From: a virus
Strand: one strand, 5' to 3'
DNA length: 34,265 bases
IMG/VR virus record: IMGVR_UViG_3300037961_004291
Location: 1 to 34,265 of that record
The notes beneath the pieces were generated by a model. That model was not told the origin of the DNA. It did not search any database and worked only from the letters and a program-made list of their open reading frames with translations. The position numbers and the translations under genes are program-made. This document shows, in pieces, positions 1 to 34,265 of the stretch. Numbering within the stretch: position 1 is the first letter of the stretch; every line of letters begins with the position of its first letter.

Positions 1-44
1 TGAAAAAATTATCATTACAAACAAAACACTAGAGGATAAAAAAA

Positions 45-155
45 ATGTTTAATGAAAAAGCAGAAAAACTGAATGGTCGTGCAGCAATGGTTGGATTCAT
101 TGCAGCAGTAGGTTCTTACCTCGCAACTGGTCAAGTAATTCCAGGCGTATGGTGA
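45..155 (+). CDS. hli: High-light-inducible protein (Hli)
   Basis: A 36-residue protein with the single-helix chlorophyll a/b-binding signature E-K-L-N-G-R-A-A-M-V-G-F at residues 7-18, followed by a hydrophobic stretch. Hli proteins sit in the thylakoid membrane, bind chlorophyll and carotenoid and protect photosystem II under stress. Cyanophages carry them as auxiliary metabolic genes. The length matches the short phage type. An AGAGGA ribosome-binding site lies 7 nt before the ATG. A small membrane-protein gene follows 5 nt downstream. The motif is diagnostic, so the identity is firm; the photoprotective role is family knowledge. Confidence 0.93.
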   Translation: MFNEKAEKLNGRAAMVGFIAAVGSYLATGQVIPGVW

Positions 156-160
156 GCGAC

Positions 161-289
161 ATGTTACTCATAGCAGCTTCCATGATAGGAGGGTTTATTT
201 TTGCCGCCCTGTTGACCGATGGAGATGTTGATGATGACGACAATATGGGTGGTGGAATGATGATTCCCGTAAATAACCCAATTGGTTAA
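161..289 (+). CDS. Small single-pass membrane protein, unknown function
   Basis: A 42-residue ORF starting 5 nt after hli. It has an N-terminal hydrophobic helix (residues 1-19), then an acidic run D-V-D-D-D-D, a Gly/Met-rich segment and a Pro/Asn-rich tail. No family is recognised. The tight coupling to hli and the clear hydrophobic-then-acidic layout suggest a real small membrane protein, perhaps co-expressed with Hli. There is no enzymatic motif. A terminator hairpin follows within 30 nt, which closes the hli unit. Confidence 0.6.
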   Translation: MLLIAASMIGGFIFAALLTDGDVDDDDNMGGGMMIPVNNPIG

Positions 290-303
290 TAATACAAAAA
301 AAG

Positions 304-311
304 AATAAATA
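304..311 (+). promoter_or_regulatory. T4-type late promoter motif AATAAATA
   Basis: One mismatch from the T4 late consensus TATAAATA, placed about 40 nt before the ATG of the tail gene at 352. Transcription would start near 318, inside the hairpin at 315-335. That hairpin could therefore also act as a 5' mRNA cap for the late transcript. Motif only; no start site was measured. Confidence 0.45.
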
Positions 312-314
312 TAC

Positions 315-338
315 AAAGAGGGTATAACCCTCTTTTTT
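315..338 (+). terminator. Rho-independent terminator after hli unit
   Basis: Perfect 8-bp stem AAAGAGGG/CCCTCTTT with the 5-nt loop TATAA, followed by a T run. It separates the hli unit from the tail gene at 352. Confidence 0.8.
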
Positions 339-351
339 TATAGGAGAACCC

Positions 352-909
352 ATGGCACTTTGCAGTGAAATATCCAATAGAAATTATCTAAGTCCAATTG
401 GATTTAAATTAACTATCGATAAAGCGCCAAAGTCTGTATATTTCAGTAATCAGGCTAATATCCCTTCTATTGATGTTGGTGTTTCTGTTCAATCAAATTA
501 TTTAAGGGATATTCCTATTCCTGGTGATAAAATGGAGTTTGAAGATTTCACCTTCCAGTTCATGGTTGATGAAAATCTAGAAAACTATAGAGAGTTACAA
601 CGTTGGATGAGAGGTATTTCGTATCCAGAAAGTCTATCTGAAATATACAATTGGCAAATTAGTGAAACGAATAAAAATCCAGATAGAGTTCGTGATTTAG
701 AAAGACATCTAGTTTCTGATGGTTCACTAATTGTTTTAACAAGTAATAATACAAATAATTTTCAAATCAAGTTTACTGATTTATGGCCTTATTCATTGTC
801 AACTCTTAACTTTGATGCGACAGAATCAGATTATAATTATATGAGTGCTACTGTAAGATTTAAATATACCATGTATAATATTATTGATATTAATGGCAAT
901 CCTTTATGA
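352..909 (+). CDS. Tail tube-fold structural protein (gp19/gp3-like)
   Basis: A 185-residue protein. Its layout resembles T4 tail tube subunit gp19: an N-terminal strand pair, a central I-P-I-P-G-D-K segment followed by F-x-D-F-T-F-Q-F-M-V-D-E (about residues 59-75), a helix with Y-R-E-L-Q-R-W-M, and C-terminal strands containing L-W-P-Y-S-L-S-T-L-N-F-D. In T4 this fold occurs in gp19 and in the baseplate initiator proteins. In cyanophages the gene just before uvsY is usually a tail tube or tail completion protein. The exact T4 counterpart (gp19, gp3 or gp54) cannot be settled by eye. It overlaps uvsY by 4 nt (ATGA). The start follows an AGGAGA ribosome-binding site. Confidence 0.7.
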   Translation: MALCSEISNRNYLSPIGFKLTIDKAPKSVYFSNQANIPSIDVGVSVQSNYLRDIPIPGDKMEFEDFTFQFMVDENLENYRELQRWMRGISYPESLSEIYNWQISETNKNPDRVRDLERHLVSDGSLIVLTSNNTNNFQIKFTDLWPYSLSTLNFDATESDYNYMSATVRFKYTMYNIIDINGNPL

Positions 910-1343
910 CATTTGATCTTGAAAAAATTCAGGAGATGTGGGAAAAAGATTCAAAAATTGATCCAGATAATTTACATACAGAATCTTTAAACATCCCAAG
1001 TCTTCATGCAAAATATCATGATATTTTTAACAATCTATATCTCTTAAGAAAGAGAGCAGAACAACAGAGAAAAAATATTAGACATGAAAGGTATGAATAT
1101 TACTCTGGGAAAGCAGATCCTGATGTATACATAGAAAATCCATTTCCCAAAAAAATTAGAGATAAAGATACTATGCAAAAGTATCTTGATGCTGATGAGA
1201 GACTTCAACAAATAAATCTCAAAATTGATTACTACGAAACAATCATGAGTTATTTGGAAAGCATTCTTAAACAAATATCAAATAGAACTTATCAAATTAA
1301 AAATGCAATTGAATGGTCCAAATTTGTATCTGGATATTCGTAA
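906..1343 (+). CDS. uvsY: UvsY recombination mediator
   Basis: A 145-residue protein with the T4 UvsY pattern (T4 protein 137 aa): an N-terminal D-L-E-K-I-Q-E-M-W-E-K-D segment, a Y-Y-S-G-K-A-D-P-D motif near residue 66 matching T4 YYSGRGDGDE, and a helical C-terminus ending I-K-N-A-I-E-W-x-K-F. UvsY loads UvsX recombinase onto ssDNA covered by gp32. It starts inside the stop of the tail gene (ATGA) and is directly followed by uvsW, the usual phage neighbour. It appears intact, in contrast to the damaged uvsX at 20.6-21.5 kb. Confidence 0.9.
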   Translation: MTFDLEKIQEMWEKDSKIDPDNLHTESLNIPSLHAKYHDIFNNLYLLRKRAEQQRKNIRHERYEYYSGKADPDVYIENPFPKKIRDKDTMQKYLDADERLQQINLKIDYYETIMSYLESILKQISNRTYQIKNAIEWSKFVSGYS

Positions 1344-1370
1344 ATAAATACTACAGGTGAATACCTGTAG
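1341..1370 (+). promoter_or_regulatory. Late promoter motif plus leader hairpin before uvsW
   Basis: TAAATAAATA (1341-1350) resembles the T4 late promoter. It is followed at once by a perfect 8-bp inverted repeat, CTACAGGT / ACCTGTAG (1351-1358 and 1363-1370, loop GAAT). The hairpin would lie at the very 5' end of the late transcript and next to the uvsW ATG at 1372. T4 uvsW is a late gene, which fits. The 14-mer TAAATACTACAGGT recurs exactly at 6911-6924. Confidence 0.6.
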
Positions 1371-1371
1371 T

Positions 1372-2835
1372 ATGTCGGATTTAGTAATACAAAAGTCAAA
1401 CGAAGTATTTCTTAAGGTTGATTGTGAACCTCACATTAAGTACGAACTAAGAGATCACTTCTCTTTTGAAATACCAAACAAAAAATTTATGCCCCAATAT
1501 CGCAACAAACATTGGGATGGATTTATTCGATTATATGATGTAAATAAAGGAACAATATACGCCGGTCTTTTAGATAAAGTTATAGGTTTTTGTAAGAATT
1601 ATAATTACAGTTATTCATTTGAAGATAATAAGTATTATGGTTTGCCATTTGAAGAAAATCAAATGGTTTCCAAAGAAGGAGTTAGAGACTATATGAGATC
1701 AATTTCTAGGTATGAACCTAGAGACTATCAAATAGAGGGTGTTCATGACGCTCTGAAGTGCAATAGAAGACTTCTGATATCACCAACTGCATCTGGTAAA
1801 TCTATGATGATTTATTCTTTGGTGAGATATTATGTAGCAAAGAAACAAAATATTTTAATTGTTGTTCCTACAACATCTCTTGTGGAACAAATGCATAAGG
1901 ACTTTGCTGACTATGGATGGGACAGTGATACTTATTGCCACAAAATTTATGGTGGAAAAGAATTAGAAACAGACAAAGTAGTAACTATTACTACATGGCA
2001 GTCAGTATATAAATTAGATAGAAAATATTTTGAAAAATTTAATGTAGTGATTGGAGACGAAGCTCATTTATTCAAGAGCAAGTCTCTAATATCGATCATG
2101 ACTAAACTTCACCATGCAAAGTACCGTTTTGGATTTACTGGAACATTAGACGGCACACAGACCCATAAATGGGTCTTAGAGGGATTGTTTGGTCCATCAT
2201 ATAAAGTCACAAGAACAGATGAGTTAATGAGACAAGGACATCTTTCTCAACTCGATATTCAATGTCTTGTTCTCAAACATAATTCACAAAGATTTGAAAC
2301 TTATGAAGATGAAATTCAATATCTTATTGGACATGAACAACGTAATAACTTTATAACTAACTTATCACTTGATTTGAAAGGAAATACTCTAGTTTTATAC
2401 AGTCGTGTTGAAAGTCATGGAGAGATAATTTTTAACATGATAAATAATCGTAAGGTGAATGACAGAAAAACATTTTTCATTCATGGCGGTGTTGGTGCTG
2501 AAGAAAGAGAGAATGTAAGGTCCATTACAGAAAGAGAAAGTGATGCTATTATTGTTGCATCATATGGAACATTCTCTACTGGTATCAATATTAAAAATCT
2601 TCATAATGTAGTTTTTGCTTCTCCAAGTAAATCTAGAATTCGTAATCTTCAATCAATTGGACGAGTTCTAAGAAAAGGTAAAAACAAAACTAAAGCAGTT
2701 TTGTATGATATTGCTGATGACTGCAATTACAAGTCCAGAAAAAATTATACATTAAATCATTTTATCGAAAGGATCAAAACATACAATGAGGAGAATTTTA
2801 ACTACGAAATACTCACTATTAATTTACGATCATGA
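1372..2835 (+). CDS. uvsW: UvsW DNA/RNA helicase
   Basis: A superfamily 2 helicase of 487 residues from the ATG at 1372 (T4 protein 503 aa). An in-frame GTG at 1357 lies inside the leader hairpin; the ATG gives the better match to the T4 N-terminus (V-D-C-E...E-L-R-D-H-F-S-F-E). Visible motifs: Walker A S-P-T-A-S-G-K-S, motif II D-E-A-H, motif III F-T-G-T, and motif VI Q-S-I-G-R-V-L-R-K-G. UvsW unwinds R-loops and branched DNA and switches T4 from origin-dependent to recombination-dependent replication. The downstream Sm-like gene overlaps by 4 nt. Confidence 0.95.
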   Translation: MSDLVIQKSNEVFLKVDCEPHIKYELRDHFSFEIPNKKFMPQYRNKHWDGFIRLYDVNKGTIYAGLLDKVIGFCKNYNYSYSFEDNKYYGLPFEENQMVSKEGVRDYMRSISRYEPRDYQIEGVHDALKCNRRLLISPTASGKSMMIYSLVRYYVAKKQNILIVVPTTSLVEQMHKDFADYGWDSDTYCHKIYGGKELETDKVVTITTWQSVYKLDRKYFEKFNVVIGDEAHLFKSKSLISIMTKLHHAKYRFGFTGTLDGTQTHKWVLEGLFGPSYKVTRTDELMRQGHLSQLDIQCLVLKHNSQRFETYEDEIQYLIGHEQRNNFITNLSLDLKGNTLVLYSRVESHGEIIFNMINNRKVNDRKTFFIHGGVGAEERENVRSITERESDAIIVASYGTFSTGINIKNLHNVVFASPSKSRIRNLQSIGRVLRKGKNKTKAVLYDIADDCNYKSRKNYTLNHFIERIKTYNEENFNYEILTINLRS

Positions 2836-3248
2836 TACACGACGACTTCTATGCAACAGTAAAACTTAAAACAGGTGAAGAGATATTTTCAAGAGTTTCT
2901 GCTACAGAAGAAAATAGTGGAATTTATTTAATTCTTTTTAATCCAATAGAGATTGAAGAAATTAAAATGAGAAATGGCAATACTCTTGGATATAAAGTAG
3001 AACCATGGTTGAAAACATCTCATGATGATATGTTCATTGTCAATATGGATGAAATATTATTAGTATCTGAATCAGAAAATATAGACATGATTCAAGCATA
3101 TGAAGAATATTCCGTAATGAATACTATCGGTGGAGGAGATGGTAAAGGTAATTTGAAATTAGATTCAAAGATGGGATATATAAGTTCCGTAGATCAAGCT
3201 AGAAAAACATTAGAAAATATTTACAACAAAGCATCAGCTTCTGAATAA
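2832..3248 (+). CDS. Sm-like small beta-barrel protein, paralogue 1
   Basis: A 138-residue protein whose first 80 residues read as an Sm/LSm-type barrel: V-K-L-K-T-G-E-E-I-F-S-R-V, a hydrophobic strand, N-P-I-E-I-E-E-I, a central E-P-W-L, then strands M-F-I-V-N-M-D-E-I-L-L-V. Three other genes in this window share the same order of elements (14153, 17317, 17636). The C-terminal 55 residues contain a Gly-rich linker (G-G-G-D-G-K-G) and a helix. Function unknown; RNA binding is only an inference from the fold. It overlaps uvsW by ATGA and lies before gp55. Confidence 0.75.
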   Translation: MIHDDFYATVKLKTGEEIFSRVSATEENSGIYLILFNPIEIEEIKMRNGNTLGYKVEPWLKTSHDDMFIVNMDEILLVSESENIDMIQAYEEYSVMNTIGGGDGKGNLKLDSKMGYISSVDQARKTLENIYNKASASE

Positions 3249-3304
3249 TAGCTATATTGATCCTTTCATCCTTAGCAAAGATATTCTACTTATGTTTGAT
3301 GTTC

Positions 3305-3333
3305 TTGTCAACACTTTTAGTAGGTGTTATAAT
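3305..3333 (+). promoter_or_regulatory. Sigma-70-type promoter before gp55
   Basis: TTGTCA (3305-3310), a 17-nt spacer and a consensus TATAAT (3328-3333). It sits 36 nt before the gp55 ATG in the longest intergenic gap of the region. This is a good match to a host-recognised early or middle promoter and would let the host polymerase make the phage late sigma factor. Confidence 0.75.
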
Positions 3334-3368
3334 AAGTCTATCGATACATAAAAGAAACTTTTACTAAA

Positions 3369-3848
3369 ATGAGAAGCAGAGCAAGATCAGAACATTACGT
3401 TAATAACAAAGAGTTTCTTGATGCTATCGTCGAGTACAAAAAACTCTGTGATGCCGCTAAGGAAGCTGGAGAACCAAGACCACGTATCCCAAGATATATT
3501 GGCGAATGTTTTTATAAGATTGCAACACATCTATCTTATAAACCAAATTTTGTTAACTACATGTTTAAAGATGACATGGTAGGAGATGGAATTGAAAATT
3601 GTATTCAATATGTCCATAATTTTAATCCAGAAAAATCTTCTAATCCTTTCGCTTACTTTACTCAGATTATCCACTATGCATTTCTGAGACGTATTCAGAA
3701 AGAGAAGAAACAACTTGAAATTAAAAATAAAATTATTGAAAGAAGTTCTTTCTCCGAAGTCTTTTCTGATGATGGAGACATTGACAGTTCCATGAGAGCT
3801 GAGTATAATTCGATCAAGGATGCCGTTTATACCAGATCGAGGTCTTAG
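3369..3848 (+). CDS. gp55: Late-transcription sigma factor gp55
   Basis: A 159-residue divergent sigma factor (T4 gp55 185 aa). The recognisable core is I-P-R-Y-I-G-E-C-F-Y-K-I-A near residue 40, then D-M-V-G-D-G-I-E-N-C-I-Q-Y-V-H-N-F-N-P-E-K-S-S-N-P-F-A-Y-F and I-I-H-Y-A-F-L-R-R-I-Q-K-E-K-K, the sigma region 2-like part. gp55 directs RNA polymerase to TATAAATA late promoters with help from the sliding clamp gp45, also encoded here. It has its own sigma-70-type promoter upstream. The next gene starts 2 nt after its stop. Confidence 0.92.
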   Translation: MRSRARSEHYVNNKEFLDAIVEYKKLCDAAKEAGEPRPRIPRYIGECFYKIATHLSYKPNFVNYMFKDDMVGDGIENCIQYVHNFNPEKSSNPFAYFTQIIHYAFLRRIQKEKKQLEIKNKIIERSSFSEVFSDDGDIDSSMRAEYNSIKDAVYTRSRS

Positions 3849-3850
3849 TC

Positions 3851-4918
3851 TTGAAGATAGCCATTATTACAGATCAACATTTTGGGTGCCGTAAAAACTC
3901 CAAATTATTTCATGATTATTTTTTGGAGTTTTATAATAAAGTTTTCTTTCCTACATTAGAAAAAGAAGGTATCACAACAGTTGTTGATATGGGTGATACT
4001 TTTGATAATAGAACTGGCATCAATTTCTCTGCCTTGGATTGGGCAAAGAAAAATTACTATGATCGACTGGAAAAAATGGGTGTGAATGTTTACACTATTG
4101 TTGGTAATCATACTGCTTATTATAAAAACACCAACAAAGTAAATGCAATTGAACTTCTTTTGAAAGAATATAAGAACGTTCACGCAGTGTCTGAATACAA
4201 GGAATTTGAATTTGATGACACTAGTATTGCTATGATCCCTTGGATTAATAGTGACAATTATATGACAACTAAGTCCAATATTGATCGATCAAAATCTTCT
4301 ATTGCTATGGGACACCTTGAACTTCAAGGATTCTCTATTAACCGATTTACTGTAATGGAACATGGATATTGCAAATCTATGTTCTCAAAATTTGATAAAG
4401 TTTTTTCTGGGCATTATCATCATAGAAGTTCTCAGGATAATATTTTTTACCTTGGTAACCCATATGAAATTTATTGGAATGATGTGAAGTATGATGATAG
4501 AGATGATAGAGGATTTCACATATTTGATACCAAAACTCTAAAGCATATTCCTATTAATAATCCATATAGGATGTTTTATAATATTTACTATGAAGATAGT
4601 GATCATCAATTATTGAAATCGTCTAATTATAAAAATAAAATTGTAAAAGTTATTGTACGCAAAAAAACAGATTCTAAAAAGTTTGAAAAATTTATTGACA
4701 AACTTTATGAAAGTGGAGTAAGTGATTTAAAAGTTGTTGAGAGTTATGATAACACTTCAGAAACATGGTACAATGATAAAGATTTTGAAGCCAATGAATC
4801 TGAAGATACTCTGTCTATTTTGAATAGATACATTGGGGAATCTGAATTTCAAATGGACAAGTCAGTTGTTCAAAAAATTATGGATCTCACTTACAAAGAG
4901 GCCTGCGAAATGATTTAA
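3851..4918 (+). CDS. gp47: Recombination nuclease gp47 (Mre11/SbcD-like)
   Basis: A 355-residue calcineurin-type phosphoesterase. Visible metal-binding motifs: D-Q-H near residue 8-10, G-D-T-F-D-N-R near residue 48, G-N-H-T (motif III), M-G-H-L-E, and S-G-H-Y-H-H-R. With gp46 it forms the T4 Mre11/Rad50-type complex that resects DNA ends for recombination and degrades host DNA. The best start is TTG at 3851: it gives the conserved M-K-I-A-I-I-T-D-Q-H-F-G and has GAGG about 9 nt upstream; no ATG fits the N-terminus. Confidence 0.93.
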   Translation: MKIAIITDQHFGCRKNSKLFHDYFLEFYNKVFFPTLEKEGITTVVDMGDTFDNRTGINFSALDWAKKNYYDRLEKMGVNVYTIVGNHTAYYKNTNKVNAIELLLKEYKNVHAVSEYKEFEFDDTSIAMIPWINSDNYMTTKSNIDRSKSSIAMGHLELQGFSINRFTVMEHGYCKSMFSKFDKVFSGHYHHRSSQDNIFYLGNPYEIYWNDVKYDDRDDRGFHIFDTKTLKHIPINNPYRMFYNIYYEDSDHQLLKSSNYKNKIVKVIVRKKTDSKKFEKFIDKLYESGVSDLKVVESYDNTSETWYNDKDFEANESEDTLSILNRYIGESEFQMDKSVVQKIMDLTYKEACEMI

Positions 4919-4922
4919 AGAC

Positions 4923-5213
4923 ATGTTCATCATCACAGTAGAAGGAAAACAAAACGAAGGTGCTTATTCCGTTGTTGACAAAAGAGGAAATACGGTAATT
5001 TATCTCTTCAAAGAAGAAGATGATGCAACTCGATTTGCTCTTCTTTTAGAAGAAGAAAATTCTCATAAAGAATCGGATATAAACGTGGTTCATGTTGATG
5101 ATGATGTAATAGTAAAAGTTTGTGATATGCATAATTGTAGTTACTCAATTATCACACCCAATGACATTGTAATTCCCCCTCGTCAAGATAATGATACACT
5201 TTCAAAAAATTAA
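4923..5213 (+). CDS. DUF3110-like small protein
   Basis: A 96-residue protein resembling DUF3110, a family of small proteins from cyanobacteria and plastid-bearing organisms. Features: an N-terminal V-E-G-K-Q-N-E-G-A-Y-S-V strand, V-I-Y-L-F-K-E-E-D-D-A-T-R-F-A-L-L-L-E-E (residues 28-47), then a second alpha/beta half ending I-T-P-N-D-I-V-I-P-P. Function is unknown in the hosts too. It lies between gp47 and gp46 and overlaps the gp46 start by 23 nt, so it is probably co-translated with the recombination nuclease. The family assignment is from pattern memory only. Confidence 0.7.
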   Translation: MFIITVEGKQNEGAYSVVDKRGNTVIYLFKEEDDATRFALLLEEENSHKESDINVVHVDDDVIVKVCDMHNCSYSIITPNDIVIPPRQDNDTLSKN

Positions 5214-6903
5214 GTTCAAGAATTTTCTTTCGACTGGAAATCATTCAACAACTATTGATTTAGATAAAAATACCACAACTCTTATTGTCGGCACAAATGG
5301 AGCGGGAAAATCTACCTTTTTGGATGCTCTGACCTTTGCTTTGTTTGGTAAACCATTTCGTAAAATTAATAAACCACAACTTGTTAATTCTATAAACGAA
5401 AAAGATTGTTTGGTTGAAGTCGATTTCAATCTCAATGGTGTACAGTGGAAAGTTGTTCGTGGTATCAAACCAAATAAATTTGAAATTTGGAAAGATGGTG
5501 AATTAAAAGATCAAGATGCTTCTGCCGTTGATCAACAAAAGTGGTTGGAACAAAATGTTTTGAAAATGAATTACAAGTCTTTTACTCAGATTGTAATTTT
5601 GGGTAGTAGTACTTTTGTTCCTTTTATGCAACTTACGTCATCGAATCGACGTGAGGTGATTGAAGATTTGCTTGACATCAAAATCTTTTCTGCGATGAAT
5701 GAGATCATCAAAGGAAAACTTAGATTGCTGCGTGATAGTGTAAACTCTCTTAAGATTAAGAAAGATGGAATGTCTGATAAAGTCCAGATGCAAAAGGACT
5801 TTATTGAAGAATTAGAAAATCGTGGTAAACAAAATATTAAAGAGAAAGAAGAGAAAATAAATCAACTTTTGAACGAAGAAAACAATTGGATTAATATCAA
5901 TCAGGATAAAAATGTAGAACTTGAATCTCTACAAAACAATCTTGAAGAGTATGTGGGAGCTACTGAAAAACTTCGTAAACTTGGTAATCTAAAAGGTAAG
6001 ATTTCTAATAAAGTATCTACGATTACAAAAGAACACAAGTTCTTTACCGAAAATACGGTTTGTCCTACCTGCACTCAGTCAATTGATGAATCTTTTCGAT
6101 TAAATAGAATTGAAGACGCTCAAAATAAAGCAAAAGAGTTGCAGTCTGGTTATAATGAACTGGAAGAAGCAATTAAAGGGGAAGAAGAACGAGAGCGTCA
6201 ATTCACTGTTCTATCGAAGGAGATCACATCTTTAACACATGACATTTCTCAAAACAATACTAGAATTTCTGGATGTCAACGACAAGTCAGAAATCTGGAA
6301 TCGGAAATTCAAACAATTACCGAACAACTTGCAAATCGAAATACTGAGCATGAGAAATTAAGTCAATTTTCTGAAGAACTAAAAACTATTACTGATAAAC
6401 TTCTAAAAGAAAAAGAGTCGATTGAGTATCATAATTTTGCAAATTTCTTGTTAAAAGATGGTGGAGTTAAAAGAAGTATCATTAAGAAGTACCTTCCACT
6501 CATAAATCAACAGGTTAATAGGTATCTTCAAATGATGGACTTCTATATTAACTTCACATTAGATGATGAATTTAATGAAACGATTCGGACACCAGTTCAC
6601 GAAAACTTTACATATTCATCTTTTAGTGAAGGTGAAAAAATGAGAATTGATCTGGCTCTTCTTTTTACTTGGCGAGAAGTTGCTAAGTATAAAAACTCTG
6701 TAAATACTAATCTTTTAATTATGGATGAAGTATTTGATTCTTCACTTGATGGATTTGGAACCGATGATTTTCTAAAAATTATTAGATATGTAATTAAAGA
6801 TGCAAATATTTTTGTTATCTCACATAAAGAATCATTACATGATAAGTTTGAGAATGTAGTTCAATTTGAAAAGATAAAAGGATTTTCGAGAATGGTATCA
6901 TAA
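5191..6903 (+). CDS. gp46: Recombination ATPase gp46 (Rad50/SbcC-like)
   Basis: A 570-residue SMC-type ATPase (T4 gp46 560 aa). Walker A G-T-N-G-A-G-K-S-T near residue 35. Long charged coiled coils run from about 175 to 410, broken by the zinc hook C-P-T-C near residue 290. The ABC signature is S-F-S-E-G-E-K-M-R-I-D near 480, and Walker B is L-L-I-M-D-E-V-F-D-S near 510. With gp47 it processes DNA ends. The start codon lies inside the preceding gene. It ends 8 nt before a late promoter-like motif. Confidence 0.95.
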   Translation: MIHFQKIKFKNFLSTGNHSTTIDLDKNTTTLIVGTNGAGKSTFLDALTFALFGKPFRKINKPQLVNSINEKDCLVEVDFNLNGVQWKVVRGIKPNKFEIWKDGELKDQDASAVDQQKWLEQNVLKMNYKSFTQIVILGSSTFVPFMQLTSSNRREVIEDLLDIKIFSAMNEIIKGKLRLLRDSVNSLKIKKDGMSDKVQMQKDFIEELENRGKQNIKEKEEKINQLLNEENNWININQDKNVELESLQNNLEEYVGATEKLRKLGNLKGKISNKVSTITKEHKFFTENTVCPTCTQSIDESFRLNRIEDAQNKAKELQSGYNELEEAIKGEEERERQFTVLSKEITSLTHDISQNNTRISGCQRQVRNLESEIQTITEQLANRNTEHEKLSQFSEELKTITDKLLKEKESIEYHNFANFLLKDGGVKRSIIKKYLPLINQQVNRYLQMMDFYINFTLDDEFNETIRTPVHENFTYSSFSEGEKMRIDLALLFTWREVAKYKNSVNTNLLIMDEVFDSSLDGFGTDDFLKIIRYVIKDANIFVISHKESLHDKFENVVQFEKIKGFSRMVS

Positions 6904-6909
6904 CAACAT

Positions 6910-6924
6910 CTAAATACTACAGGT
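6910..6924 (+). promoter_or_regulatory. Late promoter motif CTAAATA with shared downstream element
   Basis: CTAAATA at 6910-6916. The stretch TAAATACTACAGGT (6911-6924) is identical to that before uvsW (1345-1358). It precedes the 107-codon gene and would start transcription near 6923. Confidence 0.55.
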
Positions 6925-6927
6925 AGT

Positions 6928-7251
6928 GTGGATTATATGCTTTCGACGCAGTATCGGTTGAGATTAGAATTCATTTGTAAATGTATTGCAAATGGTGAAG
7001 AAGTAAAACTTGAAGATATGATCTGGGCCGACAAACTTGCTCAGAGATATACAACTGCTAGAGATTGGCTTAACAAAGCACGTCGTCAAGCATCAGGTGA
7101 AATTCAAGAAGGTAGTATGGATGATTTTATGAATAGGATGGGATTAGGAGACCCCGATCCATCCAATCATAAAACGGGGTTTGAATCTGCAGACGAAATT
7201 GTAGATTGGTTTCAAAGAGAAAAATCTGATGACTGGAGACAAAGAGACTAA
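6928..7251 (+). CDS. Conserved hypothetical protein, acidic C-terminus
   Basis: 107 residues from a GTG at 6928. An ATG at 6937 (104 residues, M-L-S-T-Q-Y-R-L-R-L-E-F) is an equal or better start, because the putative late transcript would begin near 6923. The N-terminal half is helical, with F-I-C-K-C-I-A-N-G-E-E-V-K-L-E-D and a basic A-R-D-W-L-N-K-A-R-R. The C-terminal half holds D-D-F-M-N-R-M-G-L-G-D-P-D-P and a Trp/acidic tail. No domain is recognised. A second small gene overlaps its end, and a terminator closes the pair. Function unknown. Confidence 0.7.
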   Translation: MDYMLSTQYRLRLEFICKCIANGEEVKLEDMIWADKLAQRYTTARDWLNKARRQASGEIQEGSMDDFMNRMGLGDPDPSNHKTGFESADEIVDWFQREKSDDWRQRD

Positions 7252-7381
7252 CGAAAATTCATTATGGTATGATAAATTGATAAACGATCTATACCAAAAA
7301 AATGAAAGTTCCGAACTGGCAACATCACAGCAAGAAAGAACAGAAGAGGAAACTGAGACCACAAGCGATGAGACGGTCTAA
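7229..7381 (+). CDS. Small acidic protein, unknown
   Basis: A 50-residue ORF overlapping the preceding gene by 23 nt in another frame. It begins M-T-G-D-K-E-T-N-E-N-S-L-W-Y-D-K-L-I-N-D-L-Y and continues into a Ser/Thr/Glu-rich tail. The W-Y-D-K-L-x-x-D-L-Y helix followed by a disordered acidic tail looks like a real small phage protein. Its stop lies just before the terminator at 7416. No family is recognised. Confidence 0.5.
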   Translation: MTGDKETNENSLWYDKLINDLYQKNESSELATSQQERTEEETETTSDETV

Positions 7382-7415
7382 AGATCGGTTGGCCCACTTT
7401 AAAAAGCGGTACATG

Positions 7416-7440
7416 ACCTCCCCAAAAAGGGAGGTTTTTT
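7416..7440 (+). terminator. Rho-independent terminator
   Basis: Stem ACCTCCC (7416-7422) with GGGAGGT (7429-7435), loop CAAAAA, then TTTTT. It ends the uvsW-to-7381 region and insulates the CobT-like gene that starts at 7475. Confidence 0.85.
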
Positions 7441-7474
7441 CGTATTATGTGTCTATACGAGATGAGACCCACCC

Positions 7475-9601
7475 ATGAACAATCTTGAAGTTAAGGGAAA
7501 TCTTGCAAAGCTTCTGGCTCAAGAAAACTTGATTGTTGAACATGCTCCTGTTGAGACTGCATCTTTTGATGTTGAAAAAAGACTTTTGACTCTTCCCAAC
7601 TGGAAGAAAGCTTCTAATGTTGTTTTTGATCTTCTTGTTTCGCATGAAGTTGGTCATGCACTGTATACTCCAAACGAAGATTGGACCGAAAAAGTTAGTT
7701 GCCCAATGTCTTATGTGAACATCGTAGAAGATGCCCGTATTGAAAAACTGATGAAACGTCGATATCAGGGTTTGTCTAAAACATTTTATAATGGATATAA
7801 AGAACTTAATGATGAAGATTTCTTTTGTATTGAAAAGGAAAATCTTCAAAAGATGAATTTTGCTGATCGAGTGAATCTTTGGTTTAAGGTTGGAAGTTAT
7901 GTCGATATTCCTGTAAAGAATGAAAAAGAGAAAGAAATCATTGACATGATTTGTCAATCTGAAACGTTTGATGAAGTGTTGTCTATTTCTGAACTTCTTT
8001 ATAACTTTTGCAAAACCAATAATAATGATAAAAAAGAAGTTTCTGTTCCATCTAATAAAAATGGGCAGACTGGATCTTCTGGTGTAGAAAATACTAATTC
8101 GGATAAAACTGATTCTGAAATTTCGGAGGAAAAAAATGAAGAAATCCATGAAACGGAATCATCAGATAATGATGATGTTGTAGAAGAAACCTCAGGAGCA
8201 GAAAATTCTTCAGGATCTATTGATCGGGTAAAAACTGATGAAAAGATGAATGAAGGGATGAAAGAATTTGTTGATACATATACAGATCGATCTGTATATC
8301 TTCAGATTCCTAAAATTGAATTGGATAAGTGTATTGTTCCTAATGAACAAGTTATTGAAGAATTGAATGAATGGTGGAACAAAGTTTATCCTGACCAAAA
8401 ACATTTTGATATTATTGATGAAAAATATACTCAATATAAAAATTCTTCTAAAAAAGAAGTTAATTATTTGGTAAAAGAATTTGAGTGTCGTAAGTCAGCC
8501 GATTCTTACGCTCGTGCCACTACTGCTCGTACTGGTATTCTGGATTGTACTAAACTTCATACTTATAAGTACAATGAGAATCTGTTCAAAAAAGTAACCG
8601 TCATTCCAGATGGAAAATCTCATGGACTAATTTTTGTTTTGGATTGGTCTGGATCCATGTCAGAAGTTCTTTTGGATACGGCAAAACAACTACTTAGTCT
8701 TGTTTGGTTTTGTAAAAAAACAAACATTCCTTTTGATGTATTTGCTTTTACTAATTCTTTTTATTGCCAAACGAATGATCAAGAAGACGATTTACTTCCT
8801 AGTCGGTTTAAAAAAGGTTTGTTTGATAGAAAAGCAAATGAAATTTATTTTGATAAAAACTTTAGGATGATTCAAGTTCTTACAAGTGATTGTAAGAAAA
8901 ATAAATTTGATGATATGTGTAAGACGTTCTGGCGTCTAGTTTATTCTTGCATTTGTTACTATGCTCCTGAAGTTGCACCTTCTTATCAACTTAGTGGAAC
9001 TCCACTAAATGAATCTATTATTTGTTTGAACGAAATTATTCCCAACTTTGTTAAAAAGAGAAAGGTACAGAAAGTTCAGTGTGTAATTTTGACAGATGGC
9101 GAGTCTAACGCTATTGGATATAATCGACCTTTTGAATATCAGGGGGAAACTGGTCTAGGAGTTGGTATTGTTAATGGCGCAAATTCTTACTTGCGAGACA
9201 GAAAACTGGGGACCACTTACAAATTTGGAAGAGGTTACGACAAACAAGTAAAATGTTTACTTTCAAATATCAAAGACCGTTTTTCGGACGTTAATTTTAT
9301 TGGGATACGAATTTGTAATGGTGGAGAATTCGGTAGATTTTGTTCACTTTGGACAGATTATAGTTCTCTTGAATTGGATAAAACCAAAACTATTTGGAAG
9401 AAAAATAAATCTGTTTCTTTGAATGTTGAAGGGTTTACCAAATACATTGCTATATCATCAAATTCTCTTCAAACTGATGTTGAATTCAAAGTATCTGATG
9501 ATGCATCAAAATCTCAAATTAAAAATGCATTTAAGAAATCTTTGATTGGTTCTAAATTGAATAAAAAAATTCTTAGTGAATTTGTCGAAATGATCGCGTG
9601 A
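7475..9601 (+). CDS. CobT-like VWA protein with zincin HEXXH motif
   Basis: A 708-residue protein. The N-terminal part has S-H-E-V-G-H-A-L-Y-T near residue 57, an HEXXH zinc-metallopeptidase-type motif, followed by V-E-D-A-R-I-E, a plausible third ligand region. Residues about 190-255 are a Ser/Glu/Asp-rich linker. The C-terminal half is a VWA domain with the MIDAS motif D-W-S-G-S-M (about residue 390), later S-G-T-P-L-N-E-S and L-T-D-G-E-S. This is the layout of CobT-type cobaltochelatase subunits and of MoxR-partner VWA proteins. It is followed by the AAA+ CobS-like gene, its expected partner. Whether it acts in B12 synthesis or in protein remodelling is unresolved; no CobN is seen here. 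Confidence 0.8.
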   Translation: MNNLEVKGNLAKLLAQENLIVEHAPVETASFDVEKRLLTLPNWKKASNVVFDLLVSHEVGHALYTPNEDWTEKVSCPMSYVNIVEDARIEKLMKRRYQGLSKTFYNGYKELNDEDFFCIEKENLQKMNFADRVNLWFKVGSYVDIPVKNEKEKEIIDMICQSETFDEVLSISELLYNFCKTNNNDKKEVSVPSNKNGQTGSSGVENTNSDKTDSEISEEKNEEIHETESSDNDDVVEETSGAENSSGSIDRVKTDEKMNEGMKEFVDTYTDRSVYLQIPKIELDKCIVPNEQVIEELNEWWNKVYPDQKHFDIIDEKYTQYKNSSKKEVNYLVKEFECRKSADSYARATTARTGILDCTKLHTYKYNENLFKKVTVIPDGKSHGLIFVLDWSGSMSEVLLDTAKQLLSLVWFCKKTNIPFDVFAFTNSFYCQTNDQEDDLLPSRFKKGLFDRKANEIYFDKNFRMIQVLTSDCKKNKFDDMCKTFWRLVYSCICYYAPEVAPSYQLSGTPLNESIICLNEIIPNFVKKRKVQKVQCVILTDGESNAIGYNRPFEYQGETGLGVGIVNGANSYLRDRKLGTTYKFGRGYDKQVKCLLSNIKDRFSDVNFIGIRICNGGEFGRFCSLWTDYSSLELDKTKTIWKKNKSVSLNVEGFTKYIAISSNSLQTDVEFKVSDDASKSQIKNAFKKSLIGSKLNKKILSEFVEMIA

Positions 9602-9673
9602 CACACTGATAAGTGGCACATGCAACCGAACAACCCCCCTATTTTGACCTATAATAACGAAGTAATCAAAACA

Positions 9674-10807
9674 ATGACAATGAGTCTTTCCACTGAATAC
9701 GTTCTTTCTTCTCTGAAAAATTTGTATGGCAACAGTGTGAGTTCTGCTGATATTCGTGCTTGGTGTGCAATGAGTGGTTCTAGTTATCAAACCATCACGA
9801 ACAAACTGACTGATTTCAAAACTGGTCGTGGTAAGTGGAATCTGGAAGTAACCAAAGAGACTGTTAAGGATCTCGAAATGACTTATACTGCTCCTGCAGC
9901 AATGCCTGCTATTCAACAAAACCTTGTTCCTCAAAAAGATGATACCTTCGTCAAGTTTGGCAATTTTGGTGATATTAAAAAAATTATTCAGTCCCGTCTA
10001 TTCTACCCTACGTTTATCACGGGTCTCTCGGGTAATGGTAAAACGTTTTCTGTCGAACAAGCGTGTGCTCAACTCGGACGAGAACTCATCCGTGTAAACA
10101 TTACTATTGAAACAGATGAAGATGATCTCATTGGTGGATTCCGTCTCGTCAATGGTGAAACCGTTTGGCACAATGGTCCGGTCATCGAAGCCTTGGAGCG
10201 CGGTGCGATTCTATTGCTTGACGAGGTTGACCTGGCTTCCAACAAGATTCTTTGCCTTCAATCAATCCTTGAAGGAAAAGGAGTTTTCTTGAAAAAAATT
10301 GGCAAACATGTCACGCCAAAAAATGGTTTTAATGTGATTGCTACTGCAAACACTAAGGGTAAAGGTTCTGATGATGGTCGTTTCATTGGTACTAATGTAT
10401 TGAATGAAGCATTCCTTGAACGCTTCCCTGTCACTTTTGAACAAGAATATCCAACTCCTGCAAATGAAGTTAGGATTTTGGATAAAGTTGCACAATCTCT
10501 TGACGTGAATGATGAAAACTTTTGCAAACGTCTTTGTGATTGGGCCGATATTATTCGTAAAACTTTCTATGATGGTGGTATTGAAGAAATTATCTCCACC
10601 CGTCGTCTTGTTCATATAATTCGAGCCTATGCTATTTTCAACGATAAAGCAAAAGCTATTCAAGTTTGTGTAAACCGATTTGATGATGAGACTAAACAGT
10701 CATTCATGGATCTCTATGATAAGGTTGATGCAGATTTCAATCTCCCTGCTCTTGACGAAGATATGTTGAAAGAATATCAACCTGTTGACCCCGAAGATAT
10801 CATCTGA
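9674..10807 (+). CDS. cobS: CobS-like AAA+ ATPase (MoxR type)
   Basis: A 377-residue ATPase from the ATG at 9674. An upstream ATG at 9620 adds 18 residues of low-complexity sequence and is less likely. An N-terminal helical domain holds L-Y-G-N-S-V-S-S-A-D-I-R-A-W-C. Walker A is G-L-S-G-N-G-K-T-F (about residue 117), Walker B is I-L-L-L-D-E-V-D-L (about 180), then sensor 1 I-A-T-A-N-T and L-E-R-F. CobS is the ATPase subunit of aerobic cobaltochelatase and is a known cyanophage auxiliary gene. Residues match the MoxR/CobS clade. The VWA partner lies directly upstream. A strong promoter for the next operon is embedded in its last 25 nt. Confidence 0.88.
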   Translation: MTMSLSTEYVLSSLKNLYGNSVSSADIRAWCAMSGSSYQTITNKLTDFKTGRGKWNLEVTKETVKDLEMTYTAPAAMPAIQQNLVPQKDDTFVKFGNFGDIKKIIQSRLFYPTFITGLSGNGKTFSVEQACAQLGRELIRVNITIETDEDDLIGGFRLVNGETVWHNGPVIEALERGAILLLDEVDLASNKILCLQSILEGKGVFLKKIGKHVTPKNGFNVIATANTKGKGSDDGRFIGTNVLNEAFLERFPVTFEQEYPTPANEVRILDKVAQSLDVNDENFCKRLCDWADIIRKTFYDGGIEEIISTRRLVHIIRAYAIFNDKAKAIQVCVNRFDDETKQSFMDLYDKVDADFNLPALDEDMLKEYQPVDPEDII

Positions 10808-10813
10808 TATAAT
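10785..10813 (+). promoter_or_regulatory. Sigma-70-type promoter for the gp45 operon
   Basis: TTGACC (10785-10790), a 17-nt spacer and TATAAT (10808-10813), overlapping the end of cobS. It lies 32 nt before the ATG at 10845 and would drive the DUF3310-gp45-speD-gp44 run. This is close to the consensus host promoter. Confidence 0.78.
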
Positions 10814-10844
10814 AAAACTATAGCAACTCCTGTGCAATGAAATT

Positions 10845-11372
10845 ATGACTGACAATTTTGAGAGTAGTTATGAGGATGGTTTGGATGGAGGATATCGATT
10901 CAATCTTTCTGATTTTCCTGTAACCATCTCTGGTGGTGAGGGAACGGATACCATCAACTGTTATGGCGCTAATGATGTTCTTGGTGCTTTCAATTATGGA
11001 ACACATGTCTCAGATACGATTAGTTTTGATTCTAGAGACAAAATTGATCTGAATCTTGATGCTACTTCTAAAAATGGTTTTTGGAAGTATGAAGAAGATA
11101 AAACTATGAAAGAGGTTCGTGACTACCTTTCTTCAACATATAAGTCACATTATACATCTCAAGATTCTAAAACTCAAACTCTTGATTTGATTGAAGGTAT
11201 TGGTGATGCAGAACCATTCTGCAGATCTAACGCAATCAAATACCTGTCTCGATTTGGTAAGAAGAATGGAAAGTCCAAACAGGACATTCTAAAAGCAATT
11301 CACTATTGCATTCTTCTTTATCACTTCTCTGGCCTTCACAATGAAACTACGCAACCCTATGAAACTTTCTGA
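10845..11372 (+). CDS. DUF3310-like protein
   Basis: A 175-residue protein. The C-terminal 60 residues match the DUF3310 pattern: C-R-S-N-A-I-K-Y-L-S-R-F-G-K-K-N-G-K-S-K near residue 126-145, then D-I-L-K-A-I-H-Y-C-I-L-L-Y. This short domain occurs in many phages and is sometimes labelled a nucleotide kinase-like protein, without firm function. The N-terminal half is acidic and Gly-rich (D-G-L-D-G-G-Y-R-F, S-G-G-E-G-T-D-T) and not recognised. It is the first gene after a strong sigma-70-type promoter, and its end overlaps the region of the gp45 start. Confidence 0.75.
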   Translation: MTDNFESSYEDGLDGGYRFNLSDFPVTISGGEGTDTINCYGANDVLGAFNYGTHVSDTISFDSRDKIDLNLDATSKNGFWKYEEDKTMKEVRDYLSSTYKSHYTSQDSKTQTLDLIEGIGDAEPFCRSNAIKYLSRFGKKNGKSKQDILKAIHYCILLYHFSGLHNETTQPYETF

Positions 11373-12027
11373 AGAAACTAACAATATTCTCAAAAACTTT
11401 GGATCGATTAACCAATCGATTATGGTCAAAGAAGGTAATGTTCTTCGCACTATTTCTGTGATGAAGAATATTCTTGCCGAAGCGAGAGTTACGGAGAGTT
11501 TTCCTCGCGACTTTGGTATCTACGATCTTAATAAACTTCTTCGTATTCATGAACTTTACAAGAATCCCAGCTGGGATTTTGCTAATGAAAGTTATCTGCT
11601 TGTGAAGGAAGATCGTAGTAGTTATAAATTTGGATTCTCTGATCCAAATGTCATTGTTTCTCCTCCTGATAAAGAAATTAGTCTTCCTAGCGAAGACGCT
11701 AAGTTTATTCTTGAGAAAGAAGATCTCAACAAACTTCTGAAAATCTCTTATACTGGTCAACTTCCTGACCTTTCTGCTATTGGTGATGGAAGTACAATTC
11801 GCATGGTTGCTAGAGATAAAAAGAATCCCAATTCTGATGCAGGTGATATTGTAGTTGGAACAACTGATGCAACTTTTGAATTCAATTTCAAAGTTGAAAA
11901 TATTAAACTTGTTCCTGGAAACTATGAAGTTGTGATTTCTTCAAAACTTCTTTCTAAGTTTAGTAATCAAGATCAACCGATTCATTATTACATTGCTCTG
12001 GAACCCGATTCTACTTATTCTGGATGA
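11359..12027 (+). CDS. gp45: Sliding clamp gp45
   Basis: A 222-residue protein from the ATG at 11359, which gives M-K-L-S-E-E-T-N-N-I-L-K-N-F, aligned with T4 gp45 M-K-L-S-K-D-T-x-x-L-L-K-N-F. An ATG at 11341 adds six residues. Other shared points: F-G-I-Y-D-L-N-K-L-L, L-V-P-G-N-Y-E-V-V-I-S-S-K and the C-terminal Y-I-A-L-E-P-D-S-T. The trimeric clamp tethers gp43 to DNA and is also the coactivator for gp55-dependent late transcription. It overlaps the preceding gene by 14 nt and speD by 4 nt. Confidence 0.93.
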   Translation: MKLSEETNNILKNFGSINQSIMVKEGNVLRTISVMKNILAEARVTESFPRDFGIYDLNKLLRIHELYKNPSWDFANESYLLVKEDRSSYKFGFSDPNVIVSPPDKEISLPSEDAKFILEKEDLNKLLKISYTGQLPDLSAIGDGSTIRMVARDKKNPNSDAGDIVVGTTDATFEFNFKVENIKLVPGNYEVVISSKLLSKFSNQDQPIHYYIALEPDSTYSG

Positions 12028-12359
12028 GACATATTCTTTTTACTCTTAAGGGTTGTCCGTTTGAACTCCTTGATGACAAAGAGTTCATTCGGATGCTTTT
12101 ATACAAAGCAACTCAAGAGGCTAAATCAACCCTCTTGAATCTAGCAGTGCATAAGTTTGATCCTCAGGGTGTAACAGGCATTGCTATGCTTGCAGAATCC
12201 CATATCAGTATTCACACATGGCCTGAGAAGGGTATGGCTGTATGTGACGTTTTTACTTGTGGGGATACCGCAGAACCAGAAAAAGCGGTAGAATATATGC
12301 AAGATCAATTGAAGGCAACTGATATTGTTTCTAATAAATTTGAACGTCCTTTAGAATGA
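12024..12359 (+). CDS. speD: S-adenosylmethionine decarboxylase proenzyme
   Basis: A 111-residue bacterial-type AdoMetDC. The self-processing site E-S-H-I-S-I-H-T-W-P-E lies at residues 58-68: Ser59 would become the pyruvoyl group after cleavage following Glu58. His64 and Cys79 (F-T-C-G-D) are the expected catalytic residues. The enzyme makes decarboxylated AdoMet for spermidine synthesis and is a known cyanophage auxiliary gene. It overlaps gp45 and the next gene by 4 nt each (ATGA), so it is part of the replication operon. All key residues are present, so it should be active. Confidence 0.93.
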   Translation: MRHILFTLKGCPFELLDDKEFIRMLLYKATQEAKSTLLNLAVHKFDPQGVTGIAMLAESHISIHTWPEKGMAVCDVFTCGDTAEPEKAVEYMQDQLKATDIVSNKFERPLE

Positions 12360-12883
12360 ACATCTTCGTTACTGACCCCGATCCTTGGAAGTCTGCTAGA
12401 GTTCTTCCCGACAAACATATTGTCAAGATGCCTCTAGAGACTTGTCAGATGCTTGCTATTGTATGCTCTGACAAATGGGGTCACGGTTTTGGTACTCTTC
12501 CTAAGGCAGATGGTACACCCTATGCCACTGAGAAGGGTGCTTTTCGTAATCACCCATGTACCATTTGGGCAAACTCCTTTGTAAATAATTGGAGGTGGTT
12601 ACTTGCTCATGGATTTGCTCTGTGTAATGAATATTCATTGAGGTATGGTAAACCGCATACCTGTTTCAATACACTTCAAGCAGCAAATGAAATTCTTCCG
12701 TGTGCAGATCCACAAGGTCGCAGTGGTAAAGGACCAACACCTTTTGTATTTGCAGGCCCTGATGAATTTAAGTATGATACAAGTATTGATATATTTACTG
12801 CATACAAAAAATACATTTCTAGCAAACCATGGGTAAAAAACAACTATCTAAGGATACCAAGCAGAAAACCGGATTGGGTTTAA
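12356..12883 (+). CDS. Conserved phage protein with DKHxVKMxLE motif
   Basis: A 175-residue protein of a family I recognise from T4-like phages but cannot name a function for. Conserved-looking blocks: P-D-K-H-I-V-K-M-P-L-E-T-C-Q-M-L (residues 18-33), N-H-P-C-T-I-W-A (about 65-72), N-W-R-W-L-L-A-H-G-F-A-L-C-N-E-Y-S-L-R-Y-G-K, and a late P-x-P-F-V-F-A-G-P-D-E-F. The His, Cys and Asp pattern hints at an enzyme. It is fused into the operon by ATGA overlap with speD, and its end overlaps the following small membrane gene. Confidence 0.7.
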   Translation: MNIFVTDPDPWKSARVLPDKHIVKMPLETCQMLAIVCSDKWGHGFGTLPKADGTPYATEKGAFRNHPCTIWANSFVNNWRWLLAHGFALCNEYSLRYGKPHTCFNTLQAANEILPCADPQGRSGKGPTPFVFAGPDEFKYDTSIDIFTAYKKYISSKPWVKNNYLRIPSRKPDWV

Positions 12884-12993
12884 TCCCGTTCAGTATCTGT
12901 ATTCTTAGCACACTCTGTGTTATAATTGCAGGGTACTTCCATGGTCACATGAATATTGGTGCCGTGTGGCATAATTTGCATAACTTTAATTGA
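12829..12993 (+). CDS. Small single-pass membrane protein
   Basis: A 54-residue ORF overlapping the preceding gene by 55 nt. It has a basic N-terminus (M-G-K-K-Q-L-S-K-D-T-K-Q-K), one hydrophobic helix (about residues 17-37) and a His/Asn-rich tail (H-G-H-M, V-W-H-N-L-H-N). The positive-inside layout supports a real inner-membrane or thylakoid protein. Its stop is 2 nt before the gp44 ATG, suggesting coupling. Function unknown. Confidence 0.6.
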   Translation: MGKKQLSKDTKQKTGLGLIPFSICILSTLCVIIAGYFHGHMNIGAVWHNLHNFN

Positions 12994-12995
12994 TT

Positions 12996-13937
12996 ATGAA
13001 TGAATTTCTTTGGGTAGAAAAGTATCGTCCACAGGCGATTGAAGATTGTATTCTCCCTGAAAGTATTAAAAAAACATTCCAGACATTTGTTGATAAAGGA
13101 GAGATTCCAAATCTTCTCCTTTGTGGATCTGCTGGTGTTGGCAAAACTACTGTTGCTAAAGCTTTATGTAAACAACTAGGAGTAGACTACTATGTCATTA
13201 ACGGATCCGATGAAGGACGTTTCCTTGATACTGTACGAAACCAAGCCAAAAACTTTGCTTCGACCGTATCACTTCAAGGAGTTGGTAAACCCAAGGTCAT
13301 CATTATCGATGAGGCTGATAACACAACCCATGATGTACAACTCTTACTTAGGGCGAATATCGAGGAGTTTTATGGCAATTGCAGATTCATCTTTACCTGT
13401 AACTACAAAAACAAAATCATCGAACCCCTCCATTCTCGATGTGCCGTTGTCGAATTCTCCATCAAGGGAAAAGAAAAGACAGTTATTGCGGGGAAATTTT
13501 TCAACCGTGTCAGGTCTATACTTGAGGGTGAAAATGTTGCGTATGATCCTAAAGTTGTTGCGGAACTAATCAATAAACACTTTCCTGATTGGAGGAGAGT
13601 GTTGAACGAGTTGCAACGTTACTCTGTTGGTGGCAAAATTGATTCTGGAATACTAGCATCTTTCTCTGACGTTAATATCAATGATCTCATTAAAAGTCTT
13701 AAGGAAAAAAACTTTTCGGAAGTTAGACATTGGGTCGTTAATAATTTGGACAATGATCCTAGTGTACTATTGCGTCGTGTTTATGATGCTTGTCATGAAT
13801 CCTTGGATGGTCCTTCTATTGCTGCCGCTGTTCTTATTATTGCTAAATACCAGTACCAAATTGCGTTTGTCGCAGATCAGGAGATTAATCTTTTGGCGGC
13901 GTTAACTGAAATTATGGTAGAATGTACTTTTAAATGA
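12996..13937 (+). CDS. gp44: Clamp loader large subunit gp44
   Basis: A 313-residue AAA+ ATPase (T4 gp44 319 aa). Start at ATG 12996, giving M-N-E-F-L-W-V-E-K-Y-R-P. Walker A C-G-S-A-G-V-G-K-T-T (about residue 45-54), then V-N-G-S-D-type I-N-G-S-D, Walker B I-I-I-D-E-A-D and the S-R-C motif with the arginine finger. The C-terminal collar helices follow. With gp62 it loads gp45 on primed DNA. gp62 is 1.7 kb downstream, separated by three or four small genes, whereas in T4 44 and 62 are adjacent. Confidence 0.94.
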   Translation: MNEFLWVEKYRPQAIEDCILPESIKKTFQTFVDKGEIPNLLLCGSAGVGKTTVAKALCKQLGVDYYVINGSDEGRFLDTVRNQAKNFASTVSLQGVGKPKVIIIDEADNTTHDVQLLLRANIEEFYGNCRFIFTCNYKNKIIEPLHSRCAVVEFSIKGKEKTVIAGKFFNRVRSILEGENVAYDPKVVAELINKHFPDWRRVLNELQRYSVGGKIDSGILASFSDVNINDLIKSLKEKNFSEVRHWVVNNLDNDPSVLLRRVYDACHESLDGPSIAAAVLIIAKYQYQIAFVADQEINLLAALTEIMVECTFK

Positions 13938-13955
13938 TTGGAAAAGGTGAATTAA

Positions 13956-14150
13956 ATGACAAAACTAAAAGCACAAGTTAAGTCTCGTTTCTATTATGTC
14001 TTCTGGGGAACTGCTACCGTAGCAGTTGTTTTAGGTCAACTTTATGTTGGCACTGGATATCGTCTTCTGCATAGTGGTATGCAAGAATTGCTAGATAAAG
14101 TTGATGGAGTACTTCTCCACACAGAACGACCAAACAATAACTATTTTTAA
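13956..14150 (+). CDS. Small single-pass membrane protein
   Basis: A 64-residue protein with a basic N-terminus (K-L-K-A-Q-V-K-S-R), a hydrophobic helix (residues about 12-33, Y-Y-V-F-W-G-T-A-T-V-A-V-V-L-G) and a soluble tail. A good ribosome-binding site (AAAGGTGA) lies before the ATG. No family function is known; similar small membrane proteins recur in cyanophage replication operons. The next gene starts 2 nt after its stop. Confidence 0.7.
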   Translation: MTKLKAQVKSRFYYVFWGTATVAVVLGQLYVGTGYRLLHSGMQELLDKVDGVLLHTERPNNNYF

Positions 14151-14152
14151 TT

Positions 14153-14446
14153 ATGATTGATGCAAAATTGTTACGTATCGTAACCGGCGAAGAAGTAATT
14201 GCTGAAATTATTTCTGAAGATGAAAATACTATTACCATTAAAAATGGACTGGTTGTTCTTCCAACAGCACAACAGTTTGGATTTGCTCCTTGGGCAAGTG
14301 TAATTGATACCGATAAACCAGAAATTACTCTCTCCAAAAATCATGTTGTTTATGTAGCTGAACTTAACCAGGATGTTAAAAAGAGGTATAATGAAGTGTA
14401 TGGGAGTAAATTAGTTACTCCAGACAAGAAGAAACTCATTGTGTGA
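14153..14446 (+). CDS. Sm-like small beta-barrel protein, paralogue 2
   Basis: A 97-residue protein with the Sm-like order of elements: L-L-R-I-V-T-G-E-E-V-I-A-E-I, N-T-I-T-I-K-N-G-L-V-V-L-P, a central A-P-W-A-S-V-I, I-T-L-S-K-N-H-V-V-Y-V-A-E-L, then a helix with K-K-R-Y-N-E-V-Y-G. It resembles the genes at 2832, 17317 and 17636. RNA binding is inferred from the fold only. It lies between clamp loader genes gp44 and gp62. Confidence 0.78.
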   Translation: MIDAKLLRIVTGEEVIAEIISEDENTITIKNGLVVLPTAQQFGFAPWASVIDTDKPEITLSKNHVVYVAELNQDVKKRYNEVYGSKLVTPDKKKLIV

Positions 14447-14452
14447 TATCGA

Positions 14453-15496
14453 ATGATTTTAAAAGAAGAAGATGCAATATATGCAGCTAACAAATTTATC
14501 GATTATTTTTCATCATTCAATAGAATTGATGACTATTTGAGATACGTTAAAGGTGATCGCGTGGAAGATGCTCGCGGTTGCCTTTTTGCTATTGAAGACG
14601 ATTTCTTTCAGTCTTTTGATATGAGTCCTAATGATATGGATTTTGAGATTCATATTGTTGATGATAAAACAAAGTGGAATAGTTGGACATTTTTTGAAAC
14701 TCTAAATCTCACGGCATCTAATGCGATTGAGACATCTATTCCTGGAAGAAATCATAAGTGGATTGTCATTGAAAAAAATACTGGTAGTATCGTCGGTGTT
14801 GTACGATTTGGTTCCCCTACCGTAAATTCAAAACCAAGAAATGATTATTTTGATAGAGTAGTTCCTCTCTCTGAAATTAATCAACACTTTGTTATGGGAT
14901 TCAATATTGTTCCTGTACAACCATTTGGATATAACTATCTTGGTGGTAAACTTCTTGCTCTTCTTGCTTGTTCTGACAGACTTAAAAGAGAGTTTGATAA
15001 TAAGTATGGAACTGAACTTAAATATTTTGAGACAACTTCTCTTTATGGAACAACCAAAGGTGTCTCAATGTATGACGGGTTAAAACCGTTTATGCGACAC
15101 ATTGGAGATACGGTAAGTGATTTTACCCCTCTTTTACATGATGATGTTTTCAAGGACTTAAACAGATGGTTCATCGAAAAGAACGACGGGACGGAACTAA
15201 TCAAAGCGGATGCATCGAGTCGCAAGTTGAAGATACAAACGAAGATGATATCAATCATCAAGAAAAGCTTACCTTCTCAAAAGGTTGTGGAATTCACAAC
15301 TGCGATTGCAAATGCAAAAAATCTGACTGAAAAGAAAAGATATTATTTCTCTCAATTTAATCATACTCCCGAGGAGGCTATTGAGTGGTGGAAGAAAAAA
15401 GCTACGAAGAGATATGAGAAACTTAAGTCCGAAGGAAGACTTAGGACAGAATTGGAACTTTGGAAAAAAGGATCTAATTTAGAAATTATTCGGTGA
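14453..15496 (+). CDS. Unknown protein with DruA/DUF4338-like layout
   Basis: A 347-residue protein conserved, as far as I recall, between the clamp-loader genes of T4-like cyanophages, with no established function. A central region has G-S-I-V-G-V-V-R-F-G-S-P (about residue 120-131), V-P-L-S-E-I-N, G-F-N-I-V-P-V-Q-P-F-G-Y-N-Y-L-G-G-K-L-L-A-L-L (about 148-170), a Y-G-T-x-L-K-Y-F-E-T-T-S-L-Y-G-T strand and M-Y-D-G-L-K-P-F. The order of these blocks resembles DUF4338 proteins such as Druantia DruA and other acyltransferase-like folds. The C-terminus is helical and Lys/Trp-rich. The fold call is tentative. Confidence 0.6.
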   Translation: MILKEEDAIYAANKFIDYFSSFNRIDDYLRYVKGDRVEDARGCLFAIEDDFFQSFDMSPNDMDFEIHIVDDKTKWNSWTFFETLNLTASNAIETSIPGRNHKWIVIEKNTGSIVGVVRFGSPTVNSKPRNDYFDRVVPLSEINQHFVMGFNIVPVQPFGYNYLGGKLLALLACSDRLKREFDNKYGTELKYFETTSLYGTTKGVSMYDGLKPFMRHIGDTVSDFTPLLHDDVFKDLNRWFIEKNDGTELIKADASSRKLKIQTKMISIIKKSLPSQKVVEFTTAIANAKNLTEKKRYYFSQFNHTPEEAIEWWKKKATKRYEKLKSEGRLRTELELWKKGSNLEIIR

Positions 15497-15708
15497 TGTG
15501 GAGACTGTGGTGTTATGCCCTTGGTAAAAAAGAGGGTAGGGATGATGATGAGGCTAACGTAATTGCCTTGATGAGAACAGTGATTTTATTGCTGTATATG
15601 ATTACAAACTTTTTTATTGTTGCTGGAGTTGTGAGGCATTGGAACGATGGAGTACGAACTGAAGGATTATCTGAACTCAATCAATGTTACAAAAAAGAAT
15701 CTTATTGA
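15496..15708 (+). CDS. Small membrane protein overlapping gp62
   Basis: A 70-residue protein starting at an ATG inside the preceding stop (ATGA). M-W-R-L-W-C-Y-A-L-G-K-K is followed by an acidic patch, then a transmembrane helix (about residues 24-43, I-A-L-M-R-T-V-I-L-L-L-Y-M-I-T-N-F-F) and V-V-R-H-W-N-D. The last 20 codons overlap the start of gp62 in a different frame (15647-15708). The W-R-L-W opening and R-H-W ending are a pattern I know from cyanophage small proteins, where the protein tends to stop soon after R-H-W. Confidence 0.7.
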   Translation: MWRLWCYALGKKEGRDDDEANVIALMRTVILLLYMITNFFIVAGVVRHWNDGVRTEGLSELNQCYKKESY

Positions 15709-16027
15709 TGAAGACCCAGATGCTTTGAAAAAGTATCCGCCATTTATTATTAATAAATGTCTCTCTTCTCACCTTGATGCTGTTTTGTTTGCTAATGAAA
15801 TGAATAAGTATCATTCATTAGATAAAGATATGCAATATGTATTTTATATAAATACGTTGAGGAAAAGAAAAAGATTTTCCCCCTGGATCAAAAAAGACAA
15901 AATTGAAAACATTGACCTAGTAAAAAAATACTATGGTTATAGTAATGAAAAAGCTCTTCAAGCTTTGAAAATTTTGTCGAATGAACAAATTAGTTTTATC
16001 AAGGACAGACTTGAGACTGGAGGTTAA
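15647..16027 (+). CDS. gp62: Clamp loader small subunit gp62
   Basis: A 126-residue protein, shorter than T4 gp62 (187 aa). It begins with M-E-Y-E-L-K-D-Y-L-N-S-I-N and contains L-K-K-Y-P-P-F-I-I-N-K-C-L-S (about residues 27-40), F-A-N-E-M-N-K-Y and a helical R-K-R-K-R-F-S-P-W segment. P-P-F-I-x-N-K-x-L is the recognisable part. It forms the clamp loader with gp44. The start lies inside the membrane-protein gene; regA follows 1 nt after its stop. Confidence 0.85.
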   Translation: MEYELKDYLNSINVTKKNLIDEDPDALKKYPPFIINKCLSSHLDAVLFANEMNKYHSLDKDMQYVFYINTLRKRKRFSPWIKKDKIENIDLVKKYYGYSNEKALQALKILSNEQISFIKDRLETGG

Positions 16028-16028
16028 A

Positions 16029-16463
16029 ATGAGTTCGGTTGAATCGACTGTAAAATGGTCAAAAGATAATATGGTTGAGATTTCATTATCTGAACCAGAT
16101 GATTTTCTTAAAGTGAGAGAGACATTAACTCGTATTGGTGTTGCTTCCAGAAAAGAAAAAAAACTGTATCAGTCTTGTCACATCTTACATAAACAAGGTA
16201 GATATTACATCGTACATTTTAAAGAGTTATTTGCATTAGATGGCAAACATGCAAATCTAACGCAAAACGATGTACAACGTCGTAATCGTATTGCAAAACT
16301 TCTTTCTGATTGGGGACTTATTGCAGTTATTGCTCCTGAATCAATTATTGATATTGCTCCCCTTAATCAGATTAAAGTTTTATCTTACAAAGATAAAAGT
16401 GATTGGATTCTTGAGACCAAATATAATATTGGTAAAAAAGGAAAAGATCAGGAATCTGAATGA
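16029..16463 (+). CDS. regA: RegA translational repressor
   Basis: 144 residues from the ATG at 16029, which has GGAGG 5 nt upstream. A second ATG (16074) begins M-V-E-I-S-L-S-E-P-D-D-F, aligned with the T4 start M-I-E-I-T-L-K-K-P-E-D-F, so this RegA carries about 15 extra N-terminal residues if the first ATG is used. Shared blocks: F-L-K-V-R-E-T-L-T-R-I-G, L-Y-Q-S-C-H-I-L, Y-Y-I-V-H-F-K-E-L and D-W-G-L-I. RegA binds start regions of early mRNAs, in T4 including those of the clamp and clamp-loader genes found beside it here. Confidence 0.93.
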   Translation: MSSVESTVKWSKDNMVEISLSEPDDFLKVRETLTRIGVASRKEKKLYQSCHILHKQGRYYIVHFKELFALDGKHANLTQNDVQRRNRIAKLLSDWGLIAVIAPESIIDIAPLNQIKVLSYKDKSDWILETKYNIGKKGKDQESE

Positions 16464-16464
16464 C

Positions 16465-16665
16465 ATGGATGAATATGACTATGAAGAAGGATATCAACTA
16501 TTTTTGAATATAGAAGAAGTTCGTAGACTTTATAGTCATACTTGTTATTCAATAAAAATTTGGCCAGGTTCTCCTGCAAGACCTGTCGAAGAACAAGAGT
16601 ATTTGCAGAAACTTAAAACACAATTATTTGCAATGATGGCCGATCATAGTTTTAGGAACGGTTAA
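16465..16665 (+). CDS. Small conserved phage protein
   Basis: A 66-residue protein starting just after the regA stop. The acidic M-D-E-Y-D-Y-E-E-G-Y start leads into I-E-E-V-R-R-L-Y-S-H-T-C-Y-S-I-K-I-W-P-G-S-P-A-R-P-V-E-E (residues 17-43) and a C-terminal helix. The W-P-G-S-P-A-R-P motif is a pattern I associate with a small conserved gene next to regA in cyanophages. No function is known. A weak terminator follows. Confidence 0.7.
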   Translation: MDEYDYEEGYQLFLNIEEVRRLYSHTCYSIKIWPGSPARPVEEQEYLQKLKTQLFAMMADHSFRNG

Positions 16666-16675
16666 TACTAAACTT

Positions 16676-16704
16676 GATTACGGGATTCCGTATCTCCTTT
16701 TTTT
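16676..16704 (+). terminator. Probable terminator after regA unit
   Basis: Stem GAT-ACGG / CCGT-ATC with one bulged T and loop GATT, then TCC and a run of seven T (16698-16704). It is modest in strength but sits where the replication operon ends and hsp20 begins. Confidence 0.55.
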
Positions 16705-16714
16705 ATGTTTGTTG

Positions 16715-16720
16715 TATAAT
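16715..16720 (+). promoter_or_regulatory. Possible -10 box for hsp20
   Basis: A consensus TATAAT lies 61 nt before the hsp20 ATG and just after the probable terminator. No -35 element at 16-18 nt spacing is recognisable, so it would need an activator or be weak. Confidence 0.4.
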
Positions 16721-16780
16721 TAGTATTGGATGCCGAAAGGGTCCACACAATCAAATCTCGCTTTTAAAGGAGAAGTACAC

Positions 16781-17215
16781 ATGAATGACCTCATGAAGTA
16801 TAACGCTGCCAACATTAATCAACTGTTGGATCGTATTCATAAGAATAGTATTGGAATGGAAGATTATTTTGATAGGATCTTCACTCTCCACGAAACTACA
16901 TCGAATTATCCACCATATAATCTTGTTTCTGTAAATAATGTTACATCTAGACTGGAGATAGCACTTGCAGGTTTCAAAAAGAAAGAAGTCTATGTTTACA
17001 CACAAGATGGTAAACTCTTTATTGAAGGTCAGAAAGAAGATAAAGAGACAGAAACTAACTATGTCCACAAGGGTGTGGCTCAACGGTCATTTACACGAGC
17101 GTGGACACTTAGCGAAGACACGGAAGTTAGATCAGTTACTTTTGAAGATGGGCTTCTGAGTGTTGAACTGGGTAAAATAGTCCCAGAAGCACATAAACGA
17201 AAAGATTATCTATAA
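16781..17215 (+). CDS. hsp20: Small heat-shock protein Hsp20
   Basis: 144 residues from the ATG at 16781, with an AAAGGAGA ribosome-binding site. The alpha-crystallin domain spans about residues 47-140: L-E-I-A-L-A-G-F-K-K-K-E-V-Y-V-Y, G-K-L-F-I-E-G-Q, F-T-R-A-W-T-L-S-E-D-T-E-V and the hallmark E-D-G-L-L-S-V-E-L. Hsp20 is a signature gene of T4-like cyanophages and acts as an ATP-independent holdase chaperone. It is flanked by its own probable promoter and by the late-promoter/terminator composite downstream. Confidence 0.94.
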   Translation: MNDLMKYNAANINQLLDRIHKNSIGMEDYFDRIFTLHETTSNYPPYNLVSVNNVTSRLEIALAGFKKKEVYVYTQDGKLFIEGQKEDKETETNYVHKGVAQRSFTRAWTLSEDTEVRSVTFEDGLLSVELGKIVPEAHKRKDYL

Positions 17216-17218
17216 ATA
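17211..17218 (+). promoter_or_regulatory. Perfect late promoter box TATAAATA
   Basis: Exact T4 late consensus, overlapping the hsp20 stop codon. A start near 17225 would give a transcript that runs into the terminator at 17244-17285 and so be only about 60 nt long unless it reads through. Confidence 0.6.
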
Positions 17219-17224
17219 TTAATG

Positions 17225-17288
17225 AATATCGTCGTCGCAGACGGAGGGGTAACTGGCCAAATCCAGTTGACACCCCTCTTTTTTATTG
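17225..17288 (+). ncRNA. Candidate short late RNA between box and terminator
   Basis: The sequence from the expected late start to the end of the T run has two hairpins: CGTC/GACG near 17230-17243 and the long terminator stem. It encodes no protein. It could be a small RNA made late, or just the leader and terminator with no function of its own. No expression evidence is available. Confidence 0.25.
17244..17287 (+). terminator. Strong rho-independent terminator
   Basis: Arms GAGGGGT-AACTGG and CCAGTT-GAC-ACCCCTC: two helices of 6 and 7 bp with a GAC bulge and the loop CCAAAT, followed by six or more T. It ends the hsp20 unit. Its 3' arm contains the -35 box of the next promoter. Confidence 0.9.
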
Positions 17289-17295
17289 GTAAAAT
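17267..17295 (+). promoter_or_regulatory. Sigma-70-type promoter for the gp43 operon
   Basis: A perfect TTGACA (17267-17272) in the terminator's descending arm, a 17-nt spacer that includes the T run, and TAAAAT (17290-17295). It lies 22 nt before the ATG at 17317 and should drive the two Sm-like genes, gp43, uvsX and onward. Confidence 0.8.
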
Positions 17296-17316
17296 AACAA
17301 GAGGTACGAGACTCAA

Positions 17317-17649
17317 ATGACTGTAAAACTTATTGTTCTGAAATCAGGTGAAGATATTATTGCTGATGTTCAGGAAATGGTTGTTGGTGATGAAAACGAA
17401 CAAAAAGTTGTCGGTTACTTCTTCGATAAACCATGTGTCGTAAAACTGTTTGGACACAATCCTGAGGAAGATCGTGAATCCCCTTTTAGGGTACAGATGA
17501 TGCCTTGGATTCCTCTTTCTGATGATGAGAAGATTCCTGTTGCGGCTGATTGGGTGATTACAATTGTAGAACCGATTGAAAAAGTTAAAGAACTATATTT
17601 GAAGAAAGTTTCTAAAGAGAAAGAGGAGGAAAACGATGTCGGAGATTGA
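17317..17649 (+). CDS. Sm-like small beta-barrel protein, paralogue 3
   Basis: 110 residues: V-K-L-I-V-L-K-S-G-E-D-I-I-A-D-V, a strand D-K-P-C-V-V-K-L-F, F-R-V-Q-M-M-P-W-I-P-L-S, I-P-V-A-A-D-W-V-I-T-I-V-E-P and a C-terminal helix V-K-E-L-Y-L-K-K-V. It has the same element order and central P-W as the genes at 2832, 14153 and 17636. It is the first gene of the DNA polymerase operon and overlaps paralogue 4 by 14 nt. Function unknown; an RNA-binding barrel is inferred. Confidence 0.8.
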   Translation: MTVKLIVLKSGEDIIADVQEMVVGDENEQKVVGYFFDKPCVVKLFGHNPEEDRESPFRVQMMPWIPLSDDEKIPVAADWVITIVEPIEKVKELYLKKVSKEKEEENDVGD

Positions 17650-17899
17650 TAATTCCATTATGATTCTTTCTTTCGCCAACTGCACAATTATTACTCAAAT
17701 TGAAGAAGTTGTTGGTGAGATTGGCGATCCTAATTGTAAGTTAACAGAGCCGTTTATTATTAATGATGATGACACTTTAACTCCCTGGATGGTAAAATAT
17801 ACAGATCAGAATACATTCATGATTCACTCTGACAAGATTCTGACAATTGTAAAACCAAAACAAAAATATATTGATAAGTACAAATCATTGCTGGAGTAA
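17636..17899 (+). CDS. Sm-like small beta-barrel protein, paralogue 4
   Basis: 87 residues, the most diverged copy. I-M-I-L-S-F-A-N-C-T-I-I-T-Q-I-E-E-V replaces the T-G-E-E strand, then L-T-E-P-F-I-I, L-T-P-W-M-V-K-Y, N-T-F-M-I-H-S-D-K-I-L-T-I-V-K-P and a helix Y-I-D-K-Y-K-S-L. It lies directly next to paralogue 3, suggesting tandem duplication, and its stop abuts the gp43 ATG. Loss of the conserved Gly-Glu pair suggests a changed binding face. Confidence 0.75.
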   Translation: MSEIDNSIMILSFANCTIITQIEEVVGEIGDPNCKLTEPFIINDDDTLTPWMVKYTDQNTFMIHSDKILTIVKPKQKYIDKYKSLLE

Positions 17900-20407
17900 A
17901 TGTCAAATCGTTTTTATACTAACGTCCAAATGGTCGGTGATGAAATCCTTGTTCGATACCATGAGAATGGCAAAAGCCGAATGGATCGACAGGTTTTTTA
18001 TCCGACTCTTTTTGTACCCGCAAAAGGTAAGAAACAAACAAAGTATCGTACTTTGGACGGTGATCATGTTGAACCTATTAAACCAGGAACTATTCGCGAG
18101 TGTCGAGACTTCTTGAAAAAATATCAAGATGTTGAAGGGTTTAAAGTATATGGATTGGAAAGATTTATCTATCAGTATATTTCGGAAAAGTATCCAGAAG
18201 ATAATATCAAGTTTGATATGAGTGAAATCAATCTTTACACGATTGACATTGAGGTTAAGGCTGAGTATGGATTTCCTGATGTAGAAAATGTTGCTGAAGA
18301 GATACTTTTGATTACAATTCAAAAGTATAGCAATAAAGATATTATTACTTGGGGTGTTGGTCCATTTAGAAACAAACAAGAGAATGTAGAATACAGACAG
18401 TTTTCTAGTGAGAAAGAACTTCTCAACAATTTCATTTATTGGTGGATGGAAAACACTCCTGATGTGGTTACTGGATGGAACTGTGAATTTTATGATATTC
18501 CATATCTTGCTGGTAGAATCAACCGCATTCTTGGCGAAAAACTGATGAAGAGACTTTCCCCATGGGGAATGGTGCGTCAAGATGAAGTCTTTATTCGCGG
18601 TAGAAAAAATATTGTTTATGAAGTTGGTGGAGTCTCTGTTCTTGACTACATGCGTCTGTATCAATGGTCTCCTGGAACTCCCAATCAAGAGTCATTTCGA
18701 CTTGACTATATTGCACAACAGGAATTGGGTCAACAAAAACTTGATCACTCTGAGTTTGATACGTTCAAAGACTTTTATACTCATGGTTGGCAGAAGTTCG
18801 TTGAATACAACATTGTTGACGTGGAACTTGTTGACCGTATGGAAGAAAAACTAAAACTTATTGAACTTGCTATTACTATGGCATTTAATGCCAAAGTAAA
18901 CATCGAAGATATTTTTTATCAAGTAAGGTTATGGGATTGTATCATCTTTAATGATCTGAAGAAACAAGACATTGTTATTCCGCCGAGGAAAGGATCTAAG
19001 AAGGATGAAAAGTATGCTGGCGCTTATGTAAAAGAACCGACTCCTGGTAAGTATGATTGGGTTGTGAGTTTTGACTTGAACTCTCTATATCCACACCTGA
19101 TCATGCAGTATAATATTTCTCCAGAAACACTACAACAAGAAAGTCATCCTTCCGCTAGTGTTGATAATATTTTGAATGAGAGTATTAATTTTCAGTTATA
19201 CAAGGACTATGCCGTTTGCGCTAATGGTGCAATGTATAGGAAAGACTTTCAGGGATTCCTTCCTAGACTCATGCAAGAGATGTATGACGAACGAGTCATC
19301 TATAAGAAAAAGATGATTGAAGCAAAGAAGGAGTATGAAAAGACCAAAAATCCTGAACTAGTTAAGGAAATCGCCAGATGTAACAATATTCAAATGGCTA
19401 AGAAGATTTCTCTTAATAGTGCTTATGGTGCTATCGGTAATCAGTATTTTAGATACTATAAACTTGCAAACGCAGAAGCGATTACACTTTCTGGTCAAGT
19501 CTCTATTCGTTGGATTGAGAATCGAATGAATAGTTATCTCAACAAACTTTTGAAAACTGATGATAAAGATTATGTGATTGCTTCTGATACGGATTCAATT
19601 TATCTTTGTCTCGATGATCTGGTGCATAAAGTTCTTCCAAACGAAACTTCCAAAGAAAAAATTGTAAATTTTCTTGATCGCGCTTGCACGGAACAGATCG
19701 AACCTTTCATTAATAAGTCGTATGAAGATCTTTCTGAATATGTGAATGCTTATGAACAGAAGATGTTCATGAAACGAGAGAACATTGCTGATCGTGGTAT
19801 TTGGACCGCCAAAAAACGATACATTCTCAATGTTCATGATAGTGAGGGTGTTAGATATTCTGAACCCAAACTAAAGATTATGGGAATCGAAGCCGTCAAA
19901 TCTTCTACTCCTGGTCCCTGTAGAAAAATGATTAAAGACGCTCTTAAAATTATGATGACTGGTACGGAAGATCAACTAATTGAGTTTGTTGAAAATTCTA
20001 GGAATGACTTCAATTCAATGCCCCCAGAAGATATTTCTTTTCCGAGGACAGCATCTGATGTGGAAAAATATAAAGATCCCAATTTGATCTATAGGAAAGG
20101 AACGCCAATTCATGTAAGGGGTGCTCTTTTGTATAATTTCCACATTAAGAAAAACAAACTAACTAATAAGTATTCTTTCATCAAAAACGGTGAAAAAATT
20201 AAATTTTGTTACTTGAAAACTCCAAATCCATTAACAGAAAATGTAATGTCATTTATTCAAGAGTTTCCGTCTGAGATAGACATTTTGAAATATGTTGATT
20301 ATGATTTGCAGTTTGAAAAAAGTTTTCTTGAACCTTTGAAAATCATCCTAAATGTGATAGGATGGTCTACAGAAAAAACAGTAAATCTAGAATCATTTTT
20401 CCTATGA
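17900..20407 (+). CDS. gp43: DNA polymerase gp43 (family B)
   Basis: 835 residues (T4 gp43 898 aa). 3'-5' exonuclease motifs: Y-T-I-D-I-E-V near residue 115, G-W-N-C-E-F-Y-D-I-P-Y near 195, and Y-N-I-V-D-V-E-L-V near 305. Polymerase motif A S-F-D-L-N-S-L-Y-P near 391, motif B A-K-K-I-S-L-N-S-A-Y-G-A near 500, motif C I-A-S-D-T-D-S-I-Y near 562. All catalytic acids are present and the gene is intact, with no intein or split. It overlaps the following small gene by 4 nt. Confidence 0.97.
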   Translation: MSNRFYTNVQMVGDEILVRYHENGKSRMDRQVFYPTLFVPAKGKKQTKYRTLDGDHVEPIKPGTIRECRDFLKKYQDVEGFKVYGLERFIYQYISEKYPEDNIKFDMSEINLYTIDIEVKAEYGFPDVENVAEEILLITIQKYSNKDIITWGVGPFRNKQENVEYRQFSSEKELLNNFIYWWMENTPDVVTGWNCEFYDIPYLAGRINRILGEKLMKRLSPWGMVRQDEVFIRGRKNIVYEVGGVSVLDYMRLYQWSPGTPNQESFRLDYIAQQELGQQKLDHSEFDTFKDFYTHGWQKFVEYNIVDVELVDRMEEKLKLIELAITMAFNAKVNIEDIFYQVRLWDCIIFNDLKKQDIVIPPRKGSKKDEKYAGAYVKEPTPGKYDWVVSFDLNSLYPHLIMQYNISPETLQQESHPSASVDNILNESINFQLYKDYAVCANGAMYRKDFQGFLPRLMQEMYDERVIYKKKMIEAKKEYEKTKNPELVKEIARCNNIQMAKKISLNSAYGAIGNQYFRYYKLANAEAITLSGQVSIRWIENRMNSYLNKLLKTDDKDYVIASDTDSIYLCLDDLVHKVLPNETSKEKIVNFLDRACTEQIEPFINKSYEDLSEYVNAYEQKMFMKRENIADRGIWTAKKRYILNVHDSEGVRYSEPKLKIMGIEAVKSSTPGPCRKMIKDALKIMMTGTEDQLIEFVENSRNDFNSMPPEDISFPRTASDVEKYKDPNLIYRKGTPIHVRGALLYNFHIKKNKLTNKYSFIKNGEKIKFCYLKTPNPLTENVMSFIQEFPSEIDILKYVDYDLQFEKSFLEPLKIILNVIGWSTEKTVNLESFFL
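20344..20364 (+). repeat. Inverted repeat near the gp43 3' end
   Basis: CATCCTA (20344-20350) and TAGGATG (20358-20364), loop AATGTGA. It lies in the last 64 nt of gp43, 40 nt before the next start codon. It has no T run, so it is not a terminator; an RNA processing site or chance are both possible. Confidence 0.4.
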
Positions 20408-20601
20408 AAGATCAATACGTTATTGATGATGGCGAAAATAAACAAGAGAAATGGAATCGTGGACTTGATATCTTTATTGAGTCTGTGCATAAACCAGACT
20501 CTGCACTTCGCCAATGTGCTCATAATCAAAAGTGTTATCACGAACTAATGGATGTTCGTAAGAATGTATTAGAATATCTCAACACATTGAGGTGGAATTG
20601 A
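20404..20601 (+). CDS. Small protein between gp43 and uvsX
   Basis: 65 residues starting in the gp43 stop (ATGA) and ending in the uvsX start (TGATG). Content: an acidic N-terminus, [12 protein letters not shown], a Cys pair in [14 protein letters not shown], and a C-terminal helix V-L-E-Y-L-N. Two Cys and two His in C-A-H-N-Q-K-C-Y-H could bind a metal. Translational coupling on both sides supports a real gene. Function unknown. Confidence 0.65.
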
Positions 20602-21338
20602 TGGATTTTTTAAAAGAGATTGTAAAAGAGATCGGTGACGACTATACACAACTAGCATCAGACATCGATGAAACAGAACAATATGTTGACACAGGTTCGT
20701 ACATTTTTAACGGACTTGTTTCAGGGTCTATATTTGGTGGTGTATCTGGGAATAAGATTACTGCCATTGCTGGCGAGTCTAGCACTGGAAAAACTTTTTT
20801 CTCCCTTGCTGTCGTCAAGAACTTCTTGGATTCTAATCCTGATGGGTATTGTCTATATTTTGACACTGAAGCCGCTATTAACAAGTCTCTTATCGCAAGT
20901 CGGGGGATTGACCTAGATCGACTGGTTGTTGTCAATGTTGTTACAATTGAAGAGTTTAGGTCCAAAGCACTAAAAGCGGTTGATATATATTTAAAAAAAC
21001 CTGAAGACGAACGCAAACCCTGTATGTTTGTGTTAGACTCTTTGGGGATGCTTTCCACAGAGAAAGAAATTACTGATGCACTGAACGACAAACAAGTTCG
21101 CGACATGACCAAATCCCAACTGGTCAAAGGTGCATTCAGAATGTTGACTCTGAAACTGGGACAAGCAAACATCCCTATGATCGTTACCAACCACACCTAC
21201 GATGTCATTGGCGCTTATGTACCTACAAAGGAAATGGGAGGAGGCAGTGGCCTCAAGTATGCAGCGAGTACAATCATCTATCTCAGCAAGAAAAAGGAGA
21301 AAGATGGAACAGAAGTCGTCGGTGGCAGGTCGTTATGA
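20601..21338 (+). pseudogene. uvsX: uvsX, N-terminal part of a disrupted recombinase gene
   Basis: 245 codons of a RecA/UvsX recombinase: Walker A G-E-S-S-T-G-K-T near residue 58, Walker B M-F-V-L-D-S-L-G, and loop 2 [14 protein letters not shown]. After D-G-T-E-V-V-G (about residue 241) the frame reaches a stop within a few codons. The expected strand block and K-S-R/G-L-D-x-Y-x-G-L-L region are missing. A normal UvsX C-terminus (G-R-Y-E...Y-F-T) resumes in another frame at about 21327. About 50 codons seem deleted, with a frameshift. The truncated protein lacks part of the ATPase core fold, so it is probably inactive, unless this is an assembly error. Confidence 0.85.
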
Positions 21339-21465
21339 GATAGATGGCAAGAAAGTTTATGCCAAAGCGATCTACAAAGACCCTGAACAATACTTCACTC
21401 CTGAGGTGATGGAGAAACTAGACGAGATTGCTAGGGAAGAGTTTAGTTATGGATCGTCTAGTTGA
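21304..21465 (+). pseudogene. uvsX: uvsX, C-terminal remnant in another frame
   Basis: From about 21325 this frame encodes [15 protein letters not shown], then Y-F-T-P-E-V-M-E-K-L, the usual C-terminal tail of cyanophage UvsX. An ATG at 21304 with AAGGAG upstream could in principle translate a 53-residue fragment. The overlap with the N-terminal ORF and the missing central block mark this as the other half of one broken gene. Confidence 0.75.
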
Positions 21466-21487
21466 TTTGATATTTGCATTATAGGTA

Positions 21488-22864
21488 ATGGATAAAGTTG
21501 AAATTTTGATTCTTCGGAATTTGATTTATTTTGAAGATTATGCCCGAAAAGTAATTCCTTTCGTAAAGAAGGAATATTTTGAATCGGAATCTCATAAGAT
21601 TGTCTTTGAAGAGATCTATTCTTTTCTTTCTTCCTATGATAAGTTACCTACAAAAGAAGCTATTTCTATTGAAGTTGAAAAGAGAGATGACATAACTCAA
21701 GAGACTTTTAAAGAGTCTTCAAATATAATTACTAGTTTGCATGATGAACCAACAGAACTTAGTTGGTTGGTAAACACCACTGAGAAGTGGTGCCGAGATC
21801 GTGCAATCTATTTGGCTCTTATGGAGTCTATTCAGTTAGCTGATAATAGTGATGAAAAAAAAGGGAGGGATGCCATTCCAGGTATCCTTAGTGATGCTTT
21901 ATCAGTTTCATTTGATAATCATATTGGACACGATTACTTAGAAGATTATGAAGAGAGATACGAAGTTTATCATAGAAAGGAGGAAAAACTCCCGTTTGAT
22001 CTTGAATACTTTAACAAAATTACCAAAGGTGGTCTCCCTAACAAGACTCTTAACATCGCTCTTGCTGGTACGGGCGTCGGCAAGTCTCTATTCATGTGCC
22101 ATGTGGCTAGTTCCGCACTCTTGCAAGGGCGCAACGTACTCTACATTACATGTGAAATGGCAGAGGAAAAAATTGCTGAACGAATTGATGCAAACTTATT
22201 GAATGTAAACATTCAGGATATTGCTAGTCTACCCAAACAAATGTTTGAGACGAAAGTTAGTAATCTTTCAAAGAAGACTCAAGGTCAACTAATTATTAAA
22301 GAGTATCCTACTGCATCCGCTCATGTCGGACATTTCAGATCTCTTCTTAATGAGTTGGCACTTAAGAAATCATTTCGCCCTCATATTATTTTCATTGATT
22401 ACCTTAATATATGCGCTTCCTCGCGCTTTCGCGGAGGTAGTAATATCAATTCATATACGATGGTTAAGTCTATTGCTGAGGAACTTCGAGGCCTGGCTGT
22501 CGAAGCAAACGTCCCTATCGTATCTGCCACGCAGACCACTCGCTCTGGTTTTGGTAGCAGCGATATTGAACTCACTGATACTAGTGAGTCCTTTGGCGTC
22601 CCTGCTACTGCTGATCTTATGTTTGCCCTTGTTTCCAATGATGAACTCGAATCGATGGGACAGATTCTTGTAAAACAATTGAAGAATCGATACAATGATC
22701 CAACTATGAATAAGAAATTTATCGTTGGCATTGACCGAGCTAAGATGCGTCTTTATGATTGTGAACAGGAAGCCCAAGAAGACATCATTGACTCTGGACA
22801 GGAAGAAGTGTATAATAAATCTGAAAACAACTTTAAAAGTAAGTTTTCTTCACTAAAATTTTAA
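21488..22864 (+). CDS. gp41: Replicative DNA helicase gp41
   Basis: 458 residues (T4 gp41 475 aa), DnaB-type hexameric helicase. The N-terminal helical domain leads to L-P-F-D-L-E-Y-F-N-K-I-T-K-G-G-L-P. Walker A is G-T-G-V-G-K-S-L-F (about residue 195), then Y-I-T-C-E-M-A-E-E, Walker B I-I-F-I-D-Y-L-N-I (about 300), and a Q-T-T-R-S-G-x-G motif. It unwinds DNA ahead of gp43 and works with primase gp61 at 32.5 kb. It is intact. It begins 22 nt after the broken uvsX. Confidence 0.95.
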   Translation: MDKVEILILRNLIYFEDYARKVIPFVKKEYFESESHKIVFEEIYSFLSSYDKLPTKEAISIEVEKRDDITQETFKESSNIITSLHDEPTELSWLVNTTEKWCRDRAIYLALMESIQLADNSDEKKGRDAIPGILSDALSVSFDNHIGHDYLEDYEERYEVYHRKEEKLPFDLEYFNKITKGGLPNKTLNIALAGTGVGKSLFMCHVASSALLQGRNVLYITCEMAEEKIAERIDANLLNVNIQDIASLPKQMFETKVSNLSKKTQGQLIIKEYPTASAHVGHFRSLLNELALKKSFRPHIIFIDYLNICASSRFRGGSNINSYTMVKSIAEELRGLAVEANVPIVSATQTTRSGFGSSDIELTDTSESFGVPATADLMFALVSNDELESMGQILVKQLKNRYNDPTMNKKFIVGIDRAKMRLYDCEQEAQEDIIDSGQEEVYNKSENNFKSKFSSLKF

Positions 22865-22868
22865 TGTT

Positions 22869-23273
22869 ATGACCGTAAATACTGACGCATATCTTGAGTT
22901 TGTGGATGCTGTTACATCACAACCTAGCAAAAATGCTGATGCCTTTGAGTATCGCATTCAAGAATTGAGGGGAGAAGGATTTGAAACTTGGAGACTCTTG
23001 ACTGCTGCTGTGGGTATGTCAGCAGAAGCAGGTGAGTTTACTGAAGTTGTCAAGAAGATCATCTTCCAGGGTAAACCTGTGACGGAAGAAAATCTGTTTC
23101 ATCTCAAACGTGAGTTGGGTGACATCATGTGGTATGTCGCTCAGGCTTGTATGGGACTTAATGTTTCACTTGATGAGATCATTGAGATGAATGTTGAGAA
23201 ACTAGAGTCTCGCTATCCTGGTGGTAGTTTTGATGTTCATTATTCTGAAAACCGTAAGGAGGGAGACCTGTGA
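22869..23273 (+). CDS. mazG: MazG-like NTP pyrophosphohydrolase
   Basis: 134 residues. All-alpha MazG core with metal-binding acids: M-S-A-E-A-G-E-F-T-E-V-V-K-K (about residues 50-63) and K-R-E-L-G-D-I-M-W-Y-V-A-Q-A (about 79-92), followed by M-N-V-E-K-L-E-S-R-Y-P. A common cyanophage auxiliary gene; such enzymes hydrolyse (d)NTPs. The older idea that the phage copy lowers host ppGpp has been questioned. It overlaps the next small gene by 4 nt. Confidence 0.93.
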   Translation: MTVNTDAYLEFVDAVTSQPSKNADAFEYRIQELRGEGFETWRLLTAAVGMSAEAGEFTEVVKKIIFQGKPVTEENLFHLKRELGDIMWYVAQACMGLNVSLDEIIEMNVEKLESRYPGGSFDVHYSENRKEGDL

Positions 23274-23428
23274 TCAACCTTGAACTGGATAGACGTGACG
23301 CAATTGTTTTGCGTCATCATCTGTTCCTGTATACAAAAGATCACCCTGGTTTTTTCTCTGATGAAGGTATCCTAAAAATCAGAGAGATTTCACAACAGAT
23401 AGACAAACATTTGGAGGAAGACCTATGA
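23270..23428 (+). CDS. Small protein, tandem paralogue A (GTG start)
   Basis: 52 residues starting with GTG in the mazG stop (GTGA). Reads L-E-L-D-R-R-D-A-I-V-L-R-H-H-L-F, then I-L-K-I-R-E-I-S-Q-Q-I-D-K-H-L-E-E. The next gene has the same order: D-I-R-T-A-A-A-I-R-Q-A-L-F, then R-I-T-E-I-R-N-V-I-N-D-L-D-E-Q-I-E-E. The two look like tandem copies of a small helical protein. Function unknown. AGGGAG lies before the start. Confidence 0.7.
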   Translation: MINLELDRRDAIVLRHHLFLYTKDHPGFFSDEGILKIREISQQIDKHLEEDL

Positions 23429-23610
23429 TTACTTTAAATATTGATATTAGAACTGCTGCTGCGATCAGACAAGCACTGTTTAGTGAACAATCTGATTACA
23501 CTTACGATCCTACTTGTGTCCCTGTACGAATCACAGAGATTCGTAACGTAATTAACGATCTAGACGAACAAATTGAGGAGGAACTTAAAAATGAAACTGC
23601 TGACTCTTGA
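23425..23610 (+). CDS. Small protein, tandem paralogue B
   Basis: 61 residues overlapping paralogue A by 4 nt (ATGA). I-D-I-R-T-A-A-A-I-R-Q-A-L-F (residues 6-19), a middle segment with T-Y-D-P-T-C-V-P-V, then a helix R-I-T-E-I-R-N-V-I-N-D-L-D-E-Q-I-E-E-E-L. No domain recognised. Its end overlaps the next gene, whose ribosome-binding site GAGGAGG lies in its coding sequence. Confidence 0.7.
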   Translation: MITLNIDIRTAAAIRQALFSEQSDYTYDPTCVPVRITEIRNVINDLDEQIEEELKNETADS

Positions 23611-23812
23611 AGACTATGAAAAGGCTGGAGAAACTTTCTGGCCAAAATATCACTATGTTGCCAAGGAACTTGGCGAAGATGCAAAACCAGAAGAAGTTCT
23701 GAAGGTTATGGAAGCAATCGGTGGTGTTGCCTTAAAAGTAAAACTAGAGGATAAACTTGCTCCGTTTGGTTTCAATAAAAAGAACAATTGTGAATCCACT
23801 GCGGATAATTAA
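23591..23812 (+). CDS. Small conserved protein, unknown
   Basis: 73 residues from the ATG at 23591, with GAGGAGG upstream. L-T-L-E-D-Y-E-K-A-G-E-T-F-W-P-K-Y, a helix A-K-E-L-G-E-D-A-K-P-E-E-V-L-K-V-M-E-A-I, and a basic tail. No family is recognised. It is the last gene of the gp43-gp41 operon: a late promoter-like box overlaps the sequence just past its stop. Confidence 0.65.
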   Translation: MKLLTLEDYEKAGETFWPKYHYVAKELGEDAKPEEVLKVMEAIGGVALKVKLEDKLAPFGFNKKNNCESTADN

Positions 23813-23814
23813 AC

Positions 23815-23822
23815 GATAAATA
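23815..23822 (+). promoter_or_regulatory. Late promoter motif GATAAATA
   Basis: One mismatch from TATAAATA, 30 nt before the ATG at 23852 and right after the stop of the preceding gene. It marks the switch from replication to virion-type genes. Confidence 0.55.
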
Positions 23823-23851
23823 GAAAGTAATAGTACAAATGCGGTAAAAAA

Positions 23852-24400
23852 ATGACATCCGATATTAGGAATATTTGTGCAGCATATGCTTCAATGTACA
23901 ATTCTGATTTGAAAAACCAACTGCAAGAAGGTAGAGATGGTTTCTCCGACATGGACATTTCTTTACTGACGAATGTTCAGATTCAGGATATCGTTGAAGA
24001 AGTTGTTGAAGAAATGTTCAACGCTGGTAATGGATTTGTCGATATTGAAGTTCAAATGGAAGACATGTTTGATCATGCTCGCACCGCATTTGATAAATCC
24101 ATAAAGAGATCAGAGAAAATTGATAGAATTGAAAGTGCTTTCACTAAGGTAATGGAAAGTATTTCATCTAAAGCCAACCGTACCATGGTTGAGACTTTCA
24201 TGAACTATCGTCAAACTAAAAAGTATCAAGAATCTCAAACACATAGACTTGGAATTTCTCTGAAAGAATCTAATGCTTCTTATGGAAGAAGTATTTCTGG
24301 ATCAAAGTCATCAGTAAAGTCAAAAATTACAGAAATGATGAAGTCTTCTGCTGAAAGAATTGCTTCTGGTGATTCTAACGTTGCTCAAGAACTTGACTGA
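23852..24400 (+). CDS. Unknown protein, helical, late-type
   Basis: 182 residues, mostly helical. I-C-A-A-Y-A-S-M-Y-N-S-D-L (residues 7-19), acidic I-V-E-E-V-V-E-E-M-F (about 47-56), D-I-E-V-Q-M-E-D-M-F, then a Ser/Lys-rich C-terminal third (G-R-S-I-S-G-S-K-S-S-V-K-S-K) that looks disordered. The late promoter box and following terminator make it a single-gene late unit, which favours a virion or assembly role, such as a core or internal protein. No motif proves this. Confidence 0.65.
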   Translation: MTSDIRNICAAYASMYNSDLKNQLQEGRDGFSDMDISLLTNVQIQDIVEEVVEEMFNAGNGFVDIEVQMEDMFDHARTAFDKSIKRSEKIDRIESAFTKVMESISSKANRTMVETFMNYRQTKKYQESQTHRLGISLKESNASYGRSISGSKSSVKSKITEMMKSSAERIASGDSNVAQELD

Positions 24401-24417
24401 TAATTAAAATTTAGTCT

Positions 24418-24451
24418 CCCTCTTTCTAAATAAGGAAGAGGGATTTTTTTT
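24418..24451 (+). terminator. Terminator with a late promoter box in its loop
   Basis: Stem CCCTCTT (24418-24424) with AAGAGGG (24436-24442), then A and eight T ending at 24451. The loop TCTAAATAAGG contains CTAAATA. The T run directly abuts the ATG at 24452. Confidence 0.85.
24426..24432 (+). promoter_or_regulatory. Late promoter motif CTAAATA in terminator loop
   Basis: The box lies 20 nt before the ATG at 24452. A start near 24439 would give a leader of only about 13 nt, rich in U, with no Shine-Dalgarno except the GAGGG of the stem arm. Confidence 0.5.
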
Positions 24452-25885
24452 ATGTCAAATAAATTCACCATAACTGACCAAAAAGTAAAATCCTGTCTAT
24501 TGGATGTAATGGCGTCAATGGCTGGTGAGAATTATAATTATTATCAGGATTATTCTGTTACAAAAGTATCAACTGGTGATAGATCTAAAATCAAAGTGGG
24601 ACTAAAGGTAGTTGTTCCTCAATCACAGAGAGTTACTGCTGCTACCCGAATAGGACAAAAACTGCAAGGTAAATATAATGTAGAGTATGCAAGAGATGAT
24701 ACTCAGTTAAATATTAGTGTTGGAAAAAAAGAACCATATTCAAAACAATTAATTCGTATTGATATAAAACCAATGGGTGGTGGATCTGGAGCTGGATCTG
24801 ATGCCACTGCTATCAATGAATCTGCACAATGTTTATATGCTGCACTTGCTTTTAATGTATATCACGCTCCAATTGAAGGAGATGGTGGATCAATATCTTT
24901 AGAGGACTTTGAAGAAGCTGCACAATCTTGTGAAGTAGATGTTAAGTTTGATGAGATGATTGCTCTTCCTACAAGTTGGAAACTTTCTTCGATTAGAGGT
25001 GCCAATGAATTATATAATCGTATTGGAAAATATAAACCAAAAGGGTATTATAAGTTCTATCGTGGGAAGGGACTTGATGATGGACAAATAAAGAGTGCCT
25101 ATCAAAAAATTAGAAAAGGAACACCATTTACTTCAGAAGATAAATGGAATCCTGCAGATATTTGGATCGCTGCATCAAACTTTAGTGCTAATGATATTAC
25201 TGATGCGGCATCATCTGGACTGGCGAAAAATATAAATCAATTTCTAATTGAGAAGTATGATTCGAGAGAATTGATTGGTGTATCACTTAAAAAAATTACT
25301 ACTCCCACCGCACATGTATCATTAAAAAATTATACTCAAGATGGAAAAGCGGCTGGAGTTCATTATGCTGGTTATGAATTGAGATATAAAACAGGAGATG
25401 AATACTCTATCGACGTTTATATAAAGTATGGTAACGGCGATGAAAAAATTCAGTTTAGAAATTTCGGGGGAAATAAAGCAGGATCTTGGCAAGGTGAGGT
25501 AAAGGGATCATCAGCAAATCAAGGAAAGATTGGGGGTGGAGAAGTTTTTAACATACTCAAGGCATTTAAAGCAATTTCAACAATTCCACAGAATCAGCAA
25601 GTATGGGCAGATTCTGGATCCAGTACAAAAATTAAAAAGATGTCGGAAGATCTATATGATGACTTAAAACAATACAATGCATCAGAACTTCCAAATAATA
25701 AAAAGGCTACAGTTGGACAAATATCGAACTTTAACAAAAGTTATCGGTATTCAAAAACACTTGGCATGATGTTAATTAAAGCTTTAGAAACGAATAAGAA
25801 CAATGCTGATGAAATTGTGAAAGATATATATCTTTATGCAAGTTCACAACATTTACTTTCTGGAGTTTATTTGAAAATGGAGTGA
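24452..25885 (+). CDS. Unknown protein with nuclease-like motifs
   Basis: 477 residues. Visible blocks: L-I-R-I-D-I-K-P-M-G-G-G-S-G-A-G (residues 100-115), then I-N-E-S-A-Q-C-L-Y-A-A-L (121-132), and K-W-N-P-A-D-I-W-I-A (231-240). The I-D-I-K and Gly-rich segment, the later Glu and the K-W-N-P-A-D-I-W block resemble arrangements in PD-(D/E)XK-type nucleases and related phage proteins, but I cannot prove the fold. The C-terminal half is not recognised. It precedes a ligase-fold and a cytidylyltransferase-like gene in a late block, so a packaged enzyme is possible. Confidence 0.6.
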   Translation: MSNKFTITDQKVKSCLLDVMASMAGENYNYYQDYSVTKVSTGDRSKIKVGLKVVVPQSQRVTAATRIGQKLQGKYNVEYARDDTQLNISVGKKEPYSKQLIRIDIKPMGGGSGAGSDATAINESAQCLYAALAFNVYHAPIEGDGGSISLEDFEEAAQSCEVDVKFDEMIALPTSWKLSSIRGANELYNRIGKYKPKGYYKFYRGKGLDDGQIKSAYQKIRKGTPFTSEDKWNPADIWIAASNFSANDITDAASSGLAKNINQFLIEKYDSRELIGVSLKKITTPTAHVSLKNYTQDGKAAGVHYAGYELRYKTGDEYSIDVYIKYGNGDEKIQFRNFGGNKAGSWQGEVKGSSANQGKIGGGEVFNILKAFKAISTIPQNQQVWADSGSSTKIKKMSEDLYDDLKQYNASELPNNKKATVGQISNFNKSYRYSKTLGMMLIKALETNKNNADEIVKDIYLYASSQHLLSGVYLKME

Positions 25886-25900
25886 CAGTTTACGAACTGT
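25885..25900 (+). repeat. Short perfect hairpin between late genes
   Basis: ACAGTT / AACTGT with loop TACG, just after the stop of the 477-residue gene. No T run follows. It may stabilise the 3' end of the mRNA; it is too short to be sure. Confidence 0.35.
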
Positions 25901-25944
25901 CCTGGATAAACCCACAGTAGAGAAAAACCTGTTATAGTACTGGT

Positions 25945-27183
25945 ATGGCAAAGAACACACACCTTGAACACCTTGAGGATGACATCCTCAATAATGGATC
26001 CGATGGTGGCAAAAACGCCATTGCTTTTCTTCGGGAACTTGGAGACATGCTCCAAGGAAAACAATCTCAGGTTAGAATTACAACAAAGTGGGACGGTGCT
26101 CCTGCAGTAATTTGTGGAATAGATCCAATCACAGGATATTTTTTTGTTGGAACAAAGTCGGTTTTTGCGAAGACCGCTCCTAAAGTTATGTTTTCTGCAG
26201 AACAGATTGATGAAACTTATTCTGGACAACTCGCAGCAAAACTAAAAGCATGTCTACAATATCTTCCTAAACTTGGAATCAAAGGAGTTCTTCAGGGAGA
26301 TCTTTTGTTTACAGATGATAAGTCATCCGATACTATTGATGGAGAACGAATGATTACATTCACTCCTAATACTATTACATATGCGGTTCCCGCTGATTCT
26401 GATCTAGGATCAAAAATTAATTCAGCCGAAGTTGGCATTGTTTTTCATACTAAGTACACTGGTCAAAGTTTGCCTGAGATGAGTGCGTCTTTTGGTGTTG
26501 ATATATCGGACCTTAATGATAGTAATGATGTTTATGCAGCAACTGCCAGTTTTTCTGATGCTACTGGTGTAGCAAAATTTTCTCCTTCTGAGATACAGAA
26601 ATTTAAAAACCTTGTTAATATATCTGAGGGATCACTCAAGAAAGCTTCAAAATTTCTAAATATACTTGGAGAAACCGGTTCAGGAAAGTTTCTCTTGTCC
26701 ACCCTGTTCAAGCAGTTTTTCAATTCATACGTTCGACCAAATAAGACGACAGGAAAGATCAAACGTATGGGAACAACGCGAGCCGTAGTTGCAGATTTTG
26801 CTCGCTATTACAAAGAATTACTTGATAAAGAAATACAATCTAAAAAAACAACTGCTGCTCAGGATAAGTACAGGAAGATCCAGTCAGATGGTCTTAAATT
26901 TATTCAGGCAAATCAACAAAGTATTTACTTCACGGTTGCGTCGTACACTAATCTTACAAGATCTAAAGAATTTATTATCAGGAAATTGGAAAAAGTTAAA
27001 ACGCTTGGAACATTCCTTCGCACGGAAACTGGGTATAAAGTTACTGCGCCGGAGGGATTCGTTGCGATTGGGTCTGGTTCAGCACTCAAATTGGTTGATC
27101 GTCTTGAATTCTCCAGAGCCAATTTTACCGCCACAAAAGATTGGGACACTACCCCCCAAGGATATAAAGGCGTGACACCATAA
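25945..27183 (+). CDS. Ligase-type nucleotidyltransferase-like protein (DUF6267-like)
   Basis: 412 residues. Motif I of covalent nucleotidyltransferases: T-T-K-W-D-G-A-P-A (Lys48, K-x-D-G). Possible motif III G-V-L-Q-G-D-L-L-F (114-122) and motif IV A-E-V-G-I-V-F-H-T-K (161-170) follow with plausible spacing. The rest, with a long Lys/Thr-rich helical part (about 240-330), is not recognised. T4-like marine phages carry this as a conserved unknown; the label DUF6267 is from memory. It could be an RNA or DNA ligase relative or a degenerate one. A late promoter box overlaps its stop codon. Confidence 0.65.
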   Translation: MAKNTHLEHLEDDILNNGSDGGKNAIAFLRELGDMLQGKQSQVRITTKWDGAPAVICGIDPITGYFFVGTKSVFAKTAPKVMFSAEQIDETYSGQLAAKLKACLQYLPKLGIKGVLQGDLLFTDDKSSDTIDGERMITFTPNTITYAVPADSDLGSKINSAEVGIVFHTKYTGQSLPEMSASFGVDISDLNDSNDVYAATASFSDATGVAKFSPSEIQKFKNLVNISEGSLKKASKFLNILGETGSGKFLLSTLFKQFFNSYVRPNKTTGKIKRMGTTRAVVADFARYYKELLDKEIQSKKTTAAQDKYRKIQSDGLKFIQANQQSIYFTVASYTNLTRSKEFIIRKLEKVKTLGTFLRTETGYKVTAPEGFVAIGSGSALKLVDRLEFSRANFTATKDWDTTPQGYKGVTP

Positions 27184-27191
27184 ATAATGGT
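27177..27191 (+). promoter_or_regulatory. Palindromic late promoter box
   Basis: CATAAATA (27179-27186) embedded in the palindrome ACCAT-AAATA-ATGGT, overlapping the stop of the ligase-like gene and 19 nt before the next ATG. Confidence 0.55.
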
Positions 27192-27205
27192 ATCAGGTTA
27201 GACTT

Positions 27206-28495
27206 ATGAAGACGTTATCAAATTTTTTGATGGAAGCTACAGAGTCTCGCGCAGTTATGCAAGCGCAGAGACTTGGATTTAAGAGCGATGGGCATGGCGG
27301 ATGGTATGATAAGAATGGGGAGTTTGTTGCTAAGACTGTAAAGGGGGAATTAAAGTTTTTTAATCAAAGACAGAAAGAAGGAGAACAAGACCCTAAACAA
27401 GTAAGAACACAAAATAATCAACAACCAGTGGCAACTCAGGCTAGTTCTTCTAGACAGGATGCGAGAACTGCGGCTGTTGGAGATTCGTCAGAGTCGGAAG
27501 ATACTGAAGACTTTGGAACGTTTCCTAATGGTGAACCTAGGAGAATGCCTGCTCCGACCAATGCTGATGGGTCTCCAAAAGAGGATCGTGGCAAGGTGAC
27601 TGTTGTTTTTGGTAGATTTAATCCACCTACAATTGGTCATCAAAAACTTTTGGATGCGGCAAGAAAAGCTTCTGGTGATGGAGATCTGAGAATCTATCCT
27701 TCGAGATCAAATGATCCTAAGAAAAATCCTCTTGACCCCGATAGTAAGATTGACGTGATGCGTCAAATGTATCCAGATCATGCTGCACATATTATTAACG
27801 ATCCAAACTCAAAAACAATTTTTGATGTTCTAAAAACTGCACATCAAGATGGATATTCTGGAGTTAACATTGTAGTTGGTGGTGACAGATTAAAAGAATT
27901 TGAAAAACTTTCTGGTTCTTATAATGGAAAAATTTATGATTTTGGTGAACTTGATGTAGTTTCTGCTGGAGAAAGGGATCCAGATGCTGAAGGTATTGAA
28001 GGAATGTCTGCATCAAAGATGCGTAAAGCCGCAGTAGACAACGATTTTAAAGCTTTTAGATCTGGTGTACCTAAATCTATTGATGATAAATCTGCAAAAC
28101 TAATTTTTAATAAACTTAAAAAGTCCATGAACTTGGTTAATAGTTCATTTGACTTATGGCAGATTGCACCCAAGTTTGATTGGATTAATCTTAGAGAAAA
28201 TTATGTTTCCAATCAAATTTTTAAAGTTGGGGATATTGTTGAAAATTTAAATACTGGATTAATTGGTGAAATTATTCGTAGAGGTACAAATTATTTGATT
28301 TGTGTTACCGAAGATAATGTAATGTTTAAATCCTGGATCAAGGATGTAATGGAAAAGGTTGTAAATTATTCGGGGCCATCTGGAGTTCCTGCAAATCAAA
28401 GAGAAATCGGAACAGATTCTAACAGAGAGTATGCTATGAAACTCACAGGAACAAAATACATCAAAAATTTTATATCCAAATATAAGAAGAAATAA
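27206..28495 (+). CDS. Cytidylyltransferase-like protein with capsid-targeting N-terminus
   Basis: 429 residues. The N-terminus M-K-T-L-S-N-F-L-M-E-A closely resembles the T4 internal-protein targeting peptide M-K-T-Y-Q-E-F-I-A-E-A, cut by prohead protease gp21 after (I/L)-x-E, here L-M-E at residue 10. Next come K-S-D-G-H-G-G-W-Y-D (27-36) and a disordered linker. Residues about 130-290 form a nucleotidyltransferase of the HIGH superfamily: G-R-F-N-P-P-T-I-G-H (136-145), V-V-G-G-D-R and S-A-S-K-M-R (268-273, like the I-S-S-T-x-x-R motif). The C-terminal 120 residues include an SH3-like segment (V-G-D-I-V-E-N-L-N-T-G-L-I-G-E). Substrate unknown. Confidence 0.78.
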   Translation: MKTLSNFLMEATESRAVMQAQRLGFKSDGHGGWYDKNGEFVAKTVKGELKFFNQRQKEGEQDPKQVRTQNNQQPVATQASSSRQDARTAAVGDSSESEDTEDFGTFPNGEPRRMPAPTNADGSPKEDRGKVTVVFGRFNPPTIGHQKLLDAARKASGDGDLRIYPSRSNDPKKNPLDPDSKIDVMRQMYPDHAAHIINDPNSKTIFDVLKTAHQDGYSGVNIVVGGDRLKEFEKLSGSYNGKIYDFGELDVVSAGERDPDAEGIEGMSASKMRKAAVDNDFKAFRSGVPKSIDDKSAKLIFNKLKKSMNLVNSSFDLWQIAPKFDWINLRENYVSNQIFKVGDIVENLNTGLIGEIIRRGTNYLICVTEDNVMFKSWIKDVMEKVVNYSGPSGVPANQREIGTDSNREYAMKLTGTKYIKNFISKYKKK

Positions 28496-28502
28496 AAGTA
28501 AT

Positions 28503-28510
28503 AATAAATA
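28503..28510 (+). promoter_or_regulatory. Late promoter motif AATAAATA
   Basis: One mismatch from consensus, with an AAAGGA ribosome-binding site and the ATG at 28541 downstream. A second TAAATA at 28533-28538 lies too close to the ATG to be useful for it. Confidence 0.5.
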
Positions 28511-28540
28511 AATAAAGGATAAGATATTTAAGTAAATACC

Positions 28541-30544
28541 ATGAGTATGTCGGATCTTAACGACCTCTCTAAGATTTATCATCAAGAGGTTTTTACGCCA
28601 CAACTTGGCAATAAAAAACCTGCTGGGGGTGGAGCCAAGACTGTAGAAAAAGGAAAGAGTGATAGTGAGTCCTCTGCAAAGAGAATTCGTCAGGCGACAT
28701 ATGATATTAGATATCGTTCTCGCAGAGAAGATGTTCCTGCTGACAAAGCTTTTAATCAGTACATGTCAAACACGACTATGACTGCTCCTGAGAAAAAAGC
28801 AGTCAAGGATAAACTTAATATGAGTTATGAACCAGAAGGTGATGGTCTTGAGGAAGAGAGAGATAATGCTGGTAAGTATAAAGTTCGTGTAAAAGATAAG
28901 ACATCTGGTAAATCATATGTTCGTTACGCTAGTCGCGAAAAAATTAATCAATTACGTTCTAATCCAAACATTTCTTCTGTTGAGATGACAGGATATGGTG
29001 AACCGTATGAAGGTTCAAGAAAGAAGAAGTCTGAAAAACTTGATCCTGTGGGTAAGGAAGATGGTGATGTCAACAATGATGGTAAGAAGGACGGTACTGA
29101 TAAGTATCTAATGAATCGTCGTAAGGCAATCGGCAAAGCAATTAATACAAGAAAAGAAGAAACTGAAGTTCCTTCGGGGGACTTAAAAAAATTAGTCAAG
29201 AAAGCGGTTAAGAGAATCGATACAGATGTTGATGGTGATGTAGATCATAACGATCCTAAGGCAGGTCCCATGGGAGAGTTTGTTCCAAGTCCAGATGGTA
29301 AAAAACGAGTTTATTCAAAAGTAGTTTCAAAGGAAGAAACTCATAATTGGAGAGAGGGACTTATTCTTGAAATTGATGATGAGGATCAAGAAAAAGAAAT
29401 TAAAGAAAAGAAAATAAAAAATAAGGTTGTTATCAACCCAGACATGAAGAATGAGGAAATTCAGTCTGCCACTGAATCTTTCGCTGAGTCTGTTGGTGCT
29501 GATATTGAACTCGACGAAATTGATGAAGCTCAGTTAAGTCCTGAAGAACAAAAACAACTTTCTGCTAAAAAAAGAATGATGCAGAAAAAAATGATGCTTC
29601 AAAAACAAGTTATGCAACAACAGAAACAAGGAAAAATTCCTTTAAATTATTCAGAAGAAAATCAGAGTGATGATGACTTTGATATTGATGTGATTGATGA
29701 AATGTTCTTTGAAACTCTTGAAGAGGGTTATGATATTGATGAAGCCGCAGAGATCGTTCAAAAATCATGTGAAATGATTTTGGATGAAGATTATTATGAT
29801 TCTGCGGTCAAGTCATCTAAGTCTGCTGCTCGCAAGATCAATCTTCAAAAAAGAAAAACTGTTTCTGATAGATTAAGTTCTTTGAAACAGAAAGTGAAAT
29901 CCGGTGCTAAAAAAGCCATTACTGGTGCTAGTCGCACCGCCGGAAAAGTGATGAAAACAAAAGCGGCAATTCAATCGGCTCCCGCTAGAGCAAAAGCAAA
30001 AGCATCATCAGTTATTGATCGTGTTAAGAAAGTTGCCAAATCTGGATATGAGTCTGGTAGAGGGCCTGTTGAAAAAAAGTCTAGAAGCACTTCGTACAGA
30101 GGTGCAGGTGTAGGAAGAAAAGAAAAGATCGGGGAAGAAGTGGTTGATGAAAAACTCAACATGAAAAAAGAAAAGATGGGTGATGTTATCACTGATTTTT
30201 ATAAATCTGATGCTCCTCAATTTAAAGGCAAATCAAAAGAAAAACGTCGTGAAATGGCAATCGCTGCCAAGTTGACTGCTGAAAGAGGTGAGAAAAAACT
30301 TGGTGAAGAGGCATCTGACGCAATGAAAGATCGTCGCATGGAACGTGGTGGTGTCGGTGGAAATCAACGATATGATAAAGCACCCAAATCACCTAATACT
30401 AAAAAGTTTGGTTCTGGTAAGACTGCCTTACAGAAAGATATGGAGAAGAAACATGGTAAAGGTGCTTCTGCCATGGATATCGTGAAGTCAGAGATCCGTG
30501 CCAAGCATGGTAAAGGTGCTATTATGGATACCAAGAAAAAGTGA
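28541..30544 (+). CDS. Large Lys/Asp-rich late protein, possible internal virion protein
   Basis: 667 residues, low-complexity and highly charged. Two dockerin/EF-hand-like calcium loops: D-G-D-V-N-N-D-G-K-K-D-G-T-D (174-187) and D-T-D-V-D-G-D-V-D-H-N-D (227-238). Residues about 330-360 are a Met/Gln/Lys helix. An Ala/Lys-rich histone-H1-like stretch follows at about 420-515 (G-A-K-K-A, A-K-A-K-A-S), and a basic C-terminus repeats K-H-G-K-G-A. Similar proteins are listed as structural in cyanophages. The basic region suggests DNA packing inside the head, and many (I/L)-x-E sites could be gp21 targets. Start could also be ATG 28547. Confidence 0.7.
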   Translation: MSMSDLNDLSKIYHQEVFTPQLGNKKPAGGGAKTVEKGKSDSESSAKRIRQATYDIRYRSRREDVPADKAFNQYMSNTTMTAPEKKAVKDKLNMSYEPEGDGLEEERDNAGKYKVRVKDKTSGKSYVRYASREKINQLRSNPNISSVEMTGYGEPYEGSRKKKSEKLDPVGKEDGDVNNDGKKDGTDKYLMNRRKAIGKAINTRKEETEVPSGDLKKLVKKAVKRIDTDVDGDVDHNDPKAGPMGEFVPSPDGKKRVYSKVVSKEETHNWREGLILEIDDEDQEKEIKEKKIKNKVVINPDMKNEEIQSATESFAESVGADIELDEIDEAQLSPEEQKQLSAKKRMMQKKMMLQKQVMQQQKQGKIPLNYSEENQSDDDFDIDVIDEMFFETLEEGYDIDEAAEIVQKSCEMILDEDYYDSAVKSSKSAARKINLQKRKTVSDRLSSLKQKVKSGAKKAITGASRTAGKVMKTKAAIQSAPARAKAKASSVIDRVKKVAKSGYESGRGPVEKKSRSTSYRGAGVGRKEKIGEEVVDEKLNMKKEKMGDVITDFYKSDAPQFKGKSKEKRREMAIAAKLTAERGEKKLGEEASDAMKDRRMERGGVGGNQRYDKAPKSPNTKKFGSGKTALQKDMEKKHGKGASAMDIVKSEIRAKHGKGAIMDTKKK

Positions 30545-30572
30545 TTAGATCAAGATTTGACTAATTTTTGAT

Positions 30573-30590
30573 ATATAGTTAGTACTATAT
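30573..30590 (+). repeat. AT-rich inverted repeat before the 58-codon gene
   Basis: ATATAGT (30573-30579) and ACTATAT (30584-30590), loop TAGT, 12 nt before the ATG at 30602. It may be an operator-like dyad or a leader hairpin. A TTGACT at 30557 has no well-spaced -10 box. Confidence 0.35.
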
Positions 30591-30601
30591 TTCATACTAT
30601 C

Positions 30602-30778
30602 ATGTGGGCTGCACTTTTTCCGGTTGCAAAAAGCGTTGTAATGAAAGCTGTTGAGTCTGAACAAGCAAAAAGATTGGTTGTAGAAGTTCTGAAACGCATC
30701 GTTTCTAGAACGGACAATGACCTGGATGATTTAATTGTTGATCAACTAGAATCAGCACTTTTTCCAGAGTCTAAATAA
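30602..30778 (+). CDS. Small helical protein, unknown
   Basis: 58 residues: an amphipathic N-terminal helix (M-W-A-A-L-F-P-V-A-K-S-V-V-M-K-A-V-E), a basic middle L-K-R-I-V-S-R and an acidic helix D-N-D-L-D-D-L-I-V-D-Q-L-E. No family is recognised. It has its own upstream region and a strong terminator 8 nt after its stop, so it is probably a real monocistronic gene. Confidence 0.6.
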   Translation: MWAALFPVAKSVVMKAVESEQAKRLVVEVLKRIVSRTDNDLDDLIVDQLESALFPESK

Positions 30779-30786
30779 AGTATCTG

Positions 30787-30815
30787 AAGGAGATCCCTAC
30801 GGATCTCCTTTTTTA
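30787..30815 (+). terminator. Rho-independent terminator
   Basis: Perfect 10-bp stem AAGGAGATCC / GGATCTCCTT, loop CTAC, then a T run. The next late promoter box begins in the T run. Confidence 0.9.
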
Positions 30816-30821
30816 TAAATA
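30814..30821 (+). promoter_or_regulatory. Perfect late promoter box TATAAATA
   Basis: Exact late consensus, overlapping the terminator T run and 33 nt before the ATG of the structural gene at 30855. Confidence 0.7.
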
Positions 30822-30854
30822 TTTTCTAGGAAACAATTCGTAGAGGTCAGGAAC

Positions 30855-31409
30855 ATGGCTCTTTGGGGCAATAACGATAATCGCGATGCACAGGGCACAG
30901 TTACTTTAAATTATGCCACAGGCATTGTAACTGGTTCTAATTTAGAAGATCCCGGTAATGGAACCTTATTTGGTGAGGCTGGTTCTATTCAGGAAGGCGA
31001 TGTCATTAGATTTGGCGTCATGGAGAAGCCTGGCACGTACATGGGTGATGCTGTAGTTGTTAGTATTGCCAGCACAACTCAGCTTACTATTGGATCAACT
31101 GCGGGACTTAGTGGTGTTGCTATTGCTGCCACTACCTTCCAAGGTTCACAACTTCCCAAATATACAATCAAAGACTCTCATTATAGCGAAACTCAGTCTG
31201 GATATTCTGCTAATGTCTATGGCATTTCAACTGCAGGAGCACAAGACGCAAATGGCGCTACTTATGAAGTAGGTGTTGGTTGGGTTGGTGTTACAACTTA
31301 TATTGATACTCATGGTAACCTGAGAGTTAAGAAAGAGATTCTTGTTGCTATGTCTGGTATCGAGACAGGTAACACTCCTTCTTATCCTAATATTGAAGAT
31401 GCTGTATGA
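30855..31409 (+). CDS. Probable virion structural protein
   Basis: 184 residues, Gly/Thr/Ala-rich and beta-strand-prone, with few charged residues. It opens M-A-L-W-G-N-N-D-N-R-D and has repeated strand pairs (G-T-V-T-L-N-Y-A-T-G-I-V-T-G, T-Q-L-T-I-G-S-T-A-G-L-S-G-V). The M-A-L-W-G-N-N-D start is a pattern I know from T4-like cyanophage virion proteins. A perfect late promoter and a good ribosome-binding region fit high late expression. The exact place in the virion is unknown. Confidence 0.72.
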   Translation: MALWGNNDNRDAQGTVTLNYATGIVTGSNLEDPGNGTLFGEAGSIQEGDVIRFGVMEKPGTYMGDAVVVSIASTTQLTIGSTAGLSGVAIAATTFQGSQLPKYTIKDSHYSETQSGYSANVYGISTAGAQDANGATYEVGVGWVGVTTYIDTHGNLRVKKEILVAMSGIETGNTPSYPNIEDAV

Positions 31410-31419
31410 TAACTGAGGA

Positions 31420-31812
31420 ATGAGATTTGAAGATTTAAATAAAGATAATTTTTTATTATTTGCAATCCGCAATTATGATAATCCCCATGCAGTTACTAAA
31501 GACGACTTTGTACGAGATCTAAATCATTTTAAATACCTTAAACGGTTATTGAGAAAATATCATCTGACTGGGGAACTCAAGTCTCATTTACTTATAAACC
31601 ATTTTATTGTTTTATATAATATTTTTGGAGATGCTGCTACTCCAATGTTGTTCTATAAAATTGAACAGGAACTTTGGGGTATAATGAAATCATTTTTGAT
31701 TTTCTTAAATAAATTTCCTGATTATCCCAAAACTAGTATCCATGATATAAAAGTGGATATGGAATGTTTCAAATCCTTACAAGAGGAATACAATGGAAAG
31801 AGAAAAAATTGA
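31420..31812 (+). CDS. Conserved hypothetical protein
   Basis: 130 residues, helical, rich in Phe, Tyr, Lys and Leu. F-L-L-F-A-I-R-N-Y-D-N-P-H (residues 11-23), L-K-R-L-L-R-K-Y, L-L-I-N-H-F-I-V-L-Y-N-I-F-G-D-A-A-T-P-M-L-F-Y-K-I (about 57-80). Recognisable as a conserved protein of T4-like cyanophages but with no known role. It starts 10 nt after the structural gene and overlaps the next gene by 20 nt. Confidence 0.7.
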   Translation: MRFEDLNKDNFLLFAIRNYDNPHAVTKDDFVRDLNHFKYLKRLLRKYHLTGELKSHLLINHFIVLYNIFGDAATPMLFYKIEQELWGIMKSFLIFLNKFPDYPKTSIHDIKVDMECFKSLQEEYNGKRKN

Positions 31813-32101
31813 TAGGATAATTGATGCGTTTAGATCTTCAATGTACCGTGAATTTGGTGTAAATGAAGAGGGAATGGTTGCTAATCCTCCCGGTAAATCT
31901 GGAGGATTTAGTCAATCTTCGGATCCAAAAGGACCCACTGCAGGTTATGATAAACCTATGAAACTTGACGGAAGAAGAAAGTATGTTAAAAAATATATTG
32001 ATGACTTAATGAAGAATAGAAAAAAACGAGAAGATAAGAAGTTAAAGAAAAAAGTACAGGACTTTAATCCTTATTTTACGAAGAGCAATGGAATGTTCTG
32101 A
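31793..32101 (+). CDS. Basic hypothetical protein
   Basis: 102 residues. Helix E-K-I-D-R-I-I-D-A-F-R-S-S-M-Y-R-E-F (residues 4-21), a Gly/Pro/Ser linker with P-P-G-K-S-G-G-F-S and G-P-T-A-G-Y-D-K-P, then a very basic C-terminus (R-R-K-Y-V-K-K-Y, K-N-R-K-K-R-E-D-K-K-L-K-K-K) and F-N-P-Y-F. The basic tail may bind nucleic acid. Function unknown. It overlaps both neighbours by 14-20 nt. Confidence 0.68.
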   Translation: MEREKIDRIIDAFRSSMYREFGVNEEGMVANPPGKSGGFSQSSDPKGPTAGYDKPMKLDGRRKYVKKYIDDLMKNRKKREDKKLKKKVQDFNPYFTKSNGMF

Positions 32102-32513
32102 CGAAATCAATGAGAATAAGGTAGAACTTGCTGTCCTCACTGAAAAATTTTCAAATTTTGAAATTATTGTCGGTAAGATAGATTCTTCAATTGAGAAGAT
32201 AACAGAGGTAAATAGTAATGTGTCTAGGATGCTTGCCGTCCATGAAGAAAGATTATCGAAACAAGAACAGATTGACAGAACATTACTTGATAAGGTCGAT
32301 CAACTCCGCGATCAAGTTAACATCGATCACAACCAACTCAGTGAAAGATTATCAATATTGGAACGGAAACTTTGGATTGCTGTCGGAATATTGGGAACGG
32401 TATTATCATTGACCAATCCAACAGCATTACAAATAATTAAACCCTTGATTTCTCCTGCAACTGCTAGTACAATGGATATAGCACCACAATCTATACCTAA
32501 TGGATTATATTGA
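32088..32513 (+). CDS. Coiled-coil membrane protein (XhlA-like layout)
   Basis: 141 residues: an N-terminal coiled coil (residues about 10-95, heptads such as V-E-L-A-V-L-T-E-K-F, H-E-E-R-L-S-K-Q-E-Q, Q-L-S-E-R-L-S-I-L-E-R-K) and one transmembrane helix (L-W-I-A-V-G-I-L-G-T-V-L-S-L, about 95-108), then a short tail. This coil-then-TM order resembles XhlA-type phage membrane proteins, which accompany holins, but similarity in layout is weak evidence. It overlaps gp61 by 14 nt. Confidence 0.65.
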   Translation: MECSDEINENKVELAVLTEKFSNFEIIVGKIDSSIEKITEVNSNVSRMLAVHEERLSKQEQIDRTLLDKVDQLRDQVNIDHNQLSERLSILERKLWIAVGILGTVLSLTNPTALQIIKPLISPATASTMDIAPQSIPNGLY

Positions 32514-33477
32514 CTCTAAGTATGTTTCTCTCATTTCTCATAGATTAGAAAAGTTTAAAAGAGTCAAACCCAATCTTTATAATTTCAGATGTCCAATTTG
32601 TGGTGATTCTAGGAAGAATAGAAATAAAGCCAGGGGTTATATTTACGCCGTAAAAAATAATACTAATTTCAAATGTCATAACTGTGGATCATCTACGTCA
32701 TTCAACAACTTTCTTAAGTCTTTAGATCCATCTGTACATAGTCAGTATACTCTAGAAAAATTTAAAGAAGGTCATACCGGTAAGAATTTTGTTGTTGATG
32801 AACCAAAGTTTAAATTTGAATCACCTAAATTTTCACAAAAAATAAAACTCCCCAAAGCTTCAGAAAATTCTGTTTCAAATAGATATCTAGTCGATAGAAA
32901 ACTAGACGTTAATGAGTTTTATTATGCAGATAAATTCAAAGAGTTTGTAAATACACTCAAACCAACTTTCGACAATCTTAAGTTTGATGAACCTAGGATT
33001 ATCATACCTCTTTATTATGAAAAAACTTTGATTGGTCTTCAGGGAAGATCTCTTGATTTTGGAAATCCAAAGTCTGTTAAATATATCACTGTGATGATTA
33101 ATGATGATGCACCAAAAATCTATGGACTTGATAAAGTCAGAAAGGATGCTCCAGTCTATGTTACGGAAGGACCATTCGACAGCACATTCATTCGCAACGC
33201 GATTGCTATGTGTGGAGCTGACGCTGATGTTAGTCGTTGGGGGATTAACAATCCTGTGTGGATCTATGATAACGAACCACGCAATCGAGAAATTGTCAAC
33301 CGCATCGAACGTACAATCAGTACAGGGGATTCGGTAGTCATTTGGCCTTCAAATGTCCTTGAAAAGGATATTAATGATATGGTCCTTGCTGGACATAATG
33401 TGCAAAATATAGTAGAATTAAATACCTACTCTGGTTTAGAAGCAAAACTTAAATTTAACACCTGGAAAAAAATATGA
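32500..33477 (+). CDS. gp61: DNA primase gp61
   Basis: 325 residues (T4 gp61 342 aa). A zinc-binding domain at the N-terminus: C-P-I-C near residue 31 and C-H-N-C near 60. The toprim domain has V-Y-V-T-E-G-P-F-D-S (about 219-228), with the catalytic Glu, and W-I-Y-D-N-E-P-R (about 255), with the acidic metal site. It makes RNA primers on the lagging strand together with gp41. It overlaps nrdA by 4 nt. Confidence 0.93.
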   Translation: MDYIDSKYVSLISHRLEKFKRVKPNLYNFRCPICGDSRKNRNKARGYIYAVKNNTNFKCHNCGSSTSFNNFLKSLDPSVHSQYTLEKFKEGHTGKNFVVDEPKFKFESPKFSQKIKLPKASENSVSNRYLVDRKLDVNEFYYADKFKEFVNTLKPTFDNLKFDEPRIIIPLYYEKTLIGLQGRSLDFGNPKSVKYITVMINDDAPKIYGLDKVRKDAPVYVTEGPFDSTFIRNAIAMCGADADVSRWGINNPVWIYDNEPRNREIVNRIERTISTGDSVVIWPSNVLEKDINDMVLAGHNVQNIVELNTYSGLEAKLKFNTWKKI

Positions 33478-34265
33478 GTAATGGAACAAAGGTAAAAAAG
33501 AGAGATGGTCGCATTGAGTCTCTTGACTTGGATAAGATGCATCTGATGGTTGAAGAAGCAACCAAGGGTCTTGCAGGGGTCTCTGCGAGTCAAGTTGAGA
33601 TGAAGTCTGGCATTCAGTTTTATGACGGTATTACAACTGCTGAAATTCAAGAAATTCTTATTCGTGCTGCCAGTGATCTTATCGATCTGGATCATCCTAA
33701 CTATCAGTTCGTTGCTGCACGACTCTTGCTCTTTGCACTACGAAAGAGTCTTTACGGAAAGGTGAGGGAACTCCCAACTCTTGAAAATCATATTATGACT
33801 TGTGTGTCGCAAGAAGTTTATGATTATGATATCTACAATAAATATTCTAGAGAAGAAATTAATAAGGTTAGTACTTTTATCGATCATGACCGAGATTTCT
33901 TATTTACATATGCTGGTCTTCGTCAAGTAGTAGATAAGTATCTGGTTCAAGATCGTAGTAGCGGTGGAGTGTATGAGACTCCCCAATTCATGTATATCAT
34001 GATCGCTTTGACTATTTTTGCAGAGTATCCAAAAGAAACTCGTTTGGATTACGTTAAGAGGTACTATGACGCAATCTCAAAGCACAAAATCAACATTCCC
34101 ACACCTATCATGGCGGGAGTGCGAACTCCACTTCGACAATTTGCTAGCTGTGTTCTTGTTGATGTTGATGACACCCTCGATAGTATCTTTAGCTCTGATA
34201 TGGCAATTGGCAAATACGTTGCACAAAGGGCGGGAATCGGTATCAACGCAGGTAGAATCCGTGGC
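33474..34265 (+). CDS. nrdA: Ribonucleotide reductase class I alpha subunit, 5' part
   Basis: 264 codons, open to the window end. The N-terminus K-K-R-D-G-R-I-E-S-L-D-L-D-K is an ATP-cone-like opening. Then come I-Q-F-Y-D-G-I-T-T-A-E-I-Q, H-P-N-Y-Q-F-V-A-A-R-L-L-L, E-T-P-Q-F-M-Y-I-M-I-A and P-T-P-I-M-A-G-V-R-T-P-L-R-Q-F-A-S-C, where the Cys is the first of the active-site redox pair, followed by G-I-G-I-N-A-G-R-I-R-G. The enzyme makes dNDPs for phage DNA synthesis, a common cyanophage gene. nrdB would be expected downstream. It starts inside the gp61 stop (ATGA). Confidence 0.95.
   Translation, partial: MSNGTKVKKRDGRIESLDLDKMHLMVEEATKGLAGVSASQVEMKSGIQFYDGITTAEIQEILIRAASDLIDLDHPNYQFVAARLLLFALRKSLYGKVRELPTLENHIMTCVSQEVYDYDIYNKYSREEINKVSTFIDHDRDFLFTYAGLRQVVDKYLVQDRSSGGVYETPQFMYIMIALTIFAEYPKETRLDYVKRYYDAISKHKINIPTPIMAGVRTPLRQFASCVLVDVDDTLDSIFSSDMAIGKYVAQRAGIGINAGRIRG

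Follow-up and report, generated by a model that had tools for sequence, protein, structure and literature searches.

The window, i.e. the whole stretch of DNA analysed, is a virus record of 34 kb (34,265 nt) whose best protein matches lie among T4-like cyanophages; it is probably a fragment of a virus genome. A gene at positions 27206–28495 encodes a protein of 429 amino acids and is flanked by a DUF6267 gene (25945–27183) and by a Lys/Arg-rich gene (28541–30544). The features of this region are as follows:

24452..25885, + strand: upstream gene, homologue of S-SCSM1_90, flagged as a virion protein by mass spectrometry (BLASTP E 9e-35; record flag)
25945..27183, + strand: upstream DUF6267 gene, ligase-like, without the leader (Pfam DUF6267 E 4e-129)
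27206..28495, + strand: leader-bearing nucleotidylyltransferase gene, 429 aa (PHROG 395, T4-GC190 family; S-SM1 orthologue annotated T4-LIKE GC 190)
27206..27235, + strand: capsid-targeting-type leader MKTLSNFLME, residues 1–10 (conservation; T4 IPIII positions 4, 7, 8, 10)
27233..27238, + strand: predicted prohead-protease cut E10/A11, L-M-E/A (L/I-x-E rule; capsid-protein sites of the same type)
27236..27364, + strand: module, residues 11–53, consensus AvqqAkrlgLkgdGhGgwyDknGefvaktekGkLkf (HMM, BLASTP, reciprocal tblastn)
27365..27589, + strand: low-complexity linker, residues 54–128 (pLDDT mostly <60)
27590..28138, + strand: HIGH-superfamily nucleotidylyltransferase domain, residues 129–311 (fold comparison, invariant motif residues)
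27611..27640, + strand: GRFNPPTIGH, residues 136–145, (H/T)xGH ATP-binding motif (conservation)
28007..28024, + strand: SASKMR, residues 268–273, second motif, of the SxSxxR/K type (conservation)
28223..28354, + strand: small C-terminal beta module, residues 340–383 (PHROG 4808 match; stand-alone versions elsewhere)
28541..30544, + strand: downstream Lys/Arg-rich gene, homologue of virion protein S-SCSM1_92 (BLASTP E 4e-15; record flag)
30855..31409, + strand: homologue of virion protein S-SCSM1_95, called tail fiber protein (63% identity, E 2e-71; record flag)

A profile search matched the 429-aa product to PHROG 395, 'cytidyltransferase' (E 1.3e-108, residues 123–425), and Pfam CTP_transf_like scored above its gathering threshold. 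The protein S-SCSM1_91 of Synechococcus phage S-SCSM1 is a near isolate homologue (55% identity, full length). An earlier, sequence-only reading of this gene had recognised a nucleotidyltransferase from the motifs GRFNPPTIGH and SASKMR and had suggested structure prediction of residues 130–290. The translation places these motifs at residues 136–145 and 268–273, and the AlphaFold2 model has a confident domain at residues 129–311, which bears out the assignment. The domain belongs to the HIGH superfamily, since it combines a Rossmann-like fold with both the (H/T)xGH and the SxSxxR/K motifs. Residues G136, R137, F138, N139, P140, P141, G144 and H145 of the first motif, and S268, A269, S270 and R273 of the second, are invariant in the homologues, so the protein is likely, judging from its sequence, to be enzymatically active. 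Fold comparison of residues 129–311 with VIA-align ranked the PPAT structure 3pxu at the top (Z 14.0), with NadD 5vir at 12.7 and NadD/NadM chains at 12.3–12.7; sequence identity to these best solved structures was 11–18%. The C-terminal module also occurs as separate genes in S-PM2, S-WAM2 and P-HM1. Stand-alone copies (L178 4549–4803, L180 3567–4874, L185 4515–4790) are annotated as 'ribonucleotide reductase alpha subunit' or 'possible cytitidyltransferase', names that look wrong.

The translation begins MKTLSNFLMEA, and its proposed match to the T4 internal-protein leader at most key positions held up on comparison with the T4 record. The products of ipII and ipIII both begin MKTYQEFIAEA; the window leader is identical to them at six of 11 positions (M1, K2, T3, F7, E10, A11) and similar at positions 4 (L/Y) and 8 (L/I). 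In T4 IPIII, 10 residues suffice for packaging, and mutagenesis assigned a role in targeting to positions 4 and 7, and one in processing to 8 and 10 (PMC9026906). The window protein thus has the attributes of a capsid-targeting sequence: a leader of ∼10 residues at the extreme N-terminus, with the targeting positions 4 and 7 and the processing positions 8 and 10. All of the 80 homologues found in viral contigs start with MKxFxxFxxE or a near variant. Across 34 non-redundant homologues, M1, K2, F7 and E10 were invariant; position 4 was F in 33 (it is L in the window protein); position 8 was L in 26, I in four and F, which falls outside the L/I rule, in four; and residues 3, 5, 6, 9 and 11–13 were variable. 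Since positions 4, 7, 8 and 10 are kept in these homologues, the conserved leader positions are those that the T4 experiments predict. Close homologues without the leader, named beforehand as evidence against packaging, were not seen down to ∼52% identity. Distant homologues of the domain in S-PM2, P-HM1 and S-WAM2 lack the leader (in S-PM2 the domain sits behind DUF6267), and packaging therefore does not extend to the family as a whole.

A scan of the window's proteins for the same leader, suggested by the sequence-only reading, found a single carrier: the leader pattern matched once in the whole window, on the 27206–28495 gene. In shuffled versions of the window's proteins the permissive pattern gave ∼0.0004 matches per position (∼0.02 expected in ∼43 genes) and the strict pattern ∼3e-7. 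A literature search on capsid-targeting sequences and cyanophages turned up no paper, within the literature searched, that reports the leader in such phages.

The T4 prohead protease gp21 cuts after L/I-x-E (PMC9026906), and a site of this type had been pointed out in the leader. It lies at L8-M9-E10 and is well conserved, with E10 in 34/34 homologues and L or I at position 8 in 30/34. The capsid proteins carry comparable sequences near their N-termini: SFLTEA in T4 gp23, SFLAEA in S-SCSM1, GLLTEA in S-CREM2 and GILTEA in S-SZBM1. The three cyanophage sequences are presumably actual cut sites. Together with the leader site they would fit a common protease specificity, and cleavage of the leader is predicted between E10 and A11. 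The consistent protease site is a new observation.

Orthologues of the window protein have been found in virions by mass spectrometry. The putative citidylyltransferase T4-GC190 was among the proteins of the S-SM1 virion (PMC3037559), and S-SCSM1 ORF91 (PMC9602691), SSZBM1_140 (two peptides; PMC9146016) and S-CREM2 gp154 (three peptides; PMC10665884) were detected in the virions of their phages. SSM1_190, which carries the cluster number T4-GC190, starts MKKFSAFLNEA; the N-termini of ORF91 and gp154 are MKSFLQFLKEA and MKNFSSFLTEA, and that of SSZBM1_140, one residue shorter, is MRFRQFIIEA. The idea of an enzyme packed in the head is thus supported by published data on leader-bearing orthologues in four phages other than that of the window. 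Virion presence of the T4-GC190 family is therefore already published; in their available text, these four papers mention no leader and describe neither the protease site nor the shared module. T4-GC190 is also encoded by S-PM2 but, according to Sullivan et al. (PMC3037559), was undetected in its virions. The leaderless S-PM2 copy and this non-detection agree with the leader rule, without proving it.

A genome-wide leader scan of S-CREM2 gave six matches: gp6 (SAM lyase), gp13, gp14 (kinase), gp136, gp154 and gp175. Five of these are in the mass spectrometry list, the exception being gp175, of 55 residues (P 0.003 by the hypergeometric distribution, 52 of the 219 genes being represented in virions; the pattern was chosen after the S-CREM2 virion N-termini had been seen, which makes this value partly post hoc). 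With only K accepted at position 2, all four matches (gp6, gp13, gp14 and gp154) were detected. In S-CREM2 the presence of the leader is thus suggestive, and only suggestive, of presence in the virion; this tie is new here. The annotated matches in S-SCSM1 were ORF91, found in virions, and the 106-residue ORF30 (S-SCSM1_30), undetected by mass spectrometry. In the 66 kb of S-SZBM1 scanned, SSZBM1_191 and SSZBM1_192 matched the pattern and both are absent from the mass spectrometry list. The same scan of T4 found IPII, IPIII and 61.1, and missed IPI and Alt. A wider pattern with shifted spacing produced more chance matches and was kept out of the statistics. A DNA form of the pattern matched 14 times in 12 viral records (reversed control, 0); besides the nucleotidylyltransferase, the matches comprised a conserved family of 102–105 residues and small proteins. 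This family (MKSFNQFLSE...; marine contigs L193 and L196, at 1501) resembles S-SCSM1_30 and SSZBM1_191, and was not seen in the virion mass spectrometry lists. The product of T4 gene 61.1 (L093 18966–19130), a 54-residue protein annotated as hypothetical, has a full leader of the capsid-targeting type, MKTFKEFIKED.

Residues 11–53, immediately behind the leader, are also conserved, and were modelled as a helix plus strands (pLDDT ∼89). A profile of these N-termini, run with filters off against the ORFs of the phages analysed and of the window, matched the S-CREM2 kinase gp14 in two copies (3e-8 each) and S-CREM2 gp12 (2e-9); BLASTP with the window protein alone gave E 1e-8 and 8e-7, respectively. 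Reverse searches from gp14 and gp12 recovered the N-termini of the NMNAT-like proteins, proteins of PHROG 3561, and the kinases of S-CRM01, S-H34, S-N03 and others. S-CREM2 gp6, gp13, gp136 and gp154 have the leader and no significant module match, and in gp12 the leader-like sequence is internal. A Pfam search of gp12 gave no match; it is called HNH-like here only on the strength of its Cas9-like annotation and its sequence. A module of ∼40 residues common to a nucleotidylyltransferase and to two virion proteins, one a kinase and the other HNH/Cas9-like, is new here, and the leader plus this module is proposed to be a cargo tag of cyanophages. The PHROG 3561 proteins, of 870–980 aa, carry the module behind a leader-like stretch (gp12, L082 7704–10313; L184 1570–4512); one of them is annotated as Cas9-like and was found in virions. 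In S-CRM01, the adjacent genes 127–131 all have leader-like N-termini, that of 128 by way of an internal GTG start, and possibly form a cargo operon. They encode (L181 2348–6926) a cytidyltransferase, a module protein, two small proteins and a kinase.

These observations make it quite probable that the nucleotidylyltransferase is phage-head cargo, targeted by a T4-type leader, cut, and injected with the DNA. Residues 1–10, acting as a T4-type capsid-targeting sequence, would bring the enzyme into the scaffold core of the prohead. A gp21-type protease of the phage would then cut L-M-E/A; the enzyme, now lying among the packaged DNA, would begin with Ala11 and would keep the module (residues 11–53) after the cut as a second shared cargo part. 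It would enter the host together with the phage DNA and there attach a nucleotide to a small molecule or to RNA, an activity that would thus be present before phage gene expression. For the window phage we infer the targeting by the leader, the injection and the role of the module. Several points speak against packaging: S-SCSM1_30, SSZBM1_191 and SSZBM1_192 went undetected, S-PM2, P-HM1 and S-WAM2 are leaderless, and position 8 is F in 4/34 homologues.

Carry-over could give the same mass spectrometry result: an abundant late cytoplasmic enzyme might stick to virions, its N-terminus being conserved for some other purpose, e.g. binding of a host or phage partner. Carry-over is discussed in the S-SCSM1 and S-CREM2 papers themselves, which point out that non-virion proteins present in large amounts may persist through CsCl purification (PMC9602691, PMC10665884). 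The RegA repressor, too, bears a virion-protein flag in the S-SCSM1 record, and the peptides reported are few (three for gp154 and two for SSZBM1_140). However, the protein was detected repeatedly, in at least four phages and in separate studies. Its leader agrees with the T4 targeting code at the positions concerned, and these are found again on other non-structural virion proteins of S-CREM2; carry-over is considered unlikely. It appears slightly less likely still that packaging depends on the 40-residue module, or on affinity for DNA or head proteins, with the leader serving only as a protease site or being a relic. The module is indeed common to the kinase, HNH-like and NMNAT-like virion proteins, it is duplicated in gp14, and the leader-like sequence of gp12 is internal; yet gp6, gp13, gp136 and gp154, all of them virion proteins, have the leader and no significant module match, and in T4 the 10-residue leader of IPIII is sufficient by itself (PMC9026906).

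What the enzyme might do after delivery is a separate matter. Both PPAT and NadD/NMNAT folds fit the modelled enzyme domain, and Pfam, NCBIfam, the PDB sequence search and the fold comparison leave PPAT, NadD and NadM too close to be separated as guides to the substrate. The PDB search with the family profile found only a weak local likeness of the SASKMR stretch to UPF0348 MJ0951, which was set aside. NMN/NAD is a plausible candidate substrate. A role in coenzyme synthesis, making NAD out of NMN, is compatible with packaging and would either work against defences that deplete NAD or increase the NAD available for the infection; it is a tentative suggestion, with somewhat less than an even chance of being right. 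Phages have been described as countering NADase defences by NAD synthesis (PMC9503650), the domain resembles NadD/NadM in fold (Z 12.3–12.7), and there are weak NCBIfam matches to NadD/NadR. These must be set against the first rank of the PPAT (CoaD) chains (Z 14.0), against scores far under the cut-offs of the NCBIfam NMN adenylyltransferase equivalogs (TIGR00482, 16.7 bits versus 112; TIGR01526, 13.8 versus 341), and against the adjoining ligase-like DUF6267 partner, which suggests RNA or DNA end chemistry.

The closest known counterparts of the proposed head cargo include proteins of T4. IPI, IPII and IPIII are otherwise unrelated proteins behind one leader, and are internal head proteins injected with the DNA; the window protein shares with IPII and IPIII the N-terminal MKxxxxFxxE(A) leader and the L/I-x-E protease site (PMC9026906, PMC3012670, PMC12373910). 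Unlike the T4 internal proteins, which are small restriction inhibitors, the proposed cargo here is a HIGH-superfamily enzyme with a conserved 40-residue module after the leader. The T4 ADP-ribosyltransferase Alt is a head-packaged enzyme that gp21 processes and that is injected, but its leader, MELITELFDED, lies outside the pattern, and its fold and chemistry differ. The window protein is a member of the orthologous family formed by the NMNAT-like or cytidylyltransferase proteins of cyanophage virions, T4-GC190 (PMC3037559, PMC9602691, PMC9146016, PMC10665884). It shares its leader with S-CREM2 gp6 (SAM lyase), gp13 and gp14 (kinase), and its module with gp14 and gp12 (HNH/Cas9-like), although the catalytic domains are unrelated. 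We give an even chance to a broader reading, in which T4-superfamily cyanophages use a general cargo address, the leader, often followed by the 40-residue GDGHG-W-D module, to load into the head unrelated enzymes that reach the host ahead of the expression of any phage gene; these would include the NMNAT-like nucleotidylyltransferase, Ser/Thr kinases, the HNH/Cas9-like protein and the SAM lyase. The authors of the cyanophage proteomes were unable to tell virion enzymes that are cargo from carry-over; given a leader that can be recognised and a cut site that can be predicted, a search of existing data for the relevant peptides would answer this with yes or no. The leader also provides a sequence rule for listing injected proteins in marine phage genomes and metagenomes, of which there are hundreds. 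It suggests, too, that infection of the most abundant photosynthetic bacteria may be opened by delivered enzymes, not by early-expressed genes.

The fusion of the two domains in S-PM2 (S-PM2d138) links DUF6267 functionally with the nucleotidylyltransferase. DUF6267 may be an unrecognised nucleic-acid ligase. It has an invariant K48-W-D-G, resembling ligase motif I, as well as QGDLL, EGFVAI and KLxDR stretches, and its fold comparison gave weak matches to RNA and DNA ligases, with T4 Rnl2 at Z 6.1 and Trl1 at 5.6, among unrelated structures. Co-packaging of DUF6267 with the enzyme was considered and rejected: it has no leader, and SSZBM1_141 is absent from the S-SZBM1 mass spectrometry list. 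The product of 28541–30544 (667 aa) contains low-complexity basic stretches and is possibly a DNA-associated head protein. The product of 31793–32101 weakly matches the S-SCSM1 virion-flagged protein 97. Elsewhere in the window (20592–21465), a UvsX-like recombinase seems to be split between two frames (20592–21338 and 21202–21465), which would reflect a frameshift or a sequencing error.
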